Below the pieces are notes generated by a model, which searched no databases, was not told the DNA's origin, and saw only the letters and a list, made by a program, of their open reading frames with translations. Below are positions 1 to 39,496 of a stretch of 39,496 nucleotides of DNA, piece after piece. Every line of letters starts with the position of its first letter. The stretch's first letter is position 1. The position numbers and the translations under genes were made by a program. Source of the stretch: a virus; IMG/VR virus record IMGVR_UViG_3300045125_000051, positions 1 through 39,496 of that record; one strand, given 5' to 3'.

Positions 1-87
1 GATGTACTTCGTTCAGTTCAATTTGGGTGTTTGGCGCCGTTTTCGCATTTATCGTGAAACGCTTCGCGTTTTTCGTGCGCCGCTTCA
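1..87 (+). other. Nanopore rapid-kit adapter (Mu end), not genomic
   Basis: The first bases match, with basecalling errors, the nanopore Y-adapter (TGTACTTCGTTCAGTT), then the GGGTGTTT linker, then the MuA transposase end used in rapid kits, which reads TTTTCGCATTTATCGTGAAA and ends in GTGCGCCGCTTCA at position 87. Genomic sequence starts at 88. No barcode lies between linker and Mu end, which fits the non-barcoded rapid kit. The identification rests on memory of the adapter sequence. Confidence 0.95.
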
Positions 88-92
88 ACGGA
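88..92. repeat. Left copy of 5-bp MuA target duplication ACGGA
   Basis: ACGGA abuts the left adapter. The same five bases occur at 39393-39397, ten bases before the right adapter. MuA duplicates 5 bp of target. Merging the two copies gives an uninterrupted reading frame across the junction, so this marks where a circle was opened. Confidence 0.6.
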
Positions 93-3000
93 AACCTTTG
101 GCCATTGAGCCATCGGGAACCGCATGGAATACGCATCAGACTCAAACACGCGGAAAGCTCTGGATCTGCCATCTCACGTGTTCCAATCAACGTGACATCT
201 CCAAATCCCCTCAACACCACCCGGCCTTCTCGGTGATGACCCCGATGGACGGAACTGCTAGTCCGCCCATGTTCGCCTTACGGCAAACGCAAGGTTGTCC
301 TGCGTCAAGTTGTGTACAGCCATGAGCGCGGTGCGACCGCTGCTCAAACACCTTCGGGCTGGTGATGTCGAAGCGGCGCGAGAGCGGAACGACGTTCCCG
401 GCCTCGTCGCGGGTGACGGGGTCGGCGAGCGATCTTGTTTTCATTCAGGACAACGGTGAAACGAATGTTCCTTCTGTGTCCATATCTACCAGCTTGAGCA
501 ATGTCATATCCATCTTCCGCGGCAGCGGTCTGTATGTCTTTCCGCCTCCGACCACTCATCGTTCCTTCCAGTCGAACAGCAGTCCGCTCATTACTGCGTC
601 TTCGGCGACACGGATTCCCCGGTTGATCGATCAACAGTCCCATTCTCCATCTTCCGCCCATTTACGAATCCATGAAACGGCTTCCGGTGTTGGCTGCGTC
701 AGATCAAGCGTTCGACCTCCGACATGCAGAAACGCCTAGCGCCACCTTCTTGGCGGCGAGTATTTGTCTGCAACCTGCTTGTCTGTAGTCGTGAAGATTC
801 CCGGTTCACGTAAGTTCGCCGCGGCGATATTCGGTTATCTGTGCTTCGTTGCGATCTCCACGCCAAACGATTTCAGTAAGACCACTCTCGCCCTCGCTGC
901 CTCGTCCACCATCCGCTGCGCCGTGGCCATGTCGCCGCGCTCGACTGCGGCGAGGTAGTCGGCTTGTCGAGGCGCGAGGCCTGGTCAAACGGCCGGCAGC
1001 GCAGCGCGGGAATCGTGTCCAACACTTCCAGCACATCTGTCTTCGTCAGCGTGTCCTCTGTCTCCTGAGTCGCAGATCCTGAGGTGAATCCCGTGTAGCC
1101 CAACTTCTTCGCCCAGCCAGCACTGATGTCATCGACCGATGCCAGCCCGGTTCGTAGGGCGCGACCCGTTGACGCCGCGACGCGGTCGTGAGTCCGTGGA
1201 GTCCTTGCTCTTGTCCAGCAATACGCGATTGATCGCGCCAGCCAGATAGTCGAACGACTCAACGCTGTTCGTGTACTTTCGCGGCATCAATGCCGCCAAG
1301 CACGGTTGCTAATTGCGTCGCACGGCCGGCAGCCATCGCCATCCGCCGGATGCGTAATCCCGGGCGAATCCGCGTTCGTCCAACATGTTTGACAGCGGAA
1401 GCAGTTCAGAAACCCGGTCGCTTGGTGCAGGACTGACCGCCTGCTCAAGCGGCGCAGCCATGCCCTCGCCCTGCACGCGGTACGGGAACCGGCTGCTCGA
1501 GGCTGCGCCGGCCGTCATGTTCATCCTCGCCGCGGTCGTGACGTACGGGTCGCGCACGAACTGCGCGTTCGCACGGGCGGCCTTCTCGTCCATCGCCCCG
1601 GTCGCCATCACCTCGTCGAAGATGCGATCCTCAATGGCGCGCGCTTCCTCGACGAACGTGGTGTCGGCCTGCTCCGCGCTTGCTCCATGATCTGCCGCGC
1701 CTGATCGACGAGCTGGGTGCGGTTCTTCTGGAACTCGGCTGCCTCGGTGACGCTCATCGCGTCAGGCTCCAGCCGCCCAGGTGCGGGAGCATCCGCATTG
1801 CCGATGTCCGATGCGGCGGCGCGAGCCCGCGAACGTGGCGGTCGGGATCGTGATGTCACCTCCGGGAGCCGCGCCCGGCGAAGCTGCTCGCGCAGGCCGG
1901 GGAACGCCTCGTCGAGGCGTCGCATCCGGCACGTTCGACTGCCGGTAAGGATCTCGCGCACCTGGTCGGCATCGACGTAGATCGTCTCCGCGGTCGTGCC
2001 TTCCGCCTGCGAGGGCGATGAACTGCTCCGAACGCCCCGACGGCTCTCGACCGCGCAGCTTGCTGTCCTGCGCGTTCTCGGTCAGCCTCTGGAAGAACGC
2101 AGCCGTGCGCTCGGCGGTGTTCGCGCGCGGCGCGTGTCGTAGGTGAAGTTCGTGCCGGGGGCGATGCCTCCGAGGATCGCCATGCGGCGGCTCCCTCGAC
2201 GCCTGCCTCGAGCGCGCGCTCGACCATGTTCGTGAACCCTCCCTCCGACATGATGACGGAGGACTTGCTGCTCCCGTAAGACGCCAGGCGAGGTCATCGC
2301 CGATCTGCCCGGATATCTCCACGGAGGAACTCCTCTCCGGCGCCCTGCGCCGACCGCCTTCGCGTACTCCTTGCCAGTGTCGCCACTCGCCTTCACTTGC
2401 GCGGTCGGCTTCGCGAGCGCGTTCGCGACGGCGGGGGCGAAACAGGTTCACGCCCATCTTCTTGAGCGCGCTGCCGATCGCAGCCGAACGAGGATCATCT
2501 CGATGGAGGCGTTGACAACGCCGACGCCGATGGCCGCCTTGCGCGCGGCGTGCGGGTCGTAGCCCTGCTCGATCATCTGCTGGTAAGAAATCCCGGCCTC
2601 GGACGCGAACGCCGACCGCGCCGACCCGGCGGCGAACCCGGCGCTAGCGCCAGTTGCCATGCCTGCCGGGACGGTCAGGGCCCGGCAGGGCCGCCGACCA
2701 AGGCCGATGCCGCCGCCCATCGTGGCGCGCCCATCGCGGTCGTTTCGGCGATCTCCGGGATGCTCTCGAACATCTGCCCGACCACCTCCGGAGGTCGTTC
2801 GAAGGCGCCGCCCTCGCGCGTCCAGCGACTTCGAGATCCTTGCTGATCTGCTCGGCTGCTTTCGAGGATCGGGCGACCGCTGCGCTCGGAGGCCCATGAG
2901 GTCATTCGCGCGCCCCATCTCGACGATGGCTCGACGCCCGGTTGAACCGTTGGCGGATGATGTCGCCGGCAGCGGCGGCCATCTCGACTCGCGAGCGACC

Positions 3001-3502
3001 AGCCGCGTGACGTCGTACAGCCCCCTTGAACGGGATGACCTTCGCGAACCACGAGTTCTGGAACAGGCGCTCCGTGTTTGACAGCGTGTCAGCATCGTGG
3101 CGTGCGCGATCTCGGCGAACTCTCGTTTAGCGAGGTAGCCGGCGAGGATCGGGTCGCGGCGCATCGGGTCGCGGCGCTCCATCTCCTCGACGAGCGCGCG
3201 CTGCGAGAAGGTCATCCATGTTCCGCATCGCGATGTCGGTGCCGGCGCCGAACTGCTCGCCAGAGCTTCTTGGCGGCGGCTGCCTGGTCAGGATTCACCT
3301 TCGCGACGCCGACCATTCCGGCCATGAGTGCGTCCTTGCGCTCTCGAGCCATCTGCGCGGCAACGGGATCGAATCCCAGTTCCTGCGGACGGAACTGGGG
3401 GATGCTCCGCTCTACTGACATCTCCTCTGCGACAGGGTCGGGAACGTTCTGCGAGGGTGCGAACTCGGCCATGCGCTCGTTGATGTCTTCGATCACTTCC
3501 AC
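88..3502 (-). CDS. Giant polyvalent virion protein, N-terminal part
   Basis: N-terminal part of a very large phage protein whose C-terminal part lies at 34442-39407; the gene is cut by the adapters. GTG at 3502 follows a strong AGGAAGGGGA Shine-Dalgarno and overlaps the end of the preceding gene. In order I see FGAGTDIAMRN, a helical region (TLSNTERLFQNSWF), a glycine/alanine-rich probable membrane segment (GMATGASAGFAAGSARSAF) followed by GVGVVNASIEM, a region around FFQRLTENAQDSKLR, and near the left end MAVHNLTQDNLAF-MGGLAVPSIGV-FGDVTLIGT-SDAYSMRFP. These blocks recur in the multi-domain polyvalent proteins of podoviruses, which are injected with the DNA and often carry peptidase, transferase or anti-host domains. 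More than ten indels break the frame. Enzymatic activity of this half is unknown. Confidence 0.75.
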
Positions 3503-5297
3503 GGCTTTCCCCTTCCTGATCCACCACTCGCGGATGTCTGCTGCGCTCGAGATTGGCGACCCCTGAACGCGCTCGAGCGCGGCGCGCGCCATGCGAGCCT
3601 GCACCAGCGGAACCTCGTGGCCCTCGATTGGAACCACCGCCTCGGCGATCTGCTCCGGAGTCATGGTCGCGACCGGGATGTCAAGGTTGGATTCGAGGAA
3701 GTCGAACCCGAGGAACGAACGCTTGATGCGCGCCGTTTCCATGATGGCTCGGTCGATGATCGGCTGCTTCTCACGGTCGGACATCTTGCGAGCCGAGGCG
3801 CTCCTCTTTCGAGCGCGACCATCTTGCTGATGTTGTCGCGAAGGATGACGGACGCCTTGACGTCACGCCTTCCTCGCCGCTGCTCGGGTTGACGAGGCGC
3901 TTCGAGTCCGTTGTCGATCCAGAGTGCGATTGATCTGCTGCGCGTCAACGGTCGCATCGAGGATCGCCGCCGGCTTGCCGAGCGAGTCGGCGAGCTTGCG
4001 GTACGTCTCTGGCGTCAGCCGACGCCAGTTCTGCGACAGGAACTCCGGAGTCAGCTTCTTCGGATCGGTGTAGACATCGTTCAGCACCGCCTCGTCGTTG
4101 CGACGTCCCTGCCCTGCAGGAGCCGCTCTCGATCGGTCGGCTTCAGCGCGCCCCACCACGGGATCGACGCCGCCGACGTCGTTGCCGGGAACCGCGAGGA
4201 ACTGCTCGACGTTGTCGAGCTGGACGCGGTACTCCTCGTTGACGAGAGCCTCGTCCTGCGCGTACTCGGTGCGGAGCTGCGACTGCACCATGCGGCGCAT
4301 CGTGACGTCCTCAATGCCGTCCGCTCGCTCGAGCGCGGCGCGGAGGGTTCTCGGCGGCGCGCTGTCCTCGGTCGCCTCCTCGCCGTACCTGCCGAGGTTG
4401 CTCTCGGCGCGGACGATGCCCTGCGTTCGGATGCTGCGCGACAGCTCGATCACGGTCGCGCGGTCGCGGTTCGCGTCGAGCGATCCCTGGAGCCGCTCGG
4501 TCACCTTCCCGTCCACCGTCCCGGAAATCTGCTCGAGGAAGGTGGCCGCCTCCTCGTACTTGTTGCCGCGCATCAGCTCGCCGACCACGCCCGTCGCGAC
4601 GCGGTCGTAGACCTTCTGCTCCATCGCCTTCATCTGCGCCGAGTCGGCGGGGATGCCCATCTCCCGCGCCGGCGGCGCGGATGCTGTTCAGCGCGACGCC
4701 GAGGTTCACCTCGTACTCCTTGACGCCGAACTTCTCACCCGTCATCGGGTCGAGCGCGTCCTTGTTTCCGTATGCCACGACCGCCATGTCGGCGCGCTGC
4801 TCGCTGCGCGCGACGCTCTCGCTGATGTTGTACTTCTTGACCTGGTCGTTCCTGTGCGCGAGCATGCGCCGCCTGGAACGATGCCATCAGCTCCTCGCCA
4901 GCACGGGCGCGAACGCATCGCCTTCTGCGCGTGTCCGTTGACCCGGCCCGTCCGCGACGGTCGCGCCGATCTGCGACATCTGCTCCGTGGTCGGCTGGAA
5001 CTGCGTGTCCGCGTCCTTGCCTCCCGTGGACGGGTACTGCGTCGAGGAGGCGGTTGAACGCCGTGATCGTCTCGGCGATCGGCCTGCTTCGCCGCGCCCT
5101 CGTCGAGCGCGTCCTGAATGCTCGAGCCGACCCGGAACGCCACGTTGCCGGCGGCGGTCATCGTGCGCCGAGTTCGACCATCTGCCTCGGTGCGAGGTTC
5201 TCCATCGGCGCGACGCCGGGAGCCCGCGAACTGCCCGATGTCGCCGCCGCCCTGCGGCGCGACCTGCGGCACGAATGTGGTCGGGTACGGTTGGCAT
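3493..5297 (-). CDS. Internal virion protein, gp15-like position
   Basis: About 600 residues, starting MPTVPTTFVPQVAPQGGG four bases after the stop of the gp14-like gene. It is mostly predicted helix, with segments such as MTAAGNVAFRVGSSIQDALD, YNISESVARSEQRADMAV, DPKKLTPEFLSQNWRRLTPE and FLGFDFLESNLDIPVATM. The last block resembles the C-terminus of long internal virion proteins in T7-like podoviruses. Its place between the gp14-like protein and the giant polyvalent protein matches the T7 order gp14-gp15-gp16, where these proteins form the ejection channel. At least six indels. The stop is taken as the TGA at 3493-3495, which overlaps the next gene's GTG start region. Function is assigned by position and composition, not by a specific motif. 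Confidence 0.65.
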
Positions 5298-5300
5298 GGT

Positions 5301-5984
5301 TCAGAGCCTCTGCGTCGAAACGCCGGACAGGAGTTCCTCGATGCGCTTGTTGCGCGCCCACATCGATGCGATGTCGGCTGCGCTCCCCAGCAGCTCGTCG
5401 AGCGACAGGCCGGGGTAGATCGTGTTCGCGCTCGCTCGCAGGTTCTGCGCGACAGGTCGCTCATCAGCGCCTGCGTCCCGATGTTGAACGCCTGGAGCTT
5501 GGCGGCCTCCTGCGCCCGGACGTTCGCCGCGCTCATTGACAGGCGGTCAATCTCCTTCGTGACGTCCATGCTCGCCACGACCTCCTGCGCCGGAGCCGAC
5601 GCGAGCTGGATTCCTCGTGCGGCCATGCCGGCGGGCGCTCGCGCGCCTGACCCGCTCGCATGGTGTATGCGCCGATCTGCCGCTGCCCTGCTCGCCCATC
5701 ATGGCGGCGGTGAACTCCGCGCCGCGCTGGTTGATCCGGCCCATCTGGGCGGCGAACGCCTGGTTCTGCGCCTGCATCCGCAGCTGGTTCTGCTGGTTCT
5801 GCGCCGCGTAGAACGAGCCGATGGCGCTGTTCGCTGCGCCGAAGATCGACACGACCGAGGCCGAGCGTCGTCGAGTCCCTGCGCGAACCCGCTCGTCCAT
5901 GACGGTGCCTCGCTCGCCGTGCCCGACGAGGAAGGTCGAGGATTCGCCGTAGAGCGGGCTTTGTGCGGTCGCTTGCAGTGCCAT
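5301..5984 (-). CDS. Internal virion protein, gp14-like
   Basis: About 225 residues, starting MALQATAQSPLYGES. The middle has the pattern FGAANSAIGSFYAAQNQQNQ followed by long alanine/glutamine-rich helix (NQAFAAQMGRINQRGAEFTA), then GIQLASAPAQEVVASMDVTK and KEIDRLSMSAANVRAQEAA. This is the usual layout of the small internal virion protein (T7 gp14 type) in podoviruses: a short hydrophobic stretch followed by coiled coil. It sits between tail tubular protein B and the gp15-like protein as in T7. Three or four indels break it, near 5870, 5670 and 5440. Start ATG lies two bases from the previous stop. Confidence 0.7.
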
Positions 5985-5985
5985 G

Positions 5986-8742
5986 TCAGCCTCCGATCAC
6001 GACCTCTGCGGTCATGCCGACGATTGTGACGGGCAGGATCTGCCTGCCGGACAACGATGTACCCGTCCTGGTTCCAGGACGAGCGTGATGTCAATGCCGA
6101 TCTCCTCGGTCTTCATGTCCAGGCGGCGAGCCATACGGCTCCGTCGTTCGCTGCTTGAACTCGACGAGGCGCGAGCCGCTCGGGCCGACGAAGATGCCGC
6201 TCGAGCGGTACACGCGCAGGTTCACCCTTGTTGACGTTCTTGACGCGACCCTGCCCGAACGCCCTCCATCTGGATCGCCATCGGGAGGGTGTTCGGCTCC
6301 GACGTCGTACGGCGAGCCGACGTGCACGACGGTCGCCGGCACGATCCAGTGCGGTTGCCCCGTCGAGGTCACGACCCGCTGCGTCATCACTGCGCCGTCC
6401 GCCAGGATGCTGACGGTCTTGCCCTTCGAGGTGAGTCAGTCCGCTGACGGTGTCCCGCGCGAAAGCCCAGACTGCCGTGGCGACGCCACGCAGCGCGACC
6501 GGCAGCAACCTTGTCCACGCGAGCGGTCGCCACGGTCGTGGACGTCGTTGACAGGATCGTGAGCCGGTACTCGTCCGTGCCGTTGGTCAGAACGATGGCG
6601 TCGCCGACGTCCGTGGTCGCGCGGGAACTGGAAGATGGCCGCTGCTTGCCGTGATCGTCAGCACTTCGGCAGGACGTCCAGGTCGTCCCGCCCGTGACCG
6701 TCACCGTGGTAGCGGTCGTGTTGTTCGCCGTCGTAGGTCAGGCCGCTGTCAACGAAGAACGCGTCCTCGAGGTCGGTGAAGTTCCGAGACTCCATGCGCT
6801 CGACGTAACGCTTCGTGCTTCCGCCGATGGTGCGGCGCACGGCCACGTAGAGCGCGTCCTCCGCGCCCTCGGCGACCGTGCAGCAGCTCTCGAACGCGCC
6901 GTCCGTTTCGTGCTGGTGCCACGCGCCGACCTGCTGCTCCGGGATGTAGGTCAGTCCGAGCAGCTTCCGCGCTTCGAGGACACGAACCGCAGCAGCGGCT
7001 GCGGAGCGCGCTTCGCGTATGCCATGTCAACGATGTCGAACTCGTCGAACAGGTGCGAGGCTCGAGATCGACAGGTCATCGTGACGAATCCGCTCGACTG
7101 CCATGAGTACCCGAGTTCGCGAACGTGACCGCCTCGAGCAGAGCAGTACACGACGGTGTTGTTCACGATCTGCGGCTGCACGTTGTTCGCGCCGATGTAG
7201 GACTGCGGTCGCACCGAGATCGTGGTCGGCGTGATGGTGTCGCTGTTGACCGGATGACACACGCCATTCGGCTGCGCTCGTCAGGAGCGGAAGCTGCGTG
7301 AGCGGAACGACGTGGCGGATCGGTGTTCGCCTCGCGAGCTGCGACGCGAAGGTTGATCCGGTCGGTGTCCTGCAACGGGATGTGGTGCGACATGTCGCTT
7401 TCCGTTCCGATCTGGCGTCATCCACATCGTCTGCGGTGCGTTCGTTCGTGCCGGCGAACACGCGGCGCTGCTCGAAGTACGAGACGGCGCCAGGATAGTT
7501 GTTCGCGCTGTTGAACACCGTCTCGACGACAGGCGGAGAAATCTCCATGTCCGGCGCGATGTTGTTGTCAACGAACGAGGTTCCTGACGTCTGGCCGATG
7601 TAGCCGTACAGGCCGGACTGGCGCTTGTGCAGCGTTGTATCGGCTGGCTCCAGTGACGGCAGTCCCAGGAGATCGTGTTGGACGCACCGGTAACGGAAAG
7701 GTTGTTCGTTACGCGCAGGATGGCAGGTGACGCGGGAGTTTCGTCGGTTCCAGCCTCTGAAATAGCGGTCGACGCTAGAGTTCGTGATGCTCAAAGTACC
7801 AGGGCCGTGACACATGACCAGTTGCCGTCCGCTTCGTGTACGTGCCGGTGAAGTTGGTGTTCGGCCCCGGTGTCGTATTCGCGAAGCTGGATGAGTATGC
7901 AACCGTCGAGTGTGGACGGTGTAGTACTTGTTGTTGACAGTTCGCACATCACAGCTGACGCCGCTGATGCAGATCGTGTCCGCCATCGCGATGTGAGACG
8001 TTCTGAGCTCGCCGGATCGCGATCGTGTCCCGTACCGCAGTATCGACTCCGGTTGGTGATGCTGTATCCCTGCTCCCACGTTGCCGTTACCGTAGGAGCT
8101 CGGTCGGCGCGATGTTCGCGGCGAACGTGATCGTCGTGAGCAGTCCACGTCGGTCGCGCCACAGCCGGCGAAGCTCTCGAGGCGCGTAGTTCGGGTGAGA
8201 CGAGCGTGAGGACGTCAGCGCTTTGCACGTGGTGGATGTCGAGAACAGGTCTGCCGACGAAGTACGGAGACGGGATCTCGTAGATCCCAGCCGGCATCGC
8301 GTACCAGTAGGCACGCGTTCGGCGGCGCGTTCCCGGTGGTTGCCGCGACGCAGTAGTAGTTCACGCCGCCGCTCGAGACGAGGTCGCCGACCACGAGTAT
8401 GCGGTCGCACGCGTCGTAGGCTGCCGGCGTTCCAGGCCCGAGCGTGGCGGCCTGCGTATGGAACCGGATGTACCGCGCGCCGAGTCTCGATCACCATCGT
8501 CTGCGTGGTGCTGTACGTGAACGGCAGCAGGCGCGACTGGTCTTCTTGAGTCGTTCTTGACCTCGCGGCACGAAGCGCTGTCCGGCTCGGTTCTCGGCCG
8601 GCACCCTGCGGCAACGCTATGAAGTTCGCAGCTTGAGCGCAGCGCCCGTCTGGAACTTGACGTCATCGATTCGCCCGAACATCTCCGGGCTGACACTTCG
8701 CCGCCGGCGAACGAATCGGTAGTACGTGCGCGTTTGTGGCAT
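5986..8742 (-). CDS. Tail tubular protein B, T7 gp12-like (nozzle)
   Basis: About 918 residues after frame repair. It starts MPQTRTYYRFVRR and ends TAEVVIGG. Recognisable blocks are LLPFTYSTTQTMVIE and ALPQGAG near the N-terminus, YYCVAATTGNAPPN, IYEIPSPYF, HVQSADVLTLV with HPNYAPREL, KRQSGLYGYIGQTSGTSFVD, NNYPGAVSYFEQRRVFAGT, YIGANNVQPQIVNNTVVYC, YVERMESRNFTDLEDAFFVD and LRVYRSSGIFVGPSG. The motif order matches the long nozzle protein of podovirus tails, which closes the tail tube below the gp11-like adaptor. Fifteen or more indels fragment it. Immediate neighbours (gp11-like upstream, gp14-like downstream) support the call. Confidence 0.85.
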
Positions 8743-8746
8743 CGAC

Positions 8747-9445
8747 TTACCTCCCGCTCGATCCAGGTGGACGATGTGTTCGACCTTGACGTCGCGCTGG
8801 CTTGCGTCGGACGCCCGCGCCTGCTGGAGATAGGTCAGCCATCATCTGCTGCGCATCGCTTCGGCCTCGGCGGCACCCTGCAGCGGCCTTGACAATCAGG
8901 GCCGGCAAGCAATGACGCGAGGTGCCACGACAGCGCAATGGCAAACAGCGGATCGAACTTCGTCGGAGTCGGTGACGAGCGCCTGATACCGCAGGATGCG
9001 CGTTCTTCCTGATTGGTGTAGATGACCTTGTTGCCGAGCGTGTCCGTCTCGATGACGTACGCGCTGCGGGACGTAGGTTCCTGCGCCGACGAACGGCGTG
9101 TTGATCGCATCGCCAGTACCGGTAATCGGTCGGCGGGATATGGACGCGATCGTGTAGTCGTCTTCGACCTCGGGCGGAAGCACTGCCACGGCGGCCATCA
9201 TGTCGCCGGGACCGCATACGCGTACTTCCACATGGTGTACGGCATGGTGACCTGCGCGAGCGCGACGCGCCGTGACGCGAAGCTCCACGTTGTGCATCTG
9301 GAGGAGGCGTGTCGCGCGCGATGGGGTAGAACCGCTGGCACTGTTCTGCCTGCGCCGATCCCTCCGGTGGGTCGATGCCGGCGACGGTTGCATTGTCTCC
9401 GAGATGTGCGAGCGCGAGGTTGCAGATGTCAACGACCGACGGCAT
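8747..9445 (-). CDS. Tail tubular protein A, T7 gp11-like (adaptor)
   Basis: About 232 residues. The N-terminus MPSVVDICNLALAHLGDNAT, then PPEGSAQAEQCQRFYPIARD, is characteristic of gp11-like adaptor proteins that ring the portal. Later pieces VAVLPPEVEDDYTIASI, KVIYTNQEERA and RCAADDG-type alanine-rich helix follow the same family layout, ending PPGSSGR. A strong GGAGG ribosome site directly before the ATG overlaps a TGATAG double stop. Four or more indels. It lies between the small protein at 9555 and the gp12-like gene, as expected for the head-tail junction module. Confidence 0.8.
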   Translation of the reverse strand: MPSVVDICNLALAHLGDNATVAGIDPPEGSAQAEQCQRFYPIARDTPPPDAQRGASRHGASRSRRSPCRTPCGSTRMRSRRHDGRRGSASARGRRRLHDRVHIPPTDYRYWRCDQHAVRRRRNLRPAARTSSRRTRSATRSSTPIRKNAHPAVSGARHRLRRSSIRCLPLRCRGTSRHCLPALIVKAAAGCRRGRSDAQQMMADLSPAGAGVRRKPARRQGRTHRPPGSSGR

Positions 9446-9554
9446 GACGGCCTCCTATCAGCGAGCAGGAGGGGCGCCGTGGTTTCCCGCCGACTCCCCT
9501 CCTTGTTCACGTTCACGAATCGTGGAGATCACTCCGTGACCCGCAGCCTCGGAT

Positions 9555-9743
9555 CTATCCTCCTTGCGCAGACGTCGCGGCGGCGCGCTCGGATGCGTTC
9601 GGGTACGTGTTGCCGGAACTCCATCGGCTCGAGATACTCGAGGTTGATGGTTGTACGGACCCGTTGTAGTCGAAGACGTCTCCGGGCTGTCGCAGACCGT
9701 TGATCCACGAAGCAGAGGAACCTTTGCCTTGACCTTCGCGCAT
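9555..9743 (-). CDS. Small hypothetical structural-module protein
   Basis: About 62 residues starting MREGQGKGSSASWINGLRQP and ending RAAATSAQGG, between the Bbp16-like cement protein and the gp11-like adaptor. The ATG follows TGATAGGAGA, so stop and ribosome site of neighbours overlap. The segment around LEYLEPMEF appears only after changing frame, so one indel is likely in the middle. I recognise no domain. About 110 bases without a gene separate it from the next start and hold that gene's ribosome site. Confidence 0.45.
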   Translation of the reverse strand: MREGQGKGSSASWINGLRQPGDVFDYNGSVQPSTSSISSRWSSGNTYPNASERAAATSAQGG

Positions 9744-9755
9744 GAGTTTCTCCTA

Positions 9756-10272
9756 TCAGGCTGACCACGAACCCGCCGGCGTACACGCGGCGATCCTGGA
9801 CGTCGATCACGATGTCTCCACGCACGGTTCCGGCCGTGTACGTGCCAGATCGTGACCAGGTTGGCACCGAGGTATCGCTGAAGCGATCCAGCCGCGCTGC
9901 TGCTGTGGAGTGATACGCACCACGATCTGCGTGCCGAGCCGTGAGGTTGGCGGTGGCAATCGAGCCGACTCTCGCCGCACACCAGCGGGGTGGTGTCGAG
10001 GTCAGAAGTGCTGTCCGTCACCGCCTGGAACGCGACGTTGGTACCACCAGCGAGTGCGGTGGTGACAGTGAAGATCACGCAGCAGATCGCTGCCGGCACC
10101 AACATCCACGGTCTGCGTCCCCTGCGCGATGGTGTACAGGCTTCCGCTCGCGGTGGCAACGTAGCTGGTGTTGGAACGAAGATCGACCACATCGGCGCAG
10201 GTCATACGTACCAGCCGAGAGGCTTGCTCCGGTCGCGAACGATCCGAGAGCGAGGTTGTTGTCAAGAATCAT
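9756..10272 (-). CDS. Bbp16-like capsid cement protein
   Basis: About 170 residues starting MILDNNLALGSFATGASLSA, followed by a beta-rich body with FTVTTALAGGTNVAFQAVTD, LQRYLGANLVTIGTYTAGTV and a C-terminus near VYAGG. The start, the YLGANL block and the location immediately after the major capsid gene match the Bbp16 family of capsid cement/decoration proteins first named in Bordetella phage BPP-1. Such proteins stabilise the expanded shell from outside. Four indels (around 10200, 10080, 9950 and 9850). The stop is followed by TGATAG with a ribosome site for the next gene. Confidence 0.75.
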
Positions 10273-10299
10273 GAGTGAGTCCTTTCTGCCTATGTCCTA

Positions 10300-11359
10300 T
10301 CAGGACACGGCGAGCTTCGGTGTTGATGAGGTGATCGACGCGGCGGCACGGAACTCCGAGGAACGACAGCCACGAAGTCGGGGGTGCCGAACTGCGACAG
10401 ACCCTGGTTCACGGCACAGAACGTTCTGCGCGCGATCCATCGCCTGGATCGACAGGCCGGCATGAACCGTGCGGTTCATGTAGAAGGCCGGACGTCCCAT
10501 CGCCATGTTCGGGATGCGGTACAGGGCGCGAGCCATGCACTTGACGAGCTGCGTGGCAACGTTGGACGCCTGCGTGCCGGTAGTCGCCTGGAGATGCGCT
10601 CGATGTCGATGTTCGCGATGCGAACGACGTAGCGCCAGTCCTTCACGACCAGACCGTTCTTCCACTGGTAACGGGTGGCATACGCCTGCATGCGCTCCGT
10701 GGCCGATGCGGTCGATGCACCGGAACTCGAGGGCGTGTAGACGGTCTGCTCGCCGAGATCCTCATGCATGAGGCCAGCGGTGCTGCCCTTCGGGAACGGG
10801 CAGTACACCGTGTTGTCGCCCCACACGACGAGATACACCGAGGTGTTGTCGCTGCACCGGTGCCGCCGGCACTCGATCACGTTCTGGCTGTTGTTGACGC
10901 TCGCCGAGAGCGACGAGTACCGAGCCGCAAGGCCGAGGAACGACTTCGGCTCGATGGCGGGGTTGCCATAGAACATGGTCGCGGCCTGCGTCTGGTTCAT
11001 CGCCTCGAGGAAGGCGACGTCCTCGGACAGGCGGAACTGGGCGGTGTTGCCGTTGAGCATCGCGAGATCCTTGTCAACCTCGCTGCGAGCCTCGAGGATG
11101 CCGCAAGCCTCATCGACCTGCGCGGTCGTGGACTTGCTGCTCGGGACGCCCTGGTTGAGGGCGCGCCAGTAAACGGCGGGAAGGCCGGTGCGGATGATGA
11201 CGCGCTCGCCGGTGGGCAGGTTGCCCTCCTTGAACACGGCGTCCTCGAGGATCTCGTTGGACTGCGAGAGGGTTCCGCGATGACCGGGACGCGGCCCTCG
11301 GGATCGGTGCGCTTCGCCCAGTCGGCGAGCGTCAGGTTGCTGCTGGTGAGAACTGCCAT
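10300..11359 (-). CDS. Major capsid protein (podovirus type)
   Basis: About 350 residues. The N-terminus MAVLTSSNLTLADWAKRTDP is typical of the HK97-fold capsid protein of this podovirus group. It continues FKEGNLPTGERVIIRTGLPA, STTAQVDEACGILEARSEVD, FRLSEDVAFLEAMNQTQAAT, MFYGNPAIEPKSFLGLAARY, NTSVYLVVWGDNTVYCPFPK, WRYVVRIANIDIERIS and MGRPAFYMNRTVHAGL, and ends near VDHLINTEARR. Indels lie near 11280, 10860, 10600 and 10370. Scaffold gene upstream and cement gene downstream complete the head module. The family call is by recalled motif order. Confidence 0.9.
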
Positions 11360-11377
11360 TTGAGAAGTTCCTTGTGG

Positions 11378-12065
11378 TTAGGAGTTTGAGTAGAGGACGT
11401 CAGCGAAGTCAGAGAAGCTCTTCGGTGCGCCCTTGCCAACGGCAGGTGCGCCACCGACGAACTTGTCCTCGCTGATCGCCTTGCCTGCGCGATACATGAA
11501 CCGGATGACCTCCGGGTGATCGCCCAGGCCGGACTGGTTGAGCAGGGTGCGGAGTTCGGTGGTGCCGAACGCATCGAGCGCGCGCTTCGCGACACCGAGG
11601 TTCTCGGAGAGCTTGTCGCCCCCGAACTCCTTGTCGCTCTTGGAGCTGGTCACCCACTCCGTTCGCACCGCCTCGATCTGCGCCTGCTGACGCTCGGCCA
11701 TCTTGGGGGCCATAGCGTCGAGGACGCGCTGCGCGGCTTCCTGCGACAGGTTCAGCTCGCGCGCGACCGTGGAGTACGCCTCCATGACGTCGGGGTCGAA
11801 CGCTCGACCTTCCGCCGCCTTGAACTCGTACTTCTCCGTGCGCCCTGCGGCTTGGTGTCCGCGGCAGGCGCATCGGTCTTTCCATCGGTCGGCGCCGCCT
11901 TGCTCGCAGAGGCCGCGTCTGCGGCTTGCGAGTCCTGGGTCGTGGTCGCCTTCTGCTCGCCTCCGTACAGCTTCTCGGCCGTCGCCTCGATGCCGGACGG
12001 AGCGGGTGACGAGGAGCGGCTGTGTGGTGGTTTCAGCCGCTTTCCATCATCGTTGGTTCGTTCAT
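11378..12065 (-). CDS. Scaffolding / head assembly protein
   Basis: About 228 residues. The N-terminal half is low-complexity and rich in alanine, threonine and aspartate. The C-terminal half is helical: MEAYSTVARELNLSQEAAQR, VLDAMAPKMAERQQAQIEAV, KEFGGDKLSENLGVAKRALD and HPEVIRFMYRAGKAISEDKF. This composition and the position directly upstream of the capsid gene fit the scaffold (sometimes annotated protease) of related podoviruses. ATG at 12065 overlaps the previous stop as ATGA. One or two indels in the 11830-11860 stretch. No protease motif is visible, so scaffold is preferred. Confidence 0.75.
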
Positions 12066-12369
12066 CTGTCTGTTCCTTCATCATGGTCGGGTACTGCTCC
12101 GGGCAGCTCGCGTGGATGATCGCGAGCATCCGTAGCCCCTGGTTCCTGCTGCCTTCCGCGAACGCCATCGTCATCGCGTTGGTGTTGAAGGACGAGCGGA
12201 ACACGCCGGCCTGATCGAGCATGCGCCAGACGATCCGCCTGCCGCGCTTGGTCAGCATGAGCCACTTGACGTCCGATTCCTCGGCCTCCTCTCGAGCTTG
12301 TCGCGCAGGTCGCGTGCTTTCTTCTCGCGCTCCTGGCCGCGCAGGTCGAGCGGGTCGTAGTTGGCTCAC
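12062..12369 (-). CDS. Bbp19-like structural-module protein
   Basis: About 100 residues. The core KWLMLTKRGRRIVWRMLDQA, then GVFRSSFNTNAMTMAFAEGS and RNQGLRMLAIIHASCPEQYP, matches the Bbp19 domain found between portal and scaffold genes in BPP-1-like podoviruses; its exact role is unknown. The best start is GTG at 12369. It has no Shine-Dalgarno and lies only six bases beyond a promoter-like -10 hexamer, so the message may be leaderless. The end, TGA at 12062-12064, overlaps the scaffold ATG. Indels sit in the first 20 codons and near the end. Confidence 0.75.
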
Positions 12370-12375
12370 GGCTGA

Positions 12376-12410
12376 AAGATAAAGATGCGTATGTTTCTTA
12401 CGGGTATGGT
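12376..12410 (-). promoter_or_regulatory. Late-promoter-like motif, copy 1
   Basis: Read leftward: ACCATACCCGTAA, then 16 nt, then TATCTT. It begins in the stop codon of the capsid-staple gene and ends six bases before the GTG of the Bbp19-like gene. Spacing is identical in copies at 15247-15281 and 34406-34440. Promoter function is inferred. Confidence 0.45.
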
Positions 12411-12728
12411 CAGCGGACGCCGCCGTACAGCATCGTCGCCGCCTCGCCCATGCGGTTCTGCGCCTCGATGCCGAGGTCGGTGATCTGGAGTTCGACCATG
12501 TTCTCGGTGCCGCCCTGCGTCTCTTCCTTGCCAGCGCTCTTGACGTAGCAACGGGCGCGGATCTCCATGACTGCGCCAGGAGCCGGAAGCGCGGACAGCC
12601 CGAGCTTCTCGAGCTTGGTCGGACTCGAGCTTGATGCACATCCCTTCCGGGTACTTCGGCTCGTCCATCTCGACCTGCCCCGGCATCTCCTCGCGCTCGG
12701 GTTCCATTTCCATGCTGATCATTGCCAT
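12410..12728 (-). CDS. Capsid-staple-like protein
   Basis: About 106 residues: MAMISMEMEPEREEMPGQVE, then PKYPEGMCIKLESDQ, then GAVMEIRARCYVKSAGKEET, ELQITDLGIEAQNRMGEAA and a final LYGGVR. The methionine-rich start and the sequence YPEG-(I/L)-x-L followed by an OB-like beta domain resemble small capsid-staple proteins encoded between portal and scaffold in several tailed phages. Frameshifts near 12605 and 12570 were merged. It follows the portal gene after 11 bases with a GAAAGG ribosome site. The functional name is by resemblance only. Confidence 0.6.
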
Positions 12729-12739
12729 TGTGGTGCCTT

Positions 12740-14452
12740 TCAGATTTCGACCGCGGACGGTGATCCGTAGCCGGAGAACATGTTCATTACATCGGTGAGC
12801 GCGTTCTGGCCGCCGGTCGGAGCCGAGGCCATGTTCTTGACAGTCTGCGACTGCTGCTGCATCGCGGCGGCCTGCTCCTTCGCGGCCATCGCCTGGTTCC
12901 GTGCCTGCCGCAGCATCGCGACCTCCTTGTCGGCAACGATGAGCGAGGGATCGACGCCGAGCATGTCGGCGTAGATGTCTGCCCACTGGTCGCTGTCGAA
13001 CTTGTCGAGGATGTCCGGCTTCATCGTCGCGATCTGGCCGAGGTTTCCGACGAACCTGTCAACGGCGTTCGTGCCGATGGCGCGCTGCGCCTGCGCGAGC
13101 ATTGACACGAACTCGACGTTCAAGTCCATGCCCTGAAGTTCATCTGGCGCCGGCGGCAGGATGCCGGACTGCACCATGCGCGTGAACGTGATGTCAATGA
13201 GCGGGTCGAGCAGCTCGTTGTGCAGACGCTCGAGGACGGGGCCGAGCATCAGCAGCTTCTCTTCATGGCGCTCGGCGACCTCGGTCGCGGTCATGCGGGT
13301 GTTCGGCTGCGTTGCCAGCATCAGGAACAGGTCGGCGTAGAACGCGCCGCTCACGCGCTGACGGACGTCCTGGATGTCGGCGAGCAGGTAGTTCAGGTTG
13401 AGGTTCACCTCGAACGCGCTGCGGATTCCCTGCGACGCGCCGTCCACGAACGTGATCCCGCCGGGGAGCGTGTCAACGTCGCGGTTCTTCATGCCGGCGG
13501 AAATCTGGAGCGGCGGCTTCGTCTGGTAGTCGATGGCCTGCGCCTTGCGGAGCTGCTCATGCTGGAGCTGCTTGATGTCGCCGAGCGCCTCCATGCCGGG
13601 GCTGTTGCCGTAGATGTCGCCGCCGACCACCGACCAGCGCGGACAGACAGCCGGGAAGTGCGTGAACCCGCTCTCGCGCAGGAACACGCCGTCCTCGCCG
13701 CCGACCTCGAAGTACCACGACCCGAACGGCATGTTCTTGGCGTCGCGCTTCTCGATGTCGCGGTCAGCGCGCGGCTCGATGGCGTGGATCACGGGAACCC
13801 ACTGGTCGAGGTTGCCCGTGCGGTACATGCTCTTCACGGACTGGCTGCACTTCTCGAGGCCGAACTCCTTGACGAGCTGCGAGACGGTCATCTCGAACTC
13901 GCGGTACAGGGTGCAGACTCGCCCCTGCGCGTCGGTCGAGATGCAGTACTCGCCCGTCGTGAGCGGGTAGTGGTGGATCACCTGCTCGAAGTCGGGCAAG
14001 CACGATGCTCGCCGCCGTGCCGAACGCGCCGAGTTCCTCGTACATCAGGTGCAGTGAGCGGTAGGTGTTCGACTTCTGGAACACGCGCTGCATGCGCTTG
14101 GTGACGTCATCGAGCCAGAGCTTGACGGGCTGGTACGAGTTGAGTTCCGGGTCGGGCGTGGCAAGACGGAACCACTGCCGCGCCGGCGACGTCGCGCCGG
14201 ACATCAGCCCAGCGCCGAGGGTGCGAGCGCGCGCGTCCCGGTGTTGTCGTAGATCGCGTTGTGCCGGCGCCATCCCTTGTCGCGATCCTGGCGGAAGTAC
14301 CGCCCGTTGCGCGGCAGCAGGTAGGAGGTGATCTCCTGCCAGTGCGCGAGCCACGATGCGCGCTCACTCTTGAGCTGGCCCCACCGGGTGAACAGCCGAT
14401 CCCGCGTGGGAGCATCGGGATAGGACGAGTTGTCTCCGGTGTATTCGCTCAT
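12740..14452 (-). CDS. Portal (head-to-tail connecting) protein
   Basis: About 570 residues. The N-terminus MSEYTGDNSSYPDAPTRDRL, then LAHWQEITSYLLPRNGRYF, NAIYDNTGTRALAPSALGAG and LMSGATSPARQWFRL, is the signature of the podovirus head-tail connecting protein. The body continues SNTYRSLHLMYEELGAFGTA, FEQVIHHYPLTTGEYCISTD and GGDIYGNSPGMEALGDIKQL, and TRMTATEVAERHEEKLLMLG marks the crown side. The C-terminus is glutamine/alanine-rich helix. It forms the dodecameric ring through which DNA is packaged and ejected. Two indels, near 14220 and 14005; the last 1.26 kb is one open frame. Terminase lies upstream and the head genes downstream. Confidence 0.92.
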
Positions 14453-14455
14453 GGG

Positions 14456-14796
14456 TCAGCCTCCGAGGAGGGAAGTGCGTCCGAGCGCGAGCTGCGACGG
14501 ATCGACGCCGGTCGGCCCGGTCAGCATGGTGCCTGCGGGGCCGCCTGCCGCTCCTCGCTTGCGCCGGCCATGATTCCGGCGACGTCTGGCTGGCGTCGGT
14601 TCGCGGCGGCCATCGCCATCTCCGACTGTCGCTGCTGGCTGCGAGCCTGGGCCTGCTGCTGCTTCTGCGCTTCCTGCTGGTTCTTCATCGCCTTTTCCTG
14701 GGCGGCGGCACCCTGTTCGCCGGCATAGATGCTGTATCCGGTGCCGGCTGCTGCTGCCGCGGCGGCGGCAATCAACGCTCCTTCAATGATTCCCAT
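14456..14796 (-). CDS. Small alanine-rich protein with N-terminal hydrophobic helix
   Basis: About 113 residues starting MGIIEGALIAAAAAAAAGTG. That hydrophobic helix is followed by a long glutamine/alanine coiled coil (EKAMKNQQEAQKQQQAQARS) and a glycine/proline tail ending GRTSLLGG. Similar short proteins occur next to portal genes in podoviruses and are probably minor virion components, but I cannot assign a function. Its ATG lies inside the 3' end of the GNAT gene, so the two overlap by 14 bases. One indel near 14535. Confidence 0.6.
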
Positions 14797-15237
14797 CGGT
14801 GATCTCCTTCGTAAGACCAATGTCTGCAAGTAGATATCCGCGCTTCTGCAACGCGGATGCGAGTCCGGTACCTGCTCTAGTTCGCCAGATGATTCTCGTC
14901 GCGCCCCGTCTCGCGGCTTCTCTTTCAGCCTCGAGCATCAATCGACCGCCGACGTATCCACGCCGCGACGGATCGACGAACAGCGCATCGTTCGCCGCGC
15001 ACGTGATGTCGGGGTTGTGCAGCATCGGCGAGACGATCATCGTGCAGTACCCGATTACCTTTCATCGTCCCATGCTGCGACGATGTACATCAATCCGGTA
15101 TCGACCGCCTTCTGATACAGCGCGAACGACGGTGCAAACTGGAATCCGAATCCGGTTTCCTGCCAGTTCGCGCTGATCAGCGGCACGATGTCCGGCAATA
15201 CCTCCGCGGGATTCGGCAGGAGGCCGTATCGGATCAT
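14783..15237 (-). CDS. GNAT-family N-acetyltransferase-like protein
   Basis: About 150 residues: MIRYGLLPNPAEVLPDIVPL, ANWQETGFGFQFAPSFALYQ, then after an indel near 15055 a beta strand VIGYCTMIVSPMLHNPD, and ALFVDPSRRGYVGGRLMLEA with REAARRGATRIIWRT. The strand-VDPSRRGYVGGRLM-helix block is the acetyl-CoA pyrophosphate loop (R-x-x-G-x-G/A type) of GNAT enzymes; here the loop is RRGYVGGR. Small GNAT proteins are common beside terminase genes of podoviruses, with unknown substrate. No Shine-Dalgarno precedes the ATG, which lies nine bases downstream of a promoter-like -10 hexamer. Confidence 0.75.
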
Positions 15238-15246
15238 CGCGAAATC

Positions 15247-15281
15247 AATCTACGAATCCGTAGACTGATTACGGGTACGGT
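15247..15281 (-). promoter_or_regulatory. Late-promoter-like motif, copy 2
   Basis: Read leftward: ACCGTACCCGTAATC, with TAGATT exactly 16 nt after the ACCCGTAA core. It starts in the TGA of the large terminase gene and ends nine bases before the GNAT ATG. A small inverted repeat, TCTACG-GATT-CGTAGA, overlaps the spacer and the hexamer; it could instead act as an RNA hairpin. Confidence 0.45.
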
Positions 15282-16605
15282 CATGCCATGCCGTCGTATG
15301 GGTCGTAGTCGTTCGGCTTGTCGTGGACGAGTTCGCGCACCTCGCGAGGGAGCTGCTTGCTCACGGCGAACGCGAACGTCAGCGCAAGCGCGTCGGCGAT
15401 GTCGGGCGAGCCGCCGCCCTGGAGGCGCTTCTTGATCTCGTCCTTCGACTCGACGCGCCCTGCGACCGACCGAGTCGTAGGTGTAGGTCGGTGTCGCGAG
15501 TTCGGCCTTGAGCGTGGTATCCGCTGGGATCGATCCGCCGTTCTCGAGCCACTCCTTGACAGCCCACCACATCTCGGCGCGCTTGTTGACGAACAGGTTC
15601 GGGTACGTGGCCTTGCCTCCGAACGCGACCTCGGTGACGTCGTAGCCGAGCTGCCGCAGGCGGTCGATCACGCCGGCACCTGCGCCGCTGTCAATGAACA
15701 CCGCGTCCGGGTCGCGATCCTCGATGACGTTGGCGACCAGGCTCGCGAGCGACATGTTGTCAATGCCCAGTTCGGATGATCGGCTCCTCGGCGCGCAGCC
15801 CCTGCCGAAGCATGATGACGCTGCGGTCATCGCCGAACCGGGCAGGATCGACGCCCATGACCAGCGGCGAGAACACGATGTCGCCGTCCTGGTATCGGCG
15901 CTTGGCCGCAGCCTCGGCATCGGCGAGCGCGATGAGCTGATCGTCGCCTGCTGCGCTGAAGTCGCACAGGAACTCGCGGCTGAACGCCTCCGGAGACATG
16001 TCGCGCTTCAGGCGCGCGACCTCGTCGGCCTCGAGCGCCTCGGTGTCGTAGACCGTATACCGCCGTGCAACCCAGTCCTCGAGGCGGTCGGCCCTGTAGT
16101 ACAGCTCGCTGAACAGGTTCATGCCGGCGGGTGTGCCGATGAACAGCGCCCATCCCTTGCGGTCGGACAGCGCAGGCTGCACGATCTCCGTCCAGACCTC
16201 GGGCTTGATCTGGGCGACCTCGTCGATGACTGCGCCGTCGAGTCGGATGCCGCGGAGCGCGTCGGGGTTGTCGCCGCCGAACAGGCGGATGATGGCGCCG
16301 TTGTGCTTGAACGTGACGGCGAGATCGACCTCGTTGACATCGATGGCGCCCGTCACGCGCAGCGGGTTGAGCTTGTCCTTCAGGCGCGCCCAGGCGATGG
16401 CCTTCGCCTGCTTCAGGAACGGCGCCACGTACACGAAGAACCCGAGTTCCTTGCGGCACTTGACCGCCTGGTTGATGAGTTCCATGATGGCGAGTTCGGT
16501 CTTCCCCGCTCGCCGGTGCAGCACCAGCACCGTGAAACGGCGCTTGACGGTGTGGCATTCGCGCTGCCAGTTGCGCGGCTGGTAGGTGAGTTCAATCTCC
16601 GGCAT
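15281..16605 (-). CDS. terL: Terminase large subunit
   Basis: About 440 residues. It is the packaging motor, with an N-terminal ATPase and a C-terminal nuclease. Walker A is VLHRRAGKTELA (residues about 29-40), Walker B is LDGAVIDEVAQ, and the coupling region holds LFIGTPAGMNLFSELYY. The nuclease acidic residues are visible in VMGVDPARFGDD, AVFIDSGAGAG and, after frame repair, SPDIADALALTFA near the C-terminus. Indels lie near 15770 and 15462. The start ATG overlaps the small terminase stop region by 14 bases. The protein ends with an acidic, tyrosine-rich tail. All catalytic motifs appear intact, so the breaks are read errors. Confidence 0.95.
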
Positions 16606-16989
16606 CGGGGACGTTGGTCTTCAGGACGATGCTGACGCCGCCGGCGTGGTCGATGCCGACCCGGTCGCCGTACTTGCGCGGGTTCCACTTGGCGAGCAGC
16701 TTGAGGCGCGTCTCGATCTGGAGCTTGCGCCACGCGACCTCGACGTGCGTCCTGCGGTTCGATGTCGGCGAGACGCTGGCAATCGTCGGCGATGACGTCG
16801 TGGCCATCCTCGCGTGCGCGCGCGATGCGTTGGGACACTTCCTGTCCTCGTTCGCCCAATCGTAAACCACGGAGTAGTGGGGCTTTCCGGGTTGACGGCA
16901 CCACTCACGCAGTGGCTTCCCTCCCCGATCCAGTTCACCAGTTCCTCGAGGAGGCTGCTTGCGTTCCTCTTTGCTCCACCCGTTTCCAT
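16592..16989 (-). CDS. terS: Terminase small subunit, Sf6-like
   Basis: About 130 residues: METGGAKRNASSLLEELVNW, GKPLREWCRQPGKPHYSVVY, DWANED, ARAREDGHDVIADDCQRLAD, AWRKLQIETRLKLLAKWNPR and KYGDRVGIDHAGGVSIVL. The helix-turn-helix near the N-terminus and the closing L-x-x-K-x-x-P-x-K-Y-G-D-x-V motif are typical of Sf6-type small terminases, which recognise pac DNA. This favours headful packaging and a circularly permuted genome. Three indels (near 16905, 16850 and 16755). It sits directly upstream of the large subunit. Confidence 0.85.
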
Positions 16990-17194
16990 GCCTTCGCGGT
17001 GCCGGCGCGGCGCTCGTATCGGGCGATCTTCGCGACGGTCTGGACACTGGAGATCGAGGTGCTTGGCAATGCGCCAGTACCCCCATCCGTGGTCTTCGTG
17101 GAGTTCGCCGGATTCGTGCGACGGTTTCGTCCGAGATCGTGGCATGGTGGTGTCCCTCCCCGATGCGCCGCCCGTTCTCGTCGAGGGCGACCAT
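16935..17194 (-). CDS. Helix-turn-helix protein upstream of terminase
   Basis: About 85 residues: MVALDENGRRIGEGHHHATI, SDETVARIRELHEDHGWGYW and RIAKHLDLQ, followed after an indel near 17050 by VAKIARYERRAGTAKAWKRV and ending SSRNW. The ETVARIRELHEDHGWGYWRIAK segment is a resolvase-like helix-turn-helix. Its 3' end overlaps the small terminase start by about 55 bases. It could be an auxiliary packaging or late regulatory DNA-binding protein. I cannot tell which from the sequence. Confidence 0.6.
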
Positions 17195-17226
17195 CCTGGT
17201 TTGGCTTCTGATGGGGCTAGGAGGCG

Positions 17227-17380
17227 TCAGGATCGTTTCCGTGCCTTCCGGCGGGTGTCGGCACGGTTGAACTTCTCGGGCGACGCTTCTGGGAGATTCC
17301 CGCGCGCCTTGGCGAACGCCTTGGCGTTGTGTGCGGCTGCGGCCATGAAGCTTTCGCTGCTTGGCGGACTTGCTTGGCAA
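17227..17380 (-). CDS. Small basic conserved phage protein (PSKSAKQRK type)
   Basis: About 50 residues: PSKSAKQRK, then with one indel at about 17350 FMAAAAHNAKAFAKARGN and EKFNRADTRRKARKRS. This lysine/arginine-rich protein with the SKSAKQR-(K/R)-FMAAAAHN opening is widely seen in phages and prophages, usually near terminase, and its role is unknown. The apparent start is TTG; an inserted T (CATTGCC for CATGCC) would restore an ATG. It lies between two helix-turn-helix genes. Confidence 0.7.
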
Positions 17381-17385
17381 TGGGG

Positions 17386-17648
17386 TTACCCTCGGTGCTG
17401 GAGAACGACGTCGAACCCGGCTGCGTTGGCGATGGTCAGCACGGAGTCGAACGATGGCTTGCGGCGACCGATGACCGTGCCGGGGAACCGAGCAGGCATC
17501 GGACGGTGTGTGCGCGGAGGAGGCCGGCGGCCTCGAGCTGTCGGGCGAGTCCGCTGCGGGTCATGCCCTGGGACGCGACCTCCTCGGTGATCGCTGCCTT
17601 GAAATCGTCATACGAACGGATATGCATATGCGTGAGGATATCACGCAT
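17386..17648 (-). CDS. Helix-turn-helix (XRE/antitoxin-like) protein
   Basis: About 80-87 residues depending on start. From the second methionine it reads MHIRSYDDFKAAITEEVASQ, GMTRSGLARQLEAAGLL, then, after an indel near 17470, GRRKPSFDSVLTIANAAGFD and VVLQHRG. The SGLARQLEAAGLL...PSFDSVLTIANAAGF pattern is a Cro/XRE-type helix-turn-helix like those of HigA-type antitoxins. No toxin gene is adjacent. It is the second gene of the leftward unit and could regulate late transcription or the control region just upstream. Confidence 0.65.
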
Positions 17649-17928
17649 CGGCGACGAGTTCGCCGAAATCCTCGCTCGTTGCCGCCCATATCACGCGAGC
17701 GGTTCCCGGCCCGAGCCAGTTCTGCTCGATGCGGTCGGTGACGAACGCGCGCGCCTCGGGAAGCGTCATCTTCTCCTCGTCGCGCAGCCGTGCGGCGATC
17801 ATGTCGGCGCTGTAGACGGCGACGGGAACCCCGTCCTCGGCGGGGTGCGGGTACATCATCCCCAGCAGGCAATCGTCAAGGCCGGCGAGGAGGATCGACG
17901 GGATTCGCCGGCGGCGCTTCTTCGCCAT
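17641..17928 (-). CDS. Conserved phage hypothetical, first gene of late unit
   Basis: Intact 95-residue frame: MAKKRRRRIPSILLAGLDDC, LLGMMYPHPAEDGVPVAVYS, ADMIAARLRDEEKMTLPEAR, AFVTDRIEQNWLGPGTARVI and WAATSEDFGELVADA. The LDDCLLG...AVYS...GPGTARVI pattern recurs in hypothetical proteins of GC-rich marine and soil podoviruses, with no known activity. It is the most upstream gene of the leftward transcription unit, has no evident Shine-Dalgarno, and overlaps the next gene by about eight bases. Confidence 0.75.
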   Translation of the reverse strand: MAKKRRRRIPSILLAGLDDCLLGMMYPHPAEDGVPVAVYSADMIAARLRDEEKMTLPEARAFVTDRIEQNWLGPGTARVIWAATSEDFGELVADA

Positions 17929-17973
17929 GCGCGCAGATTAGCCTTGACATCGGGCGATTCACGGAGATTCCGA

Positions 17974-18028
17974 GTGAGAGCCGCCGCATCGCTGCGCTGC
18001 GCCTACGGCTCCGCGAGCGGCGGCTCAC
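17974..18028. other. Large inverted repeat GTGAG..CCGCCGC / GCGGCGGCTCAC
   Basis: GTGAG-AG-CCGCCGC pairs with GCGGCGGCTCAC (12 base pairs, two-base bulge) around a 29-nt GC-rich loop. It lies about 46 bases upstream of the first late gene. It could be a transcription barrier or a binding site. There is no T-tract, so it is not a standard terminator. Confidence 0.35.
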
Positions 18029-18309
18029 GCACATCAGCCATATGGGCGGAGTTGGCAGGTCGTACCCGCCGGGGGTTGCAATTCAGTCTGCATGGTGAGC
18101 GCAGAGGGAGTGACCCCGCGAGGGGGCCAGATCGACCAGCCCACACGGAGCCACGCTTTCGGTCGAGCCACGAATTTCACCATTTCGCTGGAGGACTGCC
18201 AGCCGCTGCCTTCGTGGGGAGCGCGCCCTTTCGGGCGGCGCAGGTTAGGGTCACGCCCTGCGTCTACGTCCATGATCCCCTACCGCGCCGGGATCTGCCT
18301 GCGGCATTG

Positions 18310-18337
18310 TTGCTCCTGGGAGCAGGTTCGGTACAAT
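18310..18337 (+). promoter_or_regulatory. Sigma70-like promoter with palindrome in spacer
   Basis: TTGCTC, 16 nt, TACAAT. The palindrome TGCTCC-TG-GGAGCA (18311-18324) overlaps the -35 and spacer and could be an operator. Transcription would start near 18344 and meet the hairpin terminator at about 18427 with no ORF between. Confidence 0.45.
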
Positions 18338-18343
18338 GCAACC

Positions 18344-18430
18344 GCGATGGGATGAGCAGCCCGCATCATAGCGACCAACGCTGTGAATGCAATCGCAAAG
18401 TAGCGCAGGCCTCGGCTTGCGCTTCTTTGT
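18344..18430 (+). ncRNA. Candidate small RNA between promoter and terminator
   Basis: A transcript from the promoter at 18310-18337 to the terminator-like hairpin would be about 87 nt. The only ATGs inside open 2- and 5-codon frames without ribosome sites. Without homology or expression data this is only a prediction from promoter-terminator spacing. Confidence 0.25.
18396..18427 (+). terminator. Rho-independent terminator-like hairpin
   Basis: Nested inverted repeat CAAAG-T-AGCGCA-G-GCC / GGC-T-TGCGCT-T-CTTTG with a two-base loop, followed by TTGTTGT. Flanking A- and T-rich arms suggest it could work in both directions. Its 3' arm supplies the -35 (TTGCGC) of the next promoter. Confidence 0.45.
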
Positions 18431-18444
18431 TGTCGCGGTATAGT
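18417..18444 (+). promoter_or_regulatory. Second tandem sigma70-like promoter
   Basis: TTGCGC, 16 nt, TATAGT. The geometry matches the upstream promoter (TTGCTC-16-TACAAT), 107 bases away. It overlaps the 3' arm of the terminator hairpin, and it could drive the HNH gene if the hairpin at 18552 is read through. Confidence 0.45.
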
Positions 18445-18551
18445 GCCGTCGCCGGCGAGCGCCCTGACGAGATGCCCAGGATCGTTTCCTGTTCGTCTGC
18501 TCTCCGGCATACGGGCAGCCACGGACGGCGCCCACCTTTGCCCCCGGATCG

Positions 18552-18590
18552 CGCGCCCTGCTGGCCCCGTGCCGCAGGGCGCGTTCTATT
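18552..18590 (+). terminator. Perfect 10-bp hairpin, terminator or attenuator
   Basis: CGCGCCCTGC, 12-nt loop, GCAGGGCGCG, then TTCTATT. It lies about 100 bases downstream of the second promoter and 75 bases before the HNH start, so it could attenuate early transcription. Confidence 0.45.
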
Positions 18591-18663
18591 CGGTGGTAAA
18601 GTAAGAACGCAGGACGGTGCATGCCGCCCTGCGCTCCAATACCACAAGCGATGGAGGTCGCTC

Positions 18664-19190
18664 ATGGCTGTACACCACATTACCGCGGATTTGGTTCGGT
18701 CACTCTTGGACTACGACGCCGAGTCCGGATTGCTCGGCGATAGGCGCATATCGCGCGGCAGGGCTGGCGTCGGAAAGATTGCCCGGAACCATAAAGAAAG
18801 ACGGATATCTCTGGGTGTGTGTCAAAGGCGTTTCCGTTGCTGCACATCGCTTGATTTGGTTGCACGTTCATGGCGCATGGCCGACCCATGAGATTGACCA
18901 CATCAATGGAAACAAGCTTGACAATCACGTGGTCAATTTGCGTGATGTCTCACGGGCCATGAACGCGCAGAATCTCACGGTCGCACACAAGACAGCAGGT
19001 CTGGAGTTCTCGAGAGTTCGTTGGCATCCGCGAGACAGAACGCTGGATCGCACAAATAAGCGTTCATGGAAAGCTCGCATCATCTGGGGATGTCTCTTAC
19101 GGCGCAACAAGCACAGGACGCATACCTGATTGCCAAGAAAACCTGCATCCAGGAGATCGCAGGAACGCAACTGCACGCGTTGATCCAGGC
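18664..19190 (+). CDS. HNH endonuclease
   Basis: About 165-175 residues. It starts MAVHHITADLVRSLLDYDAE, changes frame near 18735, then runs GTIKKDGYLWVCVKGVSVAA and HRLIWLHVHGAWPTHEIDHI, then NGNKLDNHVVNLRDVSRAMN. The H-E-I-D-H-I-N-x-N...N-L-R-D...N-x-x-N pattern is the HNH_3 catalytic core. The C-terminal part (RSWKARI, then AQQAQDAYLIAKK in another frame) resembles the AP2-like DNA-binding repeat seen in such homing-type enzymes. It is the first rightward gene, with hairpin 18608-18632 in its leader. The exact stop is lost in indels. It may be a free-standing homing endonuclease. Confidence 0.85.
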
Positions 19191-20106
19191 TCCGCAGGAC
19201 GCGTTTCTCAGAACGCTTACCGCCGGCGATTTCCGCTTATACGGTTGTTTCCGGCTGCGGAAACGCATACAGAACGGCTAACGAACGGCAACCGGAAGCA
19301 ACATGCACGACACTCGACGGACAAGCGATGGTGGTGCAAGCATGGCAACGAACTCGAGGAGCAGTTCGGTTTCGCTGCTGCCATCGAATCGGCCTGGATG
19401 CCGTCATCGACTCGGACAGAGCGAACGAACGTCTAGCGCGCACCGACCTCGATCGTCACATGGGATGCTCGCGGACTTGCAAGGCGCGTCAACGCGTCGG
19501 TTCTCTCGACATGACCATATCGGCGATGAGTCGCGGCGGTCCACGGTCGCGTTCAGCCGCAACGGACTGACCTTCGGTATCGCGAGACTGCACCAGGAAA
19601 TCACGGTGTACTTCTGGATCAACTGGCGGCTAGGTCAAGTCGGCAAGACCGTTCGTGTCGAGCCGCTATCGTGCTGGTGTTTCGGGCGCCGTTCCCGCAC
19701 CTGTCCAGCATCATCGCGGCTGGTCAGACGGTCGCATCGCTAGCTACGCGGCGGCGGTCGAGATGATCGTTCCGGAAACGCGAGGGTTCGTTCGCTGATT
19801 GACGCCAGGACGTTTGAGTTCATCGCGCCGCGTACTTGCGCAGGATCTGTAGCGATTCCGCCACTTGTGTACATGTGTAGTGACTTCTATCCAGCGGACG
19901 AGGTTTCGTCACGCGCAGCGTGTTACGTGGTGCAACATGGGACACAGCGGCGCTTCGCACCGCCTGTCCCCGGCGAAGAGGTTGTTGCTACCCCAACGGG
20001 TGATCGTCGCGCCGGCGTACCTCGCGGCCTTCAGGGCGCGCCCGTGCGGGTGGTTGGCGCTAGCTGCCGCAGACCCGCGTCCTCGCGACCGTACTATACG
20101 CGCACG
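19191..20106. other. About 0.9 kb with no recognisable gene
   Basis: No frame on either strand is convincing here. The most protein-like stretch is on the plus strand around 19540-19690 (STVAFSRNGLTFGIARLHQE then ITVYFWINWRLGQVGKTVRV), preceded in another frame by PTSIVTWDARGLARR and followed in a third by HLSSIIAAGQTVAS. A single rightward gene with several indels is possible, but I recognise no family. A TGTGTACATGTGTA near-palindrome occurs at about 19867. The region is less codon-biased than its neighbours. Confidence 0.3.
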
Positions 20107-20673
20107 ATGCCACGCCATGCTGCCCTCCCGTATCACCTGTACGTCAACGTGAACAACCGCGCGCTCGGGCCGACGATGCCCGATGGCACGACGCGAGGAA
20201 TCTGGCATGCCGCGTACTGCCGACCGGGCCAGTACATGCAGGCGCACGTGCTGCTCGAGACGGGCGCGCACTGGTCGGGGCTGCACCTGCACGACATGTC
20301 AGTCACGACCACGTTCCTCCGCGACGTCGATGTACTTCAGCCCTGGGGCGGGATGGGCGACCACCTCGAGATCATGCACTTCCCGTACCTCGAGGGACTG
20401 TGGGCGATGGGCATCGAGCGAACGCCGCTCGGCACGACGAGCGGCGGATACAGCGGTCGGCACACCGGGATGGTGTTCGACTGGTCGGACGGATTCAGCC
20501 GCTACCCGCAGGAACACAAGCCGCTCAACCTGATCGAGTTGCAGAGCGGACAGTTCGCGCTGATGCCGAACAACAACATGCAGCTCCGCGACCAGCACTT
20601 CACCTCGTACCTCAAGGGCATGGAAGACTTCCCGCACTACCGTTGCGGCGACATCGTGCGCTGGGAGCGATGA
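20107..20673 (+). CDS. Conserved phage hypothetical protein, 188 aa
   Basis: One of the few long intact frames. It starts MPRHAALPYHLYVNVNNRAL, continues GPTMPDGTTRGIWHAAYCRP, GAHWSGLHLHDMSVTT, HTGMVFDWSDGFSRYPQEHK, PLNLIELQSGQFALMPNNNM and ends GDIVRWER. The NNRALGPTMPDG, GAHWSGL and DWSDGFSRYP-x-E-H-K-P-L blocks recur in hypothetical proteins of GC-rich podoviruses. No catalytic signature is obvious, although conserved H, W and D residues would suit an enzyme. It converges with the leftward metallopeptidase gene, ten bases away. Confidence 0.8.
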   Translation: MPRHAALPYHLYVNVNNRALGPTMPDGTTRGIWHAAYCRPGQYMQAHVLLETGAHWSGLHLHDMSVTTTFLRDVDVLQPWGGMGDHLEIMHFPYLEGLWAMGIERTPLGTTSGGYSGRHTGMVFDWSDGFSRYPQEHKPLNLIELQSGQFALMPNNNMQLRDQHFTSYLKGMEDFPHYRCGDIVRWER

Positions 20674-20682
20674 ACAGGAACC

Positions 20683-20952
20683 TTAGGTTCCCGTTTCTCG
20701 CCTGTACCCCAGCCGCCACAGCAGACGCGACAGGTCGTTCGCGAGGTCGGTGACGGCCTGCTCGTCCAGCTCCGGTCGGCAGCAGTGGATCGCTTCATGG
20801 AGCGTGGTATCCAAACGATCCTGCTCGCTCTGCCATGTCGCCACGCGCAGGACGCGACCGCTCGCGCGACCTGGATCGACCATGTTGCCGTAGTCGCCGA
20901 GGTTCGGCGAGAAGCGCAGACGCCAGTACTTGCCGCCGAGCCGTACCCGCAT
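20683..20952 (-). CDS. Small zinc metallopeptidase-like protein
   Basis: Intact 89 residues: MRVRLGGKYWRLRFSPNLGD, YGNMVDPGRASGRVLRVATW, QSEQDRLDTTLHEAIHCCRP and ELDEQAVTDLANDLSRLLWR, ending LGYRRETGT. The core TLHEAIHC is an HExxH zinc-binding motif. Minimal SprT/zincin-like proteins of this size are common in phage early regions and their substrates are unknown. Last gene of a leftward island with two small basic proteins and a phosphoesterase; 22 bases separate it from the preceding stop. Confidence 0.75.
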   Translation of the reverse strand: MRVRLGGKYWRLRFSPNLGDYGNMVDPGRASGRVLRVATWQSEQDRLDTTLHEAIHCCRPELDEQAVTDLANDLSRLLWRLGYRRETGT

Positions 20953-20974
20953 CTGTCCTCCTCAGACGGCTAGA

Positions 20975-21117
20975 TCACTTGAACCCGCGCTTCATCGCCT
21001 TGAATGCTGCAGGGCTGACCGTCGGACTTCGACTTCGGTCGGCTGGTGCCTGCTGCTCGTCGTGCGTTGATGTTCGCGTACAGGCCGCGCTGCCTTCTTC
21101 TTCGCCATGATCGTCAT
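20975..21117 (-). CDS. Small basic phage protein (GLYANINARR type)
   Basis: About 47 residues: MTIMAKKKAAR, then after one indel near 21085 GLYANINARRAAGTSRPKSK and ending AFKAMKRGFK. Short lysine/arginine-rich proteins with (R)GLYANI-x-A-(K/R) are frequent in phages and travel with the protein encoded just upstream. The start is set at 21117, because ATGA there overlaps the upstream stop. Role unknown; the composition suggests nucleic-acid or phosphate binding. Confidence 0.6.
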
Positions 21118-21380
21118 CCTCTCGAGTTCTTTCCGCTGCACTTCCACTTCGCGCGCGACAGCCGCAGCGGACTGTTCGGGTTGCGCGCGGCGGCGGGGTG
21201 CGCCTTCATCTGCGCGAACGACCGAGCGCAGTAGGCGTCGCCCTTCGCGGTTCCAGGCTTGATGCGGTCGCCGCCGCCCTTCGCCTTGCCGGCCTGACCG
21301 TAGCTCACCTTGTTGGTGCGCCCGGTCTTCGGGTTCTTCACGACCTTGACGAAACGCTTGCCCTTCGACGGTGTCGGCAT
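21114..21380 (-). CDS. Conserved small basic phage protein (KGKRFVKVVKNPKTGR type)
   Basis: Intact 88 residues: MPTPSKGKRFVKVVKNPKTG, RTNKVSYGQAGKAKGGGDRI, KPGTAKGDAYCARSFAQMKA and PNSPLRLSRAKWKCSGKNSR. The VKNPKTGRTNKVSYGQAG...KPGT-x-KGDAYCARS...NSP-x-x-LSR-x-K-W-x-C-S pattern is a widespread phage family of unknown function with two conserved cysteines. It lies eight bases after the phosphoesterase stop and overlaps the next gene by four bases, so the island is probably one operon. Confidence 0.75.
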   Translation of the reverse strand: MPTPSKGKRFVKVVKNPKTGRTNKVSYGQAGKAKGGGDRIKPGTAKGDAYCARSFAQMKAHPAAARNPNSPLRLSRAKWKCSGKNSRG

Positions 21381-21388
21381 GTCTGCTC

Positions 21389-22298
21389 CTATTGCGCCTC
21401 CCTGACCTCGAACCGCAGGGTACGCCGAGCCTGCCCGTTCTGCCGGGAGTTCTCCATGTAGAACCGCAGCCAGAGCGCGCCCTTCGGCTTCGGAGGCATG
21501 CCCTTCTCGACGGCCCATCCGTTCTGCTCGCTGAACTCGTCCTTGTACCCTGGCGAACGAACGTGCATCACGCGGTCGAGGTACGGTCGCCCGTGAGGCG
21601 AGAGGCGCGCGCGCTGGATCGGCATGATCCACTCGTCGTGCGTGTGTCCCGTCCAGATGACGTCGGCGTCAGGAAGGTAGACCGCCATGCGCGAGGTCTG
21701 GATCGTGCCTCGAGTGACCGGGCCGCCGCCGCCGTAGCCGTGGTGCATGTACATCAGGACGCCGCTCGAGACGAGCTGCCGGCGCTCCTTGTTCCGCACG
21801 ACGAACCGCACCCAGTTCGCGTAGCTCGCCGGCGTGGGCCGTGCAGTTCTTGTTGCGAACCTTGAGCGCCTCGACGAGGCGCTCGTTCATGTCGGTTTCG
21901 TGGCGCTTCTTGACGGCTGTTTCGTGGTTTCCCGGCGCGAACAGCAGCGCCATGTCCGCGTGAGGAGCGACGTAGTCGGCGGTCGTGTTGATGACCGAGT
22001 CGAGGTAGCGACCCTCGCGATGCTCCGGGCGGCATGCCGAGGTGTCTGATCTCATGTCCCACTTCCCCTGCATCAGGCACAGGAAGTCGCCGTTCGAGAT
22101 CCACTTCGCGCCGCGCTCGCGGCACTGGCGCATGTGTCGCTCGAACATCTGCCGGTCGGCATGCGCGTTGTCGATGTGTGCGTCGGAGATCAGCAGGAAC
22201 TCCTGCGACCAGGACGATGACGGGACGCGCGATCCGCCGTCCTCGCTCATCTCGACGGTGAACGAACCGGGCTGATGTTGCGCGATGCTGACGCCCAT
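21389..22298 (-). CDS. Calcineurin-like metallophosphoesterase
   Basis: About 300 residues. Metal-binding motifs occur in order: LISDAHIDN, WISNGDFLC, LLFAPGNHETA, VLMYMHHGYGGGG and VIWTGHTHDEW. That is the complete set (D-x-H, GD, GNHE, H, GHTH) of the metallophosphoesterase superfamily. Phage members may act on nucleic acids or cyclic nucleotides; the substrate cannot be read here. Indels lie near 22035 and 21830. ATG at 22298 (MGVSIAQHQPGS) is the most likely start; a later one (MSEDGGS) is possible. It heads the leftward island and diverges from the promoter at 22377. Confidence 0.9.
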
Positions 22299-22376
22299 CT
22301 CGCCGCACCATAGCGAGCGCGCTCGGCATTTCACGCGGCAAGAAAAAATCTTCGGAATTGTTGAAGGTTTCCCGTC

Positions 22377-22405
22377 TTGACAGCCGATATACGACTGCAT
22401 AACTT
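22377..22405 (+). promoter_or_regulatory. Sigma70 promoter for the early chain
   Basis: TTGACA (22377-22382), 17 nt, TAACTT (22400-22405). It lies 58 bases before the first gene of the overlapping early chain, whose ATG at 22464 has an AGAGGAGA ribosome site. Confidence 0.7.
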
Positions 22406-22463
22406 GCCCATGTCAACGAACGGCGCGTTGCCGAATGTTGACGAGACAGCAGAGGAGACAGCC

Positions 22464-22707
22464 ATGCAGGTGATGACCGTCAACCGTGGACTCGAGAACC
22501 CCGTGATCCGCAACCGACACCGCGACGTCCTGCTCACCGCCGCCGAGCATCGCGACCCCGTCCGCGAGCCGCCTCGTCCGCGCGCATCATGCGTTCACCG
22601 TCGCCGACTACGACAACACGCCGGCGTTCGACGCCGTGGTCGAGGAACTCGCACGGGCCGAGGATGCCTTCCTCGCGCTGCACGGCGGAACGGAGGTGCG
22701 CCTGTGA
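22464..22707 (+). CDS. Small early phage protein
   Basis: About 80 residues: MQVMTVNRGLENPVIRNRHR and DVLLTAAEHRD, then after one or two indels near 22560 AFTVADYDNTPAFDAVVEEL, ARAEDAFLALHGGTEVRL. It is the first gene after the 22377 promoter and has a strong AGAGGAGA site. The PVIRNRHRDVLLTAAEHR motif and the acidic C-terminal helix recur in small early proteins of related podoviruses; function unknown. The stop overlaps the next GTG start by four bases. Confidence 0.6.
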
Positions 22708-22940
22708 GAAGCGACACCGCCGTCACCATCGACAGGATCTTCGAGATGGTCACCGTTCTTTCCGCCAAGCCGTTGACACGCGCCGACCTCGCGCGCCGCT
22801 GGAACGTCACTCCGCGCCAGGTGTCGAACATCGTCCTTCGCGCCCGTGACTGGTGCAACGTCACGATCAAGCACGAACCCGGATTCGGGTACCGCGTCAT
22901 CGACGCGGGAATCCTCAACCCGAAGGCGGGCCGCCGATGA
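22704..22940 (+). CDS. Small winged-helix DNA-binding protein
   Basis: Intact 78 residues from GTG: RSDTAVTIDRIFEMVTVLSA, KPLTRADLARRWNVTPRQVS, NIVLRARDWCNVTIKHEPGF and GYRVIDAGILNPKAGRR. The LTRADLARRWNVTPRQVSNIV segment is a helix-turn-helix, and the GFGYRVIDAG hairpin looks like a wing, so a compact winged-helix regulator is likely. It overlaps both neighbours by four bases. A candidate early transcriptional regulator; no target is evident. Confidence 0.7.
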   Translation: MRSDTAVTIDRIFEMVTVLSAKPLTRADLARRWNVTPRQVSNIVLRARDWCNVTIKHEPGFGYRVIDAGILNPKAGRR

Positions 22941-23246
22941 ACCTGTTCGACGCAGCAGAGTCCGAGCGACGCAAGGCCGAAGGCATGGCGCTCGCCGCCG
23001 CGAGCCGGGAGGCGATCCTCGAGGTCGCGCGCGAGCAGGCGCGGTTCGTCGCACGGCAGCACGGCGAGGTGTCAATGGATGACGTCGCCGCCGCGCTCGG
23101 TCATGGCCGGGTACGCGCCGGCGGAACTCGGCAACGCCGCCGGCAGCGTGTTCCGCGGGAACGAATGGGTCTGGACGGGGCGGTTCGTGCGGAGCGCGCG
23201 CGTCGCCAGCCACTCGAACCTGCTCCGAGTCTGGAGGCTCGCATGA
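22937..23246 (+). CDS. Conserved early phage protein
   Basis: About 103 residues: MNLFDAAESERRKAEGMALA, AASREAILEVAREQARFVAR, QHGEVSMDDVAAALG, then after an indel near 23100 MAGYAPAELGNAAGSVFRGN, EWVWTGRFVRSARVASHSNL and LRVWRLA. The AAESERRKAEGMALAA opening and the GSVFRGNEW-x-x-TG-(R/K/E)-x-V-x-SAR...RVWRL end form a phage family usually found with methyltransferase and recombination genes. Function unknown. Four-base overlaps on both sides. Confidence 0.7.
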
Positions 23247-23586
23247 ACGACCGCATCCTGAACATCGAGCAGACCGTCGATGTCTTCAGTTCCCGACGTC
23301 GGCCAGGACATCGCCGAGTACGTTGCGTCCAACGACATTACGCTGACCGTGTCAGGCGCGATGGGTCGAGGAGGAGTACGAGCAGCACTCGAACTGGGGG
23401 ACGCAGCGGCAACGCTCGTTCCGCCTCGCGGACTGGACGGTGCTGTCCGTGAACCTCAACGGCGTCGCGCTCACGAACGAGAACATGCCGAGCGCGTTCC
23501 CGATGCGGGAGATCCTGTCGGCGACGGACGGCAGAACGACGCGCGAGCAGCTCGAGACGCTCGGGCCGAAGGCGAGGCGCAAGTGA
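23243..23586 (+). CDS. Hypothetical early protein before methyltransferase
   Basis: About 113 residues: MNDRILNIEQTVDVF, VPDVGQDIAEYVASNDITLT, then after an indel near 23360 EEEYEQHSNWGTQRQRSFRL, ADWTVLSVNLNGVALTNENM and PSAFPMREILSATDGRT, ending LGPKARRK. I do not recognise the family. The final ATDGRTTREQLETLGPKARRK is charged and probably exposed. It overlaps the methyltransferase GTG by four bases, so the two are translationally linked. Confidence 0.55.
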
Positions 23587-24928
23587 GATACCTGTCAGTC
23601 TGCTCCGGCATCGAGGCCGCGAGCGTTGCGTGGCATCACCTCGGCTGGACGCCTGTCGGCTTCAGCGAGATTGAGCCGTTCCCTGCCGCGGTGCTGAAGC
23701 ACCGTTTCCCCAACGTCCCGAACTACGGGGACATGACCAAGTTCGAGGAGTGGCCCATTGAGCCAGGAACAGTTGACCTTCTGGTCGGAGGAACCCCCTG
23801 CCAGTCCTTCTCCGTCGCCGGCCTCCGCAAGGGACTTGAAGACCCGCGAGGCAACCTCATGCTCACCTACCTTGCCATCGCTGCTCGGTTCAAGCCTCGC
23901 TGGGTTGTCTGGGAAAATGTCCCCGGTGTCCTGTCATCGAACGGAGGACGGGATTTGGCACCTTCCTCGGGGCGCTGGGCGAACTCGGGTATGTGTGGGC
24001 CTATCGAGTGCTGGACGCTCAATACGTGCGAGTGGGGCGATGGCCCCGAGCCGTTCCGCAGCGCAGGCGACGTGTGTTCGTTGTCGGATGTCTTGGAGAC
24101 TGGGCCGCTCCCACAGAGGTTCTTGCTTTCCGCGAAGGCTTGCAGCGGAATCTTGAGGCGCAGCGGAAGAAGCGCGGAAAGTCGCTTCCTCCGATGCTGA
24201 AGGCGGCGCTCGAGGCGGCTGCTGGTTGGACGGAAGCGACTGCGCCGGAACGCTGACCAAGCAGAACGCCAACGGCGCGCAGCGGATGCCGGACAAGGAC
24301 AACCTCGGCGCGGTGCTGACCGCCGGGACGCTCGGCAATCGCGGCCTGCGGTCGCACACGGAAGCTGGACGGTCATGGCGCGTATATCCCCGTCGCCATA
24401 CAGGAAAACCTCGTCGGTCGCGATGCCGGCGGCCCGAACGGTGTTGGTGCGTCAGAGGACGGTCGCGATGTACACGCTGACGAAGGCAGACACGCATGCG
24501 GTCGGGCAGCCCGTCCCCTTCCGCAAGGCGAAGCGCGCCCAGAGCGCGACAGATGACGAGTCGTGGGTGGAGGCGCAGCAGGCAAACACGCTGAACGGAT
24601 TTGACTACCGGGGAGCGCGACACGCATGCGGTGGCGTCAACACCCATGACCGTGCGCCGCCTCTCGGCAACGGAATGTGAGAGACTCCAAGCGATTTCCG
24701 GACGGGTTCACGCTCATCCCTTGGCGCGGCAAGTCGGCGGATCAATGCCCGGACGGGCCGCGGTACAAGGCGCTCGGCAACAGCATGGCATGCAACTGCA
24801 TGGCCTGGATCGGCGAGCGAATCGCCGCATACGAACAACGTGGTCGCGTTGACCACACCCCTGCCGGAACAGCCGGAATTGCGCCGGCGGGGGATCTTGA
24901 ACAACGAGAGGAGAACAGCCATGAGTAA
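23583..24928 (+). CDS. C5-cytosine DNA methyltransferase
   Basis: About 420-440 residues from GTG (RYLSVCSGIEAASVAWHHLG). Motif I is CSGIEAASVAW, motif IV is GGTPCQSFSVAG with the catalytic PCQ cysteine, motif VI is VVWENVPGVLS, motif VIII is PQRRRRVFVVG, and motifs IX-X are RRLSATECERLQ with YKALGNSMACNCMAWIGERI. The stretch between VIII and IX (about 24180-24620) would be the target-recognition region. It transfers methyl to cytosine C5 in a site that cannot be read from sequence. At least six indels, concentrated after 23940. No partner restriction enzyme is adjacent, so it probably protects phage DNA. The first in-frame stop is at 24928; the true end may be slightly earlier. Confidence 0.9.
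24902..24914 (+). promoter_or_regulatory. Shared 13-nt leader, csrA-like gene
   Basis: CAACGAGAGGAGA, seven bases from its end to the ATG at 24921. Identical 13-mers precede bet (27361) and gp157 (28382). It contains the Shine-Dalgarno and an A-G-G-A core of the kind CsrA proteins bind. Confidence 0.6.
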
Positions 24929-25097
24929 CGGAATGCTCGCGATCAAGTTGAAGCGCAGCGAGGAATGCGTCCTCGTCGATGAGGCTGGGACGCGAATCGT
25001 CGTTGCGCTCAACGACTGGGAGACGCGCGGCGTGAAGCTAATCATCCGCGCGCCGAAGGGCGTCCGCATCTCGAGGGAACGGAAGGTTCCGGCATGA
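24921..25097 (+). CDS. CsrA-like RNA-binding regulator
   Basis: Intact 58 residues: MSNGMLAIKLKRSEECVLVD, EAGTRIVVALNDWETRGVKL, IIRAPKGVRISRERKVPA. The layout follows CsrA: short first strand after ML, an exposed charged turn, a second and third strand, then V-x-L-x-I-x-APK-x-V-x-(I/V)-x-RE. In CsrA the conserved RE arginine contacts the GGA motif in target RNA leaders; here it is ISRER. CsrA dimers repress or activate translation by covering the Shine-Dalgarno. Four-base overlap with the next gene. The C-terminal helix is short. Similarity is by motif only, so a different small beta protein is possible. Confidence 0.65.
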   Translation: MSNGMLAIKLKRSEECVLVDEAGTRIVVALNDWETRGVKLIIRAPKGVRISRERKVPA

Positions 25098-25311
25098 TGG
25101 CCGTCACCGACCAGCACTGGTACGAGCCGATCCTCAACGAGCGTGGCCTGAAGATCACCGAGCTGCGCGTCAGGCTGCGCGCGCTTCGGCAGCACGTTGT
25201 CCCGCTCGCGAAGCTCGTCGATGACATCAAGGCCGGGAAGACCGTCGATGATGATGCCGCGCTCACTACGCTGATGCCGCTCCTGCGCGACATTGAAGAG
25301 AGACTCCATGA
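25094..25311 (+). CDS. Small helical early protein
   Basis: About 72 residues: MMAVTDQHWYEPILNERGLK, ITELRVRLRALRQHVVPLAK, LVDDIKAGKTVDDDAALTTL and MPLLRDIEERL. Mostly helix with leucine/arginine heptads (a likely coiled coil). I do not recognise the family. The stop is inferred as the TGA overlapping the next ATG (ATGA at 25308), which requires one indel near 25300; without it the frame runs on to 25438. Confidence 0.5.
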
Positions 25312-25490
25312 AGAAGACTGCACGAAGACACCGTCCGATCCATCCGCACCATGCACCAGGAGGGTCGGCGACAGGCCGACATCGCACGGGCGCACGGCAT
25401 CTCATGCCGGCGTCGGTGTGCCGCATCGTCCGTGGTAGCCGTCACGCCGTCAAGGAGGCGCAGGCCAATGCCTCGCAGGAGATCCAATGA
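25308..25490 (+). CDS. Small helix-turn-helix protein
   Basis: About 60 residues starting MKKTAR. With two indels (near 25325 and 25410) the protein reads TVRSIRTMHQEGRRQADIAR, AHGIS, then SVCRIVRGSRHAVKEAQANA and SQEIQ. The RRQADIARAHGIS-x-x-SVCRIVRG stretch is a resolvase-type helix-turn-helix like the DNA-binding end of Hin invertase. A probable DNA-binding early regulator or accessory protein. Its stop overlaps the following zinc-finger frame. Confidence 0.55.
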   Translation: MKKTARRHRPIHPHHAPGGSATGRHRTGARHLMPASVCRIVRGSRHAVKEAQANASQEIQ

Positions 25491-25650
25491 GAGACGAAAG
25501 ATTGTCGCGCGCCTACAGGTTTGTCGCATCTGCGGCGAGGCTTTTGAGACTGTCGAGGAAGACCGCGACCGATGCCACGACTGCCGCCCCAACCGGCACG
25601 GAGTCGGCCATGAGCCGCCGAAGCAGAGCAGAGAGGACGAGGATGCTTGA
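25468..25650 (+). CDS. Small zinc-ribbon protein
   Basis: Intact 60 residues: MPRRRSNERRKIVARLQVCR, ICGEAFETVEEDRDRCHDCR and PNRHGVGHEPPKQSREDEDA. Two CxxC pairs (CRIC, CHDC) about 15 residues apart form a treble-clef or ribbon zinc site; both flanks are strongly charged. An alternative start at 25487 would give an ATGA overlap but needs an indel. Such minimal zinc fingers in phage early regions often bind nucleic acid or host proteins. Confidence 0.55.
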   Translation: MPRRRSNERRKIVARLQVCRICGEAFETVEEDRDRCHDCRPNRHGVGHEPPKQSREDEDA

Positions 25651-25961
25651 CTCCGCGGCGACCGACTGGTCGGTGCTTCCTGCCGTCATGTCGATGATCG
25701 AGGAGTGGGATCGTCGCATGGAGGCGCAGGGAATCCACGACAACTGCCGATGCGAGAACCTGAAGGCTTGCACCTATTCACGGACGGCAGCGGCGAGGAT
25801 CACCGGCCACTACACGAAGGTGCGAGATGACATGGGCGAGGAGGAGCATCTGATGGCGATGCTGCACGGCGAGGATCACGTGATGCTCGAGTTCGACTCG
25901 CTGCCGGAGGCTGCACGGCGCGCTGGTGGCGCGGATGATGACGGTCGGGAGGAAGGCATGA
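25643..25961 (+). CDS. Hypothetical early protein
   Basis: About 105 residues: MLDSAATDWSVLPAVMSMIE, EWDRRMEAQGIHDNCRCENL, KACTYSRTAAARITGHYTKV, RDDMGEEEHLMAMLHGEDHV and MLEFDSLPEAARRALVARMM. I recognise no family. A cysteine cluster (NCRCENLKAC) could bind metal. An indel near 25922 separates the open frame from the likely stop at 25959-25961, which overlaps the next ATG; the uncorrected frame would fuse the two genes. Confidence 0.5.
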
Positions 25962-26217
25962 GCGAGCCGAGCATCTCCACAGCGCTGCGGACGCTCGCAG
26001 ATACGAATCGCCGAAGCCACAGCGTGAACCCGGCGATCCTGCGCGAGGCCGCCGACGAGATCGACCGCCTGCGCGGCGAGATCGGGAAGGTCAGCCGGCA
26101 TGGACGCGCAGGCGAACGGGCTGCGCGAGCGCATCGCGGGAATTGCAGCAGCGGAACGCGCGCCTGCTGTCGAAGATCCAGGAGTCCGAGGCGCGCGAGA
26201 TCGAGGGCGAGGCATGA
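25958..26217 (+). CDS. Small coiled-coil early protein
   Basis: About 86 residues: MSEPSISTALRTLADTNRRS, HSVNPAILREAADEIDRLRG, EIGKV, then, after indels near 26090 and 26145, QANGLRERI, QQRNARLLSKIQESEAREIE and GEA. The second half is a strong coiled coil with regular leucine/isoleucine spacing. Proteins with AAILREAADEIDRLR are common in phage genomes, function unknown. Four-base overlaps with both neighbours. Confidence 0.55.
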
Positions 26218-26425
26218 GACAGCGACAGCCCGATACACGTACGCGCTCACCGCCGATCCCGACAAGCCGCTGCGCGAGGCGCGGGAGCAGATCGCCCGCC
26301 TCACCGCCGAGCGCGACGAGGCGAGGCGAGAAGTGTGTGTTTGGCAGGGTCTTGACACAGCAACAAAGTCCAATGAGGTCGCACGGGTTCGCGGCTGGGA
26401 TTGCTTCAAGGAGGACGGCAAGTGA
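26214..26425 (+). CDS. Small coiled-coil early protein
   Basis: About 70 residues. After an indel in the first ten codons it reads RYTYALTADPDKPLREAREQ, IARLTAERDEARREVCVWQG, LDTATKSNEVARVRGWDCFK and EDGK. A short coiled coil (REQIARLTAERDEARREV) is followed by a region ending in a conserved-looking GWDCF. Not recognised. The stop overlaps the next GTG by four bases. Confidence 0.5.
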
Positions 26426-26665
26426 GCGACCCAGGTGACGAACACACCGATCCGAACCTCGTCACGCGGCTGCAATCGCTGAAGCTCGCGGTAGCCGACG
26501 AGGGCCGTGCGGCAGATCATGCAGCTCGAGGCGCGGTGCGCGTGGACTGCAAACCTCCTCGAGCGGCAGAGCCAGCGATGCGCCGAACTCGAGCGCGACG
26601 TCGCGCAGCTCCGAAACGTCATGCCGGCGCACATCACGAAGATCCTCTACGAGGGGAGCGGCTGA
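26422..26665 (+). CDS. Small helical early protein
   Basis: About 80 residues from GTG: SDPGDEHTDPNLVTRLQSLK, LAVADE, then, after an indel near 26505, IMQLEARCAWTANLLERQSQ, RCAELERDVAQLRNVMPAHI and TKILYEGSG. A leucine-rich coiled coil dominates. Function unknown. It is one of three consecutive coiled-coil proteins in this chain, which may form a complex. The stop shares its last base with the next ATG (TGATG). Confidence 0.5.
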
Positions 26666-26850
26666 TGAAGAACCGAGGGGAGTGGGACGAGGACGTCGTT
26701 GACCGCGTCCGTGCGAGCCAGTCGAACGATCCCCTCGTCATCGAGCTGATGCAGGAGGTCGTGTACCTGCGGTCGGAGGTCGCGCGCGTCATGCGCGAGC
26801 TGAACACCGAGGTTCTGAGGGCAACCAACCACAGGAGGCGGAATGACTGA
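26665..26850 (+). CDS. Small acidic/helical early protein
   Basis: Intact 61 residues: MKNRGEWDEDVVDRVRASQS, NDPLVIELMQEVVYLRSEVA, RVMRELNTEVLRATNHRRRN D. Helical with a leucine/valine heptad pattern from about residue 23. No family recognised. It ends inside the RusA-like start region (eight-base overlap), whose AGGAGG ribosome site lies within this gene. Confidence 0.55.
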   Translation: MKNRGEWDEDVVDRVRASQSNDPLVIELMQEVVYLRSEVARVMRELNTEVLRATNHRRRND

Positions 26851-27315
26851 GTTCGTCGTACCGGGCGCAGCGGCGCCCCAGGGCAGCAAGCGACCGATGC
26901 GGTTGCGGAACGGTCGCACCGTGCTGATCGAAGTCGAGCAAGCGCCTCGAAGCCGTGGCGCGCGGTGTTCGCGCTGGCGGCGAGCGAAGCGTGGACGAAG
27001 CCGCCGCACGGCGGCGTGGTCGCCCTCGAGCTGACGTTCCGGTTCGTGAGGCCGCGGAGCCACTACACCGCGAAGGGGCTGCTCCGCGCCGGCGTCCCGC
27101 TCGCACCACCGAGGCCCGACCTCGACAAGCTCGTCCGCGGCGCCTGCGATGCCATGACCGGGGTCGTGTACGTGGACGATTCCCTCGTCGGCTGCATCTG
27201 GGCGGCGAAGGAATACGGCGACCGGGACGAAACGCTCCGTTTCCGTGGTGACCTGATTGTGAAGCGATCCTTGCGTATGGGGGAGTTGACACCGCCATAC
27301 CGGGGCGTATACTGA
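26843..27315 (+). CDS. rusA: RusA-like Holliday-junction resolvase
   Basis: About 156 residues. The N-terminus MTEFVVPGAAAPQGSKRPMR, then, after an indel near 26945, VFALAASEAWTKPPHGGVVA, LELTFRFVRPRSHYT, APPRPDLDKLVRGACDAMTG and VVYVDDSLVGCIWAAKEYGD. The (R/K)PDLDKL...DAMTGVVYVDDS block is the RusA active site, with conserved aspartates that bind magnesium. RusA dimers cut four-way junctions made during phage recombination and replication. The gene lies immediately upstream of the annealing protein, and the promoter for that gene is inside its last 30 bases. Confidence 0.88.
27286..27313 (+). promoter_or_regulatory. Strong sigma70 promoter for bet-gp157
   Basis: TTGACA (27286-27291), 16 nt, TATACT (27308-27313), placed inside the 3' end of the RusA-like gene. 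The implied leader of about 59 nt before bet holds two hairpins. Confidence 0.75.
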
Positions 27316-27322
27316 TGTCGTT

Positions 27323-27361
27323 GGCAGCGCGTTGCTGCCGACCGGGCGCGGCGTTCCGCGC
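27323..27361 (+). other. Two leader hairpins before bet
   Basis: GGCAGC-GCGTT-GCTGCC (27323-27339) and GCGCGG-CGTT-CCGCGC (27346-27361) are perfect 6-bp stems. The second ends exactly at the first base of the CAACGAGAGGAGA leader, so folding could present or hide the ribosome site. Confidence 0.45.
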
Positions 27362-27373
27362 AACGAGAGGAGA
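27361..27373 (+). promoter_or_regulatory. Shared 13-nt leader, bet
   Basis: CAACGAGAGGAGA, six bases from its first A-G-G-A run end to ATG at 27379 after CTGAC. Identical to the 24902 and 28382 copies. Confidence 0.6.
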
Positions 27374-27378
27374 CTGAC

Positions 27379-28337
27379 ATGACGAGCCTCGCACGGCTGG
27401 ACGATGAGAAGCGCGACCTGCTTTCCCGCACCCTCTGCACGGGCGCGACGCGCGACGAGATGGAGCTGTTCTTCAACATCTGCGAGCGCACGGGCCTCGA
27501 CCCGTTCGCGCGCCAGATCTACGCGGTGAAGCGGTGGGACAAGCGCGCAGGGCGCGAGGTCATGCAGACGCAGGTCAGCATCGACGGTTTCCGCCTGGTC
27601 GCCCAGCGCAGCGGCGAGTACGCCGGACAGACCGCCGTGGCCTACTGCGGCACGGACGGACGCTGGGTTGACGTCTGGCTGCACGACGAGCCGCCGGCTG
27701 CGGCGCGTCGGCGTGTACCGCAAGGGGTTCGTGGAGGCGGTCGGCGCCATCGCCCTGTTCCGCGAGTACGCGCAGCGGTCGAAGGACGGCTACCTCACCG
27801 GGATGTGGGGGAAGATGCCGACCGTGATGATCGCCAAGTGCGCCGAGGCGCTCGCCCTCCGCCAGGCGTTCCCGCCGAGCTGTCGGGCCTGTACACCGCC
27901 GAGGAGATGGGGCAGCAGGACAACCCAGCCGGCGGCACCCGCCGTGCAGGCCGTTGCCGCGCTCCCCGCTCCGAGGTCGTGGAGGCGGCGCAGATGCCCC
28001 AGGACGCGCCCGAGGCGACCGAGGCACCCAAGACGCCCCGCAAGCGCACGAAGCGCGCAGACATCGCTCCTGCCGCCGAGGAGGCTACCGCCGCCCCGAA
28101 GGCGGTCGATGCATACCCCGATGAATACGAGGGGAAGTTCATGGTGCAGCGCGTGGTGCGCCGACCCGGCAAGCCGGTCGCGATTCAGGTTGCCGGCGAA
28201 CACGGCAGCGCGTGGATCGCGACGAGCGTCGAGGAGTACGCGCAGCTCGCCGAGGCGAACGTCAACTCCGAGGTCACCCTCGAGATCGCGCGCATCGGCA
28301 CCGCGCTCCAGGTCATGCGCGTCATCGGCCCCGGTGA
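27379..28337 (+). CDS. bet: Bet/RecT-family single-strand annealing protein with C-terminal extension
   Basis: About 320 residues. Residues 1-190 are the phage Bet domain: MTSLARLDDEKRDLLSRTLC, GATRDEMELFFNICERTGLD, PFARQIYAVKRWDKRAGREV, MQTQVSIDGFRLVAQRSGEY, GYLTGMWGKMPTVMIAKCAE and ALALRQAFP. It promotes annealing of single strands during recombination. A proline/alanine/lysine-rich linker (about 200-250, with TPRKRTKRAD) leads to an added domain, EGKFMVQRVVRRPGKPVAIQ, GEHGSAWIATSVEEYAQLAE and VTLEIARIGTALQVMRVI, which looks like a small beta barrel. Indels lie near 27705 and 27880, and in CCCC at 28330; the stop at 28335-28337 assumes the last. No exonuclease partner is recognisable. Confidence 0.9.
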
Positions 28338-28381
28338 AGCCGCTCGACGTCGATCCCAGCAGACACGCCGTTCTGAACCAC

Positions 28382-28394
28382 CAACGAGAGGAGA
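28382..28394 (+). promoter_or_regulatory. Shared 13-nt leader, gp157
   Basis: CAACGAGAGGAGA followed by CACCC and the ATG at 28400. Third identical copy of the element. Confidence 0.6.
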
Positions 28395-28399
28395 CACCC

Positions 28400-28910
28400 A
28401 TGAGCCTGTACGCAATCACGTCCGAACTGGAATCCGTCCTCGACGCCATCCTCGAGGGAGGCGTTGACAGCCCCGAGGCGCAGGACGCGCTCAACGAACA
28501 CCTCGCCGGCCTGGACTCGGCGCTCGAGGCGAAGGCCGACGATTACGCCGGGCTGATCCGCAGCCTCGAGCTGCGGTCGGAGGCGCGGGTCGCCGAGGCT
28601 CGCCGAATCCGCGCCCTCGCCGACGCCGACGCCGCGCTCGCCGAGCAGGCTCAAGGCGCGCCTGAAGGAGGCGATGGAGCGCAGCGGCGAAGCTCAAGCT
28701 CGATACCGCCGACGGTTCAGGCTCGCGGTCGCAGGCAACGGCGGCAAGGCGCCGCTCGAGGTCACCTGCGACACCGCGTCGCTCGCCCCCGAGTACCAGA
28801 CGGTGACCGTCACGTTCAACCGTGACGCGATCCGCGCTGCGCTCGAGGGCGGCGCGACGATCCCCGGATGCACGATCCTCCCGCGAGGGACGAGCCTCCG
28901 CATCCGCTGA
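28400..28910 (+). CDS. Gp157-family protein
   Basis: About 170 residues: MSLYAITSELESVLDAILEG, ALEAKADDYAGLIRSLELRS, EARVAEARRIRALADADAAL, then after an indel near 28655 RLKEAME (implied), TASLAPEYQTVTVTFNRDAI, RAALEGGATIPGCTILPRGT and SLRIR. The helical N-terminal half with K-A-D-x-Y-A-x-L-I-R-x-L-E and the C-terminal PxEY...R-x-A-I-x-x-A-L-x-x-G-x-x-(I/V)-P-G-x-x-(I/L) pattern match the Gp157 family of siphoviral early proteins, named from a Streptococcus phage resistance protein and often beside ssDNA-annealing or ERF genes. Last gene of the rightward unit. Confidence 0.82.
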
Positions 28911-28931
28911 TACGATTCGCCCACCTCTTCT

Positions 28932-28980
28932 CCCCGCCCCGAGGTTGCAGGAAGCGACCAGAGGGCGGGGGTTTCATTTC
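28932..28980. terminator. Intrinsic terminator between converging units
   Basis: CCCCGCCCC (28932-28940) pairs with GGGCGGGGG (28963-28971) around a 22-nt loop and is followed by TTTCATTTC. It lies 22 bases after the gp157 stop and 55 bases after the end of the last leftward gene, so it may serve both directions. Confidence 0.75.
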
Positions 28981-29034
28981 AGGGGCGCACCGACCGCAGC
29001 CGAGGCCGACGGCGGGTGCGCCCCCGAGCATGGC

Positions 29035-29148
29035 TCACTTCTTGCCGAGGAGCTTCGGCAGGGACGAGATCGGGAACACCTGCCCGAGGATGTACCCCGC
29101 GAGGAAGGTCAGTCCCGCGAACCAGATCGAACCGATGAACGCGCTCAT
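29035..29148 (-). CDS. Very small membrane protein
   Basis: Intact 37 residues: MSAFIGSIWFAGLTFLAGYI and LGQVFPISSLPKLLGKK. One hydrophobic helix (residues 4-26) followed by a short basic tail. Last gene of the leftward unit. Its ATG overlaps the preceding stop (ATGA at 29145-29148). Size and location beside a lipoprotein suggest a lysis or membrane role, but there is no motif to prove it. Confidence 0.6.
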   Translation of the reverse strand: MSAFIGSIWFAGLTFLAGYILGQVFPISSLPKLLGKK

Positions 29149-29637
29149 GTGGTGCCTTTCTTGCGCCGATTGACGGCGCGCTTGAATGCTGGCGTCGAAC
29201 TCGCGCGTCCTGCGAACGCATGAATGCGACGTACTCACGATCACCTTCCGGTGAGTTCGGGTCGAGCATATCGGCGGCGAGTTCCGCCTGGGCGACCTTC
29301 TTGCGAGGCAGCCAGCCGATGGCGATGCGGATCGCGGCACCGACGCCAGACTGCCACAGCAGGAACGCGATGCCGGCGACGGCGACCGCGATCCCCACCA
29401 TTGCAGCGTGGACAGCCACGCCGGCGTCCGATCCTCGACGCGCGCCAGGTCGCCGTGGATGTCGGCGGCATGGCCGTCGATGCGGGTCGCGCCGTCCACG
29501 ACCACCTGGTCGCCGACGTCCTGCCCGTGGTCGATCAGCGCGCGCGCCTCCGTGCGGATGGCGTTCGTGTTGTTGGCGATGCGAGCGACCGGGCTGCATG
29601 CCGACATCCGACCAGGATGATCGCGAGCAGCCTTCAT
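29145..29637 (-). CDS. Predicted lipoprotein with internal membrane helix
   Basis: About 163 residues. Restoring one base near the start gives MKLLAIILV...MSAC, a signal peptide ending in a lipobox cysteine, followed by SPVARIANNTNAIRTEARAL, a helical region, and RVEDRTPAWLSTLQWWG. A hydrophobic segment, VGIAVAVAGIAFLLWQSGVG, precedes RIAIGWLPRKKVAQAELAAD and MLDPNSPEGDREYVAFMRSQ. The layout (lipobox, coil, one transmembrane helix, basic DNA-like tail) recurs in GC-rich podoviruses near lysis genes; a spanin-like role is possible. Indels lie near 29620, 29400, 29205 and 29165. Confidence 0.6.
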
Positions 29638-29939
29638 CAGCAGAACACGCGGTACGGAATGGACGGCAGCGGCTCGAACGTCGGCAGCGCGTCCTCCTGC
29701 GGCTTCGTGAGTTCGATGGTCACCCGGAGGTTCGCGTGGAACTCCGGATGCCCCGGCTTCACGATGATGCCCTCCTCGTCCACGACCGCCGGGATCGGCC
29801 CGATGCGGTCGAGGTACACGCCGCTGATCGGCTGGAGGACGATCTCGCCCTCGCCCATGTCCTGCTCGACGAGCAGCCCAGCGGCTTCGAGCGCGGTGTC
29901 CATGTCGGACTCGGTTGCGGTGCGGAGGAGGTAGTCCAT
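29637..29939 (-). CDS. Conserved phage hypothetical after tail fibre
   Basis: Intact 100 residues: MDYLLRTATESDMDTALEAA, GLLVEQDMGEGEIVLQPISG, VYLDRIGPIPAVVDEEGIIV, KPGHPEFHANLRVTIELTKP and QEDALPTFEPLPSIPYRVFC. Proteins with this MDYLLRAT...LDRIGP...HANLRV...PYRVF pattern commonly follow tail-fibre genes in phages and prophages of GC-rich proteobacteria; the role is unknown. The start lies two bases from the fibre stop, and the stop overlaps the lipoprotein ATG, so translation is probably coupled. Confidence 0.75.
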   Translation of the reverse strand: MDYLLRTATESDMDTALEAAGLLVEQDMGEGEIVLQPISGVYLDRIGPIPAVVDEEGIIVKPGHPEFHANLRVTIELTKPQEDALPTFEPLPSIPYRVFC

Positions 29940-29940
29940 G

Positions 29941-31456
29941 TCAGGTGGTCAGGGATTGGAGGGTGGCGTTGGGGAGGCGCGTGGGCCAGTACTTGAGCGA
30001 GCCGGATGTGTCCGTACTTCATGTAGACATCGGTGGGTGATGCAGCAGCGACATCCGTTCCGATTGCAATTCTGTCAGACGATCGTCGAGAGCGTCCCGG
30101 TCGTATCGGTCAACCGAAAGCGTTCGCGTTGACGCTACACGTTGCAAGTAATTCGTGTGTCCCACACATACGCTGACTTGTAGACCGTATTCAGCGCAGG
30201 AGAAGTCCCGCTGTCCGAATATCCCTGCAATGTTCGCCGACAAGCGTCCGCGATTGCCTTCGCCGCTGACCAGCGACAGCAGCCCGACCGACTGCGGACG
30301 TAGTTGTTCGATGTTCCGTCAGATATCTGTCGCGATCGACGATTTCGCGTGTTCGTCCTGATCGTGTTTGAGTGCGGCGACAATCAGTTCCGCACCCAGT
30401 GACTGAACCACGACGAGATCGGCATGTCGCTGTAGCAATGCATCAACCAACCGCTGCGCCGTGCTTGCCCCGGTCGGGATGTACGAGGTACTGCGCCGGA
30501 GCCTGCCTCCAGTTGTGCGCCGTAGATGTAGATGACATCGGAGCCGTCCCAGTTCGATCTGCTACGACATAGATGTAGACGTTGCTCACGGCAGCGGTGT
30601 GTCGTGAACTGTTGATCTGTATGCCGCGTGCCATCCGCTCGTTGAGTATGTGAGCGTTGACTGCGTGACGAGATCCGCGCCAGCAGTCACCGAGTACACG
30701 CGCTGCTGGTTCCACTGCGGTTCCGCGAATGTAGTAGGAGAACGGTGTAGGTGGTGCTTGCACGCAAGCCCGGTGATGTGACTCAAGCCTAGAGCGAGTA
30801 TCCGGAGTTGGTGAGCGCGACCTTTGCCGCGTTGTTGGTGTCCGTCCGGCGACAAGCACCTCGGTAGTATTCGGCCGTTACCGTGGTGTTCGCTCCGCCA
30901 GCTCATCCGCCGCCTTGAAGGTTCGAGTTTGCTTAGCGAGGTTCGTCGCCGTCCCCTCGATGCAGCAGCCCTCGCGGAGCCAGCGTGGTCGGGTCGTAGT
31001 CGAAGCAGGGGCGATGCGTTGCCGACAGTCCATGAGGTGAAACTGCCGCTGCCGCTGGTGGACGTAGCGTTGATCGTGAGCACCTGCGTGGACGCCGCTG
31101 TACGCCGTCACCGGGCCGCTCATGTTGTTCGCGCCGTTTGAGATGTAGACGGTCCTGCCCGATCTCCGTACCGCCATGATTCCACGCCAGCGGTCGCCGT
31201 CAGCGTGACCGACTTCGATCCCGTGCCGATGGCAAGCGACGAACTGGTGGCCGAAATCCGCGCCAGTAGATAAACCCGTCCGGGCCGACGCATGTACCGC
31301 CGCTCGCCTGCGAGAACGTCAGGCGCGGGTCGAGGATGCCCGTGGTGAAGTCAAGGGACAGCGTGGAGCCGTCGCCCAGGTTGTTTGTGAGCAGCGTGTC
31401 GTTCATCACGCCGCGAGCGAGGCGGGCGATGGAATCGGCCAAGAAGGCTTCGCATC
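29941..31456 (-). CDS. Tail fibre-like protein, complete but fragmented
   Basis: About 505 residues. The N-terminal region is ADSIARLARGVMNDTLLTNN, GDGSTLSLDFTTGILDPRLT and FSQASGGTCVGPDGFIYWR, matching the TFTRASxATYVGxDGxI signature of phage tail proteins. Then FDYDPTTLAPRGLLIEGTAT-NL corresponds to their RGLL(I/V)E-x-x-x-TNL motif. The C-terminus, GHIRLSKYWPTRLPNATLQ (in merged frames), is also characteristic. The middle is beta-rich with repeated serine/threonine, probably lectin-like. At least ten indels. The start is set at ATG 31456 (MRS-FLADSIARL), assuming one extra C. It probably binds host surface glycans alongside the tailspike. Confidence 0.65.
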
Positions 31457-31468
31457 GGCAGGCTCCGA

Positions 31469-32034
31469 TCAGAGGAATGCGTAGAAGGCGCCCATCTTCG
31501 GGCTGTTCGCGTTCGTTCCCTTGAACTGCAACGTGACGTACTGCATGCCGATTGTGTCGATCACGGCATTGGCGTTGTTGTCATTCGCGGCAGAAGCCGT
31601 GCCTGGGCTGTACACGTTGACGGTCGGGACGCCGGCGCCGGCGGCGACCGTGTTGAAGAAGTATTGCGCCACGCCGTCGATGGTCAGCGTCGGGACGGAC
31701 GATCCGAGCGTGAGCCGTCAGGTCGGCGAGGACGTTCGGGACGTAGATCGGGGTGCCGCTCGTCTGGACGTAAGTAGACCAGCCGATCACGCGAACGCCG
31801 GCTCCTGTGAAAGATGCAGAGGTCGGAGCAACCGAAGACCCGCAGAACGGAACAATGCGGAGAAGGCTCGGCTTGTCGCCGAGGTTCGTCGGGATCGAGG
31901 AACGTCTGCCCGGTCGTTGACGGGATGGTCGCGGTCGGCTTGGCGGCATCGTAAGCAGCTCCGGTAGAGATATCGCGAAGCCCGGTCGTGAGGAAGTTCG
32001 GCTTGTCGGTGGAGATCGTGATGTCGGTCGGCAT
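31469..32034 (-). CDS. Structural or tail-associated hypothetical protein
   Basis: About 189 residues: MPTDITISTDKPNFLTTGLR, AAKPTATIPSTTGQTFL, IPTNLGDKPSLLRIVPFCGS, ASFTGAGVRVIGWSTYVQTS, GTPIYVPNVLADLT, then GVAQYFFNTVAAGAGVPTVN, VYSPGTASAANDNNANAVID and TIGMQYVTLQFKGTNANSPK. Beta-rich, with no cysteine cluster; likely a minor virion component. Similar proteins lie between tailspike and fibre genes in related phages. Two indels (near 31905 and 31710). AAAGGA ribosome site before the ATG. Confidence 0.6.
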
Positions 32035-32043
32035 GGCGTTTCC

Positions 32044-32267
32044 TTTGGGCGAATGCCTTGATGGCGTAGTTGGCGACGATTCCGAGGACGCCGCCGGCGG
32101 CAGCCGCGGTACCCGATGAAGTGGCTCTTCGACTGCTCGAGGCTGCGGATGCGCGAGTCGTGTTCCTTCAGCTCCTCGCCCTGGTTGCTCTGCATGGCGA
32201 TCAGGGAGTCGAGCTTGCCCTCGAGGCGCCCGATGGCGAGGAACAGTTCGTCGTGGTGCTGCGTCAT
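32044..32267 (-). CDS. Coiled-coil plus membrane-helix protein (holin-like candidate)
   Basis: About 75 residues: MTQHHDELFLAIGRLEGKLD, SLIAMQSNQGEELKEHDSRI, RSLEQSKSHFIGYRG, then after an indel near 32105 GIVANYAIKAFAQRK. An N-terminal coiled coil with the GRLEGKLDSL motif is followed by a glycine/alanine-rich C-terminal hydrophobic helix, the arrangement of XhlA-type holin accessory proteins and some phage holins. No stop is visible before the next ATG, so the end is approximate. The start at 32267 lies ten bases after the tailspike stop; ATG 32291 would overlap it. Confidence 0.5.
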
Positions 32268-32277
32268 CGGCGTCTCG

Positions 32278-34382
32278 TTAGTTGGCGACATCGGCAGCGC
32301 CACCGCGGCTGATCTCGATGGCGTGGGTTCCGTCGAAGTAGAACGTGTAGCTCCTGCTGAATCCGTTCGGCGGGCTGCGTGAACGCAGTCGCCGCAGTCT
32401 TGAACGACGCGGCAGCGAACGTGACCGCGCCGAGCGCGCCGCCCGTCGTGTTGCGGATCACGATGGTGAACACCTGGCCGGGAACCATGCTGGCATCGGG
32501 TATGCCGTTCGCGGGGCAGGTGATAGTGAATGCCGTGCTGTTGTTCGGCGTGATGCGGTACACGCCGACGCGGTTGCCGCCGAACACCTGACCAGGAATA
32601 GGCATCGACGTCGTATAGGTGACGTCGTAGTGCCAGATTCCGGACGAGTGAACTCCGGGGCTGGTGTTCGACTCGTTCTTGTTGTTGTATCCGACGTTCG
32701 CCCTGCTGGTGACGTCGAAGTCAAACAACGGGCCTGCAAGCGACTGCATCCAGTTGCCGGAGCAGCTCGATACGTTGCACCCGGTGACGGACGCGAGCGC
32801 GGTGATCGATCCGCCGCCCTGGATGACGTTGTTGTTGAAGGCGATGTTGTTGATGTTCTGGCTTGAACATCCGCCACGTCGAAGCACCTGCCGGTATCGA
32901 CGTCGATCTCGTTGTTCTCGAACGTGAACGAGTTCACCGTACTGGATGCCGGCGACGGTCGTGGTATCGAGGATTGTCATCTCCGCGGAGACGTCAGTGA
33001 TGAACGTCGAGTTGCGGATCTCGATGTTCCTCGATTGTCTCGCCGTCCGTCTTGATGAGCGTGAACGCATTCGTCGCCGAGCGGATGATGCATCGATCCG
33101 TGAACGAGATCGGGGTCACGGAATTCGCCGTTCCGTTGTTCAGGACGTACAGGAACACCGGGGCTGGCGAGCTGCGAGGATTCCACGGAACTGGCTGTAG
33201 CCGACGAAGTTGCCGTTCGAGTAGATCACGGGCGCGTGAACGGCTGCGCGTTGTCGTGGAAGAACAGGTCTTCGTAGATGTTGTTCTGCGAGCCGGACAG
33301 CAGCTCGAGCCAGTCGGTTCCGGAGCCGTTGTTCGTGACGCCGAATCCGCGGAACACGTGTCCGGGGATCGCCGTTGAGATCATCGGATACGCCGCCGCC
33401 GTCCCACTCGAGCGAGCAGCTCGCGGGCGTGGAGCCGAACGTGCGCCGACCGCTCTCGACGCCGACGAGCGCGATGGCTCGCGTGGCAATGGTCAGGGTC
33501 GCGGTGATTCGGAACCGACCCTCCCCGAGGATCACCGTACCGCGCCCGGTCGTGCTGCCGACCGCGTAGTCGATGGCGGCCTGGATCGCGACCGTGTCAT
33601 CCGCGACGCCGTCGCCGACAGCGCCGAAGTCGCGGACATCGGCGTAGTCACGGAGCTTCGCCTGCACCGTGCGCGCCACGGAGTCGGTTCCGCCCTGCGT
33701 GTACCCGATTGCCGAAGCGCCAGCGGTGGTCGCGAGATCCGTGCCGATCTCCGCGATGGCGGCCTGAACGGTGACGGCAGACAGGCTTCCCGGTCGGGCT
33801 GAACCCGACAGAGCGCAGCGCCGCCGCGCGCGGCGAGGTCGGCGCGCAAGGCTGACGTCCGCGCCAGTCCCGGTAGCCACGGACGGCTGCGCCGGAGGCG
33901 TCGAACGCGAGGTACTTGCCGATGCGCTGCGCCGCCGGCGGAAGCACCATCGCGCGACCGTTCCGTCCGAGGTCGGCGCCCTGAATCGACCGCGTGACAT
34001 CGTCGGCGATCTGCTGGATCTGGATCGTCGAGCGGTCGAGCGAGTCGTTGATGACCTCGGGGTAGAACCCGCCCTGGTTCGTCAGGTCGGTCGGCTGGAG
34101 AGTTCGCGATGTCCGAGGTGATCGTGGAGGTTGAACCCGGACGCGAGGTTCCCCGCGACCAGCGTGATGCTGCCGCCTGGGATTCGAGTTCTGGTCGGAG
34201 TTCAGGCTGACCGTGTAGTCGGTCGTGAGCGCGAGCGTCGCCTCGACGCCCGTGCTGACGGTCGACTTGATGACATCGAGGTCTGCCGCCGCGAATACCT
34301 TGAACGCGAACGGGAACGTCGCCAATGTTCCGGTAGCGCCGATGTACGGGCCTGCGATTCGCGTTGGGTTGCTGATCGTCAT
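32278..34382 (-). CDS. Tailspike with pectate-lyase-type beta helix
   Basis: About 700 residues. The N-terminal particle-binding part reads MTISNPTRIAGPYIGATGTL, ATFPFAFKVFAAADLDVIKS and TTDYTVSLNSDQNSNP, then LQPTDLTNQGGFYPEVINDS and LDRSTIQIQQIADDVTRSIQ, the usual podovirus tail-fibre head domain. The central KLRDYADVRDFGAVGDGVAD followed by DTVAIQAAIDYA is the opening of the pectate-lyase superfamily right-handed beta helix used by polysaccharide-degrading tailspikes. Helix coils follow (RNIEIRNSTFITDV, INNIAFNNNVIQGGGSITAL). The end, SYTFYFDGTHAIEISRGGA in merged frames, is a small C-terminal domain. About ten indels. Probably recognises and depolymerises capsule or O-antigen. Confidence 0.85.
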
Positions 34383-34405
34383 GCTCGTATTCCTCTGTGA
34401 TCCTG

Positions 34406-34440
34406 AAGGTATGGAATTGCCGTGCGATTACGGGTACGGT
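34406..34440 (-). promoter_or_regulatory. Late-promoter-like motif, copy 3
   Basis: Read leftward: ACCGTACCCGTAATC, with TACCTT exactly 16 nt after ACCCGTAA. It starts one base after the stop of the polyvalent protein gene. The tailspike ATG follows 23 bases beyond the hexamer and here has an AGAGGAA ribosome site. Confidence 0.45.
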
Positions 34441-34441
34441 G

Positions 34442-37400
34442 TCAACGCTTCACGCCGGTCAGCGGCGCGAGGATCGCGGTCGGCCCCTCGACGTCGCCCT
34501 CGGCGAGGCTCCTCGAGTCCCGTCGATGGTGCGGTTGATCTGCGCCATGCCGGCAGCCGGTCGCGACGCCGAGCATGCTGACCGCCGACTTGCGGAACAG
34601 AGCGGTCGAAGTCGCCCTGCGCTGCCTGCTGCCCGAACCGCATCGTCTCGCCGATGGCGCAAGCCCTCTTAAGCCCCTTCGTATCCGCGAGCGCCCGTCT
34701 CCCTGCCGCTGACCACGTTGGCGACGTTCTGGAACTCGCGCACCACGACCATCGTTCCCATGAGGAACGCCAGTTCCTCCGCGATCAGGTCGCGCGCGAT
34801 CTTCTCCCAGTCCCACTCGTCATCGCCCTCGTCCTGCATGTGAGCGCGTCCTTGAGCGTAGTCTTCCAGCACGACCGGGACGATGAACAGCATGGCGTAG
34901 TCGGCTGCAGGCCGACCTCGGCTGCGGGGCGTCATCGTTGACACCGCAGCCATGTTGTAGACGGTGTTCATGTACCGAGTAGAACACCGTGGACAAGTTC
35001 AGGACACCGGGCCGCCGCGCTCGGCAGCCGACCAGATCCTTCAGCATGCCGCCGCCCTGCGAGTCGATCACCGCCTGGTCGGCGAGAGCGACCGCCGTAT
35101 CCTCGTCCTTGCCAGCGTCGAGCGCCTTCTCGTAGGCGCCGACCCAGGTCGGGACGTTCACCATCCGCTGCATCCAGCATCATCAGGAAGTAGGTGCCGA
35201 GACGTAGCCGACGCTGCGCCGCGCTCTCGTCCTGCACCATGTTCCGCGGCTCGTTGAGTTCGCGGAACTGGGTGCCCGGCTGAGTTCGCGCATGAACGAG
35301 GACTCTGTCTCGTTGACATACGCGAAGGTAGCGACCGGGCTTCCTGCGGTCATGGGCAACGCCGCGCGCGATCCACTTCGCGCCGACGCGAACGATGCTC
35401 TGTTGTTGAACCCGGTGATCTGCAAGCGCCGACACCACGTTGAACCCGAGTCCGGCCTGCGCTGATGCCGCGACGCAGGTAGGACGCCGCCTGGTCGGCG
35501 CGCCTGCGCCGCCTGCTCGCCGGCGGCGTTGTCCTTGATCCAGTCCGGTGAGTACGCCGAACTGCCTCCACGCCGTAGGTTTCACGAACGGCTGAACGAC
35601 TTCTCGTCGCGCATCAGGCGGTTCGACTGGATCAGCCACTCATGCCACGCACAGGTCGTGGATGACGTCGTTGACACCGCTATAGACGCCCGGCATGGTG
35701 TACAGGAGCGGTCGCCTCGACCACCTGCGCGCTCGGGCCTTCGTGAAGCGAGCGGCGCGTCGTGGCAGCCGTGTAGGCGCCCAGGCGCGCGCACCTTCGC
35801 GGCCTCGGCCTCCTCCATCGTCTCGGCTCGCTCGGTGGCGACCGGGTCGTACTTGACGGGGTAGTACCCGCCGGCAGAGGCGCATTTCCTTGCCATCGGC
35901 GGTGCGGACGGTGAACGGCACGGGAACGACCCAGTTCGGCTCCTTGCCGTACAGGCGTCGCTCCTTCGCGGCGATGAGCGGGCGGTACGTCTCGAGGGAA
36001 GTCCCACACCGCCTGCACTGCACTTCCAGTCCGGCCTCGGTCAGGCTCTCGAGGATCAGCTGGCGCCATCTTCCGCATGGTCCAGCCTCGCCGTCGAGCA
36101 GGCGCTGGCTGGTTGCCGTCGTTGCCCATGTTGAGGGCGATGGCGATGCGCGCCTCGCGGTTGAGCGACCGGCCCGACCGACTGTCGAAGTACGATGCCC
36201 TTGCCGCCCATGCGGCCGCGCGTCGAACAACGGGCTGCGAGGATGTCCGTCAGGCGCTTGACGTCGCCTCGGCGCGCATGCGCAGTTTCCATGTCGGCGC
36301 GCTGACGTTGGCCGACTTGCGGATCAGGTAGCGCCAGAGCGGCCCACTCGTCCTTGCCGCCGTCCAGGATGCGGGCGATGGCTCGCCGCGGGTGAGAGGC
36401 AGGTGAGTCCGTACAGGAACCGCCATGCCGGCCGTGCGCTTGCGCATTCGCCGGTGGTCGGCGCTCGCTTCGAGGACCTTGCACCAGGCGGCGGGCGGCG
36501 ATTCTCCTTGACGCTCTTGACGATCGCCGTCGCGCACGCCCGCCGAACTCGGCCTTCCCTGGCGGCGAGCCTGGATCTTGCGTCCGTTCTTGCCGACGAG
36601 TCTGAGCCGGCTTGACCGCCTCGACGACGGCTCGGAACCGGCGTCGCGTCAACTCGCGGTTCGCACGGGGTCCGGCGCGCCTCGTCGATGAACCTCGAGG
36701 CGCGAGGTCTGGCACCGAGGCCCGAGTCCTCGAGCGATTCGCGAGCTCACGCCGACCAGCGACGTGCGGCTCGGTCCATCGCCGCCTGATCGACATGGGC
36801 GCGCAGGTGGAACCGGGACAGGATCGCCGGCGATCTGGTCGGCGTAGGCGGCGCCCATGCGCTTGGCGTTGGTCGTCGCGCAGGACCGTCGCGCAGGTCA
36901 GCTGGACAGCCCTTGTCAACCTCCTCGCGGACGCGCCGGACGCCTCGGCGGCGAGCTGGTTCTGGTAGAGCTGCGCGCGCGGCGGCCGGATAGAGCGCCT
37001 TCGCTGCGGCGTAGCGGCGCCGTACTGCCGATCCCGGCATCGCCTTCGGCGCGCTCCGCCTGCTTCAACGCCACGTAGGCGGCCTCTGCGGCCGCTGCCG
37101 TAGCGGCTGCGCGCGGCAGACACCTTCCGGCTGCACCAACCGCCGCGAGCCTCGCCATGAGCTCTGGTATACGCGGCGCGTATTCCGGCTGCTTCGCGAC
37201 GATCTTGGGTCACGGGTTCGCCCCGATGACGGATATTCGGCTGTCCGCTGGGCCGCACTGATGCCCCTGGCGGCCACGAAGTCGCCGCGGCTGGACATCG
37301 ACGGATGACGCTTCGTTTTTACGATCAGGCCGCGGGCCGACCTGCCTCGCCGCCTCGACCAGGCATCGCGCGCACGGGCTGCGGTGGCCCTGGCCACGTG

Positions 37401-39407
37401 CCGCAGCTCGACCGCCACGAACCGGGCGCGGGCCTCGTTGTGGAGGCGCCTTCTGCACGGCGGCCTCGCGTGCCTTTCGGGATCGTTCAGGTCGCCGATG
37501 ACCGGCTTGCAGCATTCAGGGCGTCGGTCACGCGCGTCGACGTCCTCCTTGATCGGCTTGGCGTCGATCAGGGCGCGGATCATCTGGTCGCCGCTGTCGA
37601 GTAGCCCGAACAGCTCGGCGAGCGGACGTCCGGAGTCGAGTCCCGTCCACGCCCATCATGCCGGCGGCCCGCCCGTGCCGAGGGCTTGGCGATGTCGGAA
37701 CCCGCGACATTGGTCGGCACGGCGCATGCCGGTGGCGCTGGATCGCCCGAGCGACTTCCGCTGGCGACGGCATGCCCTACTGCACAGCGCGCGCACGGCC
37801 TTCCATGCCTGCGGCGATGCGGTCGCTTCGACCTTTGCCTCTGCGCCGTCGCTGCGTCAACGAGGCGTCCCGGTCCGCAGATGCACGGCAGGGCGCGATA
37901 GACAGGGTCGCGGCTTGACTTCCTGCTCGGCGACCTCCCCGCGCGACTGCCTTGCGAAGCCGCGGTCGTGCTTGCGCTGCATGTCGCAGGATGCGGTCAC
38001 GCGCCCCCGACAGCCACCGTATCTGGCGCAGGCTTGCCTTGGTCATATCCGTGACAGACGCCTCGAGCGCCTCCTGCTGCATGGCCTGATACGCGGCCCA
38101 TTCCGCGTCAGGCATGCCGCTCTCGGCCTGCGTCTGGAACATCGGCTTCATCTCGTTGACAGCCGCCTGCCGCCTGATCTGCTCCTCGGTGGCAGGTGCC
38201 GATGCGATCCACGACCTGGCGCAACACTCGGTGTGGAGTCGGCAGATCCTGCGCCAGACTCACGGCGGTAGATCGCCCGTTGCGGTCATCGCGGATCGAG
38301 CGGTAGACGCGGCGCATATGCAGCCATCCGCTCGAACACACCACGAAGCTCTGCGCTTGGAGCCTTCTCAAACAGGTAAATCTCAAAGTTGTAGGTGACC
38401 TTCTCCTCAAGAGGCTTGCGCTGGTCAATGGTCATTGCCTCATAGTTGTCGAGACGTCTTGGAACGTCGCGCCCTCGACGCCCATGAAGTCGAACAGCAG
38501 CTCGAGGTCAGCGATCACCCGCGCCGGCGGCGTGGTGCCACGCGCCATGCGGAGGTACTCGGCGATTCGGAGGGATGAGCCTGTGCAAGGAGCGTCGACG
38601 CTACGTCGCCGCCCTTGCCGATGAGGATGTTCAGGGTGCGCGGGTCGAACTGCCCTGGCTGGGCCTCTGAGGCCTGCTCGAAGACTCGCTTCTTCGTAAT
38701 GGCATTAAGCTCTGACGTTTGTGCAGCAACGCCATCGCCATATTCCGAAACGGTTGTTCCAGCCTCTGCCTCGTATTCGCCCGTGTATCCGTTCATAGCA
38801 CCATGAACACGACATCTGGCTTCCCATTGTTAGCCGACGCGAATGCCTTCGCATTCCATCCAGCCGGTGCGTACTATCGTTCCACGGAAGGCGAGCGACT
38901 GCCCTGAATCCATGCGCCGCGTAATACGACGGAAGCACCGTGTCAAAGCAATCAAGTCGCGTTCCAAGCCTACTTGCACGGCAAGTGCCATGACGGCACG
39001 ACCGTTTCGCTTCCTGGTGCGCTGAATACCGACACAATGTCGCCATCGGTCGTAAGCGCGAATCCTGCGGTTCCGTCCGCAGTTACGAACAGCCGCTTCT
39101 GCTGGTATTCGTCGGCGGTGTAGGCCGCAACACTGCACCGTGTGGATTGCTCTCATTGGTTTGAACGACTAGCGAACGGAACGCTTCTGCGCCATTCTGT
39201 CAGCAACCAGTTCCTGCATCACAGGAACAGGGAAGCCCTGCTTTCTCAAACGCAGTTCGCAGACGGTTTCCAGAAGTGAACTTCCGCTGCGACCGTTGCC
39301 GCTGTCAGAGTCCCATGTCGTCCAATACTCGCAGATCTTCGCTCGACAAACGAGAAGCCTCCTGCACCGAGTTCTGAATTATGTCTCGCGAAACGGACAT
39401 AGCCTGC
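34442..39407 (-). CDS. Giant polyvalent virion protein, C-terminal part
   Basis: Continuation of the gene at 88-3502, about 1,650 residues here and near 2,790 in total. Blocks in order: FVTADGTAGFALTTDGDIVS and LDCFDTVLPSYYAAHGFRAV (a transferase-like fold seen in phage and plasmid polyvalent proteins); DPRTLNILIGKGGDVAS, after which a peptidase HExxH helix would be expected; MRRVYRSIRD; MPDAEWAAYQAMQQEALEAS; NEARARFVAVELRH; TKARA...YTMPGVYSGVNDVIHDL; LRLGTYFLMMLDAADG; VPTWVGAYEKALDAGKDEDT; AVALADQAVIDSQGGGMLKD; then probable membrane helix YAMLFIVPVVLEDYAQG. The last blocks are the classic C-terminus of these proteins. Forty or more indels. In T7-like order it occupies the gp16 position, so it is probably ejected into the host. 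Confidence 0.75.
39393..39397. repeat. Right copy of 5-bp MuA target duplication ACGGA
   Basis: Pairs with 88-92. Ten unexplained bases (39398-39407, CATAGCCTGC) separate it from the right adapter and match no expected flank; they may be basecalling noise at the gap. Confidence 0.5.
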
Positions 39408-39496
39408 TGAAGCGGCGCACGAAAAACGCGAAAGCGTTTCACGATAAATGCGAAAACGGTTAAACACCCAAATTTGAGTAACTGAACGAAGTACAA
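39408..39496 (-). other. Nanopore rapid-kit adapter, reverse complement
   Basis: Begins TGAAGCGGCGCACGAAAAAC, the phage Mu right end, continues through the linker (GGTTAAACACCC) and ends with the reverse complement of the Y-adapter (AACTGAACGAAGTACA). This copy is cleaner than the left one and keeps GGTTAAAC intact. Not phage sequence. Confidence 0.95.

Follow-up and report, generated by a model that had tools for sequence, protein, structure and literature searches.

Candidate tandem small RNA genes and an opposite-strand structured RNA between two gene blocks of an environmental podovirus

Several arrangements described in phages resemble parts of the locus reported here. In phage lambda, the pR′-tR′ pair places a promoter and, shortly after it, an intrinsic terminator before a gene block and yields a short RNA without an ORF, and phage 186 carries convergent promoters, one transcript being able to restrain the other. 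Phage-encoded sRNAs, among them VpdS, PreS, OOP, and sar, act on host or phage messages and several are Hfq-bound according to the available part of PMC12197685, in which 6S is listed among the Hfq-dependent phage sRNAs. The accessible text of PMC9378689 mentions sigma-dependent pausing and lambda Q and describes the HK022 put RNA, a folded RNA close to a phage promoter that suppresses termination. Other points of comparison are the CsrA/RsmA-binding RNAs and the start-associated sequences of cluster K mycobacteriophages, both discussed below.

The locus lies in the virus record IMGVR_UViG_3300045125_000051, the whole of which (39,496 bases, hereafter the window) was analyzed. According to our best reading, which we consider probable, it carries two stand-alone sRNA genes, for the predicted RNA 1 and RNA 2, together with a structured RNA on the opposite strand, RNA A. 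This reading is based on conservation, covariation, promoter spacing, and recurrence in two phage lineages. Like VpdS, PreS, OOP, and sar, RNA 1 and RNA 2 would be short phage-encoded non-coding RNAs, but their sequences are different and a constant octamer, CCCCCGGA, is set here in exchangeable scaffolds in two unrelated lineages. The locus resembles lambda pR′-tR′ in its promoter-terminator arrangement before a gene block and in the predicted short RNA without an ORF, and differs from it in having two tandem units with covarying RNA bodies, one of which, unit 2, also occurs beside other neighbours. As in phage 186, two promoters may face each other, but the RNA A promoter is here a candidate picked by eye. 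Phage sRNAs are already known; what appears to be new is the constant octamer in exchangeable scaffolds, its presence in two lineages, and the predicted overlap with a pseudoknotted RNA on the opposite strand. Full-text literature searches, in a collection without most subscription papers, turned up no previous description of the three RNAs.

The portal protein of the window is 71.9% identical to that of Limnohabitans phage DC33 (best hit) and 64.2% identical to that of Bordetella phage BPP-1. The window is an environmental podovirus with a portal closest to the BPP-1 group. The RNA-gene stretch sits between the terminase and structural genes, which run leftward from about 17.4 kb (PHROG matches to terminase, head-tail adaptor (portal), and major head protein), and a rightward block with PHROG matches to an HNH endonuclease and to RusA-, RecT-, and Gam-like proteins. 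The matches to TerL, portal, and RecT are in each case spread over two frames (window positions 12740-16605 and 27379-28825), and the matching TerL frame is unbroken in the close relative L176. The record thus probably contains many small insertions or deletions, and single bases should therefore not be over-read. Directly to the right of unit 2 lies the HNH endonuclease frame (phrog_99, 18617-19129), which is missing from the set of frames that have three or more relatives and is thus perhaps a recent insertion in the window phage.

A first-pass annotation of this region had proposed two tandem promoter-terminator pairs without ORFs, each of which could make a small RNA, or whose hairpins could serve as attenuators or antitermination sites. 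All of the elements that it named are present: TTGCTC (18310-18315), separated by 16 bp from TACAAT (18332-18337); a first hairpin (18396-18428) with the tail TTCTTTGTTG; TTGCGC (18417-18422) in the 3′ arm of this hairpin, 16 bp before TATAGT (18439-18444); and a perfect 10-bp stem (18552-18561/18574-18583) followed by TTCTATT (18584-18590). The absence of ORFs holds in substance, but open frames do cross the region, including one of 520 aa that matched no PHROG family. Both hairpins folded better than 200 of 200 shuffled sequences (z = −5.88 for the first and −5.41 for the second, folded as 18540-18600). In scans of 3.5 kb of the window, no promoter consensus site was found (0.7 expected), and three terminator sites were found for 2.2 expected, two of the three being the hairpins just described. 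The evidence from the window alone is thin, barely above chance, and the decision must therefore come from relatives.

Relatives were obtained from viral contigs by protein searches with the portal protein (best 80 of at least 600 loci kept) and with the product of a 95-aa gene located left of the stretch (best 80 of 129 loci kept). BLAST of 17929-18700 against these loci and L162 revealed two conserved non-coding blocks, 18082-18378 and 18452-18590, in pieces of 76-92% identity, and each block was found in some loci without the other. For the loci chosen by the 95-aa gene alone (gene-chosen loci), 67 of the 80 have at least 1,900 bases upstream; these 67 are separate contigs, some nearly identical, and do not represent 67 independent events. 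For unit 1, 23 distinct copies were compared, out of 111 including duplicates.

Promoter 1 (TTGCTC-16-TACAAT, 18310-18337, plus strand) had the form TTG[CA][TC]C-16-TA[CG]AAT in 23/23 distinct copies, with TTGCTC, TTGCCC, or TTGACC as the −35 element, a constant 16-bp spacing, and TA[CG]AATGC in all 23. As it overlaps the pseudoknot of RNA A, described below, its conservation may be a by-product. The candidate RNA 1, of about 85 nt (18344-18428, plus strand, both ends predicted), would be made of a bulged hairpin (about 18363-18390) and of terminator 1 (18396-18428; core stem 18402-18423), which ends in a T-rich tail. In the alignment of the 23 copies (A2), pairing reached 97.4% in the stem of terminator 1, where 8 of 10 pairs showed double changes, and 93.4% in the outer stem of the bulged hairpin, where one of four pairs did; the inner stem of this hairpin, which is out of register in A2, was left out of the counts. 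The covariation score of the four-helix structure in A2 reached 0.363, compared to 0.069 at most when the partners were slid, and no shuffle scored as high, whereas its pair-type count was reached by 415 of 500 shuffles.

Promoter 2 (TTGCGC-16-TATAGT, 18417-18444, plus strand) has its −35 element inside terminator 1 and carries, in the window, only 8 of 12 consensus bases. A promoter of the form TTG-N16/17-TAnnnT followed unit 1 in 17 of the 23 distinct copies (12 with a 16-bp and 5 with a 17-bp spacing), and none was found in the other six. With two hexamers spaced by 16-18 bp and kept in relatives, promoters 1 and 2 have the features predicted for sigma-70 promoters; likewise, both terminators combine a G+C-rich stem kept by compensatory change with a T-rich tail, as would be predicted for intrinsic terminators.

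The candidate RNA 2, of about 140 nt (18451-18590, plus strand, ends predicted), would comprise a 5′ domain, a hairpin (18513-18533 in the fold of the window) with the loop ACGGAC (18521-18526), the octamer CCCCCGGA (18541-18548), and terminator 2 (18552-18590). The octamer was found upstream of the 95-aa gene, in the orientation of unit 2, in 67/67 gene-chosen loci whose upstream region reaches 1,900 bases (from the best 80 of 129), at distances of 600-1,961 bases. It was present in 3 and absent in 10 of the 13 gene-chosen loci with a shorter upstream region. In the viral and phage loci, 67 of 93 distinct octamer sites, a set that includes the loci obtained by a pattern search whose word contained the octamer, were followed within 8 bases by an intrinsic terminator, compared to 15 of 898 sites for eight control words of the same composition. 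Terminator 2 showed 24 different 5′ arms among these 67 sites when one mismatch was allowed, 25 of the 67 being mismatch-free. Of the 67 gene-chosen loci, 31 carried a hairpin with an ANGGAN loop and 36 lacked it; among the 67 distinct sites, it was present at 34 and missing at 33, and AUGGAC, at 1 of these 34 sites, was the only variant of the ACGGAC loop. Promoters and 5′ domains of unit 2 also vary between groups. Since promoters, 5′ domains, hairpin, and terminator arms all vary, the octamer is the constant part of unit 2. No complementary site that could serve as a self-target was found elsewhere in the window.

The alignment of unit 2 (A1) contained 28 of 36 distinct copies and left out five near-duplicates as well as L167, L205, and L208; these three, out of 57 viral matches to the unit-2 word pair, were read individually by eye and taken as chance matches. 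The constancy of GCCACGGACGGC and CCCCCGGA in A1 was imposed by the search word and is therefore no evidence. A CGG-GGC/GCC-CCG pairing across the linker, given by RNAalifold on A1, was rejected as it rests on columns fixed by the search, and the model built on this structure (R1) was used as a finder only.

Within the podovirus group, the stretch following unit 2 was linked in 55 of 66 sites, which formed one single-linkage cluster. The idea that this stretch is variable was thus dropped for this group, and unit 2 may therefore act on the downstream gene. Inspection by eye of L015, L108, and L052 showed that terminator 2 runs into TTGACA-N17-TATxxT-like promoters to the right of unit 2, the next promoter beginning in the terminator tail, again as for unit 1 and promoter 2.

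Taken together, the short RNAs of about 85 and 140 nt proposed in the first-pass annotation are partly supported: promoter and terminator are conserved as pairs, with a predicted covarying RNA between them. Its alternative, attenuation or antitermination at the hairpins, is possible but less likely, the stretch after unit 2 being largely shared within the podovirus group. Conservation of the stems in relatives, one of the checks that it had named, was borne out, since both terminators are kept with changing stems. It had missed both the structured RNA on the minus strand at promoter 1 and the constant CCCCCGGA of unit 2.

RNA A is a conserved structured RNA predicted on the minus strand (18083-18346, ends uncertain) and directed leftward to the terminase genes. 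Three of its helices lie within the 46 bases that hold promoter 1, and 99.6% of their cells were paired over 15 distinct rows. These are S1 (18344-18341/18332-18329, CGGU/ACCG, 98.3% paired, with a double change at one pair), S2 (18339-18333/18310-18304, GCAUUGU/ACAAUGC, 100% paired, one of its pairs being doubly changed), and an inner hairpin (18324-18319/18316-18311, 100% paired, with double changes at two pairs). S1 and S2 are interlocked, giving RNA A an H-type pseudoknot at its 5′ end (18304-18344, minus strand), with compensatory changes on one strand. The covariation score of the pseudoknot was 0.259, compared to 0.062 at most when it was slid, and no shuffle scored as high; its four double-changing pairs were reached by 33 of 500 shuffles and its pair-type count by 420 of 500.

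Owing to wobble pairs, pairing of the inner hairpin was complete (100%) on the minus strand, compared to 84.1% on the plus strand. As the alifold energies of the whole block are close (−203.2 for the minus and −197.3 for the plus strand) and do not decide, the strand of RNA A rests on this wobble pattern and on the pseudoknot, whose one-base connecting loop would be compatible with the deep groove only in a minus-strand reading. The exact core word of RNA A was found in 35 of the 67 gene-chosen loci, and a model of RNA A (R2) added 3 of the other 32, giving 38/67. A weak full-length match to R2 in L086 (3128-3285, plus strand; 21.8 bits, E 0.0022), at a different place relative to unit 2, was not counted among them. 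A minus-strand terminator-like site followed the block in 5 of 23 copies, at differing places; as no constant terminator follows it, RNA A could act as leader to the leftward late genes. A candidate promoter for RNA A was picked by eye on the minus strand (18365-18392), with TTGCAT (18392-18387) located 16 bp from TATGAT (18370-18365), and would face promoter 1. Its TAnnnT was kept in 23 copies and its −35 element was not.

A coding reading of 18083-18346 was also considered and rejected. Conserved nucleotides fell in different frames across the relatives listed, and in 13 of 21 relatives the length differed from that of the window by something other than a multiple of three. The codon-position bias of the block was weak (mean variability 0.063, 0.079, and 0.104). 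To the left of RNA A, a long inverted repeat (17976-18026, GAGAGCCGCCGC ... GCGGCGGCTC), devoid of a T-rich tail, was noticed by eye and is partly kept in the closest relatives.

The pattern search also detected a promoter-like sequence, an ACGGAC hairpin, CCCCCGGA, and a terminator in eight loci of a second phage lineage (L163, L183, L186, L191, L192, L194, L207, and L210). The core of unit 2 has there another promoter and other neighbours, and adjoins a phrog_1221-type gene, recognized by a PHROG match in L192, by similarity in L163, L191, L194, L207, and L186, and by eye in L183 and L210. This lineage is of the siphovirus type and unrelated to the window, as judged from its genes for a phrog_38 terminase (L186, L192), a phrog_113 portal (L186), and Erf (L186, L192). 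The unit-2 cassette is thus kept together in another gene context, as would be predicted for a stand-alone sRNA gene. Three of these loci that were scored by R1 (L183, L186, and L192) were themselves training rows of this model. A search for relatives of the phrog_1221 gene gave six loci, five of which were contigs already in the set; the sixth, the more distant L314 (59% identity), was without the unit-2 cassette.

Neither R1 nor R2 matched BPP-1 (41.2 of 42.5 kb scanned) or parts of DC33, ctEw122, and ctQRb9 (23-28 kb each), and no DNA similarity to the stretch was found in the annotated phages and plasmids searched. In bacterial genomes, 56 loci contained the unit-2 word pair, but none had the hairpin-octamer-terminator layout when inspected by eye, and they were considered chance matches. 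No record holding unit 2 was thus found in the phage, plasmid, and bacterial collections searched. Rfam 15 gave no match in the window at the gathering threshold, and the four matches in 17900-18700 were all below threshold (best E 0.13).

In the reading that we favour, the host sigma-70 RNA polymerase would start at promoter 1 and stop at terminator 1, yielding RNA 1 of about 85 nt, and would restart at promoter 2, from a −35 element inside terminator 1, and stop at terminator 2, yielding RNA 2 of about 140 nt. That these RNAs are made, where they end, and every function given to them are what we infer from the sequence. RNA 2 would most likely be a trans-acting or decoy sRNA, in which variable 5′ domains and the terminator would frame the constant and probably single-stranded CCCCCGGA, available to bind an RNA or protein partner. 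The pseudoknotted RNA A would proceed towards the late genes, probably as their leader, and RNA 1, fired against the start of RNA A, may restrain it via transcription interference or short antisense pairing.

Four other explanations were weighed against these two sRNA genes; CRISPR-repeat mimicry and a ColE1-type RNA I/II system were considered as well and set aside. In an antitermination relay of the lambda pR′-tR′ (Q) type, constitutive short transcripts would end until a phage protein permits read-through into the rightward block. The close succession of promoter and terminator before a gene block, known from lambda, and the linkage of the stretch after unit 2 in 55/66 sites both fit such a relay, which, however, needs neither a constant octamer nor covarying RNA bodies and does not sit well with the occurrence of unit 2 beside other neighbours in the second lineage. 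No Q-like gene was found among the PHROG matches of 40 window frames, a weak argument given that many genes are split and many frames unmatched, and we regard this relay as improbable. Insulation alone, with strong terminators and incidental promoters separating the leftward and rightward programmes and no functional RNA, would suit the location between opposed gene blocks and the freedom of the terminator arms to change (24 different arms); since it would require neither conserved promoters nor a constant octamer in 67/67 loci, we give it very little credence.

The two remaining explanations assign the RNAs another role. In a CsrA/RsmA decoy, one CsrA dimer would sit on both the CANGGANG hexaloop of unit 2 and the GGA within CCCCCGGA, and host or phage messages would thereby escape repression. 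The hairpin C-ACGGAC-G fits the CANGGANG apical hexaloop of the high-affinity CsrA/RsmE sites described in the available part of PMC4894983, and the sole loop variant, AUGGAC, retains ANGGAN. Copies with the hairpin thus share with CsrA/RsmA-binding RNAs a C-ANGGAN-G hexaloop and a second GGA about one dimer span away, the GGA-to-GGA distance being 23-32 bases here, near the 18-21 nt quoted in the same portion of PMC4894983. Known decoys, however, have many sites according to that text, compared to one or two here, and the half of the distinct sites that lack the hairpin (33/67) keep a single GGA in those inspected by eye. A CsrA decoy, though attractive for the copies with the hairpin, also appears improbable. 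By analogy with HK022 put, a cis element could act as a folded RNA that modifies its own polymerase, the terminators testing or gating that state. Folded RNA immediately after the promoter is consistent with this, as are the pseudoknot near the presumed 5′ end of RNA A and the lack of a constant terminator after it; in a variant of this explanation, RNA A could be the true put-like element, at the head of the late genes. In the part of PMC9378689 available, put RNAs are about 70 nt long with two stem-loops and suppress termination, whereas each of units 1 and 2 ends directly in a terminator whose stem is conserved, a layout more in keeping with a stopped transcript; at the sequence level, the comparison with put consisted of the Rfam scan. 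We consider a put-like element highly improbable.

Returning to the two sRNA genes, a broader hypothesis can be formulated, which we hold to be possible, though rather unlikely as a whole. It would see in unit 2 a mobile sRNA family common to podovirus and siphovirus lineages that are not related to each other, with exchangeable folded 5′ domains and, before the terminator, a constant CCCCCGGA to which a host partner would be captured. Together with the pseudoknotted RNA A, encoded back to back with it and heading the late genes, it would form a compact RNA-only control hub between two gene programmes. The sRNAs of environmental phages escape gene callers, but the signature of CCCCCGGA before a terminator, present in 67/67 long-enough podovirus loci examined and in the second lineage, allows this candidate sRNA to be located from sequence and its partner to be tested for. 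Should unit 2 prove to titrate an RNA-binding protein of the host or to seed on host mRNAs, it would be a lineage-crossing phage RNA tool. RNA A, which would precede the terminase genes, is in its own right a candidate regulator of late transcription.

Finally, a sequence sharing the unit-2 octamer, CCCCCGGACGGGG, was observed in the siphovirus-type lineage shortly before the start codons of several genes per contig, often after another hairpin, and thus looks like a start-associated leader motif. It is located at 6393, 8035, 10462, and 10935 in L192 and at 2443, 3695, and 4168 in L191, all on the plus strand, and also precedes start codons in L163, L194, L207, and L210. The start-associated sequences of cluster K mycobacteriophages, as presented in the accessible part of PMC3203893, are likewise a motif repeated before start codons, but of another sequence, and the window itself contains a single CCCCCGGA, the one in unit 2.
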